From: Flavobacterium lacustre
GTDB lineage: Bacteria; Bacteroidota; Bacteroidia; Flavobacteriales; Flavobacteriaceae
DNA length: 64,000 nt
Assembly (NCBI RefSeq): GCF_027474525.2
Contig: NZ_CP114882.2
Location: 3,100,001 to 3,164,000, forward strand
Reading direction: 5' to 3'
In this document: positions 1 to 64,000 of the stretch, in pieces
Layout of the letters: the number at the start of each line of letters is the position of its first letter
How positions within the stretch are numbered: position 1 is the first letter of the stretch
Position numbers and translations under genes: made by a program
Notes under the pieces: model-generated
Told to the model about the DNA's origin: nothing
The model's input: the letters and a program-made list of their open reading frames with translations, nothing else
The model's database searches: none

Positions 1-1843
1 GCGTATGCAGATCAAAATAAGCTTTCGCATGACTTTTTTTGCTGTAATCAAAAGATAATCTATCACCAACTCTCCCTAAAAGGCCTCCTCCTGCGGTAGC
101 ATCTGCTGCTGCGAACTTTGGATCATTACTAAGAATAGAAGGGTGTATATTAAGAGCAATCGCTAGACCTTCGCCTTTACCCCAATTAATAAAACTTTGA
201 GGGTCTGGGAACAGGTTGTTATCCCAACTCCAACCATTCCATTTGTCTGGAGACTTCCAATCAGTATCAACAACTAAAACATCCAAGGGAACTTTCTCCG
301 ATCTAAATCTTGGTAATAAAGTATTTTTATAAAAATCACTTGTATAAGGTGCGTATTTTGAATACCAAACTCCAAAAGCCCATTTAGGCAGCAAAGGCGG
401 ATTTCCTGTAATTTTATAAAAATCTTTTAATGCCGCTTGATAATCTGTTCCGTATCCGAAGAAGTAACCGTCTTGATATCCGCCAGAATGTGATGGTCTG
501 GAAGATACCCAGCCGTCAGCTTCTGTTAATGCCGTTTTACTATCGTCAATCAAATGCCAACCATCTTTACTCATAAGGCCATCCCACAAAGGTGTTTCCC
601 CAGATTTTAGATCAAGCGAACGTATCCCGCCTCCTAGGTTTGTTTTTTGGAATTTACCAATAGTATTTGGCAGCGGCTGCCCAACAGGACTAACTCCAAG
701 CCAATCGATATTTACTTTTCCGGAATCTCCATTGTCGTATGAAATTTTAATAATATGAGGCCCAGCACTTAGTGAAACATTTTGTTGAAAAACATTCCAG
801 GTGTCCCAATTATCAGTAGGAGGCAGTGCTATTTGGCTTTTTACTCCATCAATGTACAAACTCATAGTACGTGTTGTAAGTTGGCCATCTCCTCCAGTAC
901 CGTTAGCATATTGCATGGAAATTGTATAATCCCCATTAGCTAATGGTTGATCAAAGCGCCAAGTAATAGCAGGCCCTGAATTTTCAAAGCCGGAAGCAAA
1001 ACCTGTCCCAGTATAGGCTGGGTGGTTAGTATCGACACTAGCCCCTCCTTCCAATATTGCGCTTTCGGCTTCATTCACAGTGTTTACAGTTGGCACCGGA
1101 CTCAGTGCCAAGTAATCAATATTTACATTGTAAGTATCACCCGCATCACAGACAACTTTAATGCTATGAGATCCTGTTGACAATGAAATCTTTTTTCGAA
1201 AAATACCCCATGTATCCCAATTTGCAGTTGGACTCAGTGTTATTTGAGTTTTAACACCATCAATATACAAACTAACTGTTCTGTCATTTCCCATTCCATT
1301 GCAATACTTTAATATAAAATTATAATCGCCACCAGAAATGTTCTCATTCAAATCCCATTGTAATCCTGGTCCAACCTTAATATACCCTGCAACAAAACCT
1401 GAACCTGAATAACCAGAATGGTCAGCGGCTAAGCTAGCTCCTCCGAATAGCGCTAGGTTTTCTGCTTCGCTTTTATATTCAGCAGTGCCACCAAACCAAG
1501 GAGTTGCTTCAACAAGCTGCCCTTTAACAGTTAAACTGACTTTTAGATTAGATGCACTAAAGCTTCCTGAATTTTGTTTATAGCGCAATAATAATTTATC
1601 TGTTCGAATCTCGAGCCAGCCGTCATTTACAATAGATGTATATGCAGGTGTCGGTAAATCGAGGTTGGTTATATTGAAACTTTTTTTAGTTTCGAATATG
1701 CCGTCGCCTGAATATTCCGTTTTAATCAAAATTGGGCTAAGCACAGTAAATTTGGCATTACCATCAGTTACTACACCTTGCTGTGCATTAATTGTGTTAA
1801 AAAGAAGTAGGCAAAAGATGCTTACAAGTAGATTTTTTTTCAT
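1..1843 (-). CDS. GH31 glycoside hydrolase with two inserted carbohydrate-binding modules (C-terminus beyond window)
   Basis: About 614 residues are visible; the gene runs off the left edge. A signal peptide covers residues 1-20 (ending NTINAQ), placing the enzyme in the periplasm or outer membrane. The GH31 N-terminal beta-sandwich starts at about 25-115. Two CBM6/CBM35-like modules follow at about 123-250 and 255-388; both contain the pattern SLYIDGVK and NWDTW and so look like a duplication. The GH31 domain then resumes (LGGGIRSLDLKSGE) and the start of the barrel is seen (VPLDVLVVDTDW, LFPDP, LNIHP). These motifs match the GH31 at 21370-23910, so the two belong to the same GH31 subgroup. 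The catalytic nucleophile would lie beyond the edge. The gene sits 20 bp after the GH76 gene and is the third of an operon. Family knowledge suggests alpha-glucosidase or dextranase-type activity; the exact substrate is inference. Confidence 0.88.
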   Translation of the reverse strand, partial: MKKNLLVSIFCLLLFNTINAQQGVVTDGNAKFTVLSPILIKTEYSGDGIFETKKSFNITNLDLPTPAYTSIVNDGWLEIRTDKLLLRYKQNSGSFSASNLKVSLTVKGQLVEATPWFGGTAEYKSEAENLALFGGASLAADHSGYSGSGFVAGYIKVGPGLQWDLNENISGGDYNFILKYCNGMGNDRTVSLYIDGVKTQITLSPTANWDTWGIFRKKISLSTGSHSIKVVCDAGDTYNVNIDYLALSPVPTVNTVNEAESAILEGGASVDTNHPAYTGTGFASGFENSGPAITWRFDQPLANGDYTISMQYANGTGGDGQLTTRTMSLYIDGVKSQIALPPTDNWDTWNVFQQNVSLSAGPHIIKISYDNGDSGKVNIDWLGVSPVGQPLPNTIGKFQKTNLGGGIRSLDLKSGETPLWDGLMSKDGWHLIDDSKTALTEADGWVSSRPSHSGGYQDGYFFGYGTDYQAALKDFYKITGNPPLLPKWAFGVWYSKYAPYTSDFYKNTLLPRFRSEKVPLDVLVVDTDWKSPDKWNGWSWDNNLFPDPQSFINWGKGEGLAIALNIHPSILSNDPKFAAADATAGGGLLGRVGDRLSFDYSKKSHAKAYFDLHT

Positions 1844-1863
1844 TTTTTGCTGCTATTAATTTT

Positions 1864-4224
1864 TTATTTTTTCAATATTTTCTTTGTGATTTTATTAGCA
1901 TCTTTATTTATCGTAATGAAATATATACCTGTTTGTAATTTTGAAACATCAACACTGTTGCTATCATCTGCATTTTGTTTTAAAACCAAACTTCCCGTAG
2001 GAGAAAAAATACTTATCTGGGATCCTTTTATATCGGTGTTAAAAAAAAGTGTGTTTTCAACTGGATTTGGATATAGATTTAAAGAAGATGTTATTTCGTC
2101 TTGTGGCGTCAATCCTAATGACTCGACTTTTATTAATTTCCATTGTCCACTAGCTTGTCCGTTAACATCTTCCCATTGTTGAACGTTTGCGCCATTTGCA
2201 TTACTGAAATTTGAAACTTCAACCAATTTACCGCTAATTCTAGGGATAATTTTGTAATATCCATCTCCTGTGGAAACTAACACAAACTGTTGGTTTGGGG
2301 TTGCATTGTATGGGTATTGATTGACATTAGTACCATTGTCAGCATTATAATCATCAATATTCAAGGATTGCCCGCTATTTTTTGCAATAATTTTATATAA
2401 ACCATCTCCTAAATGAGTGAACATAAATTTTTGATTATCCCCGGCAGTTGCTGTTCCTTGTGCTACATTGCCACCAGTTGACTGACTAGAACCCCATACA
2501 TCCATGTTTAAACCGCTGTTGCGATTTTGTAAATTATAGGTGATATCTCCTAAATTGACATCTCCATTGGCACGAACACGTAAGGATGTCGCTTTATTAT
2601 TCCAATCTGTAGTCAAAACAGTATCTGAAAAAAAATCTTTTGACTCTCCTGTGAAATTATCACCTTCATACAGCGTAACCTTAAACCCTTTTGAAATTTT
2701 AAAAGAACTAATATCGTTGTCTGATACCCCTTTGGATTGGAGCTGTTCTAAAGTATAATCGCCAATATCAAGCGCAACATTATAACCTGTAAAATTTACA
2801 TCTTGAAAAACATTCATTACAGAACTGTCTATAGCGATAGAACCTGTAGCCGGACTATTAGTATCTACAATTTTTATAGACGAAATTCTATCGTTCCAAG
2901 CGGCAAGCCAAGCGGTGTTTGCCGTAAAGGTTTGAGATGTACCCGTAAAATTATCATTTTCATAAACTGTAACCTCATAACCAAGAGGAATGGTTAAAGA
3001 AGTAATGAAGTTATCAGGAACACCTCGTGACAAAAGCTGTGCTGTTGTATAATCTCCCTGTGAAAGTTGGGAATAAAATCCAGCATAATTAATGTCTTGA
3101 TATACATGTACCTTGTTTAAACTAGCTACCGATTCAAACAAATGAAGACCGCTTGTTTGAGTGGATAAATCAATTGATTCCGTTGGTAGTTTCCTCCAAT
3201 CATAATTAGTTAAAAATGTGGATTTATCTACTGCGTGTGACCATACGTAATCAGCAGTATAATTAATGATTTGCAAATAATGTTCTTTTCTGGATTTAGG
3301 TAAATTCCCAATGCGTACAAACTCTGTAAACCATTTTGCAAAAATTCCTTTGAATAGACCACCATCACCTTGTCCTGTTTCATTTAAGTAAAATGCTCCA
3401 CCATTAAATTTTCTATAATTCATCATAAAATCAGAAGCCTTGATACCATCATCAATATAGGATTGTTCTCCTGTAACGATGCTGAGTTCCAAACAAGCAG
3501 CGATAAACATTCCCGAATTATAAGAGAATTGCCAGCCAGGATCAAAATTATTTGGACTATCCCAAATTCCTCCTTGAGCGTTAAATACATTAGTCTTCAT
3601 CCAGGCATGAATGTCTTTTGCCATTTGCAAATTCGAACTGTCACCTTCTAATTGATACAATTTAACAGCGATAACAATAGCTGGTCCATTTGAAATGGAA
3701 TTATTACAAGCAGAATCACATCCTTTTTTCCAGGCTATCGCTCCATTTGCATATCCTGTTTTTATTTCAGCCCATATTTGATGTACAGCATCCAGAAACT
3801 CTGTATCCTTGGTTGCGTTGTAACAGTTAAAACTAGCTAAACACAGCCATTCTAAATCATCATAGTAATCATTTCGATATGTACCTTGACCGTAAAGATT
3901 GTATTTTCGTATTCCAGCAATAATGCTTTTCATACGATCTATATAAACAGTATTACGAGTTCTTTGATAAGCATCTGCTAAAGTTTCAAGAGTATGTGCT
4001 TGTGTCCAGTACCCATAACCATACGGATCATTATCCGAAGTGCTGTTATGTTTATAATAACTTTTATCAAAGGACATGAAAATAGCATTAGTTGCATCTT
4101 GTACCTTATCTGCACGCTGATCAGCTGTTTGTGCAAATAAATTTGAAACACATAGCATAAATAATAAGACACCTGAATTTCTAGTTTTCAAAATATTTTT
4201 ATTCAATATTTTCTTCAAAATCAT
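1864..4224 (-). CDS. GH76 endo-alpha-mannanase-like protein with beta/gamma-crystallin, ricin-type and T9SS domains
   Basis: A 786-residue secreted modular enzyme. Order: signal peptide about 1-31; GH76 alpha/alpha barrel about 35-370, with the paired catalytic aspartates in YYDDLEW (D122, D123) and the GDGGLFKG motif; two beta/gamma-crystallin-like units at about 372-452 and 469-551 (each with a VYQD or VFQD start and YENDNFTG or YEGDNFTG); a ricin-type beta-trefoil at about 560-700; a type IX secretion C-terminal domain at 713-786 (LNLYPNPVENTLFF, ending KKILKK). GH76 enzymes are endo-acting alpha-1,6-mannanases; the ricin fold usually binds sugar. The T9SS tail implies export to the cell surface or medium, the only protein in this locus with one. 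It follows the peptidase gene by 37 bp and precedes the GH31 by 20 bp. Family assignment is firm; the exact glycan is inferred. Confidence 0.92.
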   Translation of the reverse strand: MILKKILNKNILKTRNSGVLLFMLCVSNLFAQTADQRADKVQDATNAIFMSFDKSYYKHNSTSDNDPYGYGYWTQAHTLETLADAYQRTRNTVYIDRMKSIIAGIRKYNLYGQGTYRNDYYDDLEWLCLASFNCYNATKDTEFLDAVHQIWAEIKTGYANGAIAWKKGCDSACNNSISNGPAIVIAVKLYQLEGDSSNLQMAKDIHAWMKTNVFNAQGGIWDSPNNFDPGWQFSYNSGMFIAACLELSIVTGEQSYIDDGIKASDFMMNYRKFNGGAFYLNETGQGDGGLFKGIFAKWFTEFVRIGNLPKSRKEHYLQIINYTADYVWSHAVDKSTFLTNYDWRKLPTESIDLSTQTSGLHLFESVASLNKVHVYQDINYAGFYSQLSQGDYTTAQLLSRGVPDNFITSLTIPLGYEVTVYENDNFTGTSQTFTANTAWLAAWNDRISSIKIVDTNSPATGSIAIDSSVMNVFQDVNFTGYNVALDIGDYTLEQLQSKGVSDNDISSFKISKGFKVTLYEGDNFTGESKDFFSDTVLTTDWNNKATSLRVRANGDVNLGDITYNLQNRNSGLNMDVWGSSQSTGGNVAQGTATAGDNQKFMFTHLGDGLYKIIAKNSGQSLNIDDYNADNGTNVNQYPYNATPNQQFVLVSTGDGYYKIIPRISGKLVEVSNFSNANGANVQQWEDVNGQASGQWKLIKVESLGLTPQDEITSSLNLYPNPVENTLFFNTDIKGSQISIFSPTGSLVLKQNADDSNSVDVSKLQTGIYFITINKDANKITKKILKK

Positions 4225-4261
4225 TGACTTAAGTGATTAGAATTGCCTTTATTTAAGATAT

Positions 4262-5029
4262 TTATAAGCTGTAATTTTTAATGTAATCATCACAAAGTTC
4301 ATCAACTGTTTTATTGGTTTCTTTTTTCCAAACAGCATCGGTATAAGTTCCGGTTCTACATTTATCGTCTAATGTATCGACTATGCCTTTTTTAACTTTT
4401 AAATCTATCCAAAGTAAAAACCGTGCAGTAGTTCTATAAGATGCCTCGTATTTATTTCCTTTGTCGTCTAATGTTTTGGGTAAAACCCAACCACTTGATT
4501 CATTGCTAACGCCATAAATTTCTCTTACATAATCTGCAATTCCTTCTACGAGCCATCCTGGAGTATTTTTATTGTATTTGTATGCCTGAACTAAATGAAA
4601 CCCTTCATGTACAATCACATCTATATCTTTTTCTCTTCCAGGGTTTGTGAAAAATTTTGTAAAAACAGTGATTTCATTATTCATTGCATGAGCCGGATGG
4701 TCAGTATCTTCATTACTAAAAGTGATGATAACACTCTTTGTCGCTTTTGGATTAAAATGATTCAGCATTTTAGGATAGACAAGAAAAAAGCGTTCTGCTA
4801 TGTTCTTTTTGAATTCTTGACTGAGCTTTGGATCATTATTTTTTAATGTCAGTTGGAAGCCATTTTTAATGATTATACTATCTTCAAAAATGGAATTATT
4901 TGTATTTATTTCAGTTGTAGCAATATTGTGCTTTTTATTATCTGAAGAGCTAATTTCTTGTTGAGAAAAAGAAATTAGTGGTAATATAAGGATTAAAAAA
5001 AAGCTTGTATTCTTGATTTTGAAATTCAT
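4262..5029 (-). CDS. Secreted basic-secretory-protein-family metallopeptidase
   Basis: The chosen start (5029) gives a clear signal peptide (MNFKIKNTSFFLILILPLIS); an upstream in-frame ATG at 5062 would put 11 charged residues in front of it. The mature protein carries the zinc metallopeptidase motif HEGFH (about residues 141-145) followed by GWLVEGIADYVREIYG, the signature of the plant/bacterial basic secretory protein family. Length 255 fits the family. It is the first gene of the operon with GH76 and GH31. A peptidase in a glycan locus could trim the protein part of a glycoprotein such as a cell-wall mannoprotein, which is inference. Upstream, 5030-5312 is AT-rich with no gene; the promoter must be there but no exact TAnnTTTG match was found. 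Confidence 0.8.
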   Translation of the reverse strand: MNFKIKNTSFFLILILPLISFSQQEISSSDNKKHNIATTEINTNNSIFEDSIIIKNGFQLTLKNNDPKLSQEFKKNIAERFFLVYPKMLNHFNPKATKSVIITFSNEDTDHPAHAMNNEITVFTKFFTNPGREKDIDVIVHEGFHLVQAYKYNKNTPGWLVEGIADYVREIYGVSNESSGWVLPKTLDDKGNKYEASYRTTARFLLWIDLKVKKGIVDTLDDKCRTGTYTDAVWKKETNKTVDELCDDYIKNYSL

Positions 5030-5312
5030 ATAGCAGTTTTTATGCTGTTTGTTTTTTAACAATATTCAGCTGGGATTTCTAATTCTGTTCTTTGATGATG
5101 CAAAGTATAGTGGTTTATGGTACAAATGGACAGAAGAATCTATTTGAAAAAATACCTTTTCAACAAACGGTGATAAGACGTTGTTAATTATAGTTTTGCC
5201 ATGATTTGATTATTTTTAATAGTAGCAAATGGAGAAATTAAATTAGCATATCCATAGATCAATTCTTAACAATGTAAAGTACTTTTAATCCTATAAGCAG
5301 ATTTTTTTTTAT

Positions 5313-5368
5313 AAAAAATGAAGCCAAAACTTTCCAATACAATTTAGATTTAAAAGTTTTGACTTCAT
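5313..5368 (-). terminator. Rho-independent terminator of the susCDE operon
   Basis: Inverted repeat 5318-5333 / 5353-5368 (ATGAAGCCAAAACTTT against AAAGTTTTGACTTCAT, one imperfect pair), followed in the leftward direction by six U. It lies 44 bp after the susE-like stop and separates this operon from the peptidase-GH76-GH31 unit. Confidence 0.75.
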
Positions 5369-5411
5369 AATTGGTAATTTAATTATCTTGAAAATATATT
5401 TATTACTAAGA

Positions 5412-6551
5412 CTACAATTTCTTTAACCTAATGGTCATTTTTGCAGGATTAATAATGAGTTCATAATTTCCAGTGGTTTCAATAATCCATTTATTATCTG
5501 GATTAGCATTAGGCATCAACATCATTGGTGTAGCTTCGCCATCAACTATAAGTTTAGTACCATTTACTGGAGCCATTAAAGCTCTACCATTCCAGTCACC
5601 CTGTTGTGTATAAAGTTTAAATTCACCAGCGTCAAATTGTCCTTTATACGAAAAGACTTCAGGGTTCTTAGGATCCCATGTGGTTTGTTTAGCTCTTCCA
5701 ATATCCCAACCTATACCAGTTATTGCATTACCAACCATATAAACATTTTCATAAGGTGTATAGGCAAAAATGTAAGTCAGTTTTGAGCGGCTTACGAACA
5801 AAGAATAACGACCCGCTTTAGTTACATTAAAATTAGTGGCTGTTTGAGATTGTGTCTTGTTATAAGCAAGATTAAATTCATCTAAAGGGTTATAAGATGG
5901 CCATTCGCTGCCTGGTTTGTCGATTATTTTAAATGATCCTACGGAGAAATCTCCAGTATACGTATATTGTGATCTTTCGATTACTTCATTAATTTTTTTA
6001 CCAGTATTATAATCCCATCCTCCACTTATAGCATCGCCTACCAAGAACAACGGTAATGGTCCTTGACTAAAAGCGGTTGCCGAAAATGAAGTAGATGCCA
6101 CTTCTGGTTTTTGATATTGAGGACTATTTTCTACTTGAGCTATTATTTCTGCTTCAAATTTGGCAGTAGAACCGCCAGCATATCCCCATTTTTCAATTAA
6201 TAACTCATTTAATTCTCCAACTGTAAAGGATTTAGTAAATACATCAACAGGCATTTCTTGCAGTAACGTAGTCGCTTCTGCAAAATTATTACCTACAATA
6301 TCCATACGGAAAAAATATTTCAAAGTAGTTCCAGTTCCTCTATCATTTCCTGGAGTCCAGGTAAATGTGATGGCTACTGCATCATCATTACCAGCTGTCA
6401 TAACGACTTCATCACTAGATGGTGTTAAAGTCATAGGCTTAACAAAGCTTGGTTCTTTAAGCCAGTCAGCATTCTCTAGTCCCTTATCTTCACAAGAGAT
6501 TAAAATTATACTCATTATTATAAATGAGATTATATTTTTTATATTTTTCAT
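5412..6551 (-). CDS. SusE/SusF-like outer-membrane glycan-binding lipoprotein
   Basis: A 379-residue lipoprotein: N-terminal hydrophobic stretch and lipobox ILISC with the acylated Cys at 20. Residues about 22-150 match the SusE N-terminal fold (VKPMTLTPSSDEVVMTAGNDD, ITFTWTPGNDRG, TLKYFFRMDIVGNNF). Two later repeated beta-sandwich units start with LFLVGDAISGGWDY and VYMVGNAITGIGWDI, as in SusE/SusF starch-binding modules. It is the third gene after susC and susD, 24 bp from susD, and ends at a terminator. The role is surface binding of the substrate and handing it to the SusCD importer. Aromatic residues in the two VGNAI units are the expected sugar contacts. Family confident; ligand unknown. 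Confidence 0.9.
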   Translation of the reverse strand: MKNIKNIISFIIMSIILISCEDKGLENADWLKEPSFVKPMTLTPSSDEVVMTAGNDDAVAITFTWTPGNDRGTGTTLKYFFRMDIVGNNFAEATTLLQEMPVDVFTKSFTVGELNELLIEKWGYAGGSTAKFEAEIIAQVENSPQYQKPEVASTSFSATAFSQGPLPLFLVGDAISGGWDYNTGKKINEVIERSQYTYTGDFSVGSFKIIDKPGSEWPSYNPLDEFNLAYNKTQSQTATNFNVTKAGRYSLFVSRSKLTYIFAYTPYENVYMVGNAITGIGWDIGRAKQTTWDPKNPEVFSYKGQFDAGEFKLYTQQGDWNGRALMAPVNGTKLIVDGEATPMMLMPNANPDNKWIIETTGNYELIINPAKMTIRLKKL

Positions 6552-6575
6552 TTTATTTACGTGTTTATTTAAATT

Positions 6576-8450
6576 CTACCAAAAAGGTGCTTGAACTAAG
6601 TTAGGATTCTTTACAATTTCAGATAAGTGTATTGGAAACCAATAAAAAGATTTTCTATATACTCTTTTTTGATAAGCAGTTCTCTTATAAAAATCTGTAG
6701 CATTTTGACCATAGAAATTCATTCCGTAAAAATCTGTGTTCAATACATTCTCGGCTTCTTTCCATCTTCTTAAATCATCATAACGAATACCTTCTGTACA
6801 AAGTTCCACTCTTCGCTCCATGTGTATTAATTTTCTAACATTAGCTTGATCACCAAGATCTATATGAATACTTGTAGGACTTGTAGAACCTGTAGTATAA
6901 GTTCTTACTCCTGCTCTTTCTCTAATCTTGTTCAAATAAACCAAAATGTCAGCATCGCCTGGATTCGATTCATTAAGTGCTTCAGCATAATTTAAATACA
7001 CTTCTCCCAATCTGTATACAATTCCTGAACGAGGTGTAAAGTAATTATTAATAGGATCACGTGATGGATCAGTTTTCTTTCTTGATAAATACCCGTTTTG
7101 TGGAGCATCATGTGTATTATTGTTGTCTTTTTTACCATTAAAGAACTCTAATTTTCTGGAGTCTTTACTATACCATTGTCCATTAAAATTAACAGCCAAA
7201 TAAAATCTTGGTTCACGGTTGCAGTACATATTATAAGTTCCAGCCAAAGTAACTTGTCCTTCATTTTTCACTTCTTTCCATTTTGTTGCTCCGTTTGACC
7301 AATAGCCATCTTCTGATGAGAAACCATTTTCTACATAACCTGATCCAGATTCTGATATTGGCAATCCATTAGCAGTAAAAAAAGCATCTACTAACGATTG
7401 TGTTACACCATATCCTCCAAATCCTCCACTTCCTCTTGGTGCTGAATGTTGATCGTATTCTCTGTAATTAGAATCAGGTCTAGCAAACAATACTTCAGTA
7501 TTTCCTTTACTGGCATCTTTAAAAAATAAATTTTGACAAGACATAAAAGGATCAATTCCTCCATTAGCATTCAACTCTATATATAATTTATGACCTGCTG
7601 CTTCAGCCGTTTGAATTAAGTCTTTACTTGCATCAGCTGCTACTTTCCATTTATTGGCATCATAAGTAGTACTAAATAAATGTTTACCTTCTTTATCAAC
7701 GTGACTGGAATACTCAGAATTACCATTAACTAATGGACTTGCAGCAAAAAGCAACATTCTGGCTCTAACAGCCTTACACATAATAGATGTTGCACGACCA
7801 TATTTTCTTCCGTCAGCATAAGATGTAGGTAAAATTTTAGACACATCGTCTAATTCTTTATCAACCCAGCTTACAATTTCATCATAAGGTGTTTGACCCA
7901 CTAATAAATCAGAAAGATTATAATTTACCGGAGTAATTTCTTCTGGTTTAAAAGGAACAGGTCCATAAGTATTAATCAATAAAGAATAATAATAGGCTCT
8001 TAAAAAACGAGCTTCTCCAATAATCAATTTCACATCCTCTTCTGTAAATTTTTGCTCAGGCATCGCCCTTACATTTTCCATAAGAATGTTACACTCTCTT
8101 ATTTTTTGAGGAAGTGAAGCCCAATATCCTGGACCCCAATTTGTATTTGTTGACCAACTACCCAAAGCAATTGGAATCATTTCCCAACCATAATTACGCC
8201 ATCTTTCAGAAGGAGTCATATCATCGCCTAAGACTTCCCAGCCTAAATCACGTTGATAGCCCCAAAGAGGATCCGGAATCATAGAGTAGCAACCTGCTAA
8301 CCACTGCTCTGTTTTTGTTTTACTACTAAAGACATTATCCAAAGTAAGTTCGGTATCATTCTCCTTATCCAAATAATCAGAGCAGGAATAAGACAACGTT
8401 AATCCTAAAAAAAGGAATATTGATTTGATATATAATTTTTTCATTTTCAT
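6576..8450 (-). CDS. SusD-like outer-membrane glycan-capture lipoprotein
   Basis: The start at 8450 (MKMKKLYIKSIFLF) is preferred because it gives a lipoprotein signal ending LSYSC (Cys 23) and begins 12 bp after the susC stop; a longer frame would overlap susC. The 624-residue product has the SusD/RagB pattern: an N-terminal SusD-like domain with LDKENDTELTLDNVFSS, the helical TPR-like core, and the C-terminal RagB/SusD part (YRLGEVYLNYAEALNE, IRERAGV, ERRVELCTEGIRYDDLRRW). It forms the lid over the SusC pore and captures oligosaccharide on the cell surface. It is translated from the same leftward message as susC and the susE-like gene. Confidence 0.95.
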   Translation of the reverse strand: MKMKKLYIKSIFLFLGLTLSYSCSDYLDKENDTELTLDNVFSSKTKTEQWLAGCYSMIPDPLWGYQRDLGWEVLGDDMTPSERWRNYGWEMIPIALGSWSTNTNWGPGYWASLPQKIRECNILMENVRAMPEQKFTEEDVKLIIGEARFLRAYYYSLLINTYGPVPFKPEEITPVNYNLSDLLVGQTPYDEIVSWVDKELDDVSKILPTSYADGRKYGRATSIMCKAVRARMLLFAASPLVNGNSEYSSHVDKEGKHLFSTTYDANKWKVAADASKDLIQTAEAAGHKLYIELNANGGIDPFMSCQNLFFKDASKGNTEVLFARPDSNYREYDQHSAPRGSGGFGGYGVTQSLVDAFFTANGLPISESGSGYVENGFSSEDGYWSNGATKWKEVKNEGQVTLAGTYNMYCNREPRFYLAVNFNGQWYSKDSRKLEFFNGKKDNNNTHDAPQNGYLSRKKTDPSRDPINNYFTPRSGIVYRLGEVYLNYAEALNESNPGDADILVYLNKIRERAGVRTYTTGSTSPTSIHIDLGDQANVRKLIHMERRVELCTEGIRYDDLRRWKEAENVLNTDFYGMNFYGQNATDFYKRTAYQKRVYRKSFYWFPIHLSEIVKNPNLVQAPFW

Positions 8451-8461
8451 TATTTTTTTTA

Positions 8462-11400
8462 TTATAAACTGATTTCTAAACCAAAAAGAATTGATTTTGA
8501 AGATGGATATTTCAAGCCTGTTCTTGTGTCTAACTCTGGATCCCAAAGTTTAAATTTTGATAAGTAAAACAAATTGTTTCCGCTTACATACCCTCTTAAT
8601 CCGGTTAATTTAATTTTTTCAGCCGTAGTTTTTTTCAATGAATATCCAAGTTCAATTGATTTCAAACGAATGAAGCTCATATCTTTTTTCCACCAAGTAG
8701 ATGAAACAGAGTTGTTAGTGTTTGTACCATAACTCAATCTAGGCCAAAATACATCTTGACTTTGATTTTCTTCCGTCCAACGGTCGTTATAATTAGTGTA
8801 AATATTACCTAAAGTACCTGTACCGCTTCCAGGAATAAAACGAGCAGAATCCTCACCACCTTGTCCTATGATTTCATATGTTTTTGCTGTTCCTTGCCAG
8901 AAAAAACTCAAATCAAATTGTTTGTACTTAGATGTACTTCCGAATCCATAAATAATCTGAGGATCTCTTGTTCCGCCTATGAAACCTTCATCTAATGCGT
9001 TTATAACACCATCAGCATTTTTATCTAAATATTTTATATCTCCAGGACGAACAAGACCACCAAGCTCTGATTTTGGTAAATCTGCATTTAACAACCCAGT
9101 AACTGCGTCAAAATCAGCTGTAGTATATAACCCTAAAGCGGTTTGTCCCCATAATGTGTTGTTTTGAATACCTGTAGATGATTTGTAAGGATACAATTCT
9201 TTTACAAGAGCAGGCTCATCTCTTTCTGTCACTTTATTTTGTACATATGTAAAATTGGCACGCCAGTTCATAAAGAAATCAGGAGTTATTTGCTTGTTAA
9301 GATTCAATGCAATCTCAATTCCTTTGTTTTCCATTTTTCCAAAATTAGCAAATGGAGTGTTGATGAATCCTCCCTGAGTAGGAACAGTAGCACGTCTGAT
9401 AAAGATATCTTTCCTTTTTTCTTTGAAAATATCTACTGTCAAATCAAGCATATTCCATAACCCTAATTCTAAACCAACATCTGTTTTTGCTACTTTTTCC
9501 CAAGTCAAATTATCTACTCCTACTTCACCTTCTTGAATACCTCCTATATAATTACCGGTACCTGTACCCCAGCTGTATCCTGATGAATTACCATTAATTG
9601 TTGTTTGATAAGCGAACCTTCTTTCTGACCCAATATTATCATTCCCAACTAAACCATAAGAACCACGAAATTTAAGTTTGCTAACAATGTCTTTGATCGG
9701 CTCCATAAATTTTTCTTCACTAGCAACCCAACCCAAAGCTACCGATGGAAAAAAACCAAAACGCTCTCCTTTTGCAAAATTTTCGGATCCGTTATAACCA
9801 AAGTTGAATTCCCCTATATACTTTCTGTCAAAACCATAAGAAGCTCTTCCTGCAAATCCTTGATGTCTAAAAGGCTGAATCCCTCCATTATCATAACTAT
9901 TTTGATTATACAGCAACAAACCATTTAGATCGTGTTTTCCAAAAGTACGTCCGTAAGTCGTACTCGCCTCTAAATAAACGCGTCTGTCTCCATATTCTCC
10001 CCCATTACTAAACCCAAGAAATTCTTGACCATACTGTTGAATATCATGAATTAAATTCCCTGAAATATCTCTTCCAAGAGCAACATTATAATAATCCGGG
10101 TCTTTATGACGAGTAACTCTGTTAGCAGAATAATTATCAAATGAATACACTAACTTCCCTTTTAATCCTGGAGTAATAAGATTGCCAAAGTCTTGCTCTA
10201 ACGAAACGAAACTTTCAATTTTACTATTCCCTTGTTTGTAATATCCTTGTTGCGTTGAAACAGCCCATGGGTTTGGTCGTGCAGGTACTTTAGGAATGGT
10301 ACCGTCCGAATAAATAGCAGGGTGCGCATATGGAGTAGTTTCAAAAGCAGTATTAAACAAATAATCAGTACTACTGTCTCCTTTGTTAAGTTGTTGTAAA
10401 AATCCACCAACATTTACTCTAAATAAAGTAGTTTTGGATAAATTAATATCTATGTTTGTTCGAACAGTAGCTCTGTTTAAACGAGTTTCTGAATCATAAG
10501 ATTGTTTAGGATCAGTTGCAAGAATACCTTTCTCATTATAATAAGAAGCCGTCAATGCATATCTCAAAATTTCAGATCCACCAGCAACATTCAAGCTGGT
10601 TCTTGTGGTAGCCGAATAATCATTAGTAATTGCATCTATCCAGTTTACATCTGGATACAAATCCGGATCATAACCATTAGCGGTTTTTGTAATACGATCT
10701 TCAGTAAATGGTTGTGGTTTATTAGCATCAGAAGCTAATTCGTTTATCAAGCTCATGTAAGGGGCAGCTTTAATAAATTTAGGCAATTTTGTAGGCTCCT
10801 GAATAGCTGACTCCGTTCTAACTTGTATGATTGGCTTTCCTACAAAACCTCTTTTGGTATTTACTAAAATAACACCATTTGCACCTCGCACTCCATAAAC
10901 CGCACTTGCAGCAGCATCTTTCAAAACAGAGAAAGATTCAATAGACGCTATATCAACATCGTTTAAATTTCTTTCGATTCCATCTACCAATACAAGAGGG
11001 TTTGTACCTCCCGCAAAAGTAGAAATTCCACGAATCTTAATATCTGAGGCATCATAACCAGGCTCACCAGAACGCTGAACCGCAATTACACCTGTAATTT
11101 GACCTCCCAAATTGTTTCCAAGCGTACGAGAAGTCCCAACTTGTAATACAGAAGGCTTTAATGTACTAATCGCCCCAACAACCGAGGCTTTTTTCTGAGT
11201 ACCGTAACCTACAACTACCACTTCCTTAAGTTCACTAGTTTCATCTTCTAACACAACATTTAGTGTTTCAGAATTACTCAAGGACTTTTCGACTGTTTTC
11301 ATTCCAATAAATTCAAATACAAGTACTGCTTGATTTGAGTTTACTGAAATCGTAAAAACTCCGTCATAATTTGTTTGTACAGCATTATTAGTACCTTTTT

Positions 11401-11626
11401 CAAACACATTCACACCAGGTATTGAATTTCCCTTAACATCTGTTACTTTACCTGATATTTTAATTTCTTTCTGAACATAAAGCTCCGAATAACTGGTTTT
11501 TGCATACGTATTCCCAATGCAAAGCATTAGAAATAGCAGACAAACAAATCCAGACTTACGAAAATTAAACTTACTCAAGGTAAATAAGCTTAATTGCGTT
11601 GTTAACATTTTCCAAGTCGTTTTCAT
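8462..11626 (-). CDS. SusC/RagA-family TonB-dependent outer-membrane glycan transporter
   Basis: 1054 residues. Signal peptide in about 1-42, a carboxypeptidase-regulatory-like domain at about 55-128 (ISGKVTDVKGNSIPGVNVFEKGT), a TonB-box region (ELKEVVVVGYGTQKK, about 133-146), a plug with the SusC signature DIKIRGISTFAGGTNPLVLVDG, then a long beta-barrel ending in an aromatic-rich strand (SSKSILFGLEISL). It imports the oligosaccharides produced at the surface, powered by TonB-ExbBD. It is the first gene of susC-susD-susE. The upstream 11627-12131 region contains the element shared with the other PUL operon, so it is probably switched on by the HTCS at 24329. Confidence 0.97.
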   Translation of the reverse strand: MKTTWKMLTTQLSLFTLSKFNFRKSGFVCLLFLMLCIGNTYAKTSYSELYVQKEIKISGKVTDVKGNSIPGVNVFEKGTNNAVQTNYDGVFTISVNSNQAVLVFEFIGMKTVEKSLSNSETLNVVLEDETSELKEVVVVGYGTQKKASVVGAISTLKPSVLQVGTSRTLGNNLGGQITGVIAVQRSGEPGYDASDIKIRGISTFAGGTNPLVLVDGIERNLNDVDIASIESFSVLKDAAASAVYGVRGANGVILVNTKRGFVGKPIIQVRTESAIQEPTKLPKFIKAAPYMSLINELASDANKPQPFTEDRITKTANGYDPDLYPDVNWIDAITNDYSATTRTSLNVAGGSEILRYALTASYYNEKGILATDPKQSYDSETRLNRATVRTNIDINLSKTTLFRVNVGGFLQQLNKGDSSTDYLFNTAFETTPYAHPAIYSDGTIPKVPARPNPWAVSTQQGYYKQGNSKIESFVSLEQDFGNLITPGLKGKLVYSFDNYSANRVTRHKDPDYYNVALGRDISGNLIHDIQQYGQEFLGFSNGGEYGDRRVYLEASTTYGRTFGKHDLNGLLLYNQNSYDNGGIQPFRHQGFAGRASYGFDRKYIGEFNFGYNGSENFAKGERFGFFPSVALGWVASEEKFMEPIKDIVSKLKFRGSYGLVGNDNIGSERRFAYQTTINGNSSGYSWGTGTGNYIGGIQEGEVGVDNLTWEKVAKTDVGLELGLWNMLDLTVDIFKEKRKDIFIRRATVPTQGGFINTPFANFGKMENKGIEIALNLNKQITPDFFMNWRANFTYVQNKVTERDEPALVKELYPYKSSTGIQNNTLWGQTALGLYTTADFDAVTGLLNADLPKSELGGLVRPGDIKYLDKNADGVINALDEGFIGGTRDPQIIYGFGSTSKYKQFDLSFFWQGTAKTYEIIGQGGEDSARFIPGSGTGTLGNIYTNYNDRWTEENQSQDVFWPRLSYGTNTNNSVSSTWWKKDMSFIRLKSIELGYSLKKTTAEKIKLTGLRGYVSGNNLFYLSKFKLWDPELDTRTGLKYPSSKSILFGLEISL

Positions 11627-11720
11627 TTGAGTTTAAATTTTTTGGTTTTTTAATTTGTTAGTTGTTTTTTAATTAAAATAAATCTTTTAAGGATAGTTCA
11701 AAACACAGGTAATTCAACAA

Positions 11721-11732
11721 CTATTAATAATC
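11721..11732 (-). promoter_or_regulatory. 12-bp block shared by the susC and GH31-operon upstream regions
   Basis: CTATTAATAATC on the + strand occurs here, 94 bp before susC, and again at 24076-24087, 165 bp before the GH31 operon. In the second place it overlaps a leftward TAGATTTG (-7-like). It may mark the core promoter of both operons. AT-rich, so the match alone is weak. Confidence 0.3.
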
Positions 11733-11815
11733 AATTTTAATTCATTAATTTTTACAGCTTATTAAAATATCATTGCTTTTTTTTATCAATAAAATAATTT
11801 ATGCATTAAAAAATT

Positions 11816-11950
11816 CATTTTAATTTTTGACCAAATTAGGATAATGAAGACATAATTTTCGTCTCATTTTGTTTCATAATTGTGTTTAAATGGTTCATAT
11901 GACCAACTAAAACGTTGTAAATATGCAATATGAATCAAAATGAATACTTA
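11816..11950 (-). promoter_or_regulatory. Candidate HTCS operator upstream of susC (copy A of a shared element)
   Basis: This stretch aligns without gaps to 24146-24280. The first 25 positions are identical (they include GACCAAATTAGG), and about three quarters of the 135 positions match overall, with further conserved blocks CATAATTTT, CATTTTGTTTCA and AATCAAAATG. Both copies have the same orientation relative to the leftward operons they precede, about 190 bp (susC) and 235 bp (GH31 operon) from the start codons. The rest of the 11627-12531 gap is AT-rich, has a 9-bp inverted repeat (12067-12075 / 12103-12111) and no believable gene. Confidence 0.65.
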
Positions 11951-12402
11951 ATATGGTATTAAAGAAAATTAATTTTTATGAAGCGCTCAACCGGCAAGTA
12001 TTTTCAATACGCAAACAATCGTTTATCTTTTATTATAGACAACTATTTTAGTTAACAATATTATTTTAAACGGTAGTAAAATGTAGTTGGTTTTTCAAAT
12101 AATACCGTTTATATTGATTAAAAAAAACGGATGGATTTTATAGTTTTTTACCAAAATTGTTTGAATCATTTCAGGTTATCGTTTCAAGACTTTCAAAATG
12201 GGATAAACCCCAAATTACCTCTAGAAATTAAGAGTATACAATCATTGCAGGAATTCAAGAATTATATTTTGACAGAAATAAATAATAAAACCATAATAGT
12301 CAATGATTTAATGACAAAATCAGCTTTTGTTAAAACAAAAAAAGTACTATTTGCACAAAAAAAACCTAGAATACTGATTTACATTAGTTTATATTCAATT
12401 AA

Positions 12403-12441
12403 TTCCAAAAAAAATGCTCCAAAAATACTTTTTTGGAGCAT
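12403..12441 (-). terminator. Rho-independent terminator of the seven-gene PUL operon
   Basis: Perfect 12-bp inverted repeat ATGCTCCAAAAA / TTTTTGGAGCAT (12414-12425 / 12430-12441) with a 4-nt loop, followed leftwards by eight U. It lies about 90 bp after the GH43 stop codon at 12532. Confidence 0.85.
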
Positions 12442-12531
12442 AAATATTGTTTTACGCTATGATAAGCAAGTCAGAAAACAAATAATCAAATACACGACAT
12501 TTTATTTAAGATTTGTAGCGGAATTTTCAAA

Positions 12532-13515
12532 TTATTTAATCAAATGTTCTTTTACGCCTTCGTTAGTTATAACAACGGGTTTTATATACCCATTTTCATC
12601 AAAATGCATTTCCTCTATACAAGTTTCTCTTGAATTTGCATCAGTTTCAGTAAGCGGTCTTCTATGGTAAATAATATAATACTTATCAGAATTAGGTACA
12701 TTTATGACTGAATGATGTCCTGCTCCAGTAGCAATTTTAGGGTTTTGTGCCAATATTTTTCCAATTCTTTTGAAAGGTCCCATCGGAGAATCTGCTATAG
12801 CATAGGCCACGGAATAATCAGGTCCTGTCCAACCACCTTCAGACCACATAAAGTAATATTTATTATTTCTGATAAACATAAAAGGACCCTCAACATAGTT
12901 TTCAGGAGTAATTTCTTTGAAAACAGTTTTGTCTTTGAAAGGGATAAAACCCGTAAAATCACCCTTTAATTTTGCAATATTACAATGTCTCCATCCTCCA
13001 TAAATTAAATAATGTTGCCCATCCTTATCTCTGAAAACAAATTGATCTATTGGTTGCGCACCATTATGGAATTTATCAACTAAGGGTTTTCCCAAATAAT
13101 CTTTATATGGGCCTTCAGGTTTTGATGCGACAGCAATACCAATTCCTCCAATCTCCTTGTCATTCTGAATATCATTTGCTCCAAAAAACAAGAAATATTT
13201 ATTTTTATTTTTAATGATAGAAGGCGCCCACATCGCTCTCTTTGCCCATTTAACAGCTGATGTGTCTATGATTCGGGAATGTTTTGTCCAATGTGTTAAA
13301 TCCGGAGAAGAAAAAGCATCCAGAAAAACCTGATCATTATACGGAGCAGAAAAAGTTGGATAAACCCAATAAGTTTTATTAAAAATAATTCCCTCTGGAT
13401 CGGCGTACCAACCTTTGAATATTGGGTTGTTGTTTTTATGATTATCAGAAACTATTGTTTGTGCAATTGTTCTTGAGTAAAAAACAACAAAAAGAAAAAA
13501 TAAAATTTGTTTCAT
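12532..13515 (-). CDS. GH43 glycoside hydrolase
   Basis: A 327-residue secreted five-bladed beta-propeller enzyme. Signal peptide about 1-19 (MKQILFFLFVVFYSRTIAQ). The three GH43 carboxylates are visible: general base Asp39 in YADPEGIIF, the pKa-modulating Asp157 in QPIDQFVF, and general acid Glu209 in YVEGPFMF. Length is that of a single-domain GH43. The family removes alpha-L-arabinofuranosyl or beta-xylosyl units; galactosidase activity is also known. It is the last gene of the operon, 49 bp after the GH31 at 13565-15730. The sequence is distinct from the other GH43 of the operon (17109-18158), so the two probably cut different linkages. Substrate not determinable here. Confidence 0.9.
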   Translation of the reverse strand: MKQILFFLFVVFYSRTIAQTIVSDNHKNNNPIFKGWYADPEGIIFNKTYWVYPTFSAPYNDQVFLDAFSSPDLTHWTKHSRIIDTSAVKWAKRAMWAPSIIKNKNKYFLFFGANDIQNDKEIGGIGIAVASKPEGPYKDYLGKPLVDKFHNGAQPIDQFVFRDKDGQHYLIYGGWRHCNIAKLKGDFTGFIPFKDKTVFKEITPENYVEGPFMFIRNNKYYFMWSEGGWTGPDYSVAYAIADSPMGPFKRIGKILAQNPKIATGAGHHSVINVPNSDKYYIIYHRRPLTETDANSRETCIEEMHFDENGYIKPVVITNEGVKEHLIK

Positions 13516-13564
13516 AGCCTTAATATTACAGATGCTGGTTAATAATATGTATTTAAATTATATG

Positions 13565-15730
13565 CTATTTTAAAGTAATGGTAACTCCACCTTTAAGAGT
13601 ACCAGAACCTAGATAAGTTTTACCGTTAAGTAATAAATTTACATTTATTTTTTTCAATTCCTCATTGCAATTTCTTTTGCCTTGTTGACCGGAAATCTTA
13701 ACTGTAACAGTATTCTTGTTTTTTTCTGCACTAAAAGTTAGTAACGAGTAATCCCCTTTCTCGAATCCAAATCCATCACCTGAATCTAAATAAAGCTCTC
13801 CCTTTGCCTTACCATTAGCATCAAGGCAAACAAAAAGACTTAATGGATCAAAGGAATTCTCTCCAGCATTCTGGATAACTTTACCTGCAGGAATAATACT
13901 TCCTCCTCTAATACTCAATTTTGCCTGATATTTATCTGTTTTCTCACCTTCTACAAGATTTAACTCTTCCCAAATACCAGAAGGAAGCATCGGATTTTTA
14001 GCAAATGCAGGCACTACCAAAAGATTCTCTCCCATCAAGAAAGCCTGTTCCTCAGCTCTAAGGCGAGAATCTTTAACGTCAGCAAAAAATACCGGAGCCA
14101 TTACAGGCATTCCTTCTTTAGAGGATTGATAAAAAAGTGTGTACAAATAAGGAAGCAAGCGATAACGTCTTTCTAATGCGATACGGGAAGTTTTTTCAAT
14201 TTCTGCGCCGTAAGCCCAAGGTTCTTTATTATTTGTTCCTGCACAGGCGTGCCCACGTGCAAAAGGCATAAATGCTCCAAAGCCAAGCCAATTTGCCCAT
14301 AAGTCCCCACTTGTATCTCCAAGGAAACCTCCAATATCTGGACCGTTAAAAGGCTGACCCGATAATCCTAGTGTAAGAGACATGGGCACTGATAATTTCA
14401 TGTGCTCAACACTAGCATAGTTATCGCCTGTCCATGTTGCCGCATATCGTTGTCCTCCCAGTAAATTAGATCTGGTTAAAAGAAAAGGACGCTTCGTTGG
14501 GTTTGTTTTTAAAATCCCATCATATGAAGCCTCTACCATTAATCGACCGTAAGCGTTGTGATAAAGTAAGTGTGAACCCTGAGGTAAATTACCACCGCCT
14601 TTATGTGGTGTATCATAAGGCATTGTTCCCAAGCGTTTATCTTCCGGAAAATCATTATCATTTACAGCAGGTTCATTCATATCGTTCCAAACTCCATCAA
14701 TACCCGTATTTAAGAAATCTTTGTAAAGTCCAGCCCACCAATTTCGAGCTTTTGGATTCGTAAAATCAGGAAAAGCACAATCGCCCGGCCATACTTTTCC
14801 GTGATATTCTTCTCCGTTCTGTTTCTTAACCCATACATCATTTTCGGTACCCGTTTTATAAACAGAATAATCTTTATCTACTTTTACTCCGGGATCAATC
14901 ATGTAAACAGCCTTAAAACCTTTTTTATGCAAATTATCATTTAAAACTTTAGGATTTTTAAATCGGATACTGTCAAATGTAAATACTCTATATCCTTGCA
15001 TATAATCAATATCCATCCAAATTACATCGGCGGGAATTTTCTTTTCTCTGAAAGTTTCGGCTATTTCCATTACACGCTTTTCGCTGTCATAAGAAAATCG
15101 GCATTGATGATAGCCTAATGCCCAACGAGGTGGTAATTTGATTGTGCCTATTAATTCAGAAAGTCCTTTTATCACTTCCTGAGGCGATTTTCTATCAATT
15201 ACATAGACCCTAAACAAAGCACCTTCAGAATTATAAATTATCTGATCTGAGTTTGTAATTAACTCTGCTTTCCATGTACTGTCAAAAATAATTCCGAATG
15301 CAGAACCGTCTTTACGCACACCCATTACCCATGGATGTGTCTGATATAATCTTTTGCCGCCTTCTACGCTGTAAGCACCGGTATCTGTATTCCATAATTT
15401 AATAGACTGACCGTTACGTAAAAGAGGTCCTGTAACTTCTCCTCCTCCATATAAACTTATATCTCCTTTCAAATTTAAAACAGCACTTGCCTTATTATTT
15501 TTGAATGCAAATTCAGGAATTAAAGACCAATCTAATGGCAGCTTACCTTTTGATTTGGTTTCAGATGCAAGAATCAATGAAGGTGTCTTAGTTTTATCAA
15601 AACCTTTAGGTATAAATTCTACTATACGATTGCCTACCACTGATTTTTTTAGCAGAGGGACTTGTTGGGCATAGATTGTTATACCTGCTGAAATAAATAA
15701 TATTGAAGATATTATAGTTTTAAAATTCAT
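13565..15730 (-). CDS. GH31 alpha-glucosidase-like enzyme
   Basis: 721 residues with a signal peptide (about 1-21, ending TIYAQ). A GH31 N-terminal beta-sandwich with YGGGEVTGPLLRNG and the (beta/alpha)8 barrel with VIWMDIDYMQGY follow. The catalytic nucleophile is Asp350 in GVWNDMNEPAV and the acid/base is Asp436 in TWTGDNYAS. These match classical alpha-glucosidases (the WNDMNEP form) and differ from the WWLDW form of the two other GH31 proteins in this locus. Predicted periplasmic exo-alpha-glucosidase releasing glucose from imported oligosaccharides. It is followed 49 bp later by the GH43 and lies 167 bp after the epimerase gene, a gap that could hold an internal promoter, although none is recognisable. 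Confidence 0.93.
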   Translation of the reverse strand: MNFKTIISSILFISAGITIYAQQVPLLKKSVVGNRIVEFIPKGFDKTKTPSLILASETKSKGKLPLDWSLIPEFAFKNNKASAVLNLKGDISLYGGGEVTGPLLRNGQSIKLWNTDTGAYSVEGGKRLYQTHPWVMGVRKDGSAFGIIFDSTWKAELITNSDQIIYNSEGALFRVYVIDRKSPQEVIKGLSELIGTIKLPPRWALGYHQCRFSYDSEKRVMEIAETFREKKIPADVIWMDIDYMQGYRVFTFDSIRFKNPKVLNDNLHKKGFKAVYMIDPGVKVDKDYSVYKTGTENDVWVKKQNGEEYHGKVWPGDCAFPDFTNPKARNWWAGLYKDFLNTGIDGVWNDMNEPAVNDNDFPEDKRLGTMPYDTPHKGGGNLPQGSHLLYHNAYGRLMVEASYDGILKTNPTKRPFLLTRSNLLGGQRYAATWTGDNYASVEHMKLSVPMSLTLGLSGQPFNGPDIGGFLGDTSGDLWANWLGFGAFMPFARGHACAGTNNKEPWAYGAEIEKTSRIALERRYRLLPYLYTLFYQSSKEGMPVMAPVFFADVKDSRLRAEEQAFLMGENLLVVPAFAKNPMLPSGIWEELNLVEGEKTDKYQAKLSIRGGSIIPAGKVIQNAGENSFDPLSLFVCLDANGKAKGELYLDSGDGFGFEKGDYSLLTFSAEKNKNTVTVKISGQQGKRNCNEELKKINVNLLLNGKTYLGSGTLKGGVTITLK

Positions 15731-15897
15731 TATTATAAATTTAAATGTTACTGTATTAGTAAAAGTGTAAAAATAATTATACTAAAACGATTTATCAAAT
15801 AAATTGAAACAATTTATTCTAAAAATATTTTATAAAAATTATTTTCTATTAAAGCAAACGGCAAATTATTTTAAAGGCAACCAGAGAATAAAATATA

Positions 15898-17082
15898 CTA
15901 GAGCTTTTGTGAAAATTTATAAACAGAAACCGTATGATAAACACCTTTTGGTTCTAATGTTATTGATGGGAAATTAGGTTGATTTGGGGCATCAGGAAAA
16001 TGTTGCGTTTCTAAAGCAAATGCTGTTCTGTAATCATCTTTCGCTCCCGATTTAAAGGTGTTTTTGCCTTGCATAAAATTCCCACTATAAAACTGAAAAC
16101 CTGGCTCTTCGGTATATACATTCATCACAACGCCTGACAAATCTCCAGTTACTGAACCTACATGAATCATATTATTCCCTTTAGTAGTGTTCAATACAAA
16201 ATTATGATCGTATCCGCCTCCATTTACTAATTGAACGTTATCTGTATTGATACGTTCTCCGATCGTATGAGGTTTCGTAAAATCGAATGGCGTGCCAATA
16301 ACCGTTTCCAATTTTCCTGTCGGAATTAAACCTTTATCAACTGGCGTATATTCTTTGGCATTAAATTGTACAATATGATTTAAGATAGTCCCATTCCCTT
16401 CTCCATTTAAATTAAAAAAGGCGTGATTAGTTAAATTCACAATAGTTGTTTTATCAGTTGTTGCTTCATATTCCATTTTTACTTCGTTGTCATTTGTCAC
16501 GCTATAAGTGACCTTTACTTTTAAGTTCCCAGGAAATCCCATTTCCATATCTGGAGAAACATAAGTAAAAACCAAAGTCTGGTCATTAGTTTTTTCTGCA
16601 TTCCAAACTACATCTTGGTATCCTTTTGTACCTCCATGCAAAGCATTTTCGCCATTATTAATGGGAATACTATAGCTTTTCCCTTTCAAATTAAATTTCC
16701 CCTTAGCAATTCGATTGCCCACACGACCGATAGTAGCACCAAAATAAGGTTCCGTTGAGTTTTGATAGTCTTTTATACTTTTAAATCCAACCACTACATC
16801 TACAAATTCGTTATTTTTATTTTTAACCAATAAACTAACCAAACGGCCTCCGTAGTTAGTAAAAGCTGCCTGAATATTTTCATTTTTTATCCAATAAAGG
16901 CTCACTTTTTTCCCTTCAACTTCCCCTATAAAATTGCTTGAATCAAGAATTGCCGGTTGAATATTTGTAGTTTCGGTTAGCGGTTTATCTGATGCTTGGA
17001 TCTTTTTTTGCTCTTTTTTTTGACAAGAAGTCTGAAGTAACAATCCTAAAAAAAGAATGGTAACTAATTGTATTTTTTTCAT
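15898..17082 (-). CDS. galM: Aldose 1-epimerase (mutarotase), lipoprotein
   Basis: 394 residues with a lipoprotein signal and lipobox LLLQTSC (Cys20), so the enzyme is membrane-anchored in the periplasm or outer membrane, unlike cytoplasmic GalM. The mutarotase motifs are present: NALHGGTKGYQ, LTNHAFFNLNGEG (catalytic His), GGGYDHNFVL and ALETQHFPDAPNQPNFP (catalytic Glu). It interconverts alpha and beta anomers of free sugars such as galactose or glucose released by the flanking hydrolases. It sits 26 bp after the GH43 gene in the same operon. A mutarotase within a PUL supports release of free aldoses in the periplasm. Family identity is clear; preferred sugar unknown. Confidence 0.94.
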   Translation of the reverse strand: MKKIQLVTILFLGLLLQTSCQKKEQKKIQASDKPLTETTNIQPAILDSSNFIGEVEGKKVSLYWIKNENIQAAFTNYGGRLVSLLVKNKNNEFVDVVVGFKSIKDYQNSTEPYFGATIGRVGNRIAKGKFNLKGKSYSIPINNGENALHGGTKGYQDVVWNAEKTNDQTLVFTYVSPDMEMGFPGNLKVKVTYSVTNDNEVKMEYEATTDKTTIVNLTNHAFFNLNGEGNGTILNHIVQFNAKEYTPVDKGLIPTGKLETVIGTPFDFTKPHTIGERINTDNVQLVNGGGYDHNFVLNTTKGNNMIHVGSVTGDLSGVVMNVYTEEPGFQFYSGNFMQGKNTFKSGAKDDYRTAFALETQHFPDAPNQPNFPSITLEPKGVYHTVSVYKFSQKL

Positions 17083-17108
17083 TTTGGTAAATTTTTAATT
17101 TATATTTA

Positions 17109-18158
17109 TTACATCGTAGGAATAGCTAAGGAAACTCCCTCAGATATTGGATTTCCAATAACAGGATTTCCATTTTTATCCCATTTTATTTGTTGCATTC
17201 TAGGCGATCTTTTCACACCGCAGCCGTCGCCAGGATTTGAATTTGCATGGTATAAAATCCAGTCTTCTTTTCCATTTGGTGATTTAAAAAACGAATTGTG
17301 TCCTGGAGCATACACTTTGGTTTTATCTGATTGTTCCAAAATTGGTTTATCTGTTTTCACCCATGCCGAAGGATCCAATAAATTATTTTTTCCGGTAAAA
17401 GTGAGCAATCCTAAACTGTAATTATCCGTCCAACAACCACTTGCCGAAAAAACAATAAATACCTTCTTTTTATGAGTTAGAAATTGAGGTCCCTCATTTA
17501 CATTTACTTGTGCTGGATTTACGTCATCGTGTAATGCACCATACAATTCCCAAGAGTTTGTTGGACTGGAAATTAGAACTCTTTCTCCATCAATTTGAGT
17601 AGGAGTTTTCATTTTGGCGATATAAATATTTTGTTGGCCATTAGTGTCTCCTTCCCAACCAGCCCAAATCATATACAATTGTTTTTTATACGTAAAAACA
17701 TTACCATCAATAGCCCATTTATCGGTTTGTGAGGCGATTTTTCCTTTAAAAATCCATTCGCCTTCCATTGGGTTTTTAGAAGAATTTTCTAAAGCATACA
17801 TCCTGTGTGAATTGTTAGAACCGTTGTCTGCTGCAAAATACACATACCATTTGCCCTTAATAAAGTGAAATTCAGGTGCCCAAACTTCGGAAGAATATTG
17901 GGTATTTTTTGGAGCAATCCAAATGGTTTTTCTTTCAGCATTTTTTAAATCAGCTAAATTTTTAGTTTTCCAAAGCACTATTTGGTTTTGCATGGTATGA
18001 GTATAGTAATAATATCCGTTATGATAAGTACTATATGGGTCGGCACCATAATCTAAAATAGGATTGGTAAATGTTTGTTGTGCCGATACAGTGTTACTTC
18101 CGATACAAAATAGAATCAGTAATAGTGTTTGTTTTAACATGGAATTATTTATTTTCAT
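17109..18158 (-). CDS. GH43 glycoside hydrolase (arabinofuranosidase type)
   Basis: The start at 18158 is chosen because it gives a signal peptide (MKINNSMLKQTLLLILF, cut after VSAQ); a longer frame from 18200 adds polar residues. The 349-residue product has the GH43 carboxylates Asp40 (YGADPYS), Asp151 (WAIDGNVF) and Glu222 (NVNEGPQFL). WAPEFHFIKGKWYVYFAAD and YAPGHNSFFKSPNGKEDWILYHA are typical of the alpha-L-arabinofuranosidase-like branch. It probably removes arabinosyl side groups before the backbone enzymes act. It lies 56 bp after the GH2 gene and 26 bp before the epimerase. Family firm; activity inferred. Confidence 0.9.
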   Translation of the reverse strand: MKINNSMLKQTLLLILFCIGSNTVSAQQTFTNPILDYGADPYSTYHNGYYYYTHTMQNQIVLWKTKNLADLKNAERKTIWIAPKNTQYSSEVWAPEFHFIKGKWYVYFAADNGSNNSHRMYALENSSKNPMEGEWIFKGKIASQTDKWAIDGNVFTYKKQLYMIWAGWEGDTNGQQNIYIAKMKTPTQIDGERVLISSPTNSWELYGALHDDVNPAQVNVNEGPQFLTHKKKVFIVFSASGCWTDNYSLGLLTFTGKNNLLDPSAWVKTDKPILEQSDKTKVYAPGHNSFFKSPNGKEDWILYHANSNPGDGCGVKRSPRMQQIKWDKNGNPVIGNPISEGVSLAIPTM

Positions 18159-18214
18159 ATATAGCTGTTTATTATTTATTTGTGACCGATTTTTGGTCAT
18201 GCTCCTTCCGTTAC

Positions 18215-20020
18215 CTAATTAATGGATTGTATTACTTCTTGATTTATCTTTTTAATCTCTCTAAAATTCATTTTATCCACTTTTCTGTCATAGGTCATAA
18301 AACCATTTACTTCGCCTTCCACATCAGTAGTTTGTGTGTAAACTGCCGCCGAAAATCCTGATTTTGCCATTGTTTTTAATTGTTTGGCGTATTTTATATA
18401 TTCGGCAGTTACTTCATCAGAATTTTTAAATTTAACGTACCCCCAGTTATTATCTGATTTCCATAAATGTCCTTCAAGCGGCAATCCAATTCCGCCATAT
18501 TCTCCTAAAACGGTCACTCTTTGTCCGTCATACAAATACATATCAGGCCCAGGATAATTGTGCAAATCCAGAATATCACCAGTAGTAAAATGATTTCCGC
18601 CACTAGCTGGATTAATCAATCGTGTAGGGTCGTGAGCCATTGTCCATTCTGCAATTTCTGTAGTCTTGAATTGCCCCCAACCTTCATTAAATGGAACCCA
18701 GACAACAATACTTGGATACGAATATAAATGATTCATTATTTCTTTCCACTCTTTTCTGTAAATAGCTTCCGATTCCGCTGTACGATGCAATTCTGTTCCG
18801 TTAAAATATTTTAAGTTTTGCCAAATAGGTTGTTCATCGCCACTTGGCATGTCCTGCCATACTAAAATTCCCAGTTGATCACAGTGAGTATACCAGCGTT
18901 CCGGTTCTACTTTTACATGTTTTCTAATCATATTGAAACCTAATTCCTTGGTTTTAATAATGTCATATTTTAAAGCTTCATCGGTAGGAGCCGTATACAA
19001 ACCATCAGGCCACCAGCCTTGATCCAGTGGACCAAATTCGAAGTAATTTTTGTTATTCAGTTGCATTCTTACAATTCCGTTTTCATCTCGTTTTTTTGAA
19101 ATTTTTCGCATTGCAAAATACCCTTTTACTTCGTCTAAAACGGTTTTATTTTTCAATAATCTAATTTTGGTATGGTATAGAAAAGGAGATTCTGGTGACC
19201 ATAATTTAGGAGTTGCAATTGCAATTTCAATGGCTTGTCCTACTACTGCTTTAGCACTTCCTATTAATTGGTCATTATCATAAATAGCAACTTCAACTAT
19301 CTCTTCGGCTGATGATCCGGCAATTTCCGGAATCAATTGAATTGTTTTAGTATCTATATTTGGAGTAGTTTTTACAGTAGTAATATACTTTTTGCTAACA
19401 GGTTCAATCCAAACGGTTTGCCAAATTCCAGTTACAGGAGTATACCAGATTCCTTCGGGATTTTTCACCTGTTTCCCTCTTGGTTGCGGCCCTTCATTAG
19501 AAGGGTCCCAAACTTTAACTGTTAAGGTTTGATTTTTTGAAGTCAAAAAAGGTGTGATATCAAAAGAAAATGGCGTGTATCCGCCTGTATGAGAACCAAT
19601 TTTGATTCCATTTAACCAAATTTCAGTTTTCCAGTCAACTGCTCCAAAATGCAATAATATGTTTTTTGATTTCCAATTAGCAGGAACGGAAAAATTAGTT
19701 TCATACCATAACTCATTTTTGGCACCAACCTCTTTCATAACCCCAGATAAACTTGATTCAATTGCAAATGGAACCAGTATTTTGCCATCATATTTTTTGG
19801 GCATATCATTACCCACTTCTTTTATGGCATAATTCCATAAACCGTTTAAGTTTTTCCATTGCTCACGTTCCATAATTGGCCGTGGATATTCGGGTAAAAC
19901 AGCATTTGGATCTACTTTTTCGGACCAAATTGTTTTGAGCTTGTTCCCTTGAGGTTTCCATTGTGCATGAACTGCACAAATCAAACTCAAAAAGAGCAAA
20001 ACAGTTATTTTATATTTCAT
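18215..20020 (-). CDS. GH2 glycoside hydrolase
   Basis: 601 residues with a signal peptide (about 1-19). Domain order is that of GH2: a jelly-roll sugar-binding domain (WYETNFSVPANW, GAVDWKTEIWLNGIKIGSHTGG), an immunoglobulin-like domain (about 210-310) and a TIM barrel. Acid/base Glu446 lies in VWVPFNEGWGQF and nucleophile Glu507 in VLGEYGGIG. At about 600 residues it lacks the C-terminal domains of LacZ-type enzymes. GH2 members include beta-galactosidases, beta-mannosidases and beta-glucuronidases; this short form cannot be assigned further from sequence alone. It is third in the operon, 138 bp after the GH5-like gene and 56 bp before GH43, and probably acts in the periplasm on imported fragments. 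Confidence 0.92.
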   Translation of the reverse strand: MKYKITVLLFLSLICAVHAQWKPQGNKLKTIWSEKVDPNAVLPEYPRPIMEREQWKNLNGLWNYAIKEVGNDMPKKYDGKILVPFAIESSLSGVMKEVGAKNELWYETNFSVPANWKSKNILLHFGAVDWKTEIWLNGIKIGSHTGGYTPFSFDITPFLTSKNQTLTVKVWDPSNEGPQPRGKQVKNPEGIWYTPVTGIWQTVWIEPVSKKYITTVKTTPNIDTKTIQLIPEIAGSSAEEIVEVAIYDNDQLIGSAKAVVGQAIEIAIATPKLWSPESPFLYHTKIRLLKNKTVLDEVKGYFAMRKISKKRDENGIVRMQLNNKNYFEFGPLDQGWWPDGLYTAPTDEALKYDIIKTKELGFNMIRKHVKVEPERWYTHCDQLGILVWQDMPSGDEQPIWQNLKYFNGTELHRTAESEAIYRKEWKEIMNHLYSYPSIVVWVPFNEGWGQFKTTEIAEWTMAHDPTRLINPASGGNHFTTGDILDLHNYPGPDMYLYDGQRVTVLGEYGGIGLPLEGHLWKSDNNWGYVKFKNSDEVTAEYIKYAKQLKTMAKSGFSAAVYTQTTDVEGEVNGFMTYDRKVDKMNFREIKKINQEVIQSIN

Positions 20021-20158
20021 TCTATTTTTTATAAGATTAAACTAAAAATCAAATTACCGGGACTAAATATCCCGATAATTTGAACCACTTAAACTAACCA
20101 ACCACAGTTATTATCAAAAAATATTCTATTTTTTTATTGTGCAAATATTGTATCTCTT

Positions 20159-21331
20159 TTATTTAGAATTTACTTCAGATGTAATTTTTTTAATAAAATC
20201 AGTTTCTGATTTTTTATAGGGTGTTCCATCCGAGTTAAATATTTCATGAAACCATACTGGAGGTGCTGCAGTATATTTTTTTGTCCAACTATCCCAAGGG
20301 AATTTAGTTTGTGTTTTTCCGTCTACAAATCCCCAATTGATCATAGCAATTTTATTTTCTTTGGCAATGGGTAAAAATCCTTCAAATGTGCTGCCATTTG
20401 GTCTAGCCATGTATTCAGTACATAACAATGGTTTTCCGTAGCGTTTTAGTTCCTTAATCCTGTTTGTAAAATCAGCAGGTTTATCATAACAATGAAAAGA
20501 AATAACATCCGATTGTTCCAATTGTAATTTAAAAATGGGTTTCATCCCTTTTTCAGACCAATTACCTGCCCAAACTCCTGATGTTAACGGTTGCGAAGGA
20601 TTACTTGAACGAGCCCATTCGAAAGTTTTTTCTAAGAGTTTATAAACTAGTTCTTCTTTATTGGCTGTTTCTACTTTTACATAAGCAGGTCTGTTCATGT
20701 TGTCTGGCTCATTCCAAACATCCCAGCCCAAGATCCGATTGTCATTTTTAAAATGCGCAACCGTTTCTTTAATGTATTTTTCTAAACGTGGCATTTGTTT
20801 TTCATCCAAAAGCGCTTTTTGTCCCGGAGATTGTACCCAGCCAGAATTGTGTAGAAAAGACTGAGGAGCTCTTTGTTTTCCAGATACAGGAAACGGATCC
20901 CAACAAGAATCGAATAAAACGAATAATGTCTTTATATGGTGTTTATCTGCAATGGTCAAATATTCATCCATTCTTTTATACAACCCTTCCGAATCATCTT
21001 TATGCAGTAAATCATGAAGATAAACGCGCATCACATTCATTCCTATCCCTTCTGCCCAACCTAATTCCTGATCAATCTTTTTGGGGTCAAAAGTATCAGC
21101 CTGCCACATTTCTAATTGGTTAATGGCATTACCAGGTGTGAAATTAGCTCCTACAAGCCATGGTTGTTTTGCATACCATGTATTAGCCTTCTCTTTGGTC
21201 CAGATTGTTCTTTCGGTAGCAGCAGTTTCTGTTGGGACTTGCTCCGTTTTAACCTCATTTTTGTTTTTGTTACAGCTAATCGTTAGTACCGAAAATAAAG
21301 CAATAGCTATTAATTTATTTTTATTTTTCAT
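20159..21331 (-). CDS. GH5-like (clan GH-A) glycosidase lipoprotein
   Basis: The start at 21331 is preferred: it gives a lipoprotein signal with lipobox LTISC (Cys20), while the longer frame from 21406 would overlap the preceding gene. The 390-residue product is a TIM barrel of the cellulase type: MNVMRVYLHDLLH, LFVLFDSCWDPF, acid/base Glu208 in WDVWNEPDN, ISFHCYDKP, and nucleophile Glu306 in LLCTEYMAR. Relatives are often labelled 1,4-beta-xylanase or cellulase-family; the real specificity is uncertain. It follows the first GH31 of the operon by 38 bp. A surface or periplasmic lipoprotein position fits processing of the substrate close to the SusCD importer. Family placement GH5 versus another GH-A family is not certain. 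Confidence 0.82.
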   Translation of the reverse strand: MKNKNKLIAIALFSVLTISCNKNKNEVKTEQVPTETAATERTIWTKEKANTWYAKQPWLVGANFTPGNAINQLEMWQADTFDPKKIDQELGWAEGIGMNVMRVYLHDLLHKDDSEGLYKRMDEYLTIADKHHIKTLFVLFDSCWDPFPVSGKQRAPQSFLHNSGWVQSPGQKALLDEKQMPRLEKYIKETVAHFKNDNRILGWDVWNEPDNMNRPAYVKVETANKEELVYKLLEKTFEWARSSNPSQPLTSGVWAGNWSEKGMKPIFKLQLEQSDVISFHCYDKPADFTNRIKELKRYGKPLLCTEYMARPNGSTFEGFLPIAKENKIAMINWGFVDGKTQTKFPWDSWTKKYTAAPPVWFHEIFNSDGTPYKKSETDFIKKITSEVNSK

Positions 21332-21369
21332 TTTAAAAGATATTTGAATTAAACTTTGGGAATCTTTGA

Positions 21370-23910
21370 TTAATATTTTTCCCAACCGATGCTTTTTAGG
21401 AACCATTGTATTCTTTCGTTGTCCAGTCTTTGTTTTTTCAAAATTTCTGGAAGTTCTTTATAGCTTTTATCAAACTGATTAACCAATTCATTTACATTTT
21501 TTGGAGAATAAAGTAAAGCTTCCTTAATACTTCCCATTTTTCCCAATTCATCAATCAGCACAATTCCTGGATCTTTGTATTTCAATTGTTCAATAGCTTT
21601 TGCAATTCTTTTACTCTTACCTGCAATACCATTTGTCAAGTCTACAGCTCCTTCAGGGTATCTTACGCTAATATTTTTTACTTCATTACAAGCTAATGTT
21701 CCCAACTGTACCAAAACTGCAAATTCATTTTGTAAATACTTAAAGGGTAGCGATTTTCCGTTTAAAGTAACTGATTCCGGCATTACCGAAGACATCAGTT
21801 TTATACTGTAACCACGTGAAGCTGGCATATTCTCATATTTCCCTTTTCTGGAATCAATGTTAATCTGAAGTTCATTCCCTTTTCGTATTGACTTTAATTC
21901 GGTTACAGCAAAACTATTTTCATAATTTTTATCATTTCCATTATCTTCATAAACAGAGAATGAACCCGCTTTTCCAGGAAAAACAGTAACAACATAATCT
22001 TCATTGTTTCCGTTAAGATTCATCACACTATCCGAATAAAGAGGAAGTATAGCTCCTGCCTTAACATAGATTCCAAATTCATCAAGAGCAAAATTTCTTT
22101 TTATCACTTTTCCTCCTTTTAACAACGTTCCAGTATGCCAGTCATACCAGTCTCCCTCAGGAAGCCAAACATCCATTTCAGCAAAACCATTTTCTGATTC
22201 TTTGGTAACAGGTGCAACAAGAATATCCTTTCCGAACATGTATTCATTTTTGAAATCGTATGCTTCTTTGATTTGAGGATAGTCATAATACAATGGATAA
22301 CATAAACCAATTCCTTTGTCGTAAGCATTACGCGCCATTGTATAAATATAAGGAGCCATCTCATAACGTTGCTTTATCGTATTCTTAATAATGGTAAATA
22401 CTTCCTGATTGAAAGCCCAAGGTTCCTTGTTTTTATCAGCACTTTTACCAGTGTGAGTACGCATAATAGGACTCAATGCTCCAAATTGCAACCAACGCAA
22501 ATACATTTCTGTCTCAAAATGCCCTCCGGTATGTCCACCGATATCATGACTCCAATATCCGTACAAAACATTGGAAGCTGTTGCGTTAAAATAAGGTTGA
22601 TAATCCAAAGATTTCCAAGTCATGTGAGTATCTCCCGAAAAACCAATCTGATAACGGTGATTTCCTAATCCGCCCCAACGATGATAAAGCATTGGTCGCA
22701 CATTGCTATTGCGTTCTTTATCACTAAAGAATAAATAATTAATCCACCAGGTATTACTTAACTTATCTACATTTTTATCGAATGGATGTTGCTGCCAATC
22801 CAACCACCAGAAATCTACGCCCTGTTTTTCCATTGGGTGAAGAATATTTTCAAAGAAAGCTGTGGCAAATTTTTTATCTGAACCAATCCACGGAATATTT
22901 TTTGTGGTCGAAGGATTTAATTCTAAATCTTTACTCATGCCCTTAAAACCTTCTTCATAAGAGGAAACTCCGTCAGCAGGATGCAGATTCAAGGTTACTT
23001 TTAAATTATTATCATGCAAGTATTCTAAAAATTTTGGCGGGTCGGGAAATAAATTTTTGTTCCATGTCCAACCAGTCCATCCACCTCTTCCTTCATCAGT
23101 ATAATGCCAATCCATATCTACAACTAAGACATCTAACGGAATTTCATACTTATGAAAATTATCTATCAATGATCGAAATTCGCCATCAGAATAAGACCAA
23201 TATCTGGACCACCAATTACCAAATGCATAACGAGGCGGCAACGGCATTTTTCCAGCAAATACGGTAAAATCTTTTAGAGCAGCTTTGAAATCATCGCCAT
23301 AAGCCATAAAATACCAGTCTTTGCCATCTTTATTTTTACGTTCTGTTACCCAAGCCCAATTACTGTCATCAAAAAGAAAATTCTTGGAATCGTCAATAAA
23401 AGACCAGCCATCCTTAGAAAGAAGTCCATCTTCTAATTTACGTTTTTCACCACTTTTAGCTTCTGCAACACTTCCTCTCTGAAGATCTCCATCCATTTCG
23501 TCCAAGGTTCGTAAAGTTCCGCCAAGGTTGTTTTGTTGTTTCATCCCAGGCTTCCATTGGAAAGGTTTAATGCCTTTTGCAGCAGTAATCTGAAGATTAT
23601 TTGCAGTAAAATCACCACTATTTTTTTTATATCTCAACTTCATTTTTGAAGTTTCAATTTCAATCCAATTTCCTTTTTTAAGTTTATATGCAACCTGTGG
23701 ATATTTTCTTTCAGAAGCAAGAAATGAAGGATTATTTACAAAATTACCAGAAGGCTGCCATTCCATGCGTATTACACCATTAGTAATTACAGTAAAACGT
23801 ACATTGTTGTCACTATAAGCGATATTGGGTTGCGATGCTTGTGCAAAGCTAGTTGATGAAAAAATAATAGAAAAAATTATATATATAATTTTTAAATTGT
23901 TTGAATTCAT
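21370..23910 (-). CDS. GH31 alpha-glucosidase/dextranase-type enzyme with C-terminal helical extension
   Basis: 846 residues with a signal peptide (about 1-24). GH31 N-domain, then a barrel with IPLDVLVVDMDWHY, LNLHPADGV, nucleophile Asp371 in FWWLDWQQHP and acid/base Asp427 in IGFSGDTHMTWKS. The WWLDW and LHPADG forms place it with the GH31 subgroup that includes dextran-active enzymes of flavobacteria; this is from memory and the substrate is inferred. The last 80 residues (from about 765, GIAGKSKRIAKAIEQLKYKD onward) form a charged, helix-rich extension beyond the usual C-terminal beta-domain. It is the first gene of the leftward seven-gene operon. Copy B of the shared upstream element lies 235 bp before its start. 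Confidence 0.93.
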   Translation of the reverse strand: MNSNNLKIIYIIFSIIFSSTSFAQASQPNIAYSDNNVRFTVITNGVIRMEWQPSGNFVNNPSFLASERKYPQVAYKLKKGNWIEIETSKMKLRYKKNSGDFTANNLQITAAKGIKPFQWKPGMKQQNNLGGTLRTLDEMDGDLQRGSVAEAKSGEKRKLEDGLLSKDGWSFIDDSKNFLFDDSNWAWVTERKNKDGKDWYFMAYGDDFKAALKDFTVFAGKMPLPPRYAFGNWWSRYWSYSDGEFRSLIDNFHKYEIPLDVLVVDMDWHYTDEGRGGWTGWTWNKNLFPDPPKFLEYLHDNNLKVTLNLHPADGVSSYEEGFKGMSKDLELNPSTTKNIPWIGSDKKFATAFFENILHPMEKQGVDFWWLDWQQHPFDKNVDKLSNTWWINYLFFSDKERNSNVRPMLYHRWGGLGNHRYQIGFSGDTHMTWKSLDYQPYFNATASNVLYGYWSHDIGGHTGGHFETEMYLRWLQFGALSPIMRTHTGKSADKNKEPWAFNQEVFTIIKNTIKQRYEMAPYIYTMARNAYDKGIGLCYPLYYDYPQIKEAYDFKNEYMFGKDILVAPVTKESENGFAEMDVWLPEGDWYDWHTGTLLKGGKVIKRNFALDEFGIYVKAGAILPLYSDSVMNLNGNNEDYVVTVFPGKAGSFSVYEDNGNDKNYENSFAVTELKSIRKGNELQINIDSRKGKYENMPASRGYSIKLMSSVMPESVTLNGKSLPFKYLQNEFAVLVQLGTLACNEVKNISVRYPEGAVDLTNGIAGKSKRIAKAIEQLKYKDPGIVLIDELGKMGSIKEALLYSPKNVNELVNQFDKSYKELPEILKKQRLDNERIQWFLKSIGWEKY

Positions 23911-24070
23911 GATTAAATGATTTAATAAAATTTAATGTGTAATAATTAAGGTTTTAGTGTTTTCTATTTTTTTTACTTTTCTGTTTTTTTTCATTACGAT
24001 TTAAAAAATAAGTTTTAAAAATTTAATTTTGTATTAGTAAAAATTAAGTAATATTGCAACTCCATAAAAC

Positions 24071-24078
24071 CAAATCTA
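24071..24078 (-). promoter_or_regulatory. Candidate -7 element of the seven-gene PUL operon
   Basis: On the minus strand this reads TAGATTTG, matching the Bacteroidota TAnnTTTG -7 consensus, 161 bp before the GH31 start and 68 bp on the gene side of the shared element. No clear -33 TTG is found at the right distance, as expected for an activator-dependent promoter. Confidence 0.35.
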
Positions 24079-24145
24079 TTAATAATCTTTAAAGTATTTT
24101 CGATTTTTTTAATAATACTTTAATTTATATACTAAAAAAAAATGT

Positions 24146-24280
24146 CATTTTAATTTTTGACCAAATTAGGGTATTGACGACATAATTTTAACCCCATTTT
24201 GTTTCACAATTATGTTCAAATGATTCAAATCCCATATAAATACAGCACGATTAAGCAATGCAAATCAAAATGCATTCTTA
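24146..24280 (-). promoter_or_regulatory. Candidate HTCS operator upstream of the GH31-led operon (copy B of a shared element)
   Basis: Copy of the element at 11816-11950, ungapped, with 25 identical leading positions. It lies between the divergent GH31 operon and the HTCS gene (gap 23911-24328) in the same orientation relative to the leftward operon as copy A has to susC. It ends 48 bp before the HTCS start codon, so binding here could also affect regulator expression. HTCS regulators are known to bind DNA repeats upstream of their susC-like genes; direct binding here is inference. Confidence 0.65.
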
Positions 24281-24328
24281 TGACACAATTGGATAAGTTA
24301 TTTTTATAAAAATTAATAAAACAGTAAC

Positions 24329-27300
24329 ATGCAAAGATTTTTCAAAATAGGGACATTAATTTGTCTTTTGTTTTTGTCAACTACAACTTTTAGTCAGGAA
24401 TATTATTTTAAACATTATAAGGTCGAAAATGGGATGTCAAACAATTCTGTTTTGGCCTCTATTCAAGACAAAGATGGTTTTTTATGGTTTGGCACTAAAG
24501 ATGGTTTGAATCGTTTTGATGGATATCATTTTAAAACATTTCGCAGTGGGGCAAACCCTAAAACATCTTTAGGAATAAACTACGTTCAATCGCTGCATGA
24601 ATACAAAAATTATATTTGGGTAGGAACGGATAAAGGATTGTATTCGTACGATAAAAAGTTAGAAAAATTTACTTTTTTGAACGAGGCTATAAACAATCGT
24701 ATCAATGATATTGAAAATGATTTAAAGAATAATTTATGGTTTATTTCTATTGGAACATTGGTTAAATATAATGTTGACACAAAAGAGACCACGATGTTCG
24801 ACGGTAGAAATTCCTTTTATGCCACATCTATCACTTGTGATAAAAACGGAGTAATTTGGGTATCTTCTTATGATGATTTATATCGGTATTCTGAAGCGAC
24901 TCAAAGTTTTGATAAAATTAAGGTGCAGTTACCTAATAGCACCTTTTTAATTTCGGTCATTTATGCATTAGATGCAAATTCAGTTTTAATTGGCACAAAA
25001 GACCATGGTGTTTACAAGTATGATGTTTCAACTGGAAAAACGTCACCTTTTATTAACGGCGCCGAAAGACCCATTTTTGTCAGACAATTTAAAAAGAACA
25101 ATAGAAATGAATTATGGATTGCCAGCGAATCGGGAGTCTCTATTTATAATTTAAAAAATAAAACGATTAAAATTCTACGTAAGAGTCCAAGTGATCCTTA
25201 TGCCATTTCAGATAATGCAGCTTATTGTATCACTATTGATAAAGAAAATGGGGTCTGGATTGGAACCTATTTTGGTGGAGTAAATTATCATCAAAAACAA
25301 TATGATCAGTTCAAAAAATACTTTCCCCGCAAAAGTGAAAATGCAATTGTAGGAAGTGCTGTTCGTGAAATTCACAAAGACAATCAAGGCAATCTTTGGA
25401 TTGGTACGGAAGATGCTGGAATTAATAAATTTAATCTACAGACCAAGAAATTTGTTAATTTTCAGCCCAATGGAACAAAATCAGGACTTTCTTTTTATAA
25501 TATCCATGCTGTTTTACCAAGAGGAAATAAAATTTGGATAGGGACTTTTGAGCATGGATTAGATATTATGGATGCTAATAGCGGAAAAGTTGTAAAACAT
25601 TATGACCACACTTCAAGCAATTTTAGAAGTGATTTTATTGTTACATTTTATGAAACTCCCGAAAAGAAATTATATGTAGTCACCTCTTTGGGAATCTATT
25701 TATATGATGATAAAAATGACACTTTTAACATTTCTGATATTTTTTCGGAAAGCACCCATTACACCTGTATGTTTAAAGACAGAAGAGGGAACTTATGGGC
25801 AGGATCTTATCGTGACGGACTGTTTTATTACGATTCAAAAACTAAAGAGAAAGTAGTTTACAAACATGATTTTAATAATGACAAAAGTATCAGTAATGAC
25901 TTTATAACTTCTATTTTTCAGGATAAGCAAAATAATCTGTGGATAGCAACCGAAAATGGCTTGAATTTATTTGATTACAACAAAAAAGAATTCAAAAATT
26001 ATACTACTAAAGATGGATTTCCCAGCAATGTAATTTATTCTATTTTGCAAGATGAAAAACAGAATTTATGCATCACGACTTCAAAAGGCTTAGTCCGATT
26101 TAATCCTAAAACAAAATCAGTTAAAATTTTCACTACCGCAAACGGATTATTAAGTGATCAATTTAATTATAATTCGGCTTTTAAGGATTCTAATGGAGAT
26201 ATGTATTTTGGAAATCTTAATGGTATGATTAGTTTTAATCCTAAAAATTTCAGTACAAATAAATTCAATCCTCCAATATTTATTACCGGGCTTCAAATAA
26301 ACAATCAAGATGTAGTGGTAAATGATGAAGACTCTCCACTAGACGAATCTATTTCGTATATCAAAAAAATTACTTTAAAAAATCATCAGTCGAATTTTAA
26401 TATTGATTTTGCTTCGTTAAGCTATACAGCACCGGAACTTACAGAATATTGGTACAAATTAGACGGTATCAACGATGATTGGATTTATTTGAATAAAAAT
26501 AATAAAGTGTTTTTTACCGAGCTTCCATCCGGTGACTATAAATTTAGAGTTAAATCATTAAGCGTGAATGGAATTTGGAGTAAAGAAGCTGTTATTGACA
26601 TTACAATTTTACCTCCATTTTGGGCAAGTAGTTATGCTTTTTTTGGCTATTTTTTACTAATAACGGGATGTCTATATTGGCTTTTACAAAGGTATCATCA
26701 CATGAATATTAAGGAAAATAATCAAAAAATCACTTATCTAAATAACGAGAAAGAGAAGGAAATTTATAATGCCAAAATCGAATTTTTTACCAATATTGCC
26801 CATGAAATCCGAACTCCTCTAACTCTGATTAAGAGCCCTTTAGAAATTTTGCTGAAGAGAACGTATGAGTCTGCTGAAATTCCACAGAATTTATTAATAA
26901 TGGAGAAAAACACCTCTCGCCTATTAAACTTGGTTAATGAATTGCTTGATTTTAGAAAGACCGAAATGGAAGGGTTGAAATTAACTTTTGTGGAAACAAA
27001 TATATCTCTTTTGGTTAGACATTTACAATCAGAATTTGCTCCTTTAATTGAAGAAAGAAATATTCATTTGAAATTAGAATTGGGTGAAAAAAATATTTAT
27101 GCTTTTGTGGATGAAGAAGCCATTAGAAAAATTCTAAGTAATTTACTTAGTAATGCTATAAAATATGCCAAAAGCGAAGTACTAATTACAATGTTTAGAG
27201 ACGAAAATTCTCTGGAATTTATAGTTAAAAATGATGGAAATTTAATTCCAAAAGGTCTTAAAAGTAAAATTTTCGAGCCTTTCTTTAGAATATTAGGTAC

Positions 27301-28282
27301 TGGAAATCAAACCGGAACCGGAATTGGCTTATCACTCGCACATTCTTTGACCGAATTACATAACGGGACTTTAAAATTGCAATTTCTGGACGATACGATG
27401 AATACTTTTGTATTACAATTACCACTGCGTCAAGAAAGTGAGTTCAATCTTTACAAGGATACTTCCGAAACTGATATAAAAGAAAGCAATGAAGAATTTG
27501 AAAATGAAATTATAGCTAAAAATATCAAAACACAAATACTTGTTGTCGAGGATAATTTGGAGCTACTCAATTTTATGAGTAAAGAACTTGGAAAAGAATA
27601 TAAAGTTTTTAAAGCTACTAACGGAGAAGAAGCTTTAAAAGTAATTCATAATGAAATTATACATGTTGTTATTAGTGATATTACAATGCCAATTATGGAT
27701 GGAATTGAATTATGCGACCGTATTAAATCTAATATTGAATCGAGTCATATTCCGGTAATTTTATTAACAGCCTTAAGCGCTGTACAATCAAGAATAAAAG
27801 GTTTAGAATCTGGGGCTGACGCTTATATCTCTAAACCATTTTCGATAGATTTTATTTTGGCACAAATAGATAATTTATTATCCAATAGACGCCATGTTAT
27901 GGAATATTATGCAAGTTCTCCTTTATCCCATTTAAAGACTATTGCTCACAATAAAATCGACGAAGAATTCATTAAAAAACTAGAGGATATTATTGATCAA
28001 AATATGACCGATACCAACTTAAGTGTCGAATCATTAGCCGATATTTTGCATATGAGTCGTTCAACTTTATATCGTAAAATAAAAGATATCTCTAATTTAA
28101 GCCCAAATGAACTAATAAATAATGCCCGCTTAAGAAAAGCTGCAGAGTTACTACTTTCTGGTAAATACAAGGTCTATGAAATTTCTGAAATAGTAGGTTA
28201 CAATTCGCAATCTAGCTTCAGCAGAAATTTTCAAAAAAGCTTTTCGATGTCACCTTCGGAGTTTATTAATAATGGAAATTAG
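24329..28282 (+). CDS. Hybrid two-component system regulator (HTCS) of the PUL
   Basis: 1317 residues joining sensor kinase and transcription factor. Signal peptide about 1-22; about 23-680 two seven-bladed beta-propellers made of repeated reg_prop units (NLWIGTEDAGI, NLWIATENGLNLFD and others); Y_Y_Y domain about 688-765 ending at TILPPFW; membrane helix about 768-790; dimerisation domain with phospho-acceptor His825 in FFTNIAHEIRTPLTL; HATPase with NLLSNAIKYA and GTGIGLSLAHSL; receiver domain with phospho-acceptor Asp1117 in VVISDITMPIMDG and Lys in YISKPF; AraC-type HTH about 1190-1317 (LSVESLADILHMSRSTLYRKIKDI). The periplasmic propeller dimer senses an oligosaccharide; the DNA-binding tail activates the neighbouring operons. 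Divergent from the GH31 operon, with the shared element between them. Confidence 0.97.
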   Translation: MQRFFKIGTLICLLFLSTTTFSQEYYFKHYKVENGMSNNSVLASIQDKDGFLWFGTKDGLNRFDGYHFKTFRSGANPKTSLGINYVQSLHEYKNYIWVGTDKGLYSYDKKLEKFTFLNEAINNRINDIENDLKNNLWFISIGTLVKYNVDTKETTMFDGRNSFYATSITCDKNGVIWVSSYDDLYRYSEATQSFDKIKVQLPNSTFLISVIYALDANSVLIGTKDHGVYKYDVSTGKTSPFINGAERPIFVRQFKKNNRNELWIASESGVSIYNLKNKTIKILRKSPSDPYAISDNAAYCITIDKENGVWIGTYFGGVNYHQKQYDQFKKYFPRKSENAIVGSAVREIHKDNQGNLWIGTEDAGINKFNLQTKKFVNFQPNGTKSGLSFYNIHAVLPRGNKIWIGTFEHGLDIMDANSGKVVKHYDHTSSNFRSDFIVTFYETPEKKLYVVTSLGIYLYDDKNDTFNISDIFSESTHYTCMFKDRRGNLWAGSYRDGLFYYDSKTKEKVVYKHDFNNDKSISNDFITSIFQDKQNNLWIATENGLNLFDYNKKEFKNYTTKDGFPSNVIYSILQDEKQNLCITTSKGLVRFNPKTKSVKIFTTANGLLSDQFNYNSAFKDSNGDMYFGNLNGMISFNPKNFSTNKFNPPIFITGLQINNQDVVVNDEDSPLDESISYIKKITLKNHQSNFNIDFASLSYTAPELTEYWYKLDGINDDWIYLNKNNKVFFTELPSGDYKFRVKSLSVNGIWSKEAVIDITILPPFWASSYAFFGYFLLITGCLYWLLQRYHHMNIKENNQKITYLNNEKEKEIYNAKIEFFTNIAHEIRTPLTLIKSPLEILLKRTYESAEIPQNLLIMEKNTSRLLNLVNELLDFRKTEMEGLKLTFVETNISLLVRHLQSEFAPLIEERNIHLKLELGEKNIYAFVDEEAIRKILSNLLSNAIKYAKSEVLITMFRDENSLEFIVKNDGNLIPKGLKSKIFEPFFRILGTGNQTGTGIGLSLAHSLTELHNGTLKLQFLDDTMNTFVLQLPLRQESEFNLYKDTSETDIKESNEEFENEIIAKNIKTQILVVEDNLELLNFMSKELGKEYKVFKATNGEEALKVIHNEIIHVVISDITMPIMDGIELCDRIKSNIESSHIPVILLTALSAVQSRIKGLESGADAYISKPFSIDFILAQIDNLLSNRRHVMEYYASSPLSHLKTIAHNKIDEEFIKKLEDIIDQNMTDTNLSVESLADILHMSRSTLYRKIKDISNLSPNELINNARLRKAAELLLSGKYKVYEISEIVGYNSQSSFSRNFQKSFSMSPSEFINNGN

Positions 28283-28318
28283 GGAATAAAGTACCAATTT
28301 TAAAGCTATTTCAAATTT

Positions 28319-28350
28319 AAAAACCCTAACATTGATGTGTTAGGGTTTTT
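28319..28350. terminator. Bidirectional terminator between the HTCS and the PepSY-repeat gene
   Basis: Inverted repeat AAAAACCCTAACA / TGTTAGGGTTTTT (28319-28331 / 28338-28350) with U-rich arms on both strands, 36 bp after the HTCS stop and 43 bp after the convergent gene's stop. Confidence 0.8.
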
Positions 28351-28393
28351 AAATTTATAAACGTTTTTACTAGAATTATAAAAGAGGTTTTCT

Positions 28394-29818
28394 TTAGTTT
28401 TTCTTTTCTGCCTTCACAAATACTCCAGCGGCTGTAAATTTAATTTCTAATTTAATTCCTGTGGCCGTTTGAACATATACTTCAAAACCTCCGCTAGACT
28501 GACTATGAGCGGATACTATAGTTGCATTTGGATAATTTGTAGTGATATAAGTAGTAATCTCTGCTAACAAATCAACTACGGCAATTGATGAATCATCATC
28601 AGAATTTGAATCATCATCAGCTTTTACCGAAATAAAGACTCCTGCTGCAGTAAATTTAATTTCTAATTTAGTTCCTATAGCCGTTTGAACATATACTTCA
28701 AAACCTCCTTCGGACTCATTATGAGCGGCTAAAATAGTTGCATTTGGATAATTTGTAGTGATATACGATAAAATATCAACCGACAAATCAGCCACAGCAA
28801 TCGGTGAATGATCCTCAGAATGTGTGTCATCATCTACTTTTACAGTAATAAAAACTCCTGTAGCAGAAAAACTCAATTTTAGTTTAACAGCAGATGCAGT
28901 TAAAATGTATACATCAAAAGTACCATCAGATTCTTTATGAGCTGAAACTATTTTAGCTCCTGCATAATTAGTATTGATATAAGTTGTGATATCCGTCAAT
29001 AAATCAGCGATAGCCACTATAGAATGATTACCTGAATGAAAACTTCCATCCGCACTAACCGAAACAAACTCTCCCGTTGCAGTAAAATTCAAATTCAGTT
29101 TTGCACCAGCGGCAGTAACAATAAATACATCAAAACTTCCGTCAGATTCTTTATGAGCTGAAACTATAGTTGCATCGGTATAATTAGTCGAAATATAAGT
29201 TGTAATGCCTGCTAATAAATCCACTACCGCTACCGAAATATGGTTGCCAGAATGTTTGTGTTTGTGATTTCCATTCGCTTTAAGCGCACTTGCTGATACA
29301 AATGTACCGTCTGCAGCAAAGTTCAATTTTGCTTTAGTTCCATCTACATTAAGAATTAATACATCAAAACTCCCATCAGATTCTAAATGCGCAGAAGTAA
29401 TAGTCGCTCCTACATAATTTGTGGCAATATATGTAGTTATAGTAGTTAACAAATCAAGCACCGCCAGAGGGTTTAGCGTTTTTACAGCAACTAAATTTCC
29501 TTTAGCTGTAAAAAGCAATTTTAATACAGTTTCTGATTTAGATGTAGCACTCGATTTAAATGTCGTTCCTGCTGCGGGAGCTACATACGCCACATAAGTC
29601 CCATCTGAATTCAAATTTGCTTCTGTTGTCGTCGAACCTACATATTTTGATGCAATATAAGTCGAAATAGTAGTTGGCAAAGCTGTAGTGGCTACCACTT
29701 CATAAGTTGATGCAGCAGTTGTATCTGATGTTGTTGAAGCAGGGCCATCGTTTGAACAACTAAATAATAATACACATGATACTAGTAGTGCTAAAAGGGA
29801 TCTTTGATTTGTTTTCAT
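28394..29818 (-). CDS. Lipoprotein of six tandem PepSY-like repeats
   Basis: 474 residues with a lipoprotein signal and lipobox LLFSC (Cys21). After a threonine/alanine-rich linker the protein consists of six units of about 65-75 residues, each with the pattern ITTYIxTNY, then SAHxESDG and FDVYIxT, then KLxLxFxAxGxFVSV. This is the pattern of the PepSY-like (beta-lactamase-inhibitor-like) family, usually found as one or two copies. Units 5 and 6 are nearly identical, pointing to recent duplication; linkers are rich in H, D and S (NHKHKHSGNH, DDDSNSDDDS) and could bind metal. It faces the HTCS tail to tail and is monocistronic. Function unknown; a periplasmic or surface binding role is inference. 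Confidence 0.8.
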   Translation of the reverse strand: MKTNQRSLLALLVSCVLLFSCSNDGPASTTSDTTAASTYEVVATTALPTTISTYIASKYVGSTTTEANLNSDGTYVAYVAPAAGTTFKSSATSKSETVLKLLFTAKGNLVAVKTLNPLAVLDLLTTITTYIATNYVGATITSAHLESDGSFDVLILNVDGTKAKLNFAADGTFVSASALKANGNHKHKHSGNHISVAVVDLLAGITTYISTNYTDATIVSAHKESDGSFDVFIVTAAGAKLNLNFTATGEFVSVSADGSFHSGNHSIVAIADLLTDITTYINTNYAGAKIVSAHKESDGTFDVYILTASAVKLKLSFSATGVFITVKVDDDTHSEDHSPIAVADLSVDILSYITTNYPNATILAAHNESEGGFEVYVQTAIGTKLEIKFTAAGVFISVKADDDSNSDDDSSIAVVDLLAEITTYITTNYPNATIVSAHSQSSGGFEVYVQTATGIKLEIKFTAAGVFVKAEKKN

Positions 29819-30093
29819 TTGCTTAAAAATTAAAAGTTAAGTAAAAGTGTTTCATACATTTTTTTAATTGATTTATAGATGTTTTATCTCTTCCCAAAAA
29901 AAGAAAAACTGTATTTATATCTATATAACAATTAGAAACAAAATCACCCTACCTAAATTGCTGTATTTTTTTTAAGTGATGTATTCAATTGAATCAAATA
30001 GCTGTTCAACTAACTTGAAATAGGTTTTAAAATTTGTTGGGTATTATTTTTTCCTTTTATTTCCCAATAAAAATAACAATCAATAAATTAAAA

Positions 30094-30166
30094 TTTTAGA
30101 AGGGATTCATATTTAAAATCCCTTCTAAAAATAAACCCCTTAAAATTCGATTATTTTAAGGGGTTT
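30094..30166 (-). terminator. Two tandem terminator hairpins after the AraC gene
   Basis: Two perfect 14-bp inverted repeats: TTTTAGAAGGGATT / AATCCCTTCTAAAA (30094-30107 / 30117-30130) and AAACCCCTTAAAAT / ATTTTAAGGGGTTT (30133-30146 / 30153-30166). The second begins 9 bp after the AraC stop. The rest of the 29819-30093 gap is AT-rich upstream sequence of the PepSY-repeat gene with no gene in it. Confidence 0.8.
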
Positions 30167-30174
30167 TACTTTTT

Positions 30175-31071
30175 TTAATTCCTGTTTCTATACTCATTGG
30201 GAGTGAAACCCGTACTTTTTTTGAACATTCGGTTAAAATGCTGAGGGTATTTAAAACCGAGTTCAAATGCGATTTGGCTTACTGACTTTTCAGTATCAAA
30301 AATTCTTTCTTTCGCTATATCTATTAGTTTTAATTGTATGTGTTCTTGAGCTGATTTACCCGTTTCTTTTTTAATTAAATCTCCAAAATAATTAGGTGAA
30401 AGATGCAAACAATCTGCAAAATAGCTCACAGACGGAAGTCCTAAATTCTGAGGCGTTTCGGAATGAAAATAGGTATTTAATACCTTTTCAAATTTGGATA
30501 AAATATCAGTATTAATATTTTCACGGGTTATAAATTGTCTGTCATAAAAGCGAACACAATAATTTAAAAACAGCTCAATGTTATTTGTTATAATACTTTT
30601 GCTATGTTTATCAATCGATTGACTCAATTCATATTCAAGTTTACCGAACAAGTCTTTTATAATTTGTTGTTCTTTTAAAGACAAATGAAGCGCTTCATGC
30701 GATTCGTAAGAAAAGAAAGAATAGTGACTCATTTTTTTTCCTAATGATGTTCCTTTTATTAAATCAGGGTGAAAAAGAAGAGCCAATCCTGAAGGTTGAT
30801 AATTTTCTTCATTATTAACTTCTAAAACTTGTCCGGGAGCAATAAAAACTAGTGTTCCGTCATCATAATCATAGTTGTTACGTCCATATCTTAATTCTCC
30901 ACAATTTCCAGCTTTTAAAAAAATCCCATAAAATCCAAAATGCATCCGACTGTGATTTGGTAATGCTTTTGTTTTCGAATTATCAAAAACACTTATTAAA
31001 GGATGTTTTGTTTCAATTTCTTTGAGTTGATTGTATTGCGCAATTTTTTCAAGTTTAATAATCTGTTCCAT
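30175..31071 (-). CDS. AraC-family transcriptional regulator
   Basis: The start at 31071 (MEQIIKLEKIAQYN) is preferred over 31140 because a good -7 promoter element (31095-31103) lies between them. The 298-residue product has an N-terminal cupin-like effector domain (about 20-130; FGFYGIFLKAGNCGELRYG, VFIAPGQVLEV) and a C-terminal AraC double HTH (PSVSYFADCLHLSPNYFGDLIKKETG, then VSQIAFELGFKYPQHFNRMFKKSTGFTPNEYR). It is divergent from the aldo/keto reductase genes at 31254 and is probably their regulator, a very common arrangement; the inducer is unknown. Two hairpins follow the stop. Confidence 0.93.
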   Translation of the reverse strand: MEQIIKLEKIAQYNQLKEIETKHPLISVFDNSKTKALPNHSRMHFGFYGIFLKAGNCGELRYGRNNYDYDDGTLVFIAPGQVLEVNNEENYQPSGLALLFHPDLIKGTSLGKKMSHYSFFSYESHEALHLSLKEQQIIKDLFGKLEYELSQSIDKHSKSIITNNIELFLNYCVRFYDRQFITRENINTDILSKFEKVLNTYFHSETPQNLGLPSVSYFADCLHLSPNYFGDLIKKETGKSAQEHIQLKLIDIAKERIFDTEKSVSQIAFELGFKYPQHFNRMFKKSTGFTPNEYRNRN

Positions 31072-31094
31072 ACCCAGTTCTTTAATTTTATTAT

Positions 31095-31103
31095 GCAAAT
31101 ATA
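31095..31103 (-). promoter_or_regulatory. -7 promoter element of the AraC gene
   Basis: Minus strand reads TATATTTGC, an exact TAnnTTTG match 24 bp before the chosen start at 31071. It decides the start: the alternative ATG at 31140 would be upstream of the transcript. Confidence 0.6.
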
Positions 31104-31253
31104 GTGCGCAGATTGTTAATGTGTTAGCACTACAACTCAAATCAGTAATAATGGTACTAATAGCAGTAATCTGTATACTAAATAGAAACTGGTATTGAAG
31201 GAACTTTGTACTATTAAAATTCTATAGAAAAGAATAAAACAAAAACATATTAA

Positions 31254-32234
<981 letters not shown>

Positions 32235-32275
32235 TACAATAAAGTCAACTAAAATAACCCCTTAAATTAAATATT

Positions 32276-33385
<1,110 letters not shown>

Positions 33386-33421
33386 AACAAAAGCAGCTAC
33401 AACTCTTGAATAAATTAAAGA

Positions 33422-34096
33422 ATGAAAATGAAACTAATTATTACGTTAACCCTATTCATCTGTTTGTTTTCCAATTTTTCTGATGCCCAAAACAAGTTGG
33501 TGGTTGAACCTAAATATAAAAAAATGAAAAATGTACTCGTAATTGGAGCGAGCGGCAGTCTTGCTAAATATGTAATCGATACGTTGAAAAATGTACCCGA
33601 TGTTCACCTAACGCTATTGGCAAGAAGCAAAAGCCGTATCGCAAATGACACCACCAACTGCACAGTTGTTGAAGCCGATGTAATGGATTATGCCAACCTA
33701 AAAAATACAATTGCCGGTCAGGACATTGTGTATGTAAACCTTGCCGGAAACTTGGAAACCATGACCCAAAACATTGTAAAAGCGATGCAAGAAGCCGATG
33801 TGAAAAGAATTATTGCCATTAGTTCCATCGGTATTTATGAAACGCCTTTAAAACCTGTTTTAGTTCCTTACCGAAAGTTGGCAGACGTAATCGAAAGTTC
33901 AGGATTGGATTATACCATTTTGCGTCCCGACTGGTTTACCAATGGCAACGAAATTGATTATGCGATTACCCAAAAAGGCACACCCGAAACAGGTTCAGCG
34001 ATTTCAAGAAAGAGCATTGCTGCTTTCGTGGCAACGCTTGTTCAAAATCCAGAGTTACACAAGAATGAAAACTTAGGAATTAGCAAACCCAATTAA
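33422..34096 (+). CDS. NAD(P)-binding Rossmann-fold (atypical SDR) protein with a putative signal peptide
   Basis: 224 residues. From Met35 (position 33524) the sequence is a standard NAD(P)-binding NmrA/SDR-like protein: MKNVLVIGASGSLAKYVID (glycine-rich loop), LTLLARSKSRI, VVEADVMDYANLKNTIAGQDIVYVNLAG, IIAISSIGIYE, LDYTILRPDWFTNG. Before it comes MKMKLIITLTLFICLFSNFSDAQ, a good signal peptide with an AQ cleavage site, in the same frame. Either the protein is exported, matching the Tat-tagged reductase upstream, or translation begins at 33524 and the front part is a relic. It lies 36 bp after the reductase gene, in the same operon, and a terminator follows at 34194. Confidence 0.85.
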   Translation: MKMKLIITLTLFICLFSNFSDAQNKLVVEPKYKKMKNVLVIGASGSLAKYVIDTLKNVPDVHLTLLARSKSRIANDTTNCTVVEADVMDYANLKNTIAGQDIVYVNLAGNLETMTQNIVKAMQEADVKRIIAISSIGIYETPLKPVLVPYRKLADVIESSGLDYTILRPDWFTNGNEIDYAITQKGTPETGSAISRKSIAAFVATLVQNPELHKNENLGISKPN

Positions 34097-34193
34097 TATG
34101 AACGCTTTAAAACAAAAACCATCCCCTTTTTGATAAACTGGGGCAGTTTTTCAACGAGAATTTAAAATAAAACAAACTCAAATAAGGTTTATC

Positions 34194-34220
34194 TGAAAGC
34201 AATTTTGACAAACCTTTTTT
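34194..34220 (+). terminator. Terminator after the reductase operon
   Basis: AAGGTTTATC / GACAAACCTT (one mismatch) at 34194-34203 / 34207-34216, continuing into a T run to 34220. It lies about 100 bp after the SDR gene, so the alcohol dehydrogenase is probably transcribed separately. The very short loop makes it a modest candidate. Confidence 0.5.
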
Positions 34221-34324
34221 GTATCTAATCCTTAAAAGTGATAAGTATCCCTATAATTCATTCAACAGTTGCTAAAAATAAATTAAGGAAACATTAAATA
34301 CAATAACTTGTCCTAATGAAGTCT

Positions 34325-34332
34325 TACCTTTG
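34325..34332 (+). promoter_or_regulatory. -7 element of the alcohol dehydrogenase gene
   Basis: TACCTTTG matches TAnnTTTG, 44 bp before the start codon. A TTG lies about 14 bp upstream, closer than ideal. Confidence 0.5.
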
Positions 34333-34375
34333 AAATAGTTTTTCAAAAGAAGGCTCTTATTAAAATAAAAAAACT

Positions 34376-35431
34376 ATGAATACTACACCAGTAAAAGCAT
34401 ATGGTACTGAAGCTGCCGATGCCGATTTGAAAGAAATGAACATCAACCGAAGAGCTGTTACTTCAAAAGATATCGAAATTGAGATTTTGTATTGCGGCGT
34501 TTGCCATTCCGATTTGCACACTGCTCGAAATGATTGGGGATTTACGGTGTATCCTGCTGTTCCTGGTCATGAAATTGTGGGTAAAGTAACCAAAGTGGGA
34601 AGCGAAGTAACCAAATTAAAAGTTGGTGATTTAGCAGGAGTTGGTTGTTTAGTTGACTCGTGTCACACTTGCGACAGCTGCAAGAATGACCTTGAACAAT
34701 ATTGCTTAACCGGTTTTACAGGAACTTACGGTAGTGCTGATAAACATTTGGGCGGATACACTTATGGTGGGTATTCTCAAAAAATTGTAGTCGATGAACA
34801 CTTTGTATTGAAAGTGCCTTCCAACTTAGATTTAGCAGCCGTTGCTCCATTACTTTGTGCCGGAATTACCACTTGGTCTCCGCTTCGTCATTGGAAAGTG
34901 ACCAAAGGAAGTAAAGTTGCAGTAGTTGGTTTGGGCGGATTAGGTCATATGGCCATCAAATTGGCAAAAGGTTTGGGTGCAGAAGTTACGCTGTTTTCAA
35001 GAACGCCGGATAAAGAAAAAGACGCTTTAGCATTAGGAGCCGATGCCGTGATTATTTCTACAGATAGTAATCAAATGAATTCGGTAAACGGAAAATTTGA
35101 TTTGATAATTGATACCGTTCCTTACGTACACGATGTTAATCCTTATGTTGGAACTCTAAACATTAATGGTACTTTAGTTTTGGTTGGCTATTTGGGAGGT
35201 TTAGAACCTTTTTTAAATACGGTTCCAATGATATTAGGACGAAAATCTGTTGCAGGTTCTGTAATTGGTGGCATTGCCGAAACTCAAGAAATGTTAGATT
35301 TTTGTGGAGAACACAATATTGTTTCTGAAATTGAGATTATCAAAATGCAGGACATCAACAACGCTTACGAGAGAATGTTGAAAAGTGACGTGAGATACCG
35401 TTTTGTAATTGACATGGCCTCGTTACAATAA
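34376..35431 (+). CDS. Zinc-dependent NAD(P) alcohol dehydrogenase (cinnamyl-alcohol-dehydrogenase-like)
   Basis: 351 residues of the medium-chain dehydrogenase family. Catalytic zinc ligands: Cys40 in CGVCHSDLH and His65-Glu66 in PGHEIVG. Structural zinc cysteines: Cys96, Cys99, Cys102 and Cys110 (CHTCDSCKNDLEQYC). The cofactor loop is VVGLGGLGHMAIKLAKGLGAEV, and a serine/arginine after the second strand (TLFSRT) suggests NADPH. This matches the YahK/Adh branch that reduces a broad range of aldehydes. It follows the AraC-reductase cluster but has its own -7 element, and ends at a bidirectional terminator facing purC. Confidence 0.94.
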   Translation: MNTTPVKAYGTEAADADLKEMNINRRAVTSKDIEIEILYCGVCHSDLHTARNDWGFTVYPAVPGHEIVGKVTKVGSEVTKLKVGDLAGVGCLVDSCHTCDSCKNDLEQYCLTGFTGTYGSADKHLGGYTYGGYSQKIVVDEHFVLKVPSNLDLAAVAPLLCAGITTWSPLRHWKVTKGSKVAVVGLGGLGHMAIKLAKGLGAEVTLFSRTPDKEKDALALGADAVIISTDSNQMNSVNGKFDLIIDTVPYVHDVNPYVGTLNINGTLVLVGYLGGLEPFLNTVPMILGRKSVAGSVIGGIAETQEMLDFCGEHNIVSEIEIIKMQDINNAYERMLKSDVRYRFVIDMASLQ

Positions 35432-35464
35432 ATCTTTCAGGAATTCTTGTAAGGATTAAAATAT

Positions 35465-35498
35465 AAAAACCGCAATATCAATAGACATTGCGGTTTTT
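35465..35498. terminator. Bidirectional terminator between the alcohol dehydrogenase and purC
   Basis: AAAAACCGCAAT / ATTGCGGTTTTT (35465-35476 / 35487-35498), U-rich on both strands, between two convergent genes. Confidence 0.85.
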
Positions 35499-35517
35499 TA
35501 ATTTTATTTGAACAGTA

Positions 35518-36471
35518 TTATTTAGACTTCAAATAAGCCAAAACATTCTTTTCAATTCGCTCATTGATATTTGAAATATCAGCTTTTACAAATTGCTCTC
35601 CAAGAATATTTTCATACAATTCGATGTATCTTTCAGAAACTGTTGCGATGTATTCGTCAGTCATATTTGGAATTTGTTGTCCCGTTTGTCCTTGAAAACC
35701 GTTTTCAATTAACCAACGACGTACAAACTCTTTTGACAATTGTTTTTGCTCTTCGCCTCTATCTTGTCTTTCCTGATACCCTTCAGAATAGAAATAACGA
35801 GAGGAATCCGGAGTATGAATTTCATCAATCAGAACAATTACTCCTTCTTTGGTTTTACCAAATTCATATTTGGTATCTACCAAAATTAATCCGCGAGCAG
35901 CAGCGATTTCTGTTCCTCTTTGAAACAAAGCACGAGTATATTTTTCTAAAACCAAATAATCTTCTTCGGTAACAATTCCTTTAGACAAAATATCTTCTCT
36001 TGAAATATCAGCATCGTGTTCGCCATTATCTGCTTTTGTAGTTGGCGTGATAATTGGTTCCGGAAACTTATCATTTTCCTTTAACCCTTCTGCCATTTTT
36101 ACCCCACAAATTTCTCTTTTACCAAGTGCATATTCACGGGCAGCATGACCTGAAACATAACCGCGTATTACCATTTCTACCTTGAAAGGCTCGCATAAAT
36201 GCCCAACAGCAACATTTGGATCCGGAGTTGCAATCAACCAATTCGGAACAATATCTTTAGTCAGCTCCATGAATTTGGTAGCGATTTGATTCAAAATTTG
36301 TCCTTTATACGGAATTCCTTTTGGCAAAACCACATCAAAAGCCGAAAGCCTATCTGTGGCGACCATTACTAAAAGTTCATCGTTTATGTTGTAAACTTCT
36401 CTTACTTTTCCTCGGTAAACCGATTTTTGATTTGGAAAATTAAAATTAGTGGTGGTGATTGTATTGCTCAT
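35518..36471 (-). CDS. purC: Phosphoribosylaminoimidazole-succinocarboxamide synthase
   Basis: 317 residues, the long SAICAR synthetase form. It joins CAIR with aspartate using ATP in purine synthesis. Visible signatures: [40 protein letters not shown] at the N-terminus, [31 protein letters not shown], and [30 protein letters not shown]. It is monocistronic, with its own -7/-33 promoter at 36505-36537, a leader of roughly 30 nt, and a terminator just after the stop. Confidence 0.97.
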
Positions 36472-36504
36472 TATTTTTAGTATTGTGTTGTTTTTTTATG
36501 AATG

Positions 36505-36537
36505 CAAATTTAGGATTATTTTAGGATATAAAGCAAA
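36505..36537 (-). promoter_or_regulatory. purC promoter
   Basis: On the minus strand: -33 TTTG (36537-36534), 21-bp spacer, -7 TAAATTTG (36512-36505), 34 bp before the purC start. Confidence 0.6.
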
Positions 36538-36632
36538 GAATCCCATTCAGTTCCACTAATTAATCAATAGCTGGATGAAATAGAATCTGATTCCGTTGGA
36601 GTTACAAACCTCGTTTTAAAATCAAAACCCGT

Positions 36633-37442
36633 TTATTCTAACAATATCGTAAATAAATACTTTGCAACTCCATCATTATCATTTGAAGCAATCACTTCTA
36701 AATGAGATAGTTTGTCTTTTAAGTTTTCGGGAGCGTTGCCCATAATTAACCCTTTTCCGGTAGCTTTCAACATATTTTCATCATTAAATCCGTCGCCAAA
36801 AGCAATTGCTTCCTGAAAACTAAAATTTTCTTTTTCTAAAATCTTAGCAATCGCCACACTTTTATCTACCGATTTATCCATGAATTCTAAACAAATTGGC
36901 AAACTAAACGCATGACTGAATTCTTCCGAATGATCGACCAAAATACGTTCTTTTAAGGCTACTAATTTTTCGTGATTATCGTGTGTGAAAAATATTTTTA
37001 TGGCACTAAAATCCTCCAAAGTATCAAAATCAACTACCTCAGGCGGATAGGTCATTTCTTTTTGGAAACTGTTTAGTTTTTTATTGGTTTTTGAGGTCTG
37101 CCAAACTTCTTCTTTAAATAAAACAGTTGTAATTTCCGGATCAATTTCTAAAGACAAAACAGATTGTACTGCCTCACTTTTTAAATTAAAAGCAAATAGC
37201 AATTCTTTGGTTGGCGAATGAATTCTCGCACCGTTTGAAGTCACTAAATAAACCGGAAAACCCAATTCTTCAATGATAGCCATTGCGTCTAAATGATGGC
37301 GTCCCGTGGCCACAATTATTAAATAATTCTGATCGTGAAGTTCCTTAAAAATAGATTTGGTATAAGAAGATATTCGGTGTTCGGAGTTGAGTAAAGTGCC
37401 GTCTAAATCGCTAATTACTACTTTAATTTTTTCTTTTGTCAT
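36633..37442 (-). CDS. Cof-type HAD-IIB family phosphatase
   Basis: 269 residues. HAD motif I VISDLDGTLLNS at residues about 9-20 (nucleophile and acid/base Asp), motif II VATGRHH, the C2 cap (about 85-190), motif III Lys in KSVAIAKIL and motif IV FGDGFNDENMLKATG. These are typical of the Cof/YbiV/YidA group that dephosphorylates sugar phosphates and cofactors in the cytoplasm; the actual substrate cannot be told. It is a single gene with a clear promoter (37477-37507). Confidence 0.93.
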   Translation of the reverse strand: MTKEKIKVVISDLDGTLLNSEHRISSYTKSIFKELHDQNYLIIVATGRHHLDAMAIIEELGFPVYLVTSNGARIHSPTKELLFAFNLKSEAVQSVLSLEIDPEITTVLFKEEVWQTSKTNKKLNSFQKEMTYPPEVVDFDTLEDFSAIKIFFTHDNHEKLVALKERILVDHSEEFSHAFSLPICLEFMDKSVDKSVAIAKILEKENFSFQEAIAFGDGFNDENMLKATGKGLIMGNAPENLKDKLSHLEVIASNDNDGVAKYLFTILLE

Positions 37443-37476
37443 CGTCGTTTTTGGCTGTTCTTATTTTTTATACTTT

Positions 37477-37507
37477 CAAATTTATTGCATTTTGAACAGA
37501 AACACAA
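37477..37507 (-). promoter_or_regulatory. Promoter of the HAD phosphatase gene
   Basis: Minus strand: TTTG (37507-37504), 19-bp spacer, TAAATTTG (37484-37477), 35 bp before the start codon. A near-consensus Bacteroidota promoter. Confidence 0.65.
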
Positions 37508-37627
37508 AGAAAAAAAGAGAGTTGTGAAAAGATTAATAGCGATTTTACCTTTTATTAAAATAACATTCCCGATTTTTAACTATTCGATTTGAGGTTTGAA
37601 GCCAAACCATTTTCCCGATTTTTGGAT

Positions 37628-37674
37628 AAAAAAAACCACGGATTCTCGAATTAAAATTCGAAAATCCGTGGTTT
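37628..37674 (-). terminator. Terminator of the phoH-like gene
   Basis: AAACCACGGATT / AATCCGTGGTTT (37633-37644 / 37663-37674) with an inner TCGAATT / AATTCGA extension, followed leftwards by eight U. It lies 37 bp after the PhoH stop. Confidence 0.88.
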
Positions 37675-37710
37675 ATACTTGTCTGATTACCAATAATAAT
37701 TAATTATTTT

Positions 37711-38658
37711 CTAGTCATTATTTTCAATCATCTTATACGCATCAATTACTTTTTTGACTAATCGGTGGCGTACAATGTCTTTATCATCCAGATAAATGAT
37801 TCCGATTCCGTCAATGTCTTTCAAAACTAATAAAGCTTCTTTAAGCCCCGAAATGGTTCTGCGGGGTAAATCGACTTGGCCGGGATCGCCCGTAATCATG
37901 AACTTGGCACTTTTTCCCATACGGGTCAGAAACATTTTCATTTGGGAATGAGTCGTATTTTGTGCTTCATCCAAAATAACAAAAGCATTATCTAAAGTTC
38001 GTCCGCGCATGAAGGCCAATGGCGCAATCTGAATAATACCTTTCAAGATGTAATCCTCTAATTTTTCATTCGGTAACATATCGCGTAACGCGTCGTATAA
38101 AGGTTGCATGTACGGGTCTAATTTTTCTTTCATATCCCCCGGAAGAAAACCCAGGTTCTCCCCTGCTTCTACCGCCGGACGCGTAAGAATAATTCGTTTG
38201 ACTTGCTTTTCTTTCAACGCTTTTACGGCCATGGCAACACCAGTATATGTTTTTCCTGTTCCTGCGGGACCTACGGCAAATACCATGTCATTTTTATCCA
38301 TCGTATCCACCAGAAGTTGCTGGTTAGGCGTCATCGGTTTGATGATTTTTCCGCCCACGCCATGCACTAATATTTTATCATGGCCCTGCATTTTTCTTTC
38401 TTCTTGACCGTCCATAATCACGCGTTCAATCACATTAGTATCAATTGTGTTGTATCGTGTAAAATGCAACATCAACCGCTGAAACCGCTTTTCGAACTCG
38501 TCCAAGACTTCTTTTTCACCAAAAGCTTTTATTGTTGTTCCTCGGGCAACAATTTTCAATTTTGGGTAGTATTTTTTAATAGTTTCAAGATGAGTGTCTT
38601 GAGCGCCCCAAAAATCTTTTGGAGCGATGTCTATGAGCTCGATGATTCTTTCGTTCAA
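37711..38658 (-). CDS. PhoH-like ATPase
   Basis: 315 residues. Walker A GPAGTGKT (130-137) and Walker B region AFVILDEAQNTTHSQMKMFLTRMG, with the PhoH hallmarks TRPAVEAGENLGFLPGDMKEKLDPYMQPLYDAL and MITGDPGQVDLP. The N-terminal 100 residues carry the small KH-like domain usual for PhoH (YPKLKIVARGTTIKAFGEKE). PhoH proteins are cytoplasmic NTPases linked to RNA metabolism. Single gene with a strong terminator; core-genome neighbourhood. Confidence 0.95.
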   Translation of the reverse strand: MNERIIELIDIAPKDFWGAQDTHLETIKKYYPKLKIVARGTTIKAFGEKEVLDEFEKRFQRLMLHFTRYNTIDTNVIERVIMDGQEERKMQGHDKILVHGVGGKIIKPMTPNQQLLVDTMDKNDMVFAVGPAGTGKTYTGVAMAVKALKEKQVKRIILTRPAVEAGENLGFLPGDMKEKLDPYMQPLYDALRDMLPNEKLEDYILKGIIQIAPLAFMRGRTLDNAFVILDEAQNTTHSQMKMFLTRMGKSAKFMITGDPGQVDLPRRTISGLKEALLVLKDIDGIGIIYLDDKDIVRHRLVKKVIDAYKMIENND

Positions 38659-38867
38659 AAGCTGTCGTTTTTAAGTTATTTTAAATGTAAAGTCGCAATC
38701 TGACATCCTTTAATGTGGCCTAAAACGGCACATCTGCGGATGAGGCAATTTCTTGCTAAAAGACTGAAGACTGCAAAAAAACAGAAAAACTAAAAAGAAA
38801 GTATTTATCATAGTATTGCGTTTTAAATTCAAATTAAAAATCTATTTAATTAAAGCCTAAAATACTT

Positions 38868-38875
38868 TAGCTTTG
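38868..38875 (+). promoter_or_regulatory. -7 element for the SAM hydroxide adenosyltransferase gene
   Basis: TAGCTTTG matches TAnnTTTG, 60 bp upstream of the start; no clear -33 box. Confidence 0.4.
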
Positions 38876-38934
38876 CATTTCTCAAATTTAATTAAAATTA
38901 GGTTTAAGTTACGCCAATAGTTATAAACAAAATT

Positions 38935-39762
38935 ATGTCAATAATTACCCTTACTACCGATTACGGCTTGAAAGATCACTTTGTCGGTGCTTTAAAAGGG
39001 AAGATTTTATCCGAATATTCAGATGCGGCAATTATCGATATTTCGCATGACATAGACCCATTCAACACTGTTGAAGCAAGTTACGTTATTGGCGCTTCCT
39101 ATGCCAGTTTCCCAAAAGGAACAGTTCACTTGATTGGAGTGGATATGGAATGGAATAAAGAAAACCAACATATCGTCATGCAATGGAACGACCATTATTT
39201 TATTGCAGCCGATAATGGTATTTTGAGTATGCTGACGCAAAAAATTGTTCCCCAAAAAATAGTTACCATCAACATACACGACCGCCTTCACAATGAAGCC
39301 ACCGATATGGATGTGTTTGTCAAAGTAGCCTGTCATATTGCCAAAGGTGGTTTGCTAAACGTCATTGGCAAAGAAATCAACACCATCAAACAAGTAACTG
39401 AATTGCAAGCGGTTTTAGCTGCGGACAGTAATTCCTTAAAAGGCCATGTCATTTATATTGATCATTTTGGAAATGTTGTCACCAATATTTCAAAAAAACA
39501 ATTTCTTGATGTATCCAGAGGAAGACCGTATGAAATTGTAATGAAAACTAAAAATATCAAAACCATTTTGCCCAATTATTCGGCAATTGCGAGTTCTGAT
39601 AAATATCCAATCAAATATTACGAAGGTGAAAAATTAGCCATTTTCAATGAAGCCGGTTTCTTAGAGATTGCCATTTTCAGGAGCAATCCTTCCAAAGTGG
39701 GTTCTGCCAATAGCTTACTGGGATTGAATTACAGGGATACAGTACTAATTAAATTTGTTTAA
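38935..39762 (+). CDS. SAM hydroxide adenosyltransferase (DUF62 family)
   Basis: 275 residues. N-terminal motif ITLTTDYGLKDHFVGALKGKIL, ISHDIDPFNTVEASYVIGASYASFPKGTVHLIGVD, then FIAADNGILSML and the C-terminal domain with HVIYIDHFGNVVTNIS. These are typical of the family related to SAM-dependent fluorinase/chlorinase, whose bacterial members hydrolyse SAM to adenosine and methionine using hydroxide. Cytoplasmic. Probably heads a rightward series: the ABM-domain gene follows 43 bp later, then gldF. Confidence 0.92.
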   Translation: MSIITLTTDYGLKDHFVGALKGKILSEYSDAAIIDISHDIDPFNTVEASYVIGASYASFPKGTVHLIGVDMEWNKENQHIVMQWNDHYFIAADNGILSMLTQKIVPQKIVTINIHDRLHNEATDMDVFVKVACHIAKGGLLNVIGKEINTIKQVTELQAVLAADSNSLKGHVIYIDHFGNVVTNISKKQFLDVSRGRPYEIVMKTKNIKTILPNYSAIASSDKYPIKYYEGEKLAIFNEAGFLEIAIFRSNPSKVGSANSLLGLNYRDTVLIKFV

Positions 39763-39805
39763 AGCAGCGCTACTTTGAACTTTTTGAATTTTAAACAAAA
39801 AAACA

Positions 39806-40102
39806 ATGTTTGTACGAATAGTAAAATTGAGTTTTCACGAGGAACACATTCCTGCTTTTTTAGCCAACTTCGAAATAATGAAAGAACGGATACGAAATGC
39901 GCCCGGAAACCGTTTCTTAGAATTGTATCAGGATAAAAATAATCCTTCTATTTTCTTCACCTACAGTTATTGGGAAACCGAAGCTGATTTAGAAAATTAC
40001 AGAAATTCAGAACTTTTTAATGAAGTCTGGTCTTTTACCAAAAAACTGTTCAATGACAAACCCGAAGCGTGGAGCGTAAATAAATTAGCAAGTTTAGAGT
40101 AA
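39806..40102 (+). CDS. ABM-domain (antibiotic-biosynthesis-monooxygenase-like) protein
   Basis: 98 residues, one ferredoxin-like ABM domain: FVRIVKLSFHEEHIPAFLANF, then RFLELYQDKNNPSIFFTYSYWETEADLENYRNSELF. The family contains quinol monooxygenases, heme-degrading enzymes and many small proteins of unknown function; nothing here chooses between them. It lies 43 bp after the SAM hydroxide adenosyltransferase and 46 bp before gldF, so it may share their transcript. Confidence 0.85.
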   Translation: MFVRIVKLSFHEEHIPAFLANFEIMKERIRNAPGNRFLELYQDKNNPSIFFTYSYWETEADLENYRNSELFNEVWSFTKKLFNDKPEAWSVNKLASLE

Positions 40103-40148
40103 TAGATGCCCGTTTCAAAATAAACAAATCAACGAATAAACATATAGA

Positions 40149-40874
40149 ATGAAATCAATAGTATTACGGGAAATAAAATCCTTTTTCGGTTCCCCTGTCG
40201 GTTATTTGGTCATCGCCATTTTCCTGATTTTGAATGGCCTTTTTCTTTGGGTTTTCGAAGGAGAATACAATATTTTGAACACTGGTTTTGCAGATTTGAC
40301 TCCTTTTTTCACCTTATCTCCATGGATTTTAATCTTTTTGATTCCTGCTGTAACCATGCGCAGTTTTTCGGATGAAAAAAAACAAGGTACTTTAGAATTA
40401 TTACTGACCAAGCCCTTGTCGATTTGGCAAATCGTAAACGGAAAATTCCTTGGCGCAGTATTATTAATTACAATGGCAATTATTCCAACATTTATTTATG
40501 TAGCGGTAATTTCGGGTTTGGGAATGCCGGAAGGCAATATCGATATGGGAAGCACAATGGGTTCTTATTTTGGATTATTATTCCTGATTGCTGCTTATTC
40601 CGCCATCGGGATTTTTACTTCTACCCTGTCTGAAAACCAAATTGTGGCATTTATAGTTGCCGTTTTTGTCTGTTTCTTCTTTTATTTTGGGTTCGAAGGT
40701 TTGTCTGCCATTGTTCCGAATTTCTCTTCGAAAATAGCAGCTTTAGGAATGCAAGACCATTTCAAAAGCATGAGCCGAGGCGTATTAGACACTCGAGATA
40801 TCATTTATTTTAGCAGTATAACGATTGTCTTTCTTTCGTTTACTGTTTATAATCTAAAATCGTTTAAATCGTAA
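40149..40874 (+). CDS. gldF: Gliding-motility ABC transporter permease GldF
   Basis: 241 residues, about six membrane helices (FGSPVGYLVIAIFLILNGLFLW, PWILIFLIPAVTMRSFSDE and others). SFSDEKKQGTLELLLTKPLSIWQIVNGKF is the signature of ABC-2 permeases of the GldF/NosY type. With GldG and the ATPase GldA (not in this window) it forms the Gld ABC transporter needed for gliding in Flavobacterium johnsoniae. Its stop overlaps the gldG start by one base (TAATG), so the two are translationally coupled. Confidence 0.95.
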   Translation: MKSIVLREIKSFFGSPVGYLVIAIFLILNGLFLWVFEGEYNILNTGFADLTPFFTLSPWILIFLIPAVTMRSFSDEKKQGTLELLLTKPLSIWQIVNGKFLGAVLLITMAIIPTFIYVAVISGLGMPEGNIDMGSTMGSYFGLLFLIAAYSAIGIFTSTLSENQIVAFIVAVFVCFFFYFGFEGLSAIVPNFSSKIAALGMQDHFKSMSRGVLDTRDIIYFSSITIVFLSFTVYNLKSFKS

Positions 40875-42559
40875 TGACAACTTCTAAGAAAAACAACCTG
40901 AAATCGGTACTCGGCATTCTTTCCTTTGTATTGTTTTTGAATGTGTTAAGCAATGGATTTTTTCATCGTTTTGACCTTACCAAAGACAAAAGATATACGC
41001 TTTCGAATACTTCGTTGAGTATCATCAAACAAGTCAAAAATCCGCTGTCTGTAAAAGTCTATATGCAAGGTGATTTGCCTGCAGAATTCAAGCGATTACA
41101 ACAAGAAACACGTCAATTATTAGAAGAATTTCAAGGCTATAATTCTAATATTGTTTTTGAATTTGTAGATCCATTGGAAAACGAAGACGAAAGCATGGAC
41201 AACATCAAAGAGTTGTACCGAAAAGGACTTACACCAATAAACATAACCGTTGACGACAAAGGAAAACAATCTCAAGCTATGGTTTTTCCTTGGGCAATTG
41301 CGGTGTATAACAATAAAGAAGTTAATATTCCTTTGTTGAAAAACAGAATGGGCGCTTCGACTACTCAAAAAGTGATTGGTTCCGTGCAACATCTGGAATA
41401 TTCGATTGCGGATGCTTTGAATAAAATCACCAAAGAAAAACAGAAAAAAGTAGCCGTAATCAAAGGAAACGGTGAACCTCATGAAGCTTATATTGCTAAA
41501 TTTCTGTTGCAGGTTCGAGAAAGTTACCACATTGGTCCGTTCACATTAGATTCTGTTGCAAAAAATCCTATCGGAAGTTTAGAAGCTTTAGAAAAATATG
41601 ATTTGGCTATCATCGCCAAACCTACGAAAACTTTTACTGACGGCGAGAAACAGGTTTTAGACCAATACATCATCAATGGCGGTAAAACCTTGTGGCTTGT
41701 AGATCAGGTTGCGGTTGAAATGGACAGTTTGTACAACAGTTCCGGAGCCACTTTGGCCTATCCTAGAAATTTGAATTTAAATGATATGTTCTTTAAATAT
41801 GGCTTCCGAATCAATCCGGATTTAGTCAAAGATGAGCAAGGAAGTCCAATCAAGTTAGCTTCCGGAGAACAAGGAAGTGCGACTCAATTTCAGGAATTTA
41901 ACTGGAAATTTGCGCCACAGGTGTATCCAACGAGCTTGCATCCGATTGTGAAAAATTTGGGAGGTATCAAGTTTGATTTTGCCAATGGCATCGACACTTT
42001 AAAAAACGGAATCAAGAAAACCATTTTGTTGCAATCTTCCCAATATTCAAAGAAAATAGGAACTCCGGTTGAAATTAATTTGAATAGCGTGACAGAGGAA
42101 ACGACTCCTGCCGATTATGTGAACAAAGGCAATATTCCGCTTTCGGTTTTGCTTGAAGGTTCTTTTCATTCGATGTTTGAAAACAGAGTGCTTCCTTTTG
42201 ACCAAAAGACTTTTGAAGCCAAAGGAAAAGAAAATAAGATGATTGTCATTTCGGATGGGGATTTAATCCGAAACCAATTGGATAAAAACTTTCAGCCTGT
42301 AGAATTGGGTTACGACCAACGCTCAGGTAATTTGTATGATAATAAAGATTTTTTGATAAACTGTGTCAATTATCTGTTGGATGACAACGGACTTATTAAC
42401 ATTCGAAGTAAAGATCTTGATTTGCCTTTATTGGATAAAGAAAAAGTGTATGAAAACTACACCCGAACCCAATTCCTAACTATCGGGCTACCAATTCTTA
42501 TTTTAGTGCTTTTTGGACTTGTGTTTACTTTCCTCCGCAAAAGAAAATACAGCCGGTAG
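40874..42559 (+). CDS. gldG: Gliding-motility ABC transporter auxiliary component GldG
   Basis: 561 residues. Membrane anchors at the N-terminus (LGILSFVLFLNVLSNGFF) and C-terminus (FLTIGLPILILVLFGLVFTFL), with a large exported domain between: FDLTKDKRYTLSNTSLSIIKQ, VKVYMQGDLPAEFKRLQQETRQLLEEF, and YDLAIIAKPTKTFTDGEKQVLDQYIINGGKTLWLVD, as in GldG/ABC-type uncharacterised transport proteins. It starts inside the gldF stop codon and is followed by dnaN 106 bp later. Part of the Gld ABC transporter. Confidence 0.95.
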   Translation: MTTSKKNNLKSVLGILSFVLFLNVLSNGFFHRFDLTKDKRYTLSNTSLSIIKQVKNPLSVKVYMQGDLPAEFKRLQQETRQLLEEFQGYNSNIVFEFVDPLENEDESMDNIKELYRKGLTPINITVDDKGKQSQAMVFPWAIAVYNNKEVNIPLLKNRMGASTTQKVIGSVQHLEYSIADALNKITKEKQKKVAVIKGNGEPHEAYIAKFLLQVRESYHIGPFTLDSVAKNPIGSLEALEKYDLAIIAKPTKTFTDGEKQVLDQYIINGGKTLWLVDQVAVEMDSLYNSSGATLAYPRNLNLNDMFFKYGFRINPDLVKDEQGSPIKLASGEQGSATQFQEFNWKFAPQVYPTSLHPIVKNLGGIKFDFANGIDTLKNGIKKTILLQSSQYSKKIGTPVEINLNSVTEETTPADYVNKGNIPLSVLLEGSFHSMFENRVLPFDQKTFEAKGKENKMIVISDGDLIRNQLDKNFQPVELGYDQRSGNLYDNKDFLINCVNYLLDDNGLINIRSKDLDLPLLDKEKVYENYTRTQFLTIGLPILILVLFGLVFTFLRKRKYSR

Positions 42560-42598
42560 ATGTTAATAAAAAAATTTAAAAACTAGAATAGTTTACGA

Positions 42599-42606
42599 TA
42601 TATTTG
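42599..42606 (+). promoter_or_regulatory. -7-like element upstream of dnaN
   Basis: TATATTTG matches TAnnTTTG, 59 bp before the dnaN start; no -33 TTG at the usual spacing, so only a weak call. Confidence 0.35.
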
Positions 42607-42665
42607 TAAAGTGTATGGTTTTTAAAGAAATCAAAAAAGATACCCAAAATAATAAAACATAACAG

Positions 42666-43784
42666 ATGAAATTTATAGTATCGAGTTCGTACTTATTGAA
42701 ACAATTACAAGTTTTAGGTAGCGTTATCAACAGTAGCAATACTTTACCCATTTTAGATAACTTTTTATTTGATTTAGATCATAACGTACTAACCGTTTCT
42801 GCTTCTGATCTTGAAACTACCATGTCTGCGACTTTAGATATTGATTCTACCAGCAAAGGTAGCGTTGCGGTTCCTGCAAAATTACTTTTAGAAATCCTTA
42901 AAACGTTTCCAGAACAACCGTTGACTTTTACTGTTGAAGAAAACAGCACGATAGAAATCAGTTCAAATTCAGGAAAATATGCGTTGGCTTATGCTCCTGG
43001 AGAAGAATTTCCTAAAGCAGTAAACTTAGACGAACCATCGGTAACACTTGTTCCTGCTGATGTTTTGGCAACAGCCATCAGTAAAACGATTTTTGCTGCT
43101 GGAAATGATGATTTACGTCCGGTGATGTCTGGTGTATTCTTTCAGTTTTCACCACAAGGATTGACTTTTGTTGCTACTGATGCTCACAAACTAGTAAAAT
43201 ATGCGCGTACTGATGTAACGGCTTCTCAAGTAGCTGATTTCATTATGCCTAAAAAACCGTTGACTATTCTAAAAAATATTCTTACAACTTCGGACGCAGA
43301 AGTGAAGATCGAATATAACGATTCGAATGCTACTTTTTCTTTTGACAATTACATTTTAATGTGTCGTTTGATTGATGGAAAATATCCTAATTATGAAGCG
43401 GTAATTCCAAAAGAAAATCCAAATAAGTTAATGATTGAACGTTCTCAGTTTTTGAGTTCTGTACGTCGTGTTGCGATATTTTCGAATAAAACAACACACC
43501 AAATTCGTTTGAAAATCGCTGGAGCTGAATTGAATGTTTCTGCCGAAGATATCGATTACTCCAACAAAGCCGAAGAAAGACTGACTTGTGATTATCAAGG
43601 TGATGATATGCAAATTGGGTACAATTCCCGTTTCTTAACCGAAATGTTGACCAACTTACAATCGGATATGATTATGCTTGAAATGTCATTGCCAAACAGA
43701 GCCGGAATTCTAACTCCAGTAGACGGATTAGAAGACGGAGAAACAGTGACCATGCTTGTAATGCCAGTAATGTTGAACAGCTAA
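42666..43784 (+). CDS. dnaN: DNA polymerase III subunit beta (sliding clamp)
   Basis: 372 residues with three clamp domains: MKFIVSSSYLLKQLQVLGSVINSSNTLPILDNFLF at the start, DLRPVMSGVFFQFSPQGLTFVATDAHKLVKY in domain 2, and the C-terminal VMPVMLN clamp ending. It encircles DNA and holds the replicative polymerase. There is no dnaA beside it, so this is not the origin region. It ends at a strong bidirectional terminator. Confidence 0.97.
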   Translation: MKFIVSSSYLLKQLQVLGSVINSSNTLPILDNFLFDLDHNVLTVSASDLETTMSATLDIDSTSKGSVAVPAKLLLEILKTFPEQPLTFTVEENSTIEISSNSGKYALAYAPGEEFPKAVNLDEPSVTLVPADVLATAISKTIFAAGNDDLRPVMSGVFFQFSPQGLTFVATDAHKLVKYARTDVTASQVADFIMPKKPLTILKNILTTSDAEVKIEYNDSNATFSFDNYILMCRLIDGKYPNYEAVIPKENPNKLMIERSQFLSSVRRVAIFSNKTTHQIRLKIAGAELNVSAEDIDYSNKAEERLTCDYQGDDMQIGYNSRFLTEMLTNLQSDMIMLEMSLPNRAGILTPVDGLEDGETVTMLVMPVMLNS

Positions 43785-43837
43785 TTTTCAGCATTCAAAA
43801 TATAGAATTCGCTAACTAACCAAAACCATTTATATTC

Positions 43838-43877
43838 AAAAAAACCGCAATTTCTAACCAGAATTGCGGTTTTTTTT
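43838..43877. terminator. Bidirectional terminator between dnaN and the MutS-family gene
   Basis: AAAACCGCAATT / AATTGCGGTTTT (43841-43852 / 43862-43873) with long A and T runs on the two sides, between convergent genes. Confidence 0.88.
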
Positions 43878-43946
43878 ATGCTACAAAGTTGAAATTAATT
43901 ATGGTAAGATTTTTATATCCTACAATAGTTCAAGCTGCTACCTAAA

Positions 43947-45719
43947 TTAAATTACGCCCATTTTTTTCATTAAGAATGTAGCACTTCTGTTTTGGCAAAT
44001 GCCGTCCCGAAGTTTATAATCAAAATGCAATTCGTCATTGTGTATTTCTACTTCAAAGCATTTATTGGTCAGCACATTTGGGTAATCATTTGTTGTCAAA
44101 CACACTTCAATATCATGCGTGGCAATAGCACCAATGGCTTTCTTTGCAATTACTTTTTTCACAACCTCAATAGTTCCGTTGCGCTTATCATCAGAATTCG
44201 TACCGCGCAGAATTTCGTCTAATAATACAAAAGCAGGATTTCCTTCTAAAGCTTCCATGATTTGTTTTAAACGTTTGATTTCGGCAAAGAAATACGATTC
44301 ACTATCCGATAAGGAATCTGATAATCGCATGGAAACTAAAACAGGTAAAGGATGTACATTCGCTTTATCAGCAGAAACAGACGAACCCATTCCAGCCAAA
44401 ACCATATTGATTCCCAAACTTCTCAAAAAAGTACTTTTACCGGACATATTAGAACCGGTTAAAATCATGAACGACTGCGGATGAAATTGTACTTCATTCC
44501 CAATTCTGGTTGCAGGATTTAGCAAAGGATGACTCAGATTAGAAAAATCTATTTGAAAATCAGTGTTTAATGTCGGATACGTAAACGACGGATTATTATG
44601 GGAGAAATTCGCTAAACTATTGAGCATTTCGAATTCGCCAATAATTTCCAGCCAATTTTCTAATGCTTCGGTATGTTCTTTTTTCCATTGCAATAACGCT
44701 TTTAAAACATGAACATTAAAAAGAAATGTTGCGTTGAACAGAATGGCAGTGACAAAATTCCCAATGCTGTCCATGTTCCCAAACAAAGAAGCTAATTGCT
44801 TTAAATGCACACTGGCATTTTCTTTTTTGAAGGTGAGTTTTTGCTGCAGGTCTTTTAATTTTTGAGATTGAAAAGATTCCTCTTCAATTTTCTGCATCAA
44901 TAAACCGTACTGTTTGATGGTTTTATCTATGTTGGATGCATTGGCAATTTCGATTTGAATGCGTTTCAAAAACAGTCCTAAAAACCCTAAATTAATAACT
45001 ACCAATAAGGAAATGACCGATAAAAAGGCGGGATTTGAGGTCACTACATACGCTATAAAAGTGACCAAAAACAGTATAGGCAATACAAAAGAAAAGACAA
45101 CACTGACTCTTGACAAAGGGCTGCCGGTAAATGAATTCCATTGCAAAAGCGTTTCATAACCGGATTTAGTGTCATCACTGACTTTGGCTAAAGCCAAAAA
45201 CTCCTGACGCCAATCTAATTTCTCGTCTAATTCAAGAATCGCTTGTTGGTTTCTAACAATTTCTTCGTTTGCCAAAAGGGTTAAAAGTTGTTTTGCCAAC
45301 GTTTTTTTTCCTATAAATGTAGCCGTCCTGTTCAGATTTTGGAATAATGAATGGTCCCCAAAAATATCCAAATCATAGGCATACGGATGATGGAAATCAT
45401 TGAATTCTACTCCGTTTTCGAAAGGTATTTTTTCCCGGTTTAAATACGCGATTTCATTTTCATTAATAGCCAATAGTGCTTGTTTGATTTTCTTTTGAAA
45501 AAGCAGTCGGGAATGAAAGCGCATTAAAACAATAAAAAGCACAAAGAGCAAAACGGCCAAAACCATGAAGAAAACCGTACTCGTTTTGATGTAATAATAA
45601 AGGGACACCAAAAAAAATACAATAGTTAAAAGCCTTAAAATGCTGATACTATTGTATTTTTTGTTGATTTTATGTAACGCTTCCGAATATGCTTCTTTTT
45701 TTACTTTGTACACTTCCAT
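43947..45719 (-). CDS. Membrane-associated MutS-family ATPase
   Basis: 590 residues. Only the MutS core and ATPase parts are present. The ATPase (about 415-590) has Walker A MILTGSNMSGKSTFLRSLG (Lys about 429), MRLSDSLSDSESYFFAEIKRLKQI, Walker B FVLLDEILRGTNSDDK and the conserved ATHD. The mismatch-recognition domain is missing. Instead two pairs of membrane helices lie at about 30-68 (LLTIVFFLVSLYYYIK, FMVLAVLLFVLFIVLM) and about 205-250. Such proteins are common in Bacteroidota and are often annotated as DNA mismatch repair protein, but the membrane segments make classical repair unlikely. Function unknown. Single gene with a TATATTTG -7 element. Confidence 0.88.
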   Translation of the reverse strand: MEVYKVKKEAYSEALHKINKKYNSISILRLLTIVFFLVSLYYYIKTSTVFFMVLAVLLFVLFIVLMRFHSRLLFQKKIKQALLAINENEIAYLNREKIPFENGVEFNDFHHPYAYDLDIFGDHSLFQNLNRTATFIGKKTLAKQLLTLLANEEIVRNQQAILELDEKLDWRQEFLALAKVSDDTKSGYETLLQWNSFTGSPLSRVSVVFSFVLPILFLVTFIAYVVTSNPAFLSVISLLVVINLGFLGLFLKRIQIEIANASNIDKTIKQYGLLMQKIEEESFQSQKLKDLQQKLTFKKENASVHLKQLASLFGNMDSIGNFVTAILFNATFLFNVHVLKALLQWKKEHTEALENWLEIIGEFEMLNSLANFSHNNPSFTYPTLNTDFQIDFSNLSHPLLNPATRIGNEVQFHPQSFMILTGSNMSGKSTFLRSLGINMVLAGMGSSVSADKANVHPLPVLVSMRLSDSLSDSESYFFAEIKRLKQIMEALEGNPAFVLLDEILRGTNSDDKRNGTIEVVKKVIAKKAIGAIATHDIEVCLTTNDYPNVLTNKCFEVEIHNDELHFDYKLRDGICQNRSATFLMKKMGVI

Positions 45720-45737
45720 AATTCAATTGATGAATTG

Positions 45738-45745
45738 CAAATATA
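45738..45745 (-). promoter_or_regulatory. -7 element of the MutS-family gene
   Basis: Minus strand TATATTTG (exact TAnnTTTG), 19 bp before the start codon, giving a very short leader. Confidence 0.5.
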
Positions 45746-45839
45746 GCAGGGTTATTTAGAAATGCGCCTATGTATTTCGTTTTAGCTTGCGCTAGTTATC
45801 GAATTATTTTCAGAACGAAAGATTCAGTCGTGTCGTCAA

Positions 45840-46673
45840 TTAATCTATGGGTATGGCCAGAATTGGAATTTCAAAATTAGCTGCCATTTTTTTGGTTAAA
45901 CTCGGTTTGAATATCCCTTCAAAAAAGCCTCTTTTGTAGGTCAACATTGTTAAAACATCAATTTCTTTATAAAGGATAAAGTCTAAAATGGTTTCTTTTA
46001 CCGCATCGCTGGTAATGACAAAAAACTCAATTGGTTCCTGCATAAACTCGGCTTCCCATTTTTCTATTGTCTCTTTTGAAACATCGGAGCTGCTGGTTTT
46101 TACATACAGGCATTTTACTTTGGCATTTGTTTTTTTGGCAATATCCAAAACGGTTTTCAGTGCTTTTTTATCTTTCGTTCTAAAACGGGTGGTAAAGCCT
46201 ATTGTTTTGATTTTTTTGAATTTAGCTTCTAATGGAACGCAAAGCATCGGAATATCAATTTCGGTGATTACGGAGCCGGTATTAGTCCCTACAAAGAAGG
46301 CTTCCCATCCTGTAGCACCAGAAGTTCCCATGATAACAAAATCGATTTTGTCCTCCTTGATGGACTTTCTGATATTAGACAATAAATCCCCATCCATCAA
46401 CCGATGGGTCATTTTTATTTTATCTAAATGGTGTTCTTCGGCTATGGCACGGAGTTTTGGAATTTCATCCTTAAAAGCATCAAATTGAGACAACTCTAAG
46501 GAATCATAAATGACAGCATAGTTCTCCGGAAAAAACTGATTGTCATAGACCGGCAATTCAAATGTGTGCAATAAAACCAGTTCAGCATGAACTACTTTTG
46601 CAAATTCTAAAGCATGGACAAAGGCGTTATTGGCCACTTCAGAAAAATCTGTTGGGAATAGAATCTTTTTCAT
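45840..46673 (-). CDS. Universal stress protein, two-domain
   Basis: 277 residues with two UspA domains. Domain 1 starts MKKILFPTDFSEVANNAF and has the ATP-binding signature VMGTSGATGWEAFFVGTNTGSV (G-x2-G-x9-G-S/T pattern). Domain 2 (about 150-277) is degenerate and lacks a full loop. Cytoplasmic nucleotide-binding stress protein. The next gene upstream encodes a paralogue, so the pair is a tandem duplication. Confidence 0.93.
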   Translation of the reverse strand: MKKILFPTDFSEVANNAFVHALEFAKVVHAELVLLHTFELPVYDNQFFPENYAVIYDSLELSQFDAFKDEIPKLRAIAEEHHLDKIKMTHRLMDGDLLSNIRKSIKEDKIDFVIMGTSGATGWEAFFVGTNTGSVITEIDIPMLCVPLEAKFKKIKTIGFTTRFRTKDKKALKTVLDIAKKTNAKVKCLYVKTSSSDVSKETIEKWEAEFMQEPIEFFVITSDAVKETILDFILYKEIDVLTMLTYKRGFFEGIFKPSLTKKMAANFEIPILAIPID

Positions 46674-46825
46674 TTTTATACGAATTAATAGGGTTCATTT
46701 ATCAAAGTAATCACAACAATTGAATTATAAATATATAATTATCATCTGTTTACAACAACCGTTTAAGTAGGATAAAATTCTCATTCAAACCGCTAAAACT
46801 ATAACCAATAGCTATTTAAATCCTG

Positions 46826-47656
46826 CTATTCATGAATGGCCAGAATAGGCACATTTACATGATAGGATAATTTTTTTGAAAGACTGATTTGGAATAGTTT
46901 TTCAAAGAAATTTTTATGATAGACATGCATTGTAATCATATTGATTTTATGCAATTCGATAAAATCGAGTATGATTCCTTCCACATCATTTCCGGTGATG
47001 GAATGCAAGGTAATGTCTTGATTTTCTACAAGGGATTTCCAATCCTCCATGCTGTCTTTTTTGTTCGATATGTGGAGTGCTTCTACGCGTAAACAATCGA
47101 TATGAGCCTGAAATACTTTGGCCAAAGCCATCACTTTTTCTAAAACTTTACGATCAGCGGGAACGTATTGGGTAATAAAAAGTATTTTTTTGATGGGTTG
47201 GTATTTACAGTTTTCGGGAATAGCCAGCACTACTGCTTTGGTATCATTCATCACTTTGGTCGTGATTGTTCCCAAAAAGGTTTCTTTTAATCCCGTGGCA
47301 CCTTTGGTCCCCATAACAATATAATCAATGTTTTCGGCATTAGAAATTTCGATAATTTTACTGATTAGATTCCCATTTTCCAAAACATTACTGATTTTGA
47401 TGTGTCCTAAATCATTGGCTTCAGCAATATTTCTCAACGCAGGAACCTCATCACGGTAGTTTTCAAAATTGCTTAATTCCGTCACTTCGTAGATTTCATA
47501 TAAATAAGCTGAAACATCTATATAATCCGCCTGTGGTAATTCATAAACATGCAATGTAATAATCTCAGCACCGATACTATCCGCCAGTTTTAAAGCATAC
47601 AGAAACGCATTTTTTGATGTATCCGAAAAGTCCGTAGGAAATAGAATTTTTTTCAT
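46826..47656 (-). CDS. Universal stress protein, two-domain (paralogue)
   Basis: 276 residues, with the same layout as the downstream neighbour: MKKILFPTDFSDTSKNAF at the start and VMGTKGATGLKETFLGTITTKV as ATP loop, with a divergent second domain. The sequences clearly differ over most of the length, so the duplication is old. A 152-bp gap separates the two genes, enough for separate promoters. It is divergent from mnmE. Confidence 0.93.
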   Translation of the reverse strand: MKKILFPTDFSDTSKNAFLYALKLADSIGAEIITLHVYELPQADYIDVSAYLYEIYEVTELSNFENYRDEVPALRNIAEANDLGHIKISNVLENGNLISKIIEISNAENIDYIVMGTKGATGLKETFLGTITTKVMNDTKAVVLAIPENCKYQPIKKILFITQYVPADRKVLEKVMALAKVFQAHIDCLRVEALHISNKKDSMEDWKSLVENQDITLHSITGNDVEGIILDFIELHKINMITMHVYHKNFFEKLFQISLSKKLSYHVNVPILAIHE

Positions 47657-47786
47657 GATATTTGTTAATTAATTGCCAATCAATTATTTACATAAAATTA
47701 CAAAACTAATGCTGAAATACTATGATAATTGTCAGTTTGGCATTTTTTTAACTAAAAATAAAGTGAATGGTTTTGTAAGCAGGCTT

Positions 47787-47814
47787 GTTGCATTCCCAAT
47801 TTTAGTTACTTTTG
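47787..47814 (+). promoter_or_regulatory. mnmE promoter
   Basis: -33 TTG (47787-47789), 17-bp spacer, -7 TACTTTTG (47807-47814). Transcription would begin just after the box, supporting the ATG at 47830 over an in-frame TTG at 47812. Confidence 0.65.
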
Positions 47815-47829
47815 CATAAAATTTCAGAT

Positions 47830-49224
47830 ATGATTTCACAAGATTCCATTGTAGCATTAGCGACGCCTTCGGGAGCCGGAGCGATAGCCGTAATCCGTAT
47901 TTCGGGCGATGATGCCATTGCTATTGGTCATTCTGTTTTTAAGTCTGTAAAAAACAAAGATTTAAGGATTCAAAAAACACATACGCTGCATTTGGGTCAT
48001 ATTGTGGATGACAGTAAGACTTTGGATGAAGTTTTGGTCTCTATTTTTAAAGGTCCAAATTCCTATACCGGCGAAAACACCATTGAAATTTCCTGTCACG
48101 GTTCTACTTATATCCAGCAACAAATCATTCAGTTATTGCTTCGAAAAGGCTGCCGTATGGCCAATGCCGGTGAATTTACTTTACGCGCTTTCTTGAATGG
48201 TAAACTCGATTTGTCGCAAGCCGAAGCCGTTGCCGATTTGATTTCATCGGATAATGAAGCTTCCCATCAAATTGCTATGCAGCAAATGCGTGGTGGCTTT
48301 TCGAATGAAATTGCCAAATTGCGGGAAGAACTATTGAATTTTGCTTCACTGATTGAACTCGAATTGGACTTTGCCGAAGAAGATGTAGAATTTGCCGACA
48401 GAACCCAATTTCATGACTTGCTGAACCGAATTGAGTTTGTACTGAAACGATTGATTGATTCATTTGCCGTGGGGAACGTCATCAAAAACGGAATTCCTGT
48501 GGCTATTGTTGGAGAACCCAATGTAGGGAAATCAACGCTTTTGAATGCTTTATTGAATGAAGAACGCGCCATTGTTTCTGAAATTGCGGGAACTACGCGT
48601 GATACTATCGAAGACGAATTGGTCATTGGCGGAATTGGTTTTAGATTTATAGACACCGCCGGAATCAGAGAAACCGAAGATGTGGTGGAAAGCATCGGAA
48701 TCCGTAAAACGTTTGAAAAAATTGAGCAAGCTCAGGTCGTGATTTATTTATTAGACAGTAGTTTACAGTTTGCAGATGGCAGTTTGCAGATGAACCAAAT
48801 AGAAATTGAAAAAATCAAGAATCAGTTTCCTTTAAAACCTTTAATTATTGTTGGTAACAAATCGGATTTGCTTTCTGAAAATGAAGCTGATACTCTTAAA
48901 TCTGAAATCCACAATTTGAACTTAATCTCTGCCAAAGAAAATATTAGCGTAGACGAACTTAAAAATCAGCTCCTTTCGTTTGTCAATACCGGTGCTTTGC
49001 GCAATAATGAAACGATTGTTACTAATACCAGACATTACGATTCGCTACTGAAAGCATTAGACGAAATCCAGAAAGTAAAATACGGACTGGAAACTAATTT
49101 GTCCAGCGACTTAATGGCTCTGGATATTAAAGAAGCCTTGTATCAGTTTGGAATGATTACCGGACAGGTTACTAATGATGAGTTGTTGGGGAATATTTTT
49201 GCTAATTTCTGTATCGGGAAGTAA
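47830..49224 (+). CDS. mnmE: tRNA modification GTPase MnmE (TrmE)
   Basis: 464 residues from the ATG at 47830 (MISQDSIVALATPSGAGAIAVIRISG), chosen because the -7 box covers the alternative upstream start. N-terminal formyl-THF-binding domain, helical domain, and an inserted G domain: G1 VGEPNVGKSTLLNALL, G2 AGTTRDTIED, G3 DTAGIRE, G4 NKSD. The C-terminal motif FCIGK carries the essential cysteine. With MnmG it adds the carboxymethylaminomethyl group to the wobble uridine of certain tRNAs. It marks the right end of the core block. Confidence 0.97.
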   Translation: MISQDSIVALATPSGAGAIAVIRISGDDAIAIGHSVFKSVKNKDLRIQKTHTLHLGHIVDDSKTLDEVLVSIFKGPNSYTGENTIEISCHGSTYIQQQIIQLLLRKGCRMANAGEFTLRAFLNGKLDLSQAEAVADLISSDNEASHQIAMQQMRGGFSNEIAKLREELLNFASLIELELDFAEEDVEFADRTQFHDLLNRIEFVLKRLIDSFAVGNVIKNGIPVAIVGEPNVGKSTLLNALLNEERAIVSEIAGTTRDTIEDELVIGGIGFRFIDTAGIRETEDVVESIGIRKTFEKIEQAQVVIYLLDSSLQFADGSLQMNQIEIEKIKNQFPLKPLIIVGNKSDLLSENEADTLKSEIHNLNLISAKENISVDELKNQLLSFVNTGALRNNETIVTNTRHYDSLLKALDEIQKVKYGLETNLSSDLMALDIKEALYQFGMITGQVTNDELLGNIFANFCIGK

Positions 49225-49283
49225 ATCACCCCAATTGAATAACTGTATTCATTAAAGGTGGTGCTCCTGCCTTATGGTTTCCC

Positions 49284-49472
49284 TTATAGCAGTTTAGAGC
49301 AGATATCGTCGTATTTGACACCATAGTACTCACAAAACTCTTGTACTGTAATGAGTTGGTGTTTTTCTTTTTTATAATACTCCCGTATTTTACCAATGAT
49401 GTTTCGGGCTTGCCTGTCGCCTATCCCTATTACATTTTGTACGTCACCCGTGGTGATAATTACTTTCTTCAT
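49284..49472 (-). CDS. Small helix-turn-helix-like protein of unknown function
   Basis: The start at 49472 gives a compact 62-residue protein, MKKVIITTGDVQNVIGIGDRQARNIIGKIREYYKKEKHQLITVQEFCEYYGVKYDDICSKLL by pieces: ITTGDVQNVIGIGDRQAR looks like a small HTH unit and LITVQEFCEYYGV like a second helix pair. A longer frame to 49607 adds 45 low-complexity residues and starts inside a terminator-like hairpin. Similar small proteins are seen in other flavobacteria, but no function is known to me. It faces mnmE tail to tail, at the left edge of the accessory island. Confidence 0.55.
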   Translation of the reverse strand: MKKVIITTGDVQNVIGIGDRQARNIIGKIREYYKKEKHQLITVQEFCEYYGVKYDDICSKLL

Positions 49473-49607
49473 TGGTTTTATTTTTATTGAATTACTCTGC
49501 ATCTCACTTTTGAATCTGTTCCCTTTATCTACGGAGTATCCTCCCTTTATCCTCCCATCATCTTGCCCGTTGTAGCAGGAGACTTCTTTTTTAATTGGCT
49601 TTAGCAT

Positions 49608-49630
49608 AAAAAAAGACTCTTTTTAGAGTC
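49608..49630 (-). terminator. Terminator-like hairpin in the leader of the small HTH gene
   Basis: Minus strand: perfect 6-bp stem GACTCT / AGAGTC (49615-49620 / 49625-49630), then seven U. No minus-strand gene precedes it, so it would act as an attenuator in front of the 49472 start, or insulate against transcription from the island. Confidence 0.4.
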
Positions 49631-49746
49631 AAAAAGCAGTGTCTTTTTTCGGTTTCTCATTACCTCAAATATACGAAAAATAATACGGAAATGAGCCACT
49701 TTTTTTAGAAACTTTGGCACTAAACGGAAAGAAGCGGAAATGCGTA

Positions 49747-49778
49747 TTTGCCTCACTGTCATTGGTTTTATATCTTTG
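49747..49778 (+). promoter_or_regulatory. Promoter of the 251-residue unknown gene
   Basis: -33 TTTG (49747-49750), 20-bp spacer, -7 TATCTTTG (49771-49778), 26 bp before the start codon. Confidence 0.6.
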
Positions 49779-49803
49779 AATATCAATTAAAAATCGAGCA
49801 GTT

Positions 49804-50559
49804 ATGGCTAAATTAAATGGGATCTTAAAGATCGAGGGTACGTTAGATAATCTAACGTTTTACAAAAGTGGTGACGGACATATGGTTCGTACCAAAGGGG
49901 GTGTTTCTAAGAAACGAATTCTGAATGATCCTGCGTTTATTCGAACACGTGAAAACGGAGCAGAATTTGGAAAAAGTGCCAATGCCGGCAAAATGTTGCG
50001 TATGGCTGTGGGTCCATTAGTCTTTAAGGCGAAAGATGCAAAGTTATCGAGCAGGCTGTTGCAGCTTATGTCTAAGATTAAGAATCTGGACACTATTTCC
50101 TTACGTGGAGAGCGTAATGTAGCCGAAGGCATCCTGACTGCCGAAGGTCAAATGGCGTTACGCGGTTTTGATTTCAACATTCAAGCGCCGTTGCAAGGGG
50201 TTTTATTTTCCCCTTACACACTAGACACTGTAACTGGAGCCGTTACTATTCCGGATTTGAACCCATCAGAACAGGTTCGCTTTCCTGGCGGTGCAACCCA
50301 TTTCAGTTTGCGCAGTGCATTTGTCAATCTGGATTTTAGCAGCGGGGTGTCAAGTGTAACCTACAGTGATGTAGCTGTTTTAGCGATTGACACCACTATT
50401 GCTACACAAACTATTACTCCTAATGGTGCTCCCGATGGTTCTGCGACGCAGCTTTACCTCTTGTTGATTGAGTTTTATCAAGAAATGAATGGTATTCAGT
50501 ATCCGTTGAAAAATGGCGCTTTCAATGTTTTAAATATACTGGAAGTCGTGAAAAATTAG
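49804..50559 (+). CDS. Unknown protein (251 residues), conserved-looking
   Basis: Not recognised. No signal peptide or membrane helix. The N-terminus MAKLNGILKIEGTLDNLTFY, KSGDGHMVRTKGGVSKKRI and RTRENGAEFGKSANAGKMLRMAV is basic and regular and looks like a conserved domain; the C-terminal half (about 120-251) is beta-rich (LQGVLFSPYTLDTVTGAVTIPDLNP, HFSLRSAFVNLDFSSG). It has a clear promoter and a strong terminator, so it is probably expressed on its own. It has the general look of small flavobacterial proteins of no known role; a structural or phage-related role is possible but unsupported. Confidence 0.75.
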   Translation: MAKLNGILKIEGTLDNLTFYKSGDGHMVRTKGGVSKKRILNDPAFIRTRENGAEFGKSANAGKMLRMAVGPLVFKAKDAKLSSRLLQLMSKIKNLDTISLRGERNVAEGILTAEGQMALRGFDFNIQAPLQGVLFSPYTLDTVTGAVTIPDLNPSEQVRFPGGATHFSLRSAFVNLDFSSGVSSVTYSDVAVLAIDTTIATQTITPNGAPDGSATQLYLLLIEFYQEMNGIQYPLKNGAFNVLNILEVVKN

Positions 50560-50585
50560 ATTCTCTTGTTTGCCTTTTGAAATTT

Positions 50586-50626
50586 ACTCCCCGTAGTTGT
50601 GTACTGCGGGGAGTATTTTTTTTTGT
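50586..50626 (+). terminator. Strong terminator after the 251-residue gene
   Basis: TACTCCCCGTAGT / ACTGCGGGGAGTA (50586-50598 / 50604-50616, one G-U pair) and a run of ten T. Confidence 0.93.
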
Positions 50627-50712
50627 TGAAAAGTCGTACAAAATGTGAATAAATATCTCTTCTAACCAACAACAAAAACACATATCTTGTAGTCTAAAAT
50701 TTGTTAAAATAT

Positions 50713-51780
50713 ATGATGACAAAAGCTAAAAAAGACACCCACCCATTAGCTATCAATATTAGAAAATTTCAACGCTATAACTATAACTATTTTAGTTGCG
50801 AAGAAGTTGTTTTTTTTGAATATCTAGTAGTAAAAGCAAATGCCTTTAAACAAGTTCCTTTTTTTCACAGTAGTGAAACTATTTTTAAAGAAACGGGGAT
50901 CAGAAAACATGCTCTGAAAACCATTATTAAACGTTTTGAGAATTTGAATTATATTTCTATTGAAGTAAAAGGAATGCCAAGAGTAAAGTATTTCACTGTT
51001 CATTATCCCAAAATACAAGCCGATTTGGAGCACATTTATCTATTGGAGGATAACGGTAAACCTTTGTATGAATTCAGACAACTATTAGCTGAATTCTTTC
51101 TTCCTTTGGTTGATACCTATCAAGAAAAGAATATTATAAAGAATATTAATAAAGAAAATAAAAAAGAAAATGATGACGGATTATCAGATATGGATACGCA
51201 AAAATTAAAAAATTTTAATTCTACCCTCTCTTCTTTAAAATTAAAACTAGAATTAACTCCTTCGCAATATAGCTATAATGATATGGATGTCTTAAGGGCA
51301 TTAAGGGAATACACCGCCGACGAAGTAGTTTACTATTTAGAAAAATATTATAAAAAGGGGGCTCAAAAAAAATTAAACGGCTTTTTAAAATTTGATGATT
51401 TGGCCCCTGAAAAATTAGTATTTATAGAAGAAGAAAAAATGGAAGAGGAAAAGTTTATCGATTCTTTTATTGCAAAACTTCAAAGCAATTATGATAATCG
51501 TATTAAGTTGCATAATGATGATAAAAAAAATAAACGTGGCAAATCATACACTGCTTTAGTTGTTAATAGAAACATAAGAAAAAAAATAAAAGATGCCTTA
51601 GATAACAAAGGAGAAATAAGCATAACAAATGCTTTTACGGCTTATACCGATGCCGTTTTGAAAGAAATCATCAACCCTGATAAATTTTTACCTTACTTCT
51701 TTTCAACACAATTTGGCGAATATGGTGTTATTGAAACGTATCTTGATTATTTTAATATTCAATATGGTTATGAAAAATAA
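50713..51780 (+). CDS. Winged-helix DNA-binding protein of unknown function
   Basis: About 355 residues. ATG at 50713 is preferred to the in-frame TTG at 50701. Residues about 30-110 form a winged helix (FFEYLVVKANAF, ETIFKETGIRKHALKTIIKRFENLNYISIEVKG, VKYFTVHYPKI), as in plasmid and phage replication initiators and primosome-like proteins. An acidic, asparagine-rich linker (KNINKENKKENDDG) leads to a helical C-terminal half (YNDMDVLRALREYTADEVVYYLEKYY and onward) that I do not recognise. It lies 225 bp before dpnI. A replication or regulatory gene of a mobile element is a fair guess, not a finding. Confidence 0.7.
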   Translation: MMTKAKKDTHPLAINIRKFQRYNYNYFSCEEVVFFEYLVVKANAFKQVPFFHSSETIFKETGIRKHALKTIIKRFENLNYISIEVKGMPRVKYFTVHYPKIQADLEHIYLLEDNGKPLYEFRQLLAEFFLPLVDTYQEKNIIKNINKENKKENDDGLSDMDTQKLKNFNSTLSSLKLKLELTPSQYSYNDMDVLRALREYTADEVVYYLEKYYKKGAQKKLNGFLKFDDLAPEKLVFIEEEKMEEEKFIDSFIAKLQSNYDNRIKLHNDDKKNKRGKSYTALVVNRNIRKKIKDALDNKGEISITNAFTAYTDAVLKEIINPDKFLPYFFSTQFGEYGVIETYLDYFNIQYGYEK

Positions 51781-52005
51781 AAAATAAAAAAAATTAACTC
51801 TCTATATTTTATTTAAGAACTCACTTACAAATACCTAATACTTTTTTAAATAAAAATAGGGCAACTATAGTATTAAAATAGTATTTTTGAGGACTAACAT
51901 AAAGAAATGAAAGCAAAACCTTTTTTAAAATGAATCAGAGTAAAATCTAATTTATTGCTTAAAAGATATTTATAAATCTTTATTTGAAAATAAATTCCAC
52001 TGTTA

Positions 52006-52773
52006 ATGAACTTAAATTTCAATATAGACCTTGCAGAAGGATATAAGAGTAATTCACAAATTGCAAGAGTTTTAACTGAAAATTGGGTTAAAGAAAATTC
52101 ATATTGTCCAAACTGTGGTCAATTACCCTTGAATGATTTTGTTAATAATATGCCTGTTGCAGATTTCTATTGCTTAGGTTGCAAAGAAGAATTTGAATTA
52201 AAAAGTAAAAACGGAAAATTAAGTACTATAATTAATGATGGTGCTTATGAAAGTATGATAAAAAGGATTACTTCGGATACAAATCCCAATTTCTTCTTTT
52301 TGACATATGACAAAAATACGGTTAATAATTTTTTAGTAATTCCAAAACAATTCTTCACTCCAGAAATTATTATCAAACGAAAACCTTTATCTATTACTGC
52401 TAAACGAGCAGGTTGGGTTGGTTGTAATATTGACATATCAAAAGTTCCTGAAAGTGGAAGAATTTTTATTGTTGAAAATTCAAAAATAATTGAACAAGAA
52501 AAAGTACATTTAAAATTAAAAAGCACTGATTTTTTGAAATCTAAAAGTTTAGATGCGAGGGGTTGGATATTGGATATTTTAAATTGTGTTGAAGAAATTA
52601 AAAAGCAAACATTTACATTAGATGAATTGTATGCATTTGAAAATAAATTAAAAATTAAATATCCAAACAATAATCATATCAAAGATAAAATCCGGCAACA
52701 ATTACAATTTTTAAGAGATAAAGGATTAATAGAGTTTAACGGAAGAGGAAATTATAAAAAAATTGAACTATGA
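52006..52773 (+). CDS. dpnI: DpnI-type methyl-directed restriction endonuclease
   Basis: 255 residues that match pneumococcal DpnI along their whole length as I remember it. Catalytic PD-(D/E)xK residues: Asp53 in PVADFYC, Glu64 and Lys66 in EEFELKSK. Zinc-binding cysteines: Cys34, Cys37 (YCPNCG), Cys56 and Cys59 (YCLGC). AGWVGCNIDISKVP is the conserved core; the C-terminal winged helix (about 195-255, NNHIKDKIRQQLQFLRDKGLIEFNGRG) is the second methyl-adenine reader. DpnI cuts GATC only when the adenine is methylated, so a host carrying it must not methylate GATC. The following 67-residue gene overlaps it by four bases. No -7 consensus was found upstream. Confidence 0.95.
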   Translation: MNLNFNIDLAEGYKSNSQIARVLTENWVKENSYCPNCGQLPLNDFVNNMPVADFYCLGCKEEFELKSKNGKLSTIINDGAYESMIKRITSDTNPNFFFLTYDKNTVNNFLVIPKQFFTPEIIIKRKPLSITAKRAGWVGCNIDISKVPESGRIFIVENSKIIEQEKVHLKLKSTDFLKSKSLDARGWILDILNCVEEIKKQTFTLDELYAFENKLKIKYPNNNHIKDKIRQQLQFLRDKGLIEFNGRGNYKKIEL

Positions 52774-52973
52774 AAAAATTTATATTTATATCACCTGAAG
52801 GCTCAACAGAAGCCCCAAACAGTTCATACGAAGTAAACAATATGCAAGTTATAGGAATTGTTGAAGACGTTAACAATGAGGACGAAGCATTAAAAAAACT
52901 TTTGATAGAAAATGAATGGATAATTGACGCCGAATTCAATATTGCCGAATTCATAGTTTATGAAATCTTATAA
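52770..52973 (+). CDS. Small protein translationally coupled to DpnI
   Basis: 67 residues, acidic, no signal or membrane segment: MKKFIFISPEGSTEAPNSSY, then NNMQVIGIVEDVNNEDEALKKLL and ENEWIIDAEFNIAEFIVYEIL. Its ATG overlaps the dpnI stop (ATGA), so it is almost surely translated with it. In Streptococcus pneumoniae the DpnI gene (dpnC) is also followed by a second gene of unknown role (dpnD); the position is parallel, but I see no clear sequence match. It ends tail to tail with the Dam-family gene, with stops interlocked. Function unknown. Confidence 0.8.
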   Translation: MKKFIFISPEGSTEAPNSSYEVNNMQVIGIVEDVNNEDEALKKLLIENEWIIDAEFNIAEFIVYEIL

Positions 52974-53450
52974 TTTTAAAACCAAAAATCTACCTTCAAT
53001 ACCAGAATTTTTTAAAGCTAAAGCATTCTCTTTTCCATATGCAATTAAAACACTTGGAGCAACCGGCCTTCCGCTTTGTATTCCAAATACGTCATAGAAT
53101 CTAATTCTTCCCTTAACAAATAAAATAGCATTCGCATCATTCCAAATATGTTCAAAAAAATATTTAGTTTCAGTTCTTGCATAAATTAATGCTATTCCAT
53201 TTCCGTGATTTTTTAATTTTTCCATCCATAATTCCATTCCTTTACCATAAGGAGGATTTAGATAAACTCTACCAAACCAATCTTTTGATAAACCATCATC
53301 AGAAATTGTAAAATTATTTTTTGCGTGTAAAAATGGAGCGTTGATAGGACTACACGGGTCTAAATCAAATTTTCCTAATTGAATCACCAATTCAGGTGGT
53401 GTTAACCATTCAACCGTAGTATTTTCAGAGCGTTCAAAAGAAGTATCCAT
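52968..53450 (-). CDS. Phage-type DNA N6-adenine methyltransferase (Dam family)
   Basis: 160 residues, the whole length of the phage Dam domain. VEWLTPPELVIQLGKFDLDPC holds the SAM-binding region, LNPPYGKG (Asn65-Tyr68) is catalytic motif IV, and KNHGNGIALIYARTETKYFFEHIWN and SGRPVAPSVLIAYG complete the domain. No internal stop or gap, so it looks intact. Phage T1-like members methylate GATC, but this family varies, and several members have other or relaxed specificity. It faces the dpnI pair tail to tail. If it did methylate GATC while DpnI is active, the chromosome would be cut, so either specificity or expression must differ. Confidence 0.88.
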   Translation of the reverse strand: MDTSFERSENTTVEWLTPPELVIQLGKFDLDPCSPINAPFLHAKNNFTISDDGLSKDWFGRVYLNPPYGKGMELWMEKLKNHGNGIALIYARTETKYFFEHIWNDANAILFVKGRIRFYDVFGIQSGRPVAPSVLIAYGKENALALKNSGIEGRFLVLKL

Positions 53451-53535
53451 AACAATGATTTTAATTGTTCAAAGAAATAGATAAAAAAAATACTGGACAA
53501 CCCACAATAAGTGTGATTCTGTTAATTTTTTATAA

Positions 53536-54642
53536 TCTGTAAACAAAGGTAATTGGGACAAATCAGAAGGGTTTGATTTTATCAATACTTTCAATAGAAA
53601 TTGGTTGAAATTGGTGCGTGATAAAATGAAAGACGATGGAACCATTTGGATAAGTGGCACCTACCATAACATTTTTTCCATTGGGCAAATCTTGCAAGAA
53701 TTGGATTTTAAAATCTTAAATGTTATCACTTGGGAAAAGAATAATCCACCGCCTAATTTTTCGTGTCGGTTTTTTACCCATTCTACAGAGTTGATTATTT
53801 GGGCAAGGAAGAAAGAAAAAGTGCCGCATTATTATAACTATGAGTTAATGAAAAAACTCAACGGCGACAAGCAAATGAAAGATGTTTGGAAATTGCCTGC
53901 TATTGCTCGTTGGGAAAAGTCGTGTGGCAAACATCCGACACAAAAACCTTTATCGGTATTAACTCGAATCATTTTAGCTTCAACAAAACCTGGCGCTTGG
54001 ATATTAGACCCTTTTGCAGGAAGTTCTACTACAGGAATAGCCGCTAATTTATCCAACAGGCGGTATTTAGGAATTGATATGGAAACTGAATTTCTTGAAA
54101 TAAGTAAAAACAGAAAACTTGAAATTGAAGACGAAAACATAGCAACCACTTATCGACAAAAAATAAATGGTTTTGAGGATAAGAAACAATTGCAATTCTA
54201 TTTAGCTGAAGAAGCTAAACCAAAAGAAAAAGTTGCACTAGGATATATAAGAAGTAAAGATTTAACTAAATTAAAAACGCTAAACACCTTTTATTTTCAT
54301 TCCACCGACAAACAAAATAATTTTCTGAATTTTCCTTATGATTTATACAATGCCGGTAAACTAGTTATTTATTCTGGTGGTCGTTCTAAACCTTTTCATT
54401 TAACTTCCTATTTTGGCGAAATTGAATCCATACAACACAAGCATAAATCAAAGATAAAAGGCAAAGAAAAATCTGAAACAGCATACTATTTTGAAGTCAA
54501 ACTGAAAGCCAATTTTTCTGAAAATATTTCAATAGAAAATAATCCCAACATCAAAAAATGGATAAAGGACTATAGGGATGAATATGAATTAAAATCGGTA
54601 AACTATTTACCCGTATTGACTTTTACCGAGAATGTTTTTTGA
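53536..54642 (+). pseudogene. 5'-truncated DpnA-like (beta-class) DNA adenine methyltransferase with a C-terminal extension
   Basis: Open frame after a stop at 53533-53535; no good start codon until ATG at 53626. The first codons (SVNKGNWDKS, then DFINTFNRNWLKL) already match the middle of pneumococcal DpnA (M2.DpnII), and the match continues through GTIWISGTYHNIFSIG, FSCRFFTHSTELIIWARK, KQMKDVWKLP, KHPTQKPLSVLTRIILAS and SAM motif I DPFAGSSTTG. The N-terminal part with catalytic motif IV (DPPY) is absent, and the upstream bases show no remnant. About 165 further residues (from about 54170) form an extension absent from DpnA. Without motif IV it should be inactive. A relic of a GATC methylation system beside DpnI. 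Confidence 0.85.
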
Positions 54643-54858
54643 AAAAACGGGGTAAAAATGAATCTTTTATCCTTAACTATATCGTCCTATTAGCAGAAAA
54701 GCGTTTTAAAATGGAGCGTTAAATTCAAACCTTATTTGGAAAAACCTTTCTAAATCAAGGCATCTACATTTGCTGTAATCGCAAATTAAGTTTGGGCTAA
54801 AGCGCGTTTAAGTTCACCTCCTTCAACTACAATACATCAGTAGTCCCAAAATAAATAA

Positions 54859-54895
54859 AGCCTTTTACGGAAAACCGTAAAGTGGCTCTTTTATT
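54859..54895 (+). terminator. Terminator-like hairpin after the methyltransferase relic
   Basis: TTTACGG / CCGTAAA (54864-54870 / 54875-54881) with an outer AGCC / GGCT closing helix and a T-rich tail. Confidence 0.5.
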
Positions 54896-54937
54896 TTAGG
54901 TTAAGTTTGAATACTATTAATTTAAAACTTACAAAAA

Positions 54938-55666
54938 ATGAAAAAATGGACTATTGTATTACTTATTATTATTTTATTAGTTCCCAAACAATCTAAAGCT
55001 CAAAATAATGGTGCAGCTGCGGCAGTAGCTGTTGGTGCAGGTCTTCTGGCTATTGGTGCAGGAATTGCTGCGGTTGAAGATATGAAAGAAAGAGCCGAAT
55101 TGACCGCTACCCAATGGGTTTTAGCCAATAATCCTGAACTAAATAGTTTTTCATTGAAAACACTTGATTTCAATGGCAAAAAAACAAAAGATATGTCGGC
55201 AACGTCGGTTATTTCTTTTAAAATACAAGAATTTAATCCAACAGATAATCCATAGCTTGATGGCAAAAAACAGGTGTTACTCGCTTTTACCAGCTATGGT
55301 TGGATTAGTGACCAAGGCATTGACTTTAACAAAGTAAGTTGGTATTTGATAGATAGTACCGAATGGCTGAATATGATGGTAGCCTACGCAAAAGTATCTT
55401 CTAAAGAAAAAAACGAGACCATTCTCAAAGAGGCATTAAGTAATGGTGTTGTTGTGAATAAAGGAATAAAAGCAAAAGGCAAATCTGAAATTCCATTTTT
55501 TAAATTAGAAGGCGATATGTATTTAGTAACCGATTATTCTTCGGAAATGAAATTAATTTATAATGAAAAAACACTAGGTATATTTTTAAAAAATACAGGG
55601 AATTTAGTTCAAATGGGAAGAACTGCCGTTATTGATACTCATGAGTTCTTATTTCAAAAAAACTAG
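54938..55666 (+). pseudogene. Small secreted protein gene interrupted by an in-frame TAG
   Basis: One 242-codon frame broken by a single TAG at 55253-55255. Before it: signal peptide (MKKWTIVLLIIILLVPKQSK), a glycine/alanine-rich hydrophobic stretch (AAAAVAVGAGLLAIGAGIAAVEDM), then ELTATQWVLANNPELNSFSLKTLDF. After it the frame continues without shift: LDGKKQVLLAFTSYGWISDQGIDFNKVSWYLID, ending THEFLFQKN. The codon may have been CAG (Gln), one substitution away. Not recognised as a known family. It could be a true nonsense mutation, a sequencing error, or (least likely) read-through. The palindrome array starts four bases after its end. Confidence 0.75.
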
Positions 55667-55670
55667 TATC

Positions 55671-56177
55671 TACAAAATGTGCCGAGCCGATGGTTCTACA
55701 AAATGTATCGAACCAATGGTTCTACAAAATGTATCGAGCCGATGGCTCTACAAAATGTGTCGAGCCGATGGCTCTACAAAATATATCGAACCAATGGCTC
55801 TACAAAATGTATCGAACCAATGGTTCTACAAAATGTATCGAGATGGTTTTACAATATATATCGAGCCGATGGCTCTACAAAATGTATCGAACCAATGGTT
55901 CTACAAAATATATCGAACCAATGGTTCTACAAAATGTATCGAGCCGATGGTTCTACAAAATGTATCGAGCCAATGGCTCTGCAAAATGTATCGAGCCAAT
56001 GGCTCTACAAAATGTATCGAACCAATGGTTCTACAAAATATATCGAACCGATGGTTCTACAAAATGTATCGAACCAATGGCTCTGTAGCACGAAGCCTGT
56101 GAGTCGACTGGACTGAAGTCCAGCCTTACAAAATGTATCGAACCGATGGTTCTACAAATATATCGAGCCGATGGCTC
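55671..56177. repeat. 26-bp palindromic tandem array with covarying stem arms
   Basis: About 18 units of period 26. Each unit is a spacer TACAAAATGTATC (itself with TACA / TGTA arms) plus a 13-bp palindrome of the form GARCCRATGGYTC. The third base of the left arm and its partner change together: GAGCC with GGCTC, GAACC with GGTTC. Of the 17 full units by my reading, 13 have matched arms, two have a G-T pair and two an A-C mismatch; one unit (near 55842) is degenerate. Array interrupted at 56084-56126. The absence of unique spacers excludes CRISPR. It lies between the broken secreted gene and the tyrosine transposase. Confidence 0.9.
56084..56126. repeat. Different palindrome inserted in the array
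   Basis: A 43-bp stretch between array units contains the perfect palindrome CTGGACTGAAGTCCAG (56108-56123). It belongs to a different repeat family from its surroundings; array units resume at once after it. Confidence 0.7.
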
Positions 56178-56196
56178 TTTATAACTAACATGAATA

Positions 56197-56330
56197 AAAG
56201 TCCTGTAAGGACGACACGTCTTGTAGCAACGGATTTTAATCCGTTGAAATAATAATAAAACAAATATAAAAGTCCCGTAGGGACGTCACATTTTGAAATA
56301 ACGGATTTTAATCCGTTGGAATAATAAAAT
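56197..56330. repeat. Two copies of a 60-70-bp unit with two palindromes each
   Basis: Each copy has GTCCTGTAAGGAC (56200-56212) or GTCCCGTAGGGAC (56272-56284), followed by AACGGATTTTAATCCGTT (56228-56245 and 56300-56317). Again an arm difference is compensated: CCT with AGG, CCC with GGG. They lie immediately before the tyrosine transposase, as REP-like elements often do. Confidence 0.8.
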
Positions 56331-56336
56331 TATAAT

Positions 56337-56798
56337 ATGGCAAACACCTACCATCAAGTATATTTACAAGCTGTTTTTGCTGTAAAATATAGAAAAGCAG
56401 TTCTACACAAAGATTGGCGGAAAGCAGTTTTTGGTGTCATTGGAAATCTAATTAATGAAACGGGGTGTAAAACGATTATTGTCAATGGTGTTGAAGATCA
56501 TGTACATTGCTTTTTAGGATTAAAACCAACGGTTTCAATTTCAGAATTAATGAAGACCGTAAAAGCAAAATCATCAAAATATATTAATGATAACCAACTA
56601 CTTTTAGATCGTTTTGAATGGCAAGAAGGTTATGCCATTTTTTCTTATAGCCATTCTCATATTGACAATGTATATCAATATATTGCTAATCAGGAAGCAC
56701 ACCACAAAAAAGAAACTTTCAAAAAGGAATACTTAGAATTTTTAAATAAGTTTGAAATTCAGTTTGACCAGCGTTATACCTTTAAAGAGTTAACGTAG
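56337..56798 (+). CDS. IS200/REP-associated tyrosine transposase (RAYT)
   Basis: 153 residues, the length of a Y1-transposase domain. The HUH metal-binding motif is HVHCFLGL (near residue 62-69) and the catalytic tyrosine is expected in YAIFSYSHSHIDNVYQYIANQEAHHKKETF. The closing FLNKFEIQFDQRYTFKEL is typical of the Bacteroidota IS200-like/REP-associated group. Such enzymes nick single-stranded hairpins and are thought to spread the palindromes near them. No left or right IS end pair was identified, and the gene seems to be a domesticated or solitary copy beside its hairpins. Confidence 0.9.
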   Translation: MANTYHQVYLQAVFAVKYRKAVLHKDWRKAVFGVIGNLINETGCKTIIVNGVEDHVHCFLGLKPTVSISELMKTVKAKSSKYINDNQLLLDRFEWQEGYAIFSYSHSHIDNVYQYIANQEAHHKKETFKKEYLEFLNKFEIQFDQRYTFKELT

Positions 56799-56965
56799 AC
56801 TGAAGCTGAGACTGACTATAATAGTAAATTTTACGTTGTATTAAAAGGACTTAATTTCAGCTTTAGAAAAAGTACCGATCAGATGCCTCTACCCCTTTTA
56901 CCGGTATTTAAAGGCACTTTATAAATTAGAACAAAAAATTTCTTTTTGACAGACAGTTACTCAAC

Positions 56966-56999
56966 AAGCCTTCTCCTCTATCGAGAAGGCTTCGTTTTA
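56966..56999 (+). terminator. Terminator downstream of the transposase
   Basis: AAGCCTTCTC / GAGAAGGCTT (56966-56975 / 56983-56992), then CGTTTT. The remaining 56799-57217 gap is AT-rich with no gene; TATCTTTA near 57118 resembles a -7 box for the GYF gene. Confidence 0.75.
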
Positions 57000-57217
57000 T
57001 AATGCAAATCCAATCGTTCTGAAAGCAATACTTGGTTTTCCTATTCTTTTTTACGCTGTTGTAATGTGTTAAAAACACATACATTTTGAATTACACCCAA
57101 CGCATTATTTTTATTTATATCTTTACAACGTATTGCTTTTTTAATCCAAATCAGGACTAGATTCCTTTCTAAATCAGCAGTAATAAACCGCATTCAACAA
57201 CTGCACCGTATCCGAAA

Positions 57218-57937
57218 ATGAAAAAATATTACCTACACCTCAACAATGAAACCCTCGGTCCATTTTCCTTGGAAGAATTGAAAATTAAGAAAATAACCAA
57301 ATCTACTCCAGTTTGGTTTGAAGGGATGGAAAACTGGAAATATGGCGGCGAAATAGCCGAATTACAAGCTGTTTTTATTGCGGTTCCTCCTCCTATCACC
57401 GCTTTTAAGGCTGTACCGCCTGCGGCAAAAGAAGAACAAAAAGTAGCGCAGCGCACCATTTTAGGGCTATCAAAGAGTACCTTTTTTTGGGTTTTAAGTA
57501 TTTTCATTTTGCTTGTCGGAACCCTTATTTTTGATCAATACCAACAAAACAGAAGCGACGAATTAGAACAAAAAAATAAAATAACCGAAAGAGAGAATCA
57601 ACAATTTTTGCTGCAGCAAAAAGAGATTGAAGAACAAAAAAACCAAATTGCCGCACAAGAAAAATTAGAATTCGAACGCGTTGTACAAGAGCGAAAACAA
57701 ACCATCAGCAACCGACTCAAAGCAATTGAGCAATTACTGCTTGAGAACAACACTGCATTAGAGGATGCAAAGGAGCAATTAAGTGCAGCAAAAGACTTTA
57801 AACTGTTACGTACCAGCGGTGAACGAAATGACGAAATTCGTTTGATAGAACTGAATATCGAACAATACAGCATTGCCATTGAAAAGCTAAAAGAAGAATC
57901 AGCTCAATTGAATTTAGAATTAGAAAAAATACATTAG
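57218..57937 (+). CDS. GYF-domain membrane protein with coiled coil
   Basis: 239 residues. N-terminal GYF_2-type domain (about 3-52: YYLHLNNETLGPFSLEELK, PVWFEGMENWKY), a proline/alanine linker, one membrane helix (about 87-106, STFFWVLSIFILLVGTLIF) and a long charged coiled coil (about 110-239, rich in E, K and Q). No signal peptide: the GYF domain is expected in the cytoplasm and the coiled coil outside, or the reverse. GYF domains bind proline-rich peptides. It has no operon partner; 280 bp separate it from repeats and 364 bp from the next gene. Function unknown. Confidence 0.82.
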   Translation: MKKYYLHLNNETLGPFSLEELKIKKITKSTPVWFEGMENWKYGGEIAELQAVFIAVPPPITAFKAVPPAAKEEQKVAQRTILGLSKSTFFWVLSIFILLVGTLIFDQYQQNRSDELEQKNKITERENQQFLLQQKEIEEQKNQIAAQEKLEFERVVQERKQTISNRLKAIEQLLLENNTALEDAKEQLSAAKDFKLLRTSGERNDEIRLIELNIEQYSIAIEKLKEESAQLNLELEKIH

Positions 57938-58301
57938 TCTGCTTTTCAAAAACTGAAAAAAACACAACTACAACACAATTCTGTACACAGAACTTCTGAA
58001 GAAACAGAAAACCATTAGGATACACCGTTTGTAATTCCTTGTGTTTTTCTGTTTGTTATACTCTCAAAATACAATTGACATTCCTGAAACCGGAAAATCC
58101 TGTTGCATAATCGTCAGTAGGAATGCTTATTTCTGAACGTTTCTAGCCTCTTTGAAGTATTCGCAATACAATTGGCTAAAATTATCGATTTAAAGATATT
58201 TCAAAACAATACACCCCTATTATTATCATATAAATTCCATAATTTATGATTTTTTTTCAATATTTGTAAACACCAAATAACTGCAAAAACAATCCTTTAT
58301 T
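57938..58301. other. Intergenic region with no recognised feature
   Basis: 364 bp, AT-rich. No gene, no convincing hairpin. AATATTTG near 58259 is one base off the -7 consensus and could be the promoter of the following gene. Confidence 0.5.
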
Positions 58302-61300
58302 ATGTCTATAAAAATAGCCATTTCACACCAAACAACATACAAATTCGACCAAAGCGTTAAATTATTCCCTCATGTTTTCAGACTTCGTCCAGCGGTACAC
58401 TCCAGAACTGCTATAGAAGGATATTCTTTTAAAATCACACCTGAGGATCATTTTATCAATTGGCAACAAGACCCTTTTGGAAATTATCAAGCCAGAGTTA
58501 TTTTTCCTGATAAAATCAAAGAATTAAAAGTCGAGGTCGAAGTCATTGCCAAACTTCAAGTCATCAATCCTTTTGATTATTTTGTAGAAGAATATGCCCA
58601 GAAGTTTCCGTTTAAATACAATAATACACTCGAACAAGAATTAATTCCGTATTTAAAATTAAGTGAAGAAAGCCCCATATTCTTAAAATATATTGAAAGC
58701 ATAAAATTAAATGATTCCATAGAAATAAATGATTTTTTGGTTTACCTCAACCAAAGTGTTTATAAAACGCTTACTTACAATCTACGGATGGAAGTTGGTG
58801 TGCAAACACCAGAAGAAACATTACGAATAAAAAGTGGTTCTTGTCGAGATTTTGCTTGGCTATTAATTCATATTCTTCGCCATTTTGGATTAGCTGCCCG
58901 ATTTGTTTCCGGTTATATTGTACAATTAGCACCCGATATAAAATCGCTTGACGGACCATCAGGACCAGAACATGATTTTACCGATTTACACGCTTGGGTT
59001 GAAGTTTATCTTCCGGGTGCAGGTTGGATTGGATTGGATCCTACCTCTGGACTTTTTGCCAGCGAAGGACATATTCCGTTATGTTGTACCCCTCATTATG
59101 AAAGTGCCGCGCCTGTAACAGGTGCTACCGAAAAATGTGAAGTCAGTTTTGATTTCGAAAATAAAGTTACTCGCATTCATGAAGATCCTAGGGTAACCAA
59201 ACCTTATTCTGACAGACAATGGGAAGCTATCATGGCAGTAGGAAACGTGGTAGATCAGGATTTGATTGACGGTGATGTGCGACTCACAATGGGCGGAGAA
59301 CCGACCTTTATTTCAATCGATGATTTTGAGGGAGCCGAATGGAATACGGCGGCAGATGGGCCACTGAAACGAAAACTAGCCTACGATTTAGCCCTTCGTT
59401 TAAAACAACGATTTGCTCACGGAGGATTACTTCATTTTGGCCAAGGAAAATGGTATCCCGGAGAATTATTCCCGCGTTGGCAATATGGATTGTACTGGAG
59501 AAAGGACGGATTCCCTTTGTGGAAAAATGATGCTTTGGTAGCCAAAGAAGGAGAAACTGCATTTACTTTTCACGATGCTGAAAAATTTGCTGTCGAATTG
59601 ACCCAATTTTTAGGAATCGATACTAAAAATATCTTACCTACTTATGAAGACCCCATTTATTGGGCGCTGGAAGAAGGTAAACTTCCGGTGAATTTAGATC
59701 CACTGAAGGTGAATTTAAAAGATTCTATTGAAAGACATAATTTGGCTAAAGTTTTAGAAAAAGGCTTGAATAACCCATCCGGATTTGTTTTACCCATTCG
59801 AAAAAATTACGCTCAGGATAATTGGGAAAGTTGTGCTTGGGAATTCAGAAGAGGGAATTGCTTTTTGATTCCTGGAAATTCTCCAATCGGTTTGCGTTTA
59901 CCCTTAGATTCCCTTCCAAAGGTTTCCAAAAACAAGAGAGAAACGGTTGTAGACAGAAGTTTATTTGAAGATTTACCGGCTTTAGGAGATTACTCTGAAA
60001 AAGTAAAAAATCGGTATGGAACTATTTCAAAGATTTTTAAATCCGTTAAAAAAGTATTGTCTAAAAAAGAGGCTAAAAAGGAAGAAGATTCCTTATTGTT
60101 TGAAGTCGACACTTTCATTACAGCCATGTGCGTACAAGAACGCGATGGAATGTTGTATGTTTTTCTGCCACCAACTGATTATTTAGAAGATTATGTAGAC
60201 TTAATTACTTCGATAGAAAGTACTGCCGAAAAATTGCAAATGCCAGTACGAATTGAAGGATACCAACCCAAAACGGATTACAGAGTCGAGAAAATGATGG
60301 TTACACCAGATCCTGGCGTTATCGAGGTTAATGTTCATCCCGCCAAATCGTGGCAAGAAATTGTAGACAACACAACGGCACTCTATGAAGAAGCCTTTTT
60401 ATCTCGTTTAGGCACCGATAAATTTATGGTTGATGGTCGTCATACCGGAACTGGAGGAGGAAATCACGTCACATTAGGTGCCGAAAAACCGGAGGACAGT
60501 CCTTTATTAAGAAGACCTGATTTATTGCGAAGCTTAATTACCTATTGGCAACACCATCCTGTTTTAAGTTACCTCTTTGCGGGACCCTTTATTGGCCCAA
60601 CCAGTCAAGCACCACGTATTGATGAAGGTCGTGATGAGCGTCTTTATGAAATGGAAATTGCTTTTGATCAAATCCCAAAAGATAAAGAAGTTCCTTTTTG
60701 GATGGTCGATCGTATTTTTAGGAATCTATTAACCGATATCACCGGAAACACACACCGTTCGGAGTTTTGTATCGACAAATTATATTCTCCAGATTCTTCT
60801 ACCGGACGTTTGGGAATATTAGAGTTAAGAGCTTTTGATATGCCTCCGCACAAACATATGAATTTGGTGCAGAATTTATTAGTTCGTGCCTTGGTTGCTA
60901 AGTTTTGGAAAGATCCCTATGAAAAAAAACTGGTGCGTTGGGGAACGGAATTACACGATAAATTCCTGTTGCCCCATTTTGCCTATTTGGATATGATTGA
61001 TGTGATAAACGATTTAAAAGATGCCGGATATAATTTTGACATTTCATGGTTTGACCCTTTCTTTGAATTTAGATATCCACATCACGGTAACGTGACTATT
61101 GATAATATCCAATTAGAAATTCGTTTAGGAATAGAACCTTGGCACGTACTTGGCGAAGAACAGTCCAGCTCCGGAACCTCTCGGTTTGTAGATTCCTCAT
61201 TAGAGCGCTTGCAAGTAAAAGTTTCTGGAATCGTACCCGATCGTCATGTTTTGTTATGCAAAGGCTGCCGAATTCCGTTAAGGAGCACTGGTACAAAAGG

Positions 61301-61718
61301 TGAATTTGTAGCAGGAATACGCTACAAAGCCTGGAATCCGCCATCTGCATTGCATCCTAATATTGGAATTGATGTGCCTCTAGTTTTTGACTTAGTCGAT
61401 ACTTGGAATAATAAAGTAATTGGCGGTTGTACCTATTTTGTAACGCATCCGGGCGGAAGAAGTTTTGACAGTTTCCCAATAAATAGTTTTGAAGCAGAAT
61501 CCAGAAAAATAAGTCGCTTTTGGGATTTTGGCCACACCCCTTCTTCCGTATTAGAAGATGTAGAAAAAGAGAAAGAAATGATTGCTAATAATGCTGCAAC
61601 TTCTCGTTTTTTAGTCGAATCTAAATCAAACCTACAACTCGATACTCCAATAGAACTTATTAACCCTGAATACCCTTACACTTTAGATTTAAGACATTAT
61701 TGGAAAGCAAAAGAATAG
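58302..61718 (+). CDS. Transglutaminase-DUF2126 fusion (amidoligase system)
   Basis: 1138 residues. Bacterial transglutaminase N-domain about 1-90 (IAISHQTTYKFDQSVKLFPHVFRLRP), papain-like transglutaminase core with Cys181 (SGSCRDFAW), His230 (DLHAWVEV) and Asp246 (LDPTSG), then DUF2126 from about 320 (LTMGGEPTFISIDDFEG, FGQGKWYPGE, DGRHTGTGGGNHVTLG, LELRAFDMPPH). Published analysis by Iyer, Aravind and colleagues treats DUF2126 as a glutamine-synthetase-like COOH-NH2 ligase acting with the transglutaminase and ATP-grasp neighbours in peptide tagging or synthesis; no product is known. Length is normal. The next gene follows after 74 bp and belongs to the same cluster. Confidence 0.93.
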   Translation: MSIKIAISHQTTYKFDQSVKLFPHVFRLRPAVHSRTAIEGYSFKITPEDHFINWQQDPFGNYQARVIFPDKIKELKVEVEVIAKLQVINPFDYFVEEYAQKFPFKYNNTLEQELIPYLKLSEESPIFLKYIESIKLNDSIEINDFLVYLNQSVYKTLTYNLRMEVGVQTPEETLRIKSGSCRDFAWLLIHILRHFGLAARFVSGYIVQLAPDIKSLDGPSGPEHDFTDLHAWVEVYLPGAGWIGLDPTSGLFASEGHIPLCCTPHYESAAPVTGATEKCEVSFDFENKVTRIHEDPRVTKPYSDRQWEAIMAVGNVVDQDLIDGDVRLTMGGEPTFISIDDFEGAEWNTAADGPLKRKLAYDLALRLKQRFAHGGLLHFGQGKWYPGELFPRWQYGLYWRKDGFPLWKNDALVAKEGETAFTFHDAEKFAVELTQFLGIDTKNILPTYEDPIYWALEEGKLPVNLDPLKVNLKDSIERHNLAKVLEKGLNNPSGFVLPIRKNYAQDNWESCAWEFRRGNCFLIPGNSPIGLRLPLDSLPKVSKNKRETVVDRSLFEDLPALGDYSEKVKNRYGTISKIFKSVKKVLSKKEAKKEEDSLLFEVDTFITAMCVQERDGMLYVFLPPTDYLEDYVDLITSIESTAEKLQMPVRIEGYQPKTDYRVEKMMVTPDPGVIEVNVHPAKSWQEIVDNTTALYEEAFLSRLGTDKFMVDGRHTGTGGGNHVTLGAEKPEDSPLLRRPDLLRSLITYWQHHPVLSYLFAGPFIGPTSQAPRIDEGRDERLYEMEIAFDQIPKDKEVPFWMVDRIFRNLLTDITGNTHRSEFCIDKLYSPDSSTGRLGILELRAFDMPPHKHMNLVQNLLVRALVAKFWKDPYEKKLVRWGTELHDKFLLPHFAYLDMIDVINDLKDAGYNFDISWFDPFFEFRYPHHGNVTIDNIQLEIRLGIEPWHVLGEEQSSSGTSRFVDSSLERLQVKVSGIVPDRHVLLCKGCRIPLRSTGTKGEFVAGIRYKAWNPPSALHPNIGIDVPLVFDLVDTWNNKVIGGCTYFVTHPGGRSFDSFPINSFEAESRKISRFWDFGHTPSSVLEDVEKEKEMIANNAATSRFLVESKSNLQLDTPIELINPEYPYTLDLRHYWKAKE

Positions 61719-61792
61719 AATAATTACATTGTTGTTCGCTTTAAAAGCCTTTATTTTGCAAACCTTAAATGCATTTCATACACTATTAACAA

Positions 61793-64000
61793 ATGATTCA
61801 AGATATTTCATTGGGACTACTAAACGCCTATAAAGAGACTATCAATTCATACGATGAAGTCTTAGACCAAAACGGACAGGTAAAGCCGTATTGGAAAGGG
61901 CTTTTTGATACTTTAGAATCCGTAGGAATTGAAGGATTGGAGTTGCGCAATCAGGAAATCATAAAAAAATTAAAGGAAAACGGTGTTACCTATAACGTTT
62001 ATGATTCGAATAATGAATCCAATCGTGCTTGGAAACTAGACCCGATTCCGTTTCTAATTCACCAATCGGAATGGGAGACCATTGAAAAAGGACTGAAACA
62101 AAGAGCGCATTTGCTGGATTTGATTTTAAAAGACATCTATGGTCCACAATTACTGATTAAAAACGCCATCATTCCTGCCGAATTAATTTTTGATAATTCC
62201 GGTTTTCTGTTGCCTTGTTTTGATATTAAACAAAAACATGACAAACAATTACTGACGTATGCCGTGGATTTAGCCCGTGGTCCTGACGGGAAAATGTGGT
62301 TGTTAGACAATAGAACCCAATCGCCATCCGGTTCCGGATATGCGTTGGAAAACCGAATCGTAATGAGTAAGGTTTTCCCGGAACTCAATAAAAAAACGTA
62401 TAGAAGCAGGCTTTCCCCTTATTTCAGTCAGTTGCAACAAACCGTTGACACGCTGGGAACGAATACGAATGAAAACCCAAATGTAGTCTTCCTGACTCCC
62501 GGTCCCGGAAATGAGACTTACTTTGAACACGTTTATCTTTCCTCGTATTTGGGATATACTTTGGTACAAGGAAACGATTTATTAGTCCGAGATGGTTTTG
62601 TATGGCTAAAATCAATCGATCAACTCGAACGTGTTGATGTTATTATAAAAAGATTGGATGACGAATGGTGTGATCCACTTGAATTACGAAGAGATTCTTT
62701 GCTGGGTATTCCCGGTTTATTGCAAGTGATTCGTCTCGGCAATGTAGCGGTTTTAAATCCTCCCGGAACCAGTGTTTTAGAAAATTACGGACTCATGGCT
62801 TTCATGCAAAATGCCTGTAAATTTTTACTCAAAGAACCTTTATTGATGCCTTCTGTTGCTACCTGGTGGTGCGGACAAGCAAAAGAATTGCAATATGTTT
62901 TAGAACATTTACCACAATTAATTATAAAAAAAACCAATCGGAAACAAGGTTTCCGATCTATTTATGGGCGGTTGTTGAATAAAGAACAGTTAGAAGATCT
63001 GAAAAAGCTGATTCAAAAAAGCCCCAAAGATTTTGTAGCCCAAGAAGAAGTGAGTTTATCGACCACCCCTTCTTTCATCAACGGAAAAATAGAACCCCGA
63101 TACGCTGCCATGAGAGCGTTTTTAGTCTCAGACGGTGACGAATATAAAGTAATGCAAGGCGGCTTAACGCGAAGTTCTGCCGTAAAAGGGAAGTTTGAAA
63201 TATCCAATCAATTGGGTGGGATTTCAAAAGATACTTGGATTATAACCGATACGCCGACCGAATACCAAGAGAAAACGGTAGAACGTAAAAATGCCATCAA
63301 CCAACTCAACAATTCGTTGACCAGCCGAAATGCTGAAAACCTATTTTGGGTAGGACGCATGTGCGAAAGAACGATGGCACTTCGAAGTTTTCTGAAAATC
63401 ATACTGAACCGACTCAACGAAAACGTAACGACCAAAGGGAATAAACAACCTGATTTTCTGATTGTTTTATTAAAATCGCTTACACATCTCACCCAATCAT
63501 ATCCTGGATTTGTGGGTAAAATAACCAAAGATCAAGAAGAAGTTGATACGGAAGCCGTTTTAGAAAATCCAATTGCGGAATTGCTGCTTTTGATTAACGA
63601 TTCCAGAAAAGCGGGTTCTGTCAGTTACAACGTTCAAGCGTTATTGAACACCATTAATCAGGTGAGCGAAAAATGGAATCATGATACGCGTCGTATTATT
63701 AATTTAGTCGAAGACAGTCTTATTTCCCTTAAAAATACCAATACCAGCAACATCAATCAGGTGAATCATGCTTTAGACAAATTGCATATTCGATTGTTTT
63801 CCTTTTATGGAAATATCTATGAAACGCTTCCTCGTGATAATGGCTTTTACTTGTTAGAAACCGGAAAAAATGTAGAACGAATTCTATCGCTGATTTCGGT
63901 TTTTCGATCTACTTTCAATTTCAAAAAGAATCATGACGAAGAAATTGTTTTGATGGAAGCGATTTTAGAAAACCATCATCTTTTAGCGCAATACCGAAAT
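61793..64000 (+). CDS. Circularly permuted ATP-grasp / alpha-E protein (C-terminus beyond window)
   Basis: 736 codons visible, open to the right edge. Residues about 60-490 are a circularly permuted ATP-grasp domain (DUF404/DUF407 type: RAHLLDLILKDIYGPQLL, YAVDLARGPDGKMWLLDNRTQSPSGSGYALENR, VVFLTPGPGNETYFEHVYLSSYLGYTLVQGNDLLVRDG, NPPGTSVLENYGLMAFM). From about 515 comes the helical alpha-E domain (DUF403: NLFWVGRMCERTMALRSFLKIIL). The start ATG at 61793 is the first in frame after the preceding gene. It lies 74 bp after the transglutaminase-DUF2126 gene; the set is a known conserved neighbourhood. The ATP-grasp is expected to make an amide bond; substrate unknown. Confidence 0.92.
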   Translation, partial: MIQDISLGLLNAYKETINSYDEVLDQNGQVKPYWKGLFDTLESVGIEGLELRNQEIIKKLKENGVTYNVYDSNNESNRAWKLDPIPFLIHQSEWETIEKGLKQRAHLLDLILKDIYGPQLLIKNAIIPAELIFDNSGFLLPCFDIKQKHDKQLLTYAVDLARGPDGKMWLLDNRTQSPSGSGYALENRIVMSKVFPELNKKTYRSRLSPYFSQLQQTVDTLGTNTNENPNVVFLTPGPGNETYFEHVYLSSYLGYTLVQGNDLLVRDGFVWLKSIDQLERVDVIIKRLDDEWCDPLELRRDSLLGIPGLLQVIRLGNVAVLNPPGTSVLENYGLMAFMQNACKFLLKEPLLMPSVATWWCGQAKELQYVLEHLPQLIIKKTNRKQGFRSIYGRLLNKEQLEDLKKLIQKSPKDFVAQEEVSLSTTPSFINGKIEPRYAAMRAFLVSDGDEYKVMQGGLTRSSAVKGKFEISNQLGGISKDTWIITDTPTEYQEKTVERKNAINQLNNSLTSRNAENLFWVGRMCERTMALRSFLKIILNRLNENVTTKGNKQPDFLIVLLKSLTHLTQSYPGFVGKITKDQEEVDTEAVLENPIAELLLLINDSRKAGSVSYNVQALLNTINQVSEKWNHDTRRIINLVEDSLISLKNTNTSNINQVNHALDKLHIRLFSFYGNIYETLPRDNGFYLLETGKNVERILSLISVFRSTFNFKKNHDEEIVLMEAILENHHLLAQYRN

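Follow-up and report, generated by a model that had tools for sequence, protein, structure and literature searches.

How a cell that encodes a DpnI-type nuclease beside an intact adenine methylase escapes cutting its own DNA is the question posed by an odd pairing of genes in Flavobacterium lacustre. We analyzed the pair within a window of 64,000 nucleotides (contig NZ_CP114882.2, positions 3,100,001 to 3,164,000), in which a DpnI-type endonuclease, a small open reading frame (orf67) and a methylase of family PF05869 (Dam869) are packed between the remains of two other methylase genes, M1 and M2 (Table 1). The MboI system has the gene order M1 (D12), R (PF04556) and M2 (beta class). We favor, with a probability of roughly 0.55, the explanation that a methyl-directed cassette consisting of DpnI, orf67 and the convergent PF05869 methylase displaced the DpnII-type endonuclease of such an M1-R-M2 operon, and that Dam869 is active and normally makes no DpnI substrate. 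A GATC-methylating operon would thus have turned into its opposite, a change that can be seen in the sequence as a nuclease exchanged between two methylase genes that are broken at the joints.

Table 1. Features of the DpnI locus, with positions counted from the first nucleotide of the window
Feature	Position	Strand	Remarks
M1 scar, 5' end of a D12-class methylase gene	51907..51933	+	8 codons (MKAKPFLK, then stop)
DpnI-type methyl-directed endonuclease	52006..52773	+	intact, 255 aa; PF06044 + PF17726
orf67, partner of Dam869	52770..52973	+	67-codon ORF (67 aa) between DpnI and Dam869
Dam869, phage-type adenine methylase	52968..53450	-	intact, 160 aa; PF05869; convergent with orf67
M2 relic, beta-class (CcrM/DpnA-like) methylase	53536..54642	+	homology from 53536; residues 1-55 including DPPY missing

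A sequence-only reading had described an island of three enzymes; DpnI, Dam and a disarmed methylase are indeed present, but orf67 and the M1 scar upstream of DpnI had been overlooked. The start of orf67 overlaps the stop of DpnI, and its 3' end meets Dam869 tail to tail with a 6-base overlap of the stop codons.

The DpnI Homolog

The nuclease was found to be intact, as had been proposed: both of its domains exceeded their cut-offs over their full length (PF06044, 270.2 bits, E 1e-80; PF17726, 120.4 bits, E 4e-35), PADLOC matched it to mREase_II (1e-116), and its alignment with R.DpnI (4esj; E 1e-105) ran over the full length, with conservation of the PVADFYC...EEFELKSK stretch. The median dN/dS of 24 cassette copies was 0.14. 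FcyTI, a DpnI homolog likewise from Flavobacterium, is reported to have cut Gm6ATC oligonucleotides and to have given no product with unmethylated ones (PMC11037411). A DpnI homolog that no longer needs or recognizes Gm6ATC would be free of conflict with a GATC-specific Dam869, and near-complete D12 genes beside DpnI at other loci would suit such a change; however, the similarity of both domains to R.DpnI, the activity of FcyTI and the condition of M1, which the aligned DpnI loci lack or carry only as a fragment or in clipped form, make this improbable. Under the favored explanation, DpnI would cut incoming Gm6ATC DNA, e.g., that of phages or plasmids from DpnII-type or Dam+ cells.

Probable Remnants of a DpnII-Type Operon

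The methylating side of the locus had been read as disarmed, and this was borne out by the eight codons left of M1 and the missing DPPY of M2. The M2 open reading frame (53605-54642, +) matched PF01555, a beta-class N6/N4 methylase family (E 4e-49); its first possible start codon (ATG, GTG or TTG) lies inside the region of homology. A relative has an intact ortholog of 423 aa, and the relic aligned with residues 56-423 of this protein at 83% identity, uninterrupted by stops or frameshifts; residues 1-55 with DPPY are therefore missing. The relic had also been called DpnA-like; its catalytic motif is gone as stated, but the nearest solved structure is CcrM, ahead of DpnA. Intact orthologs adjoining DpnII endonucleases, the sole support on this point, suggest that the ancestry of M2 was GATC-specific. 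The dN/dS of the truncated gene was not raised, and therefore either the loss was recent, the arm was re-imported, or the remainder is of use. Between the window and locus L047, dS was 1.59 in M2 versus 0.53 in Dam869, which indicates that M2 and the cassette have different histories.

Because relatives carry M1, a DpnII endonuclease and M2 (D12, DpnII endonuclease and M2 in this order in L141, L144, L145 and L148), we infer that the DpnI cassette took the place of the nuclease in a DpnII/MboI-type operon. The swap, which would have left both methylases broken, probably occurred via homologous recombination within what is left of M1 and M2. Short M1-like stretches also lie upstream of DpnI in L009, L011, L016 and L047, and none was found there in L010. 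All seven aligned loci that contain DpnII or a two-gene alternative kept the C-terminal end of M1 (RGKLTELLI or RGELNELLI). Among 15 loci that combine DpnI with a long D12 gene, none kept it in full, and it was lost in L156, a locus with the nuclease-like gene of L086; L020 and L154 are one locus. A D12 gene next to DpnI in genome G319 (L217), which by eye differs at the last few residues only, counts against the favored explanation.

Profile searches of the source genome returned no match to the D12 family, none to the DpnII endonuclease (PF04556) and two to PF01555, one of them the M2 relic. Compared with a DpnII/MboI-type restriction-modification system, which comprises an intact M1, an endonuclease and M2, the window retains an M1 scar and an M2 relic that derive from such an operon; unlike that system, it lacks the DpnII-type endonuclease, and both methylases are broken. 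Because no D12 methylase is left and M2 is disarmed, host GATC is expected to be unmethylated, provided that Dam869 does not read this site.

The pneumococcal DpnI cassette, dpnC-dpnD, is an alternative to DpnII, exchanged by replacement of the whole cassette, and its small open reading frame overlaps the nuclease gene. The present locus resembles it in that a DpnI-type nuclease is followed by a small overlapping open reading frame and in that the DpnI and DpnII types are alternatives. This alternation, which the sequence-only reading had described for pneumococcus, was recognized here in loci of the form M1-[DpnII or DpnI]-M2. In addition, among 24 genomes selected because they carry DpnI, Dam869 or both, 23 had no DpnII endonuclease. 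The remaining one, G568, has Dam869 together with an M1-DpnII-M2 locus and no DpnI near its Dam869, a copy that lacks ATG at the usual position. In contrast to the pneumococcal cassette, the small open reading frame is orf67, which lacks a DpnD match, a PF05869 methylase is added, and remnants of M1 and M2 flank the cassette. Excerpts of the FcyTI study note frameshift-broken methylases adjoining such nucleases; an origin from an M1-R-M2 locus was not found in those excerpts, and the term PF05869 is absent from the text (PMC11037411).

Recurrence of the Cassette among Relatives

Of 299 genomes searched in the genus, 14 carry Dam869 at an identity of at least 73%. In 13 of them it adjoins orf67 and a nuclease gene, which is DpnI in ten, a PLD-winged-helix nuclease in two and another nuclease-like gene in one; the fourteenth copy has neither neighbor. 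Among 17 genomes that encode a winged helix of DpnI type, 9 carried Dam869, versus 1 of the 182 that lack this domain (Fisher 2e-10, assuming that the 199 genomes searched for the winged helix fall within the 299 searched for Dam869). More widely, in 21 of the 69 loci with DpnI, which come from several groups of Bacteroidota, Dam869 follows orf67, oriented the same way each time. The Dam869 copies, including those linked to PLD (L088, L091) and that of L086, form one clade (support 100/100), and their distances co-vary with those of DpnI (Mantel r 0.50) and orf67 (0.65; 0/2000 permutations). The module thus recurs in many genomes beyond chance, in line with the gene order proposed for a search in other flavobacteria. 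The refuting case that had been named, a Dam-family enzyme unconnected with the island elsewhere, is thereby answered, because Dam869 is part of the island in relatives too. A prophage methylase that landed beside DpnI by accident is therefore a very improbable account: PF05869 relatives are indeed frequent in phages (427 of 50,697 records match Dam869), but recurrence, the single clade and the co-varying distances already contradict it. Prophage carry-over was ruled out likewise by recurrence, the single clade and the conserved layout. A cassette carried by a virus was also rejected: a DpnI search of viral_contigs gave 15 pattern matches with none confirmed, and Dam869 relatives there (4 loci) reached merely 44-56% identity.

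Where orf67 and an intact Dam869 are both present (27 copies), their ends lie tail to tail within -9 to +16 bases in all but one. Promoter-like TAnnTTTG boxes precede DpnI by up to 250 bases in 12 of 19 copies and Dam869 by up to 120 bases in 8 of 29; as these counts have no background control, they were given no weight. DpnI and Dam869 are not strictly interdependent, because L014, L021, L028 and L074 keep DpnI without an intact Dam869, and L047 and L085 keep Dam869 without a working DpnI (none in view in L085). Nucleases that join a PLD domain to the DpnI winged helix stand in for DpnI beside Dam869 in L088 and L091. The nuclease-like gene of L086 has 3673 relatives, with PF27126 in all among the 120 matches listed, and was detected in one of the 199 genomes searched in the genus (E <= 1e-20). 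Such natural cassettes, with differing nucleases and the same methylase and small partner, make the cohabitation of a Dam-family enzyme and DpnI directly testable.

The small partner itself, orf67, had no match in Pfam, NCBIfam, PHROG or PADLOC. It was found in 21 of 21 loci with Dam869 beside DpnI (among the 69 DpnI loci of genome_contigs), has a dN/dS of 0.13 and shows 14 invariant columns across 16 copies, one of which lacks Dam869. Its identification as DpnD/PcfM (PF14207) was not supported, with no Pfam match and a probability of 2% in profile comparison with DpnD-like open reading frames.

Dam869 and Its Possible Targets

Dam869 is, as had been stated, a full-length phage-type Dam with an NPPY motif. 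It is the sole PF05869 match in a profile search of the source genome (score 40.2 bits; cut-off 28.1) and scored below the curated cut-off of TIGR01712 phage_N6A_met (27.6 versus 97.05 bits). NPPY is kept in 28 of 29 cassette copies, that of the window counted and the fragments of L014 and L028 left out, and dN/dS was about 0.10, i.e., strong purifying selection. On these data, an inert pseudogene or decoy was rejected, and with it the suggestion that the gene might be silent or a decoy in the sense of an inert copy.

Phage phi93 of lactococci encodes M.Phi93DAM, an NPPY enzyme for which GATC methylation was demonstrated (PMC4190342), and the NPPY enzyme PamA is also reported to be a GATC methylase (PMC12435837); a PF05869 assignment was made here for M.Phi93DAM only (E 6e-34). 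Dam869 shares with M.Phi93DAM 37% identity over 113 aa and the core motifs WxTP, LDPC, NPPYG, ARTxT and GRxxF, so Dam869 may itself be GATC-specific; in contrast to that phage enzyme of demonstrated activity, Dam869 is known from sequence, and the tree places the two on different deep branches, a split subject to a long-branch warning. The favored explanation has Dam869 as an active methylase that would make no DpnI substrate in normal growth, its target most likely being a site other than GATC. Its source may have been phages or conjugative elements, in which enzymes of this kind presumably protect DNA from restriction (relatives were found in phages and one conjugative transposon), and its present role may be to mark the DNA of the host or the cassette so that a different nuclease spares it. 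The two GATC-methylating NPPY enzymes count against this, and no positive pointer to another site was found. The papers listed on non-specific methylases gave no test of the Dam869 clade.

A tentative alternative is that Dam869 methylates GATC but is repressed while the cell grows normally, perhaps via convergent transcription with DpnI-orf67, and is induced by infection, so that methylated phage (and host) DNA is cut by DpnI in an abortive defence. The GATC precedent in the family, the m6A-sensing winged helix of DpnI type in the partner nuclease (DpnI or PLD-winged-helix) of 12 of 14 genus genomes, the tail-to-tail ends and the purifying selection on Dam869 are consistent with it. However, M.Phi93DAM sits on a distant branch, some loci hold DpnI without an intact Dam869, and compaction also yields tight convergent packing; the retention of Dam869 beside broken M1 and M2 further suggests that it makes no Gm6ATC. 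It is likewise doubtful, though conceivable, that the locus is a two-step defence in which induced Dam869 writes Gm6ATC on replicating DNA, the winged-helix nuclease (DpnI, or the PLD type in sister cassettes) cuts it and orf67 acts as control protein; one cell would then contain both the mark and a nuclease that destroys DNA bearing it. Pgl and BREX would be analogues of such a sequence of mark and attack in so far as methylation marks DNA for attack; no PADLOC match to Pgl/Brx (PglX/BrxX and partners) was found among the six window proteins scanned. Among the open-licence PMC papers listed in literature searches, no title or abstract start links a PF05869 gene to DpnI.

GATC Frequency

GATC sites had been taken to occur normally, but the window has 103 against 193 expected, and in 300 kb of the source genome the observed/expected ratio was 0.45, the lowest together with CTAG. 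The GATC figures were 0.53 for own ORFs and 0.38 for the flanks of 16 cassette loci, with 0.09 for DpnI and 0.23 for Dam869 in those loci; this further depletion relative to the flanks is no more than suggestive (P ~0.01, copies not independent). As a cassette-specific signal, GATC avoidance was rejected, since it is largely genome-wide and Dam869 is also low in GTAC (0.34) and AGCT (0.46).

The GATC-poor cassette genes would suit a further account, in which Dam869 is a GATC methylase that guarded a formerly DpnII-type cell from leftover DpnII at cassette replacement or transfer and was later shut off. The flanking methylase genes common to DpnI and DpnII loci, the combination of Dam869 with M1-DpnII-M2 in G568 and the relatives on mobile elements agree with this account. 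It is nevertheless unlikely, because a rare event would hardly sustain a dN/dS of 0.10, the shut-off would need precise timing, the G568 copy lacks the usual ATG and the depletion beyond the flanks is just suggestive. The longest GATC-free gap of the window lies between 50898 and 56496.

The cassette and the operon it occupies

The host genome is a single contig of 3.45 Mb, of which the window covers positions 3100001-3164000. Its DpnI, which matches the R.DpnI structure over the full length, lies beside orf67, the phage-type adenine methylase Dam869, and the relic of a beta-class methylase gene, M2. The nearest solved relative of the relic is CcrM, with DpnA second. Judging from the alignment, its N-terminus, including the DPPY motif, is cleanly removed, because residues 56-423 of an intact 423-aa ortholog are matched (83%) without a stop. 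The D12-class methylase gene, M1, is reduced to 8 codons followed by a stop. The arrangement described in the sequence-only reading, which had noticed DpnI, a Dam enzyme, and a methylase relic, is real and is better viewed as a cassette of DpnI, orf67, and Dam869 within what was once a DpnII-type operon; its interest lies in the coexistence of DpnI with a conserved Dam-family enzyme. We give a probability of about 0.55 to the reading that the cassette sits in such an operon with a predicted-active Dam869 that makes no DpnI substrate in normal growth.

Cassette genes and the M2 relic in the window, and nucleases found in the place of DpnI elsewhere
Feature	Locus	Coordinates	Strand
DpnI	window	52006-52773	
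orf67, 67 codons	window	52770-52973	
Dam869, PF05869 methylase	window	52968-53450	opposite to DpnI
Beta-class methylase relic (M2), ORF	window	53605-54642	
PLD-type nuclease with DpnI winged helix, in DpnI's place beside orf67/Dam869	L088	215-1000	
PLD-type nuclease with DpnI winged helix, in DpnI's place beside orf67/Dam869	L091	2181-2972	minus
Nuclease-like protein, 247 aa, in DpnI position beside orf67, Dam869, and clipped D12	L086	2194-2934	minus

An M2 gene uninterrupted by stops and covering at least 273 of the 280 residues of the query was found in 12 of 249 genomes of the genus; ten loci (L141-L150) and an eleventh, L219 (genome G341), were read more widely. L141, L144, L145, and L148 hold a D12 methylase, a DpnII endonuclease (family tested, PF04556), and M2, all in one direction, with an extra large ORF between endonuclease and M2 in three of them; L147 has the same layout as judged by eye. 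Other genes separate D12 and M2 in L142 and L149, one of those in L142 being weakly PD-(D/E)XK-like, and similar-looking genes lie beside M2 in L146 and L150, where no D12 match was found within the stretch examined. L143 and L219 carry DpnI and a DpnD-like ORF at the M2 locus. DpnI and DpnII therefore take the same place between the M1 and M2 genes. When 24 genomes selected for carrying DpnI, Dam869, or both were searched in full, the DpnII endonuclease was found in one, G568, in which M1, M2, and Dam869 are present and no DpnI was seen within the 10 kb read around the locus. At this M1-DpnII-M2 locus (L215), Dam869 lies downstream, adjoining an IS200-type-transposase-like protein.

Damage to the methylase genes

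The C-terminal end of D12 (RGKLTELLI/RGELNELLI) is retained in all seven aligned loci with DpnII or other middle genes (L141, L142, L144, L145, L147, L148, and L149), and likewise in G568. Among the 15 DpnI loci that were aligned and have a long D12 (L154 and L020 being one locus), none has it complete, although L071 retains a portion; L156, in which the nuclease-like gene of L086 comes next, has lost it. Shorter D12 remnants at other DpnI loci range from 190 residues (L003) down to about 20 matched residues (L027). An M2 ORF is present at 28 DpnI loci of the genome_contigs set, with DPPY in six (L036, L038, L042, L050, L066, and L072) and in none of the 11 that also have Dam869; L143 and L219, which carry DpnI, likewise have M2 with DPPY. 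Two examples of broken methylases beside such nucleases are noted in PMC11037411. In G319 (L217, 2905-4517), a D12 of another lineage leads straight into DpnI and, by eye, differs only at its last few residues, which seem lost; this suggests that the D12-DpnI adjacency probably has more than one origin; this D12, if active, would conflict with DpnI.

The nearest cassette to that of the window is L047 (Dam869 92%, orf67 96%). The window M2 is nominally nearest to that of L033 (90.6%), then to the intact M2 of L144 (90.1%), with L047 ninth (88.7%), differences among ranks being small; compared with L047, the window shows a dS of 1.59 in M2 and 0.53 in Dam869. Cassette and M2 arm seem to have differing histories, as would be expected if cassettes were swapped by recombination in the M1/M2 arms. 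In L047/L099, from Flavobacterium limicola, DpnI is frameshifted and orf67 and Dam869 are intact.

Dam869 and orf67 as a module

Dam869 adjoins DpnI in 21 of 69 public-genome DpnI loci, although the copy is a remnant in L014 and broken in L028 and L074, and orf67 is present in all 21; near kin are over-represented among the 69 because the scan patterns were taken from the window's DpnI. In four others orf67 occurs with no Dam869 (L018, truncated by the end of its contig, L021, L063, and L065), and Dam869 was seen at none of the 69 with a DpnD-like ORF, some of which end early. Across 299 genomes of the genus, Dam869 was matched in 17, with identity of at least 73% in 14: ten of these copies accompany orf67 and DpnI, two orf67 and a PLD-type nuclease (PF13091 plus PF17726, the DpnI winged helix), one orf67 and the unrelated nuclease-like gene of L086, and one neither. 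Listed relatives of the L086 protein carry PF27126, one being named HTH HARE-type. Among 395 genomes of the phylum, 13 matches were found, four of which (at least 77%) adjoin orf67 and DpnI, one DpnI being frameshifted; the remaining nine (at most 51%) had no orf67 or DpnI neighbours within about 1.5 kb.

In a tree of 46 proteins, 28 cassette copies of Dam869 formed one clade (100/100) beside phage and mobile-element enzymes, and PLD-linked copies grouped with DpnI-linked ones (L088 with L016, 99/92; L091 with L044, 93/83). This nesting indicates that the nuclease was swapped and orf67 and Dam869 were retained. L023 and L087, whose proteins are identical, probably represent a single genome. 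On a Parabacteroides plasmid record (L225), a conjugative transposon carries a gene with 44.7% identity to Dam869, flanked by genes annotated traK and traM.

Median dN/dS was 0.10 for Dam869 (28 copies; 224 of 378 pairs, dS 0.1-2), 0.14 for DpnI (24 copies; 155 of 276 pairs), and 0.13 for orf67 (28 copies; 149 of 378 pairs). ATG, NPPY, and 158-160 codons are found in 27 of 29 Dam869 copies examined, a set outside which L014 and L028 fall as too broken; the exceptions are L085, which has no ATG in the usual position, and L074, with a stop after 14 codons. The stop codons of orf67 and Dam869 lie -9 to +16 bases apart in 26 of 27 copies with orf67 and intact Dam869, and 649 bases apart in L015.

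Specificity of Dam869

M.Phi93DAM, an NPPY enzyme and PF05869 member, is described in PMC4190342 as turning DNA DpnII-resistant and DpnI-sensitive, and PMC12435837 reports that PamA of a Staphylococcus prophage, also NPPY, turned DNA DpnI-sensitive. This family record and the recurrent partners carrying the m6A-reading winged helix favour GATC as the Dam869 site. Dam869 could then be a GATC methylase switched on by infection, after which DpnI would cut the methylated DNA of phage and host, a conditional self-targeting that we regard as unlikely. M.Phi93DAM is 37% identical to Dam869 over 113 residues only, and a long branch divides it from the cassette clade, although the depth of that split is less sure than the clade, because long branches meet there. 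A site other than GATC is favoured by the contrast between broken and kept methylases: in the aligned DpnI loci M1 is missing, clipped, or reduced to fragments, and M2 lacks DPPY in all 11 Dam869 loci with an M2 ORF, whereas Dam869 is kept.

GATC frequency

GATC sites, previously taken as normal in the window, occur there at 0.53 of expectation, and at 0.45 in the host genome (300 kb, 20 stretches), which contradicts that statement; the longest GATC-free gap of the window, 50898-56496, spans the island. If the lineage has long been exposed to enzymes that cut GATC, this would explain the general depletion. Relative to synonymous-codon shuffles, GATC ratios were 0.53 in own ORFs, 0.38 in flanks, 0.09 in DpnI, and 0.23 in Dam869, where GTAC and AGCT are low too. 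Because cassette copies are related, the further shortage of GATC within the cassette counts as weak evidence.

A 251-aa protein is encoded at 49804-50559, and a similar-looking one near the M1/M2 genes of L149 (6124-6891). Short repeats of the ctacaaaatgtatcgagccgatgg type at 55632-56116, upstream of an IS200-type transposase (Y1_Tnp, 56337-56798), would translate into repeated peptides in three reading frames.
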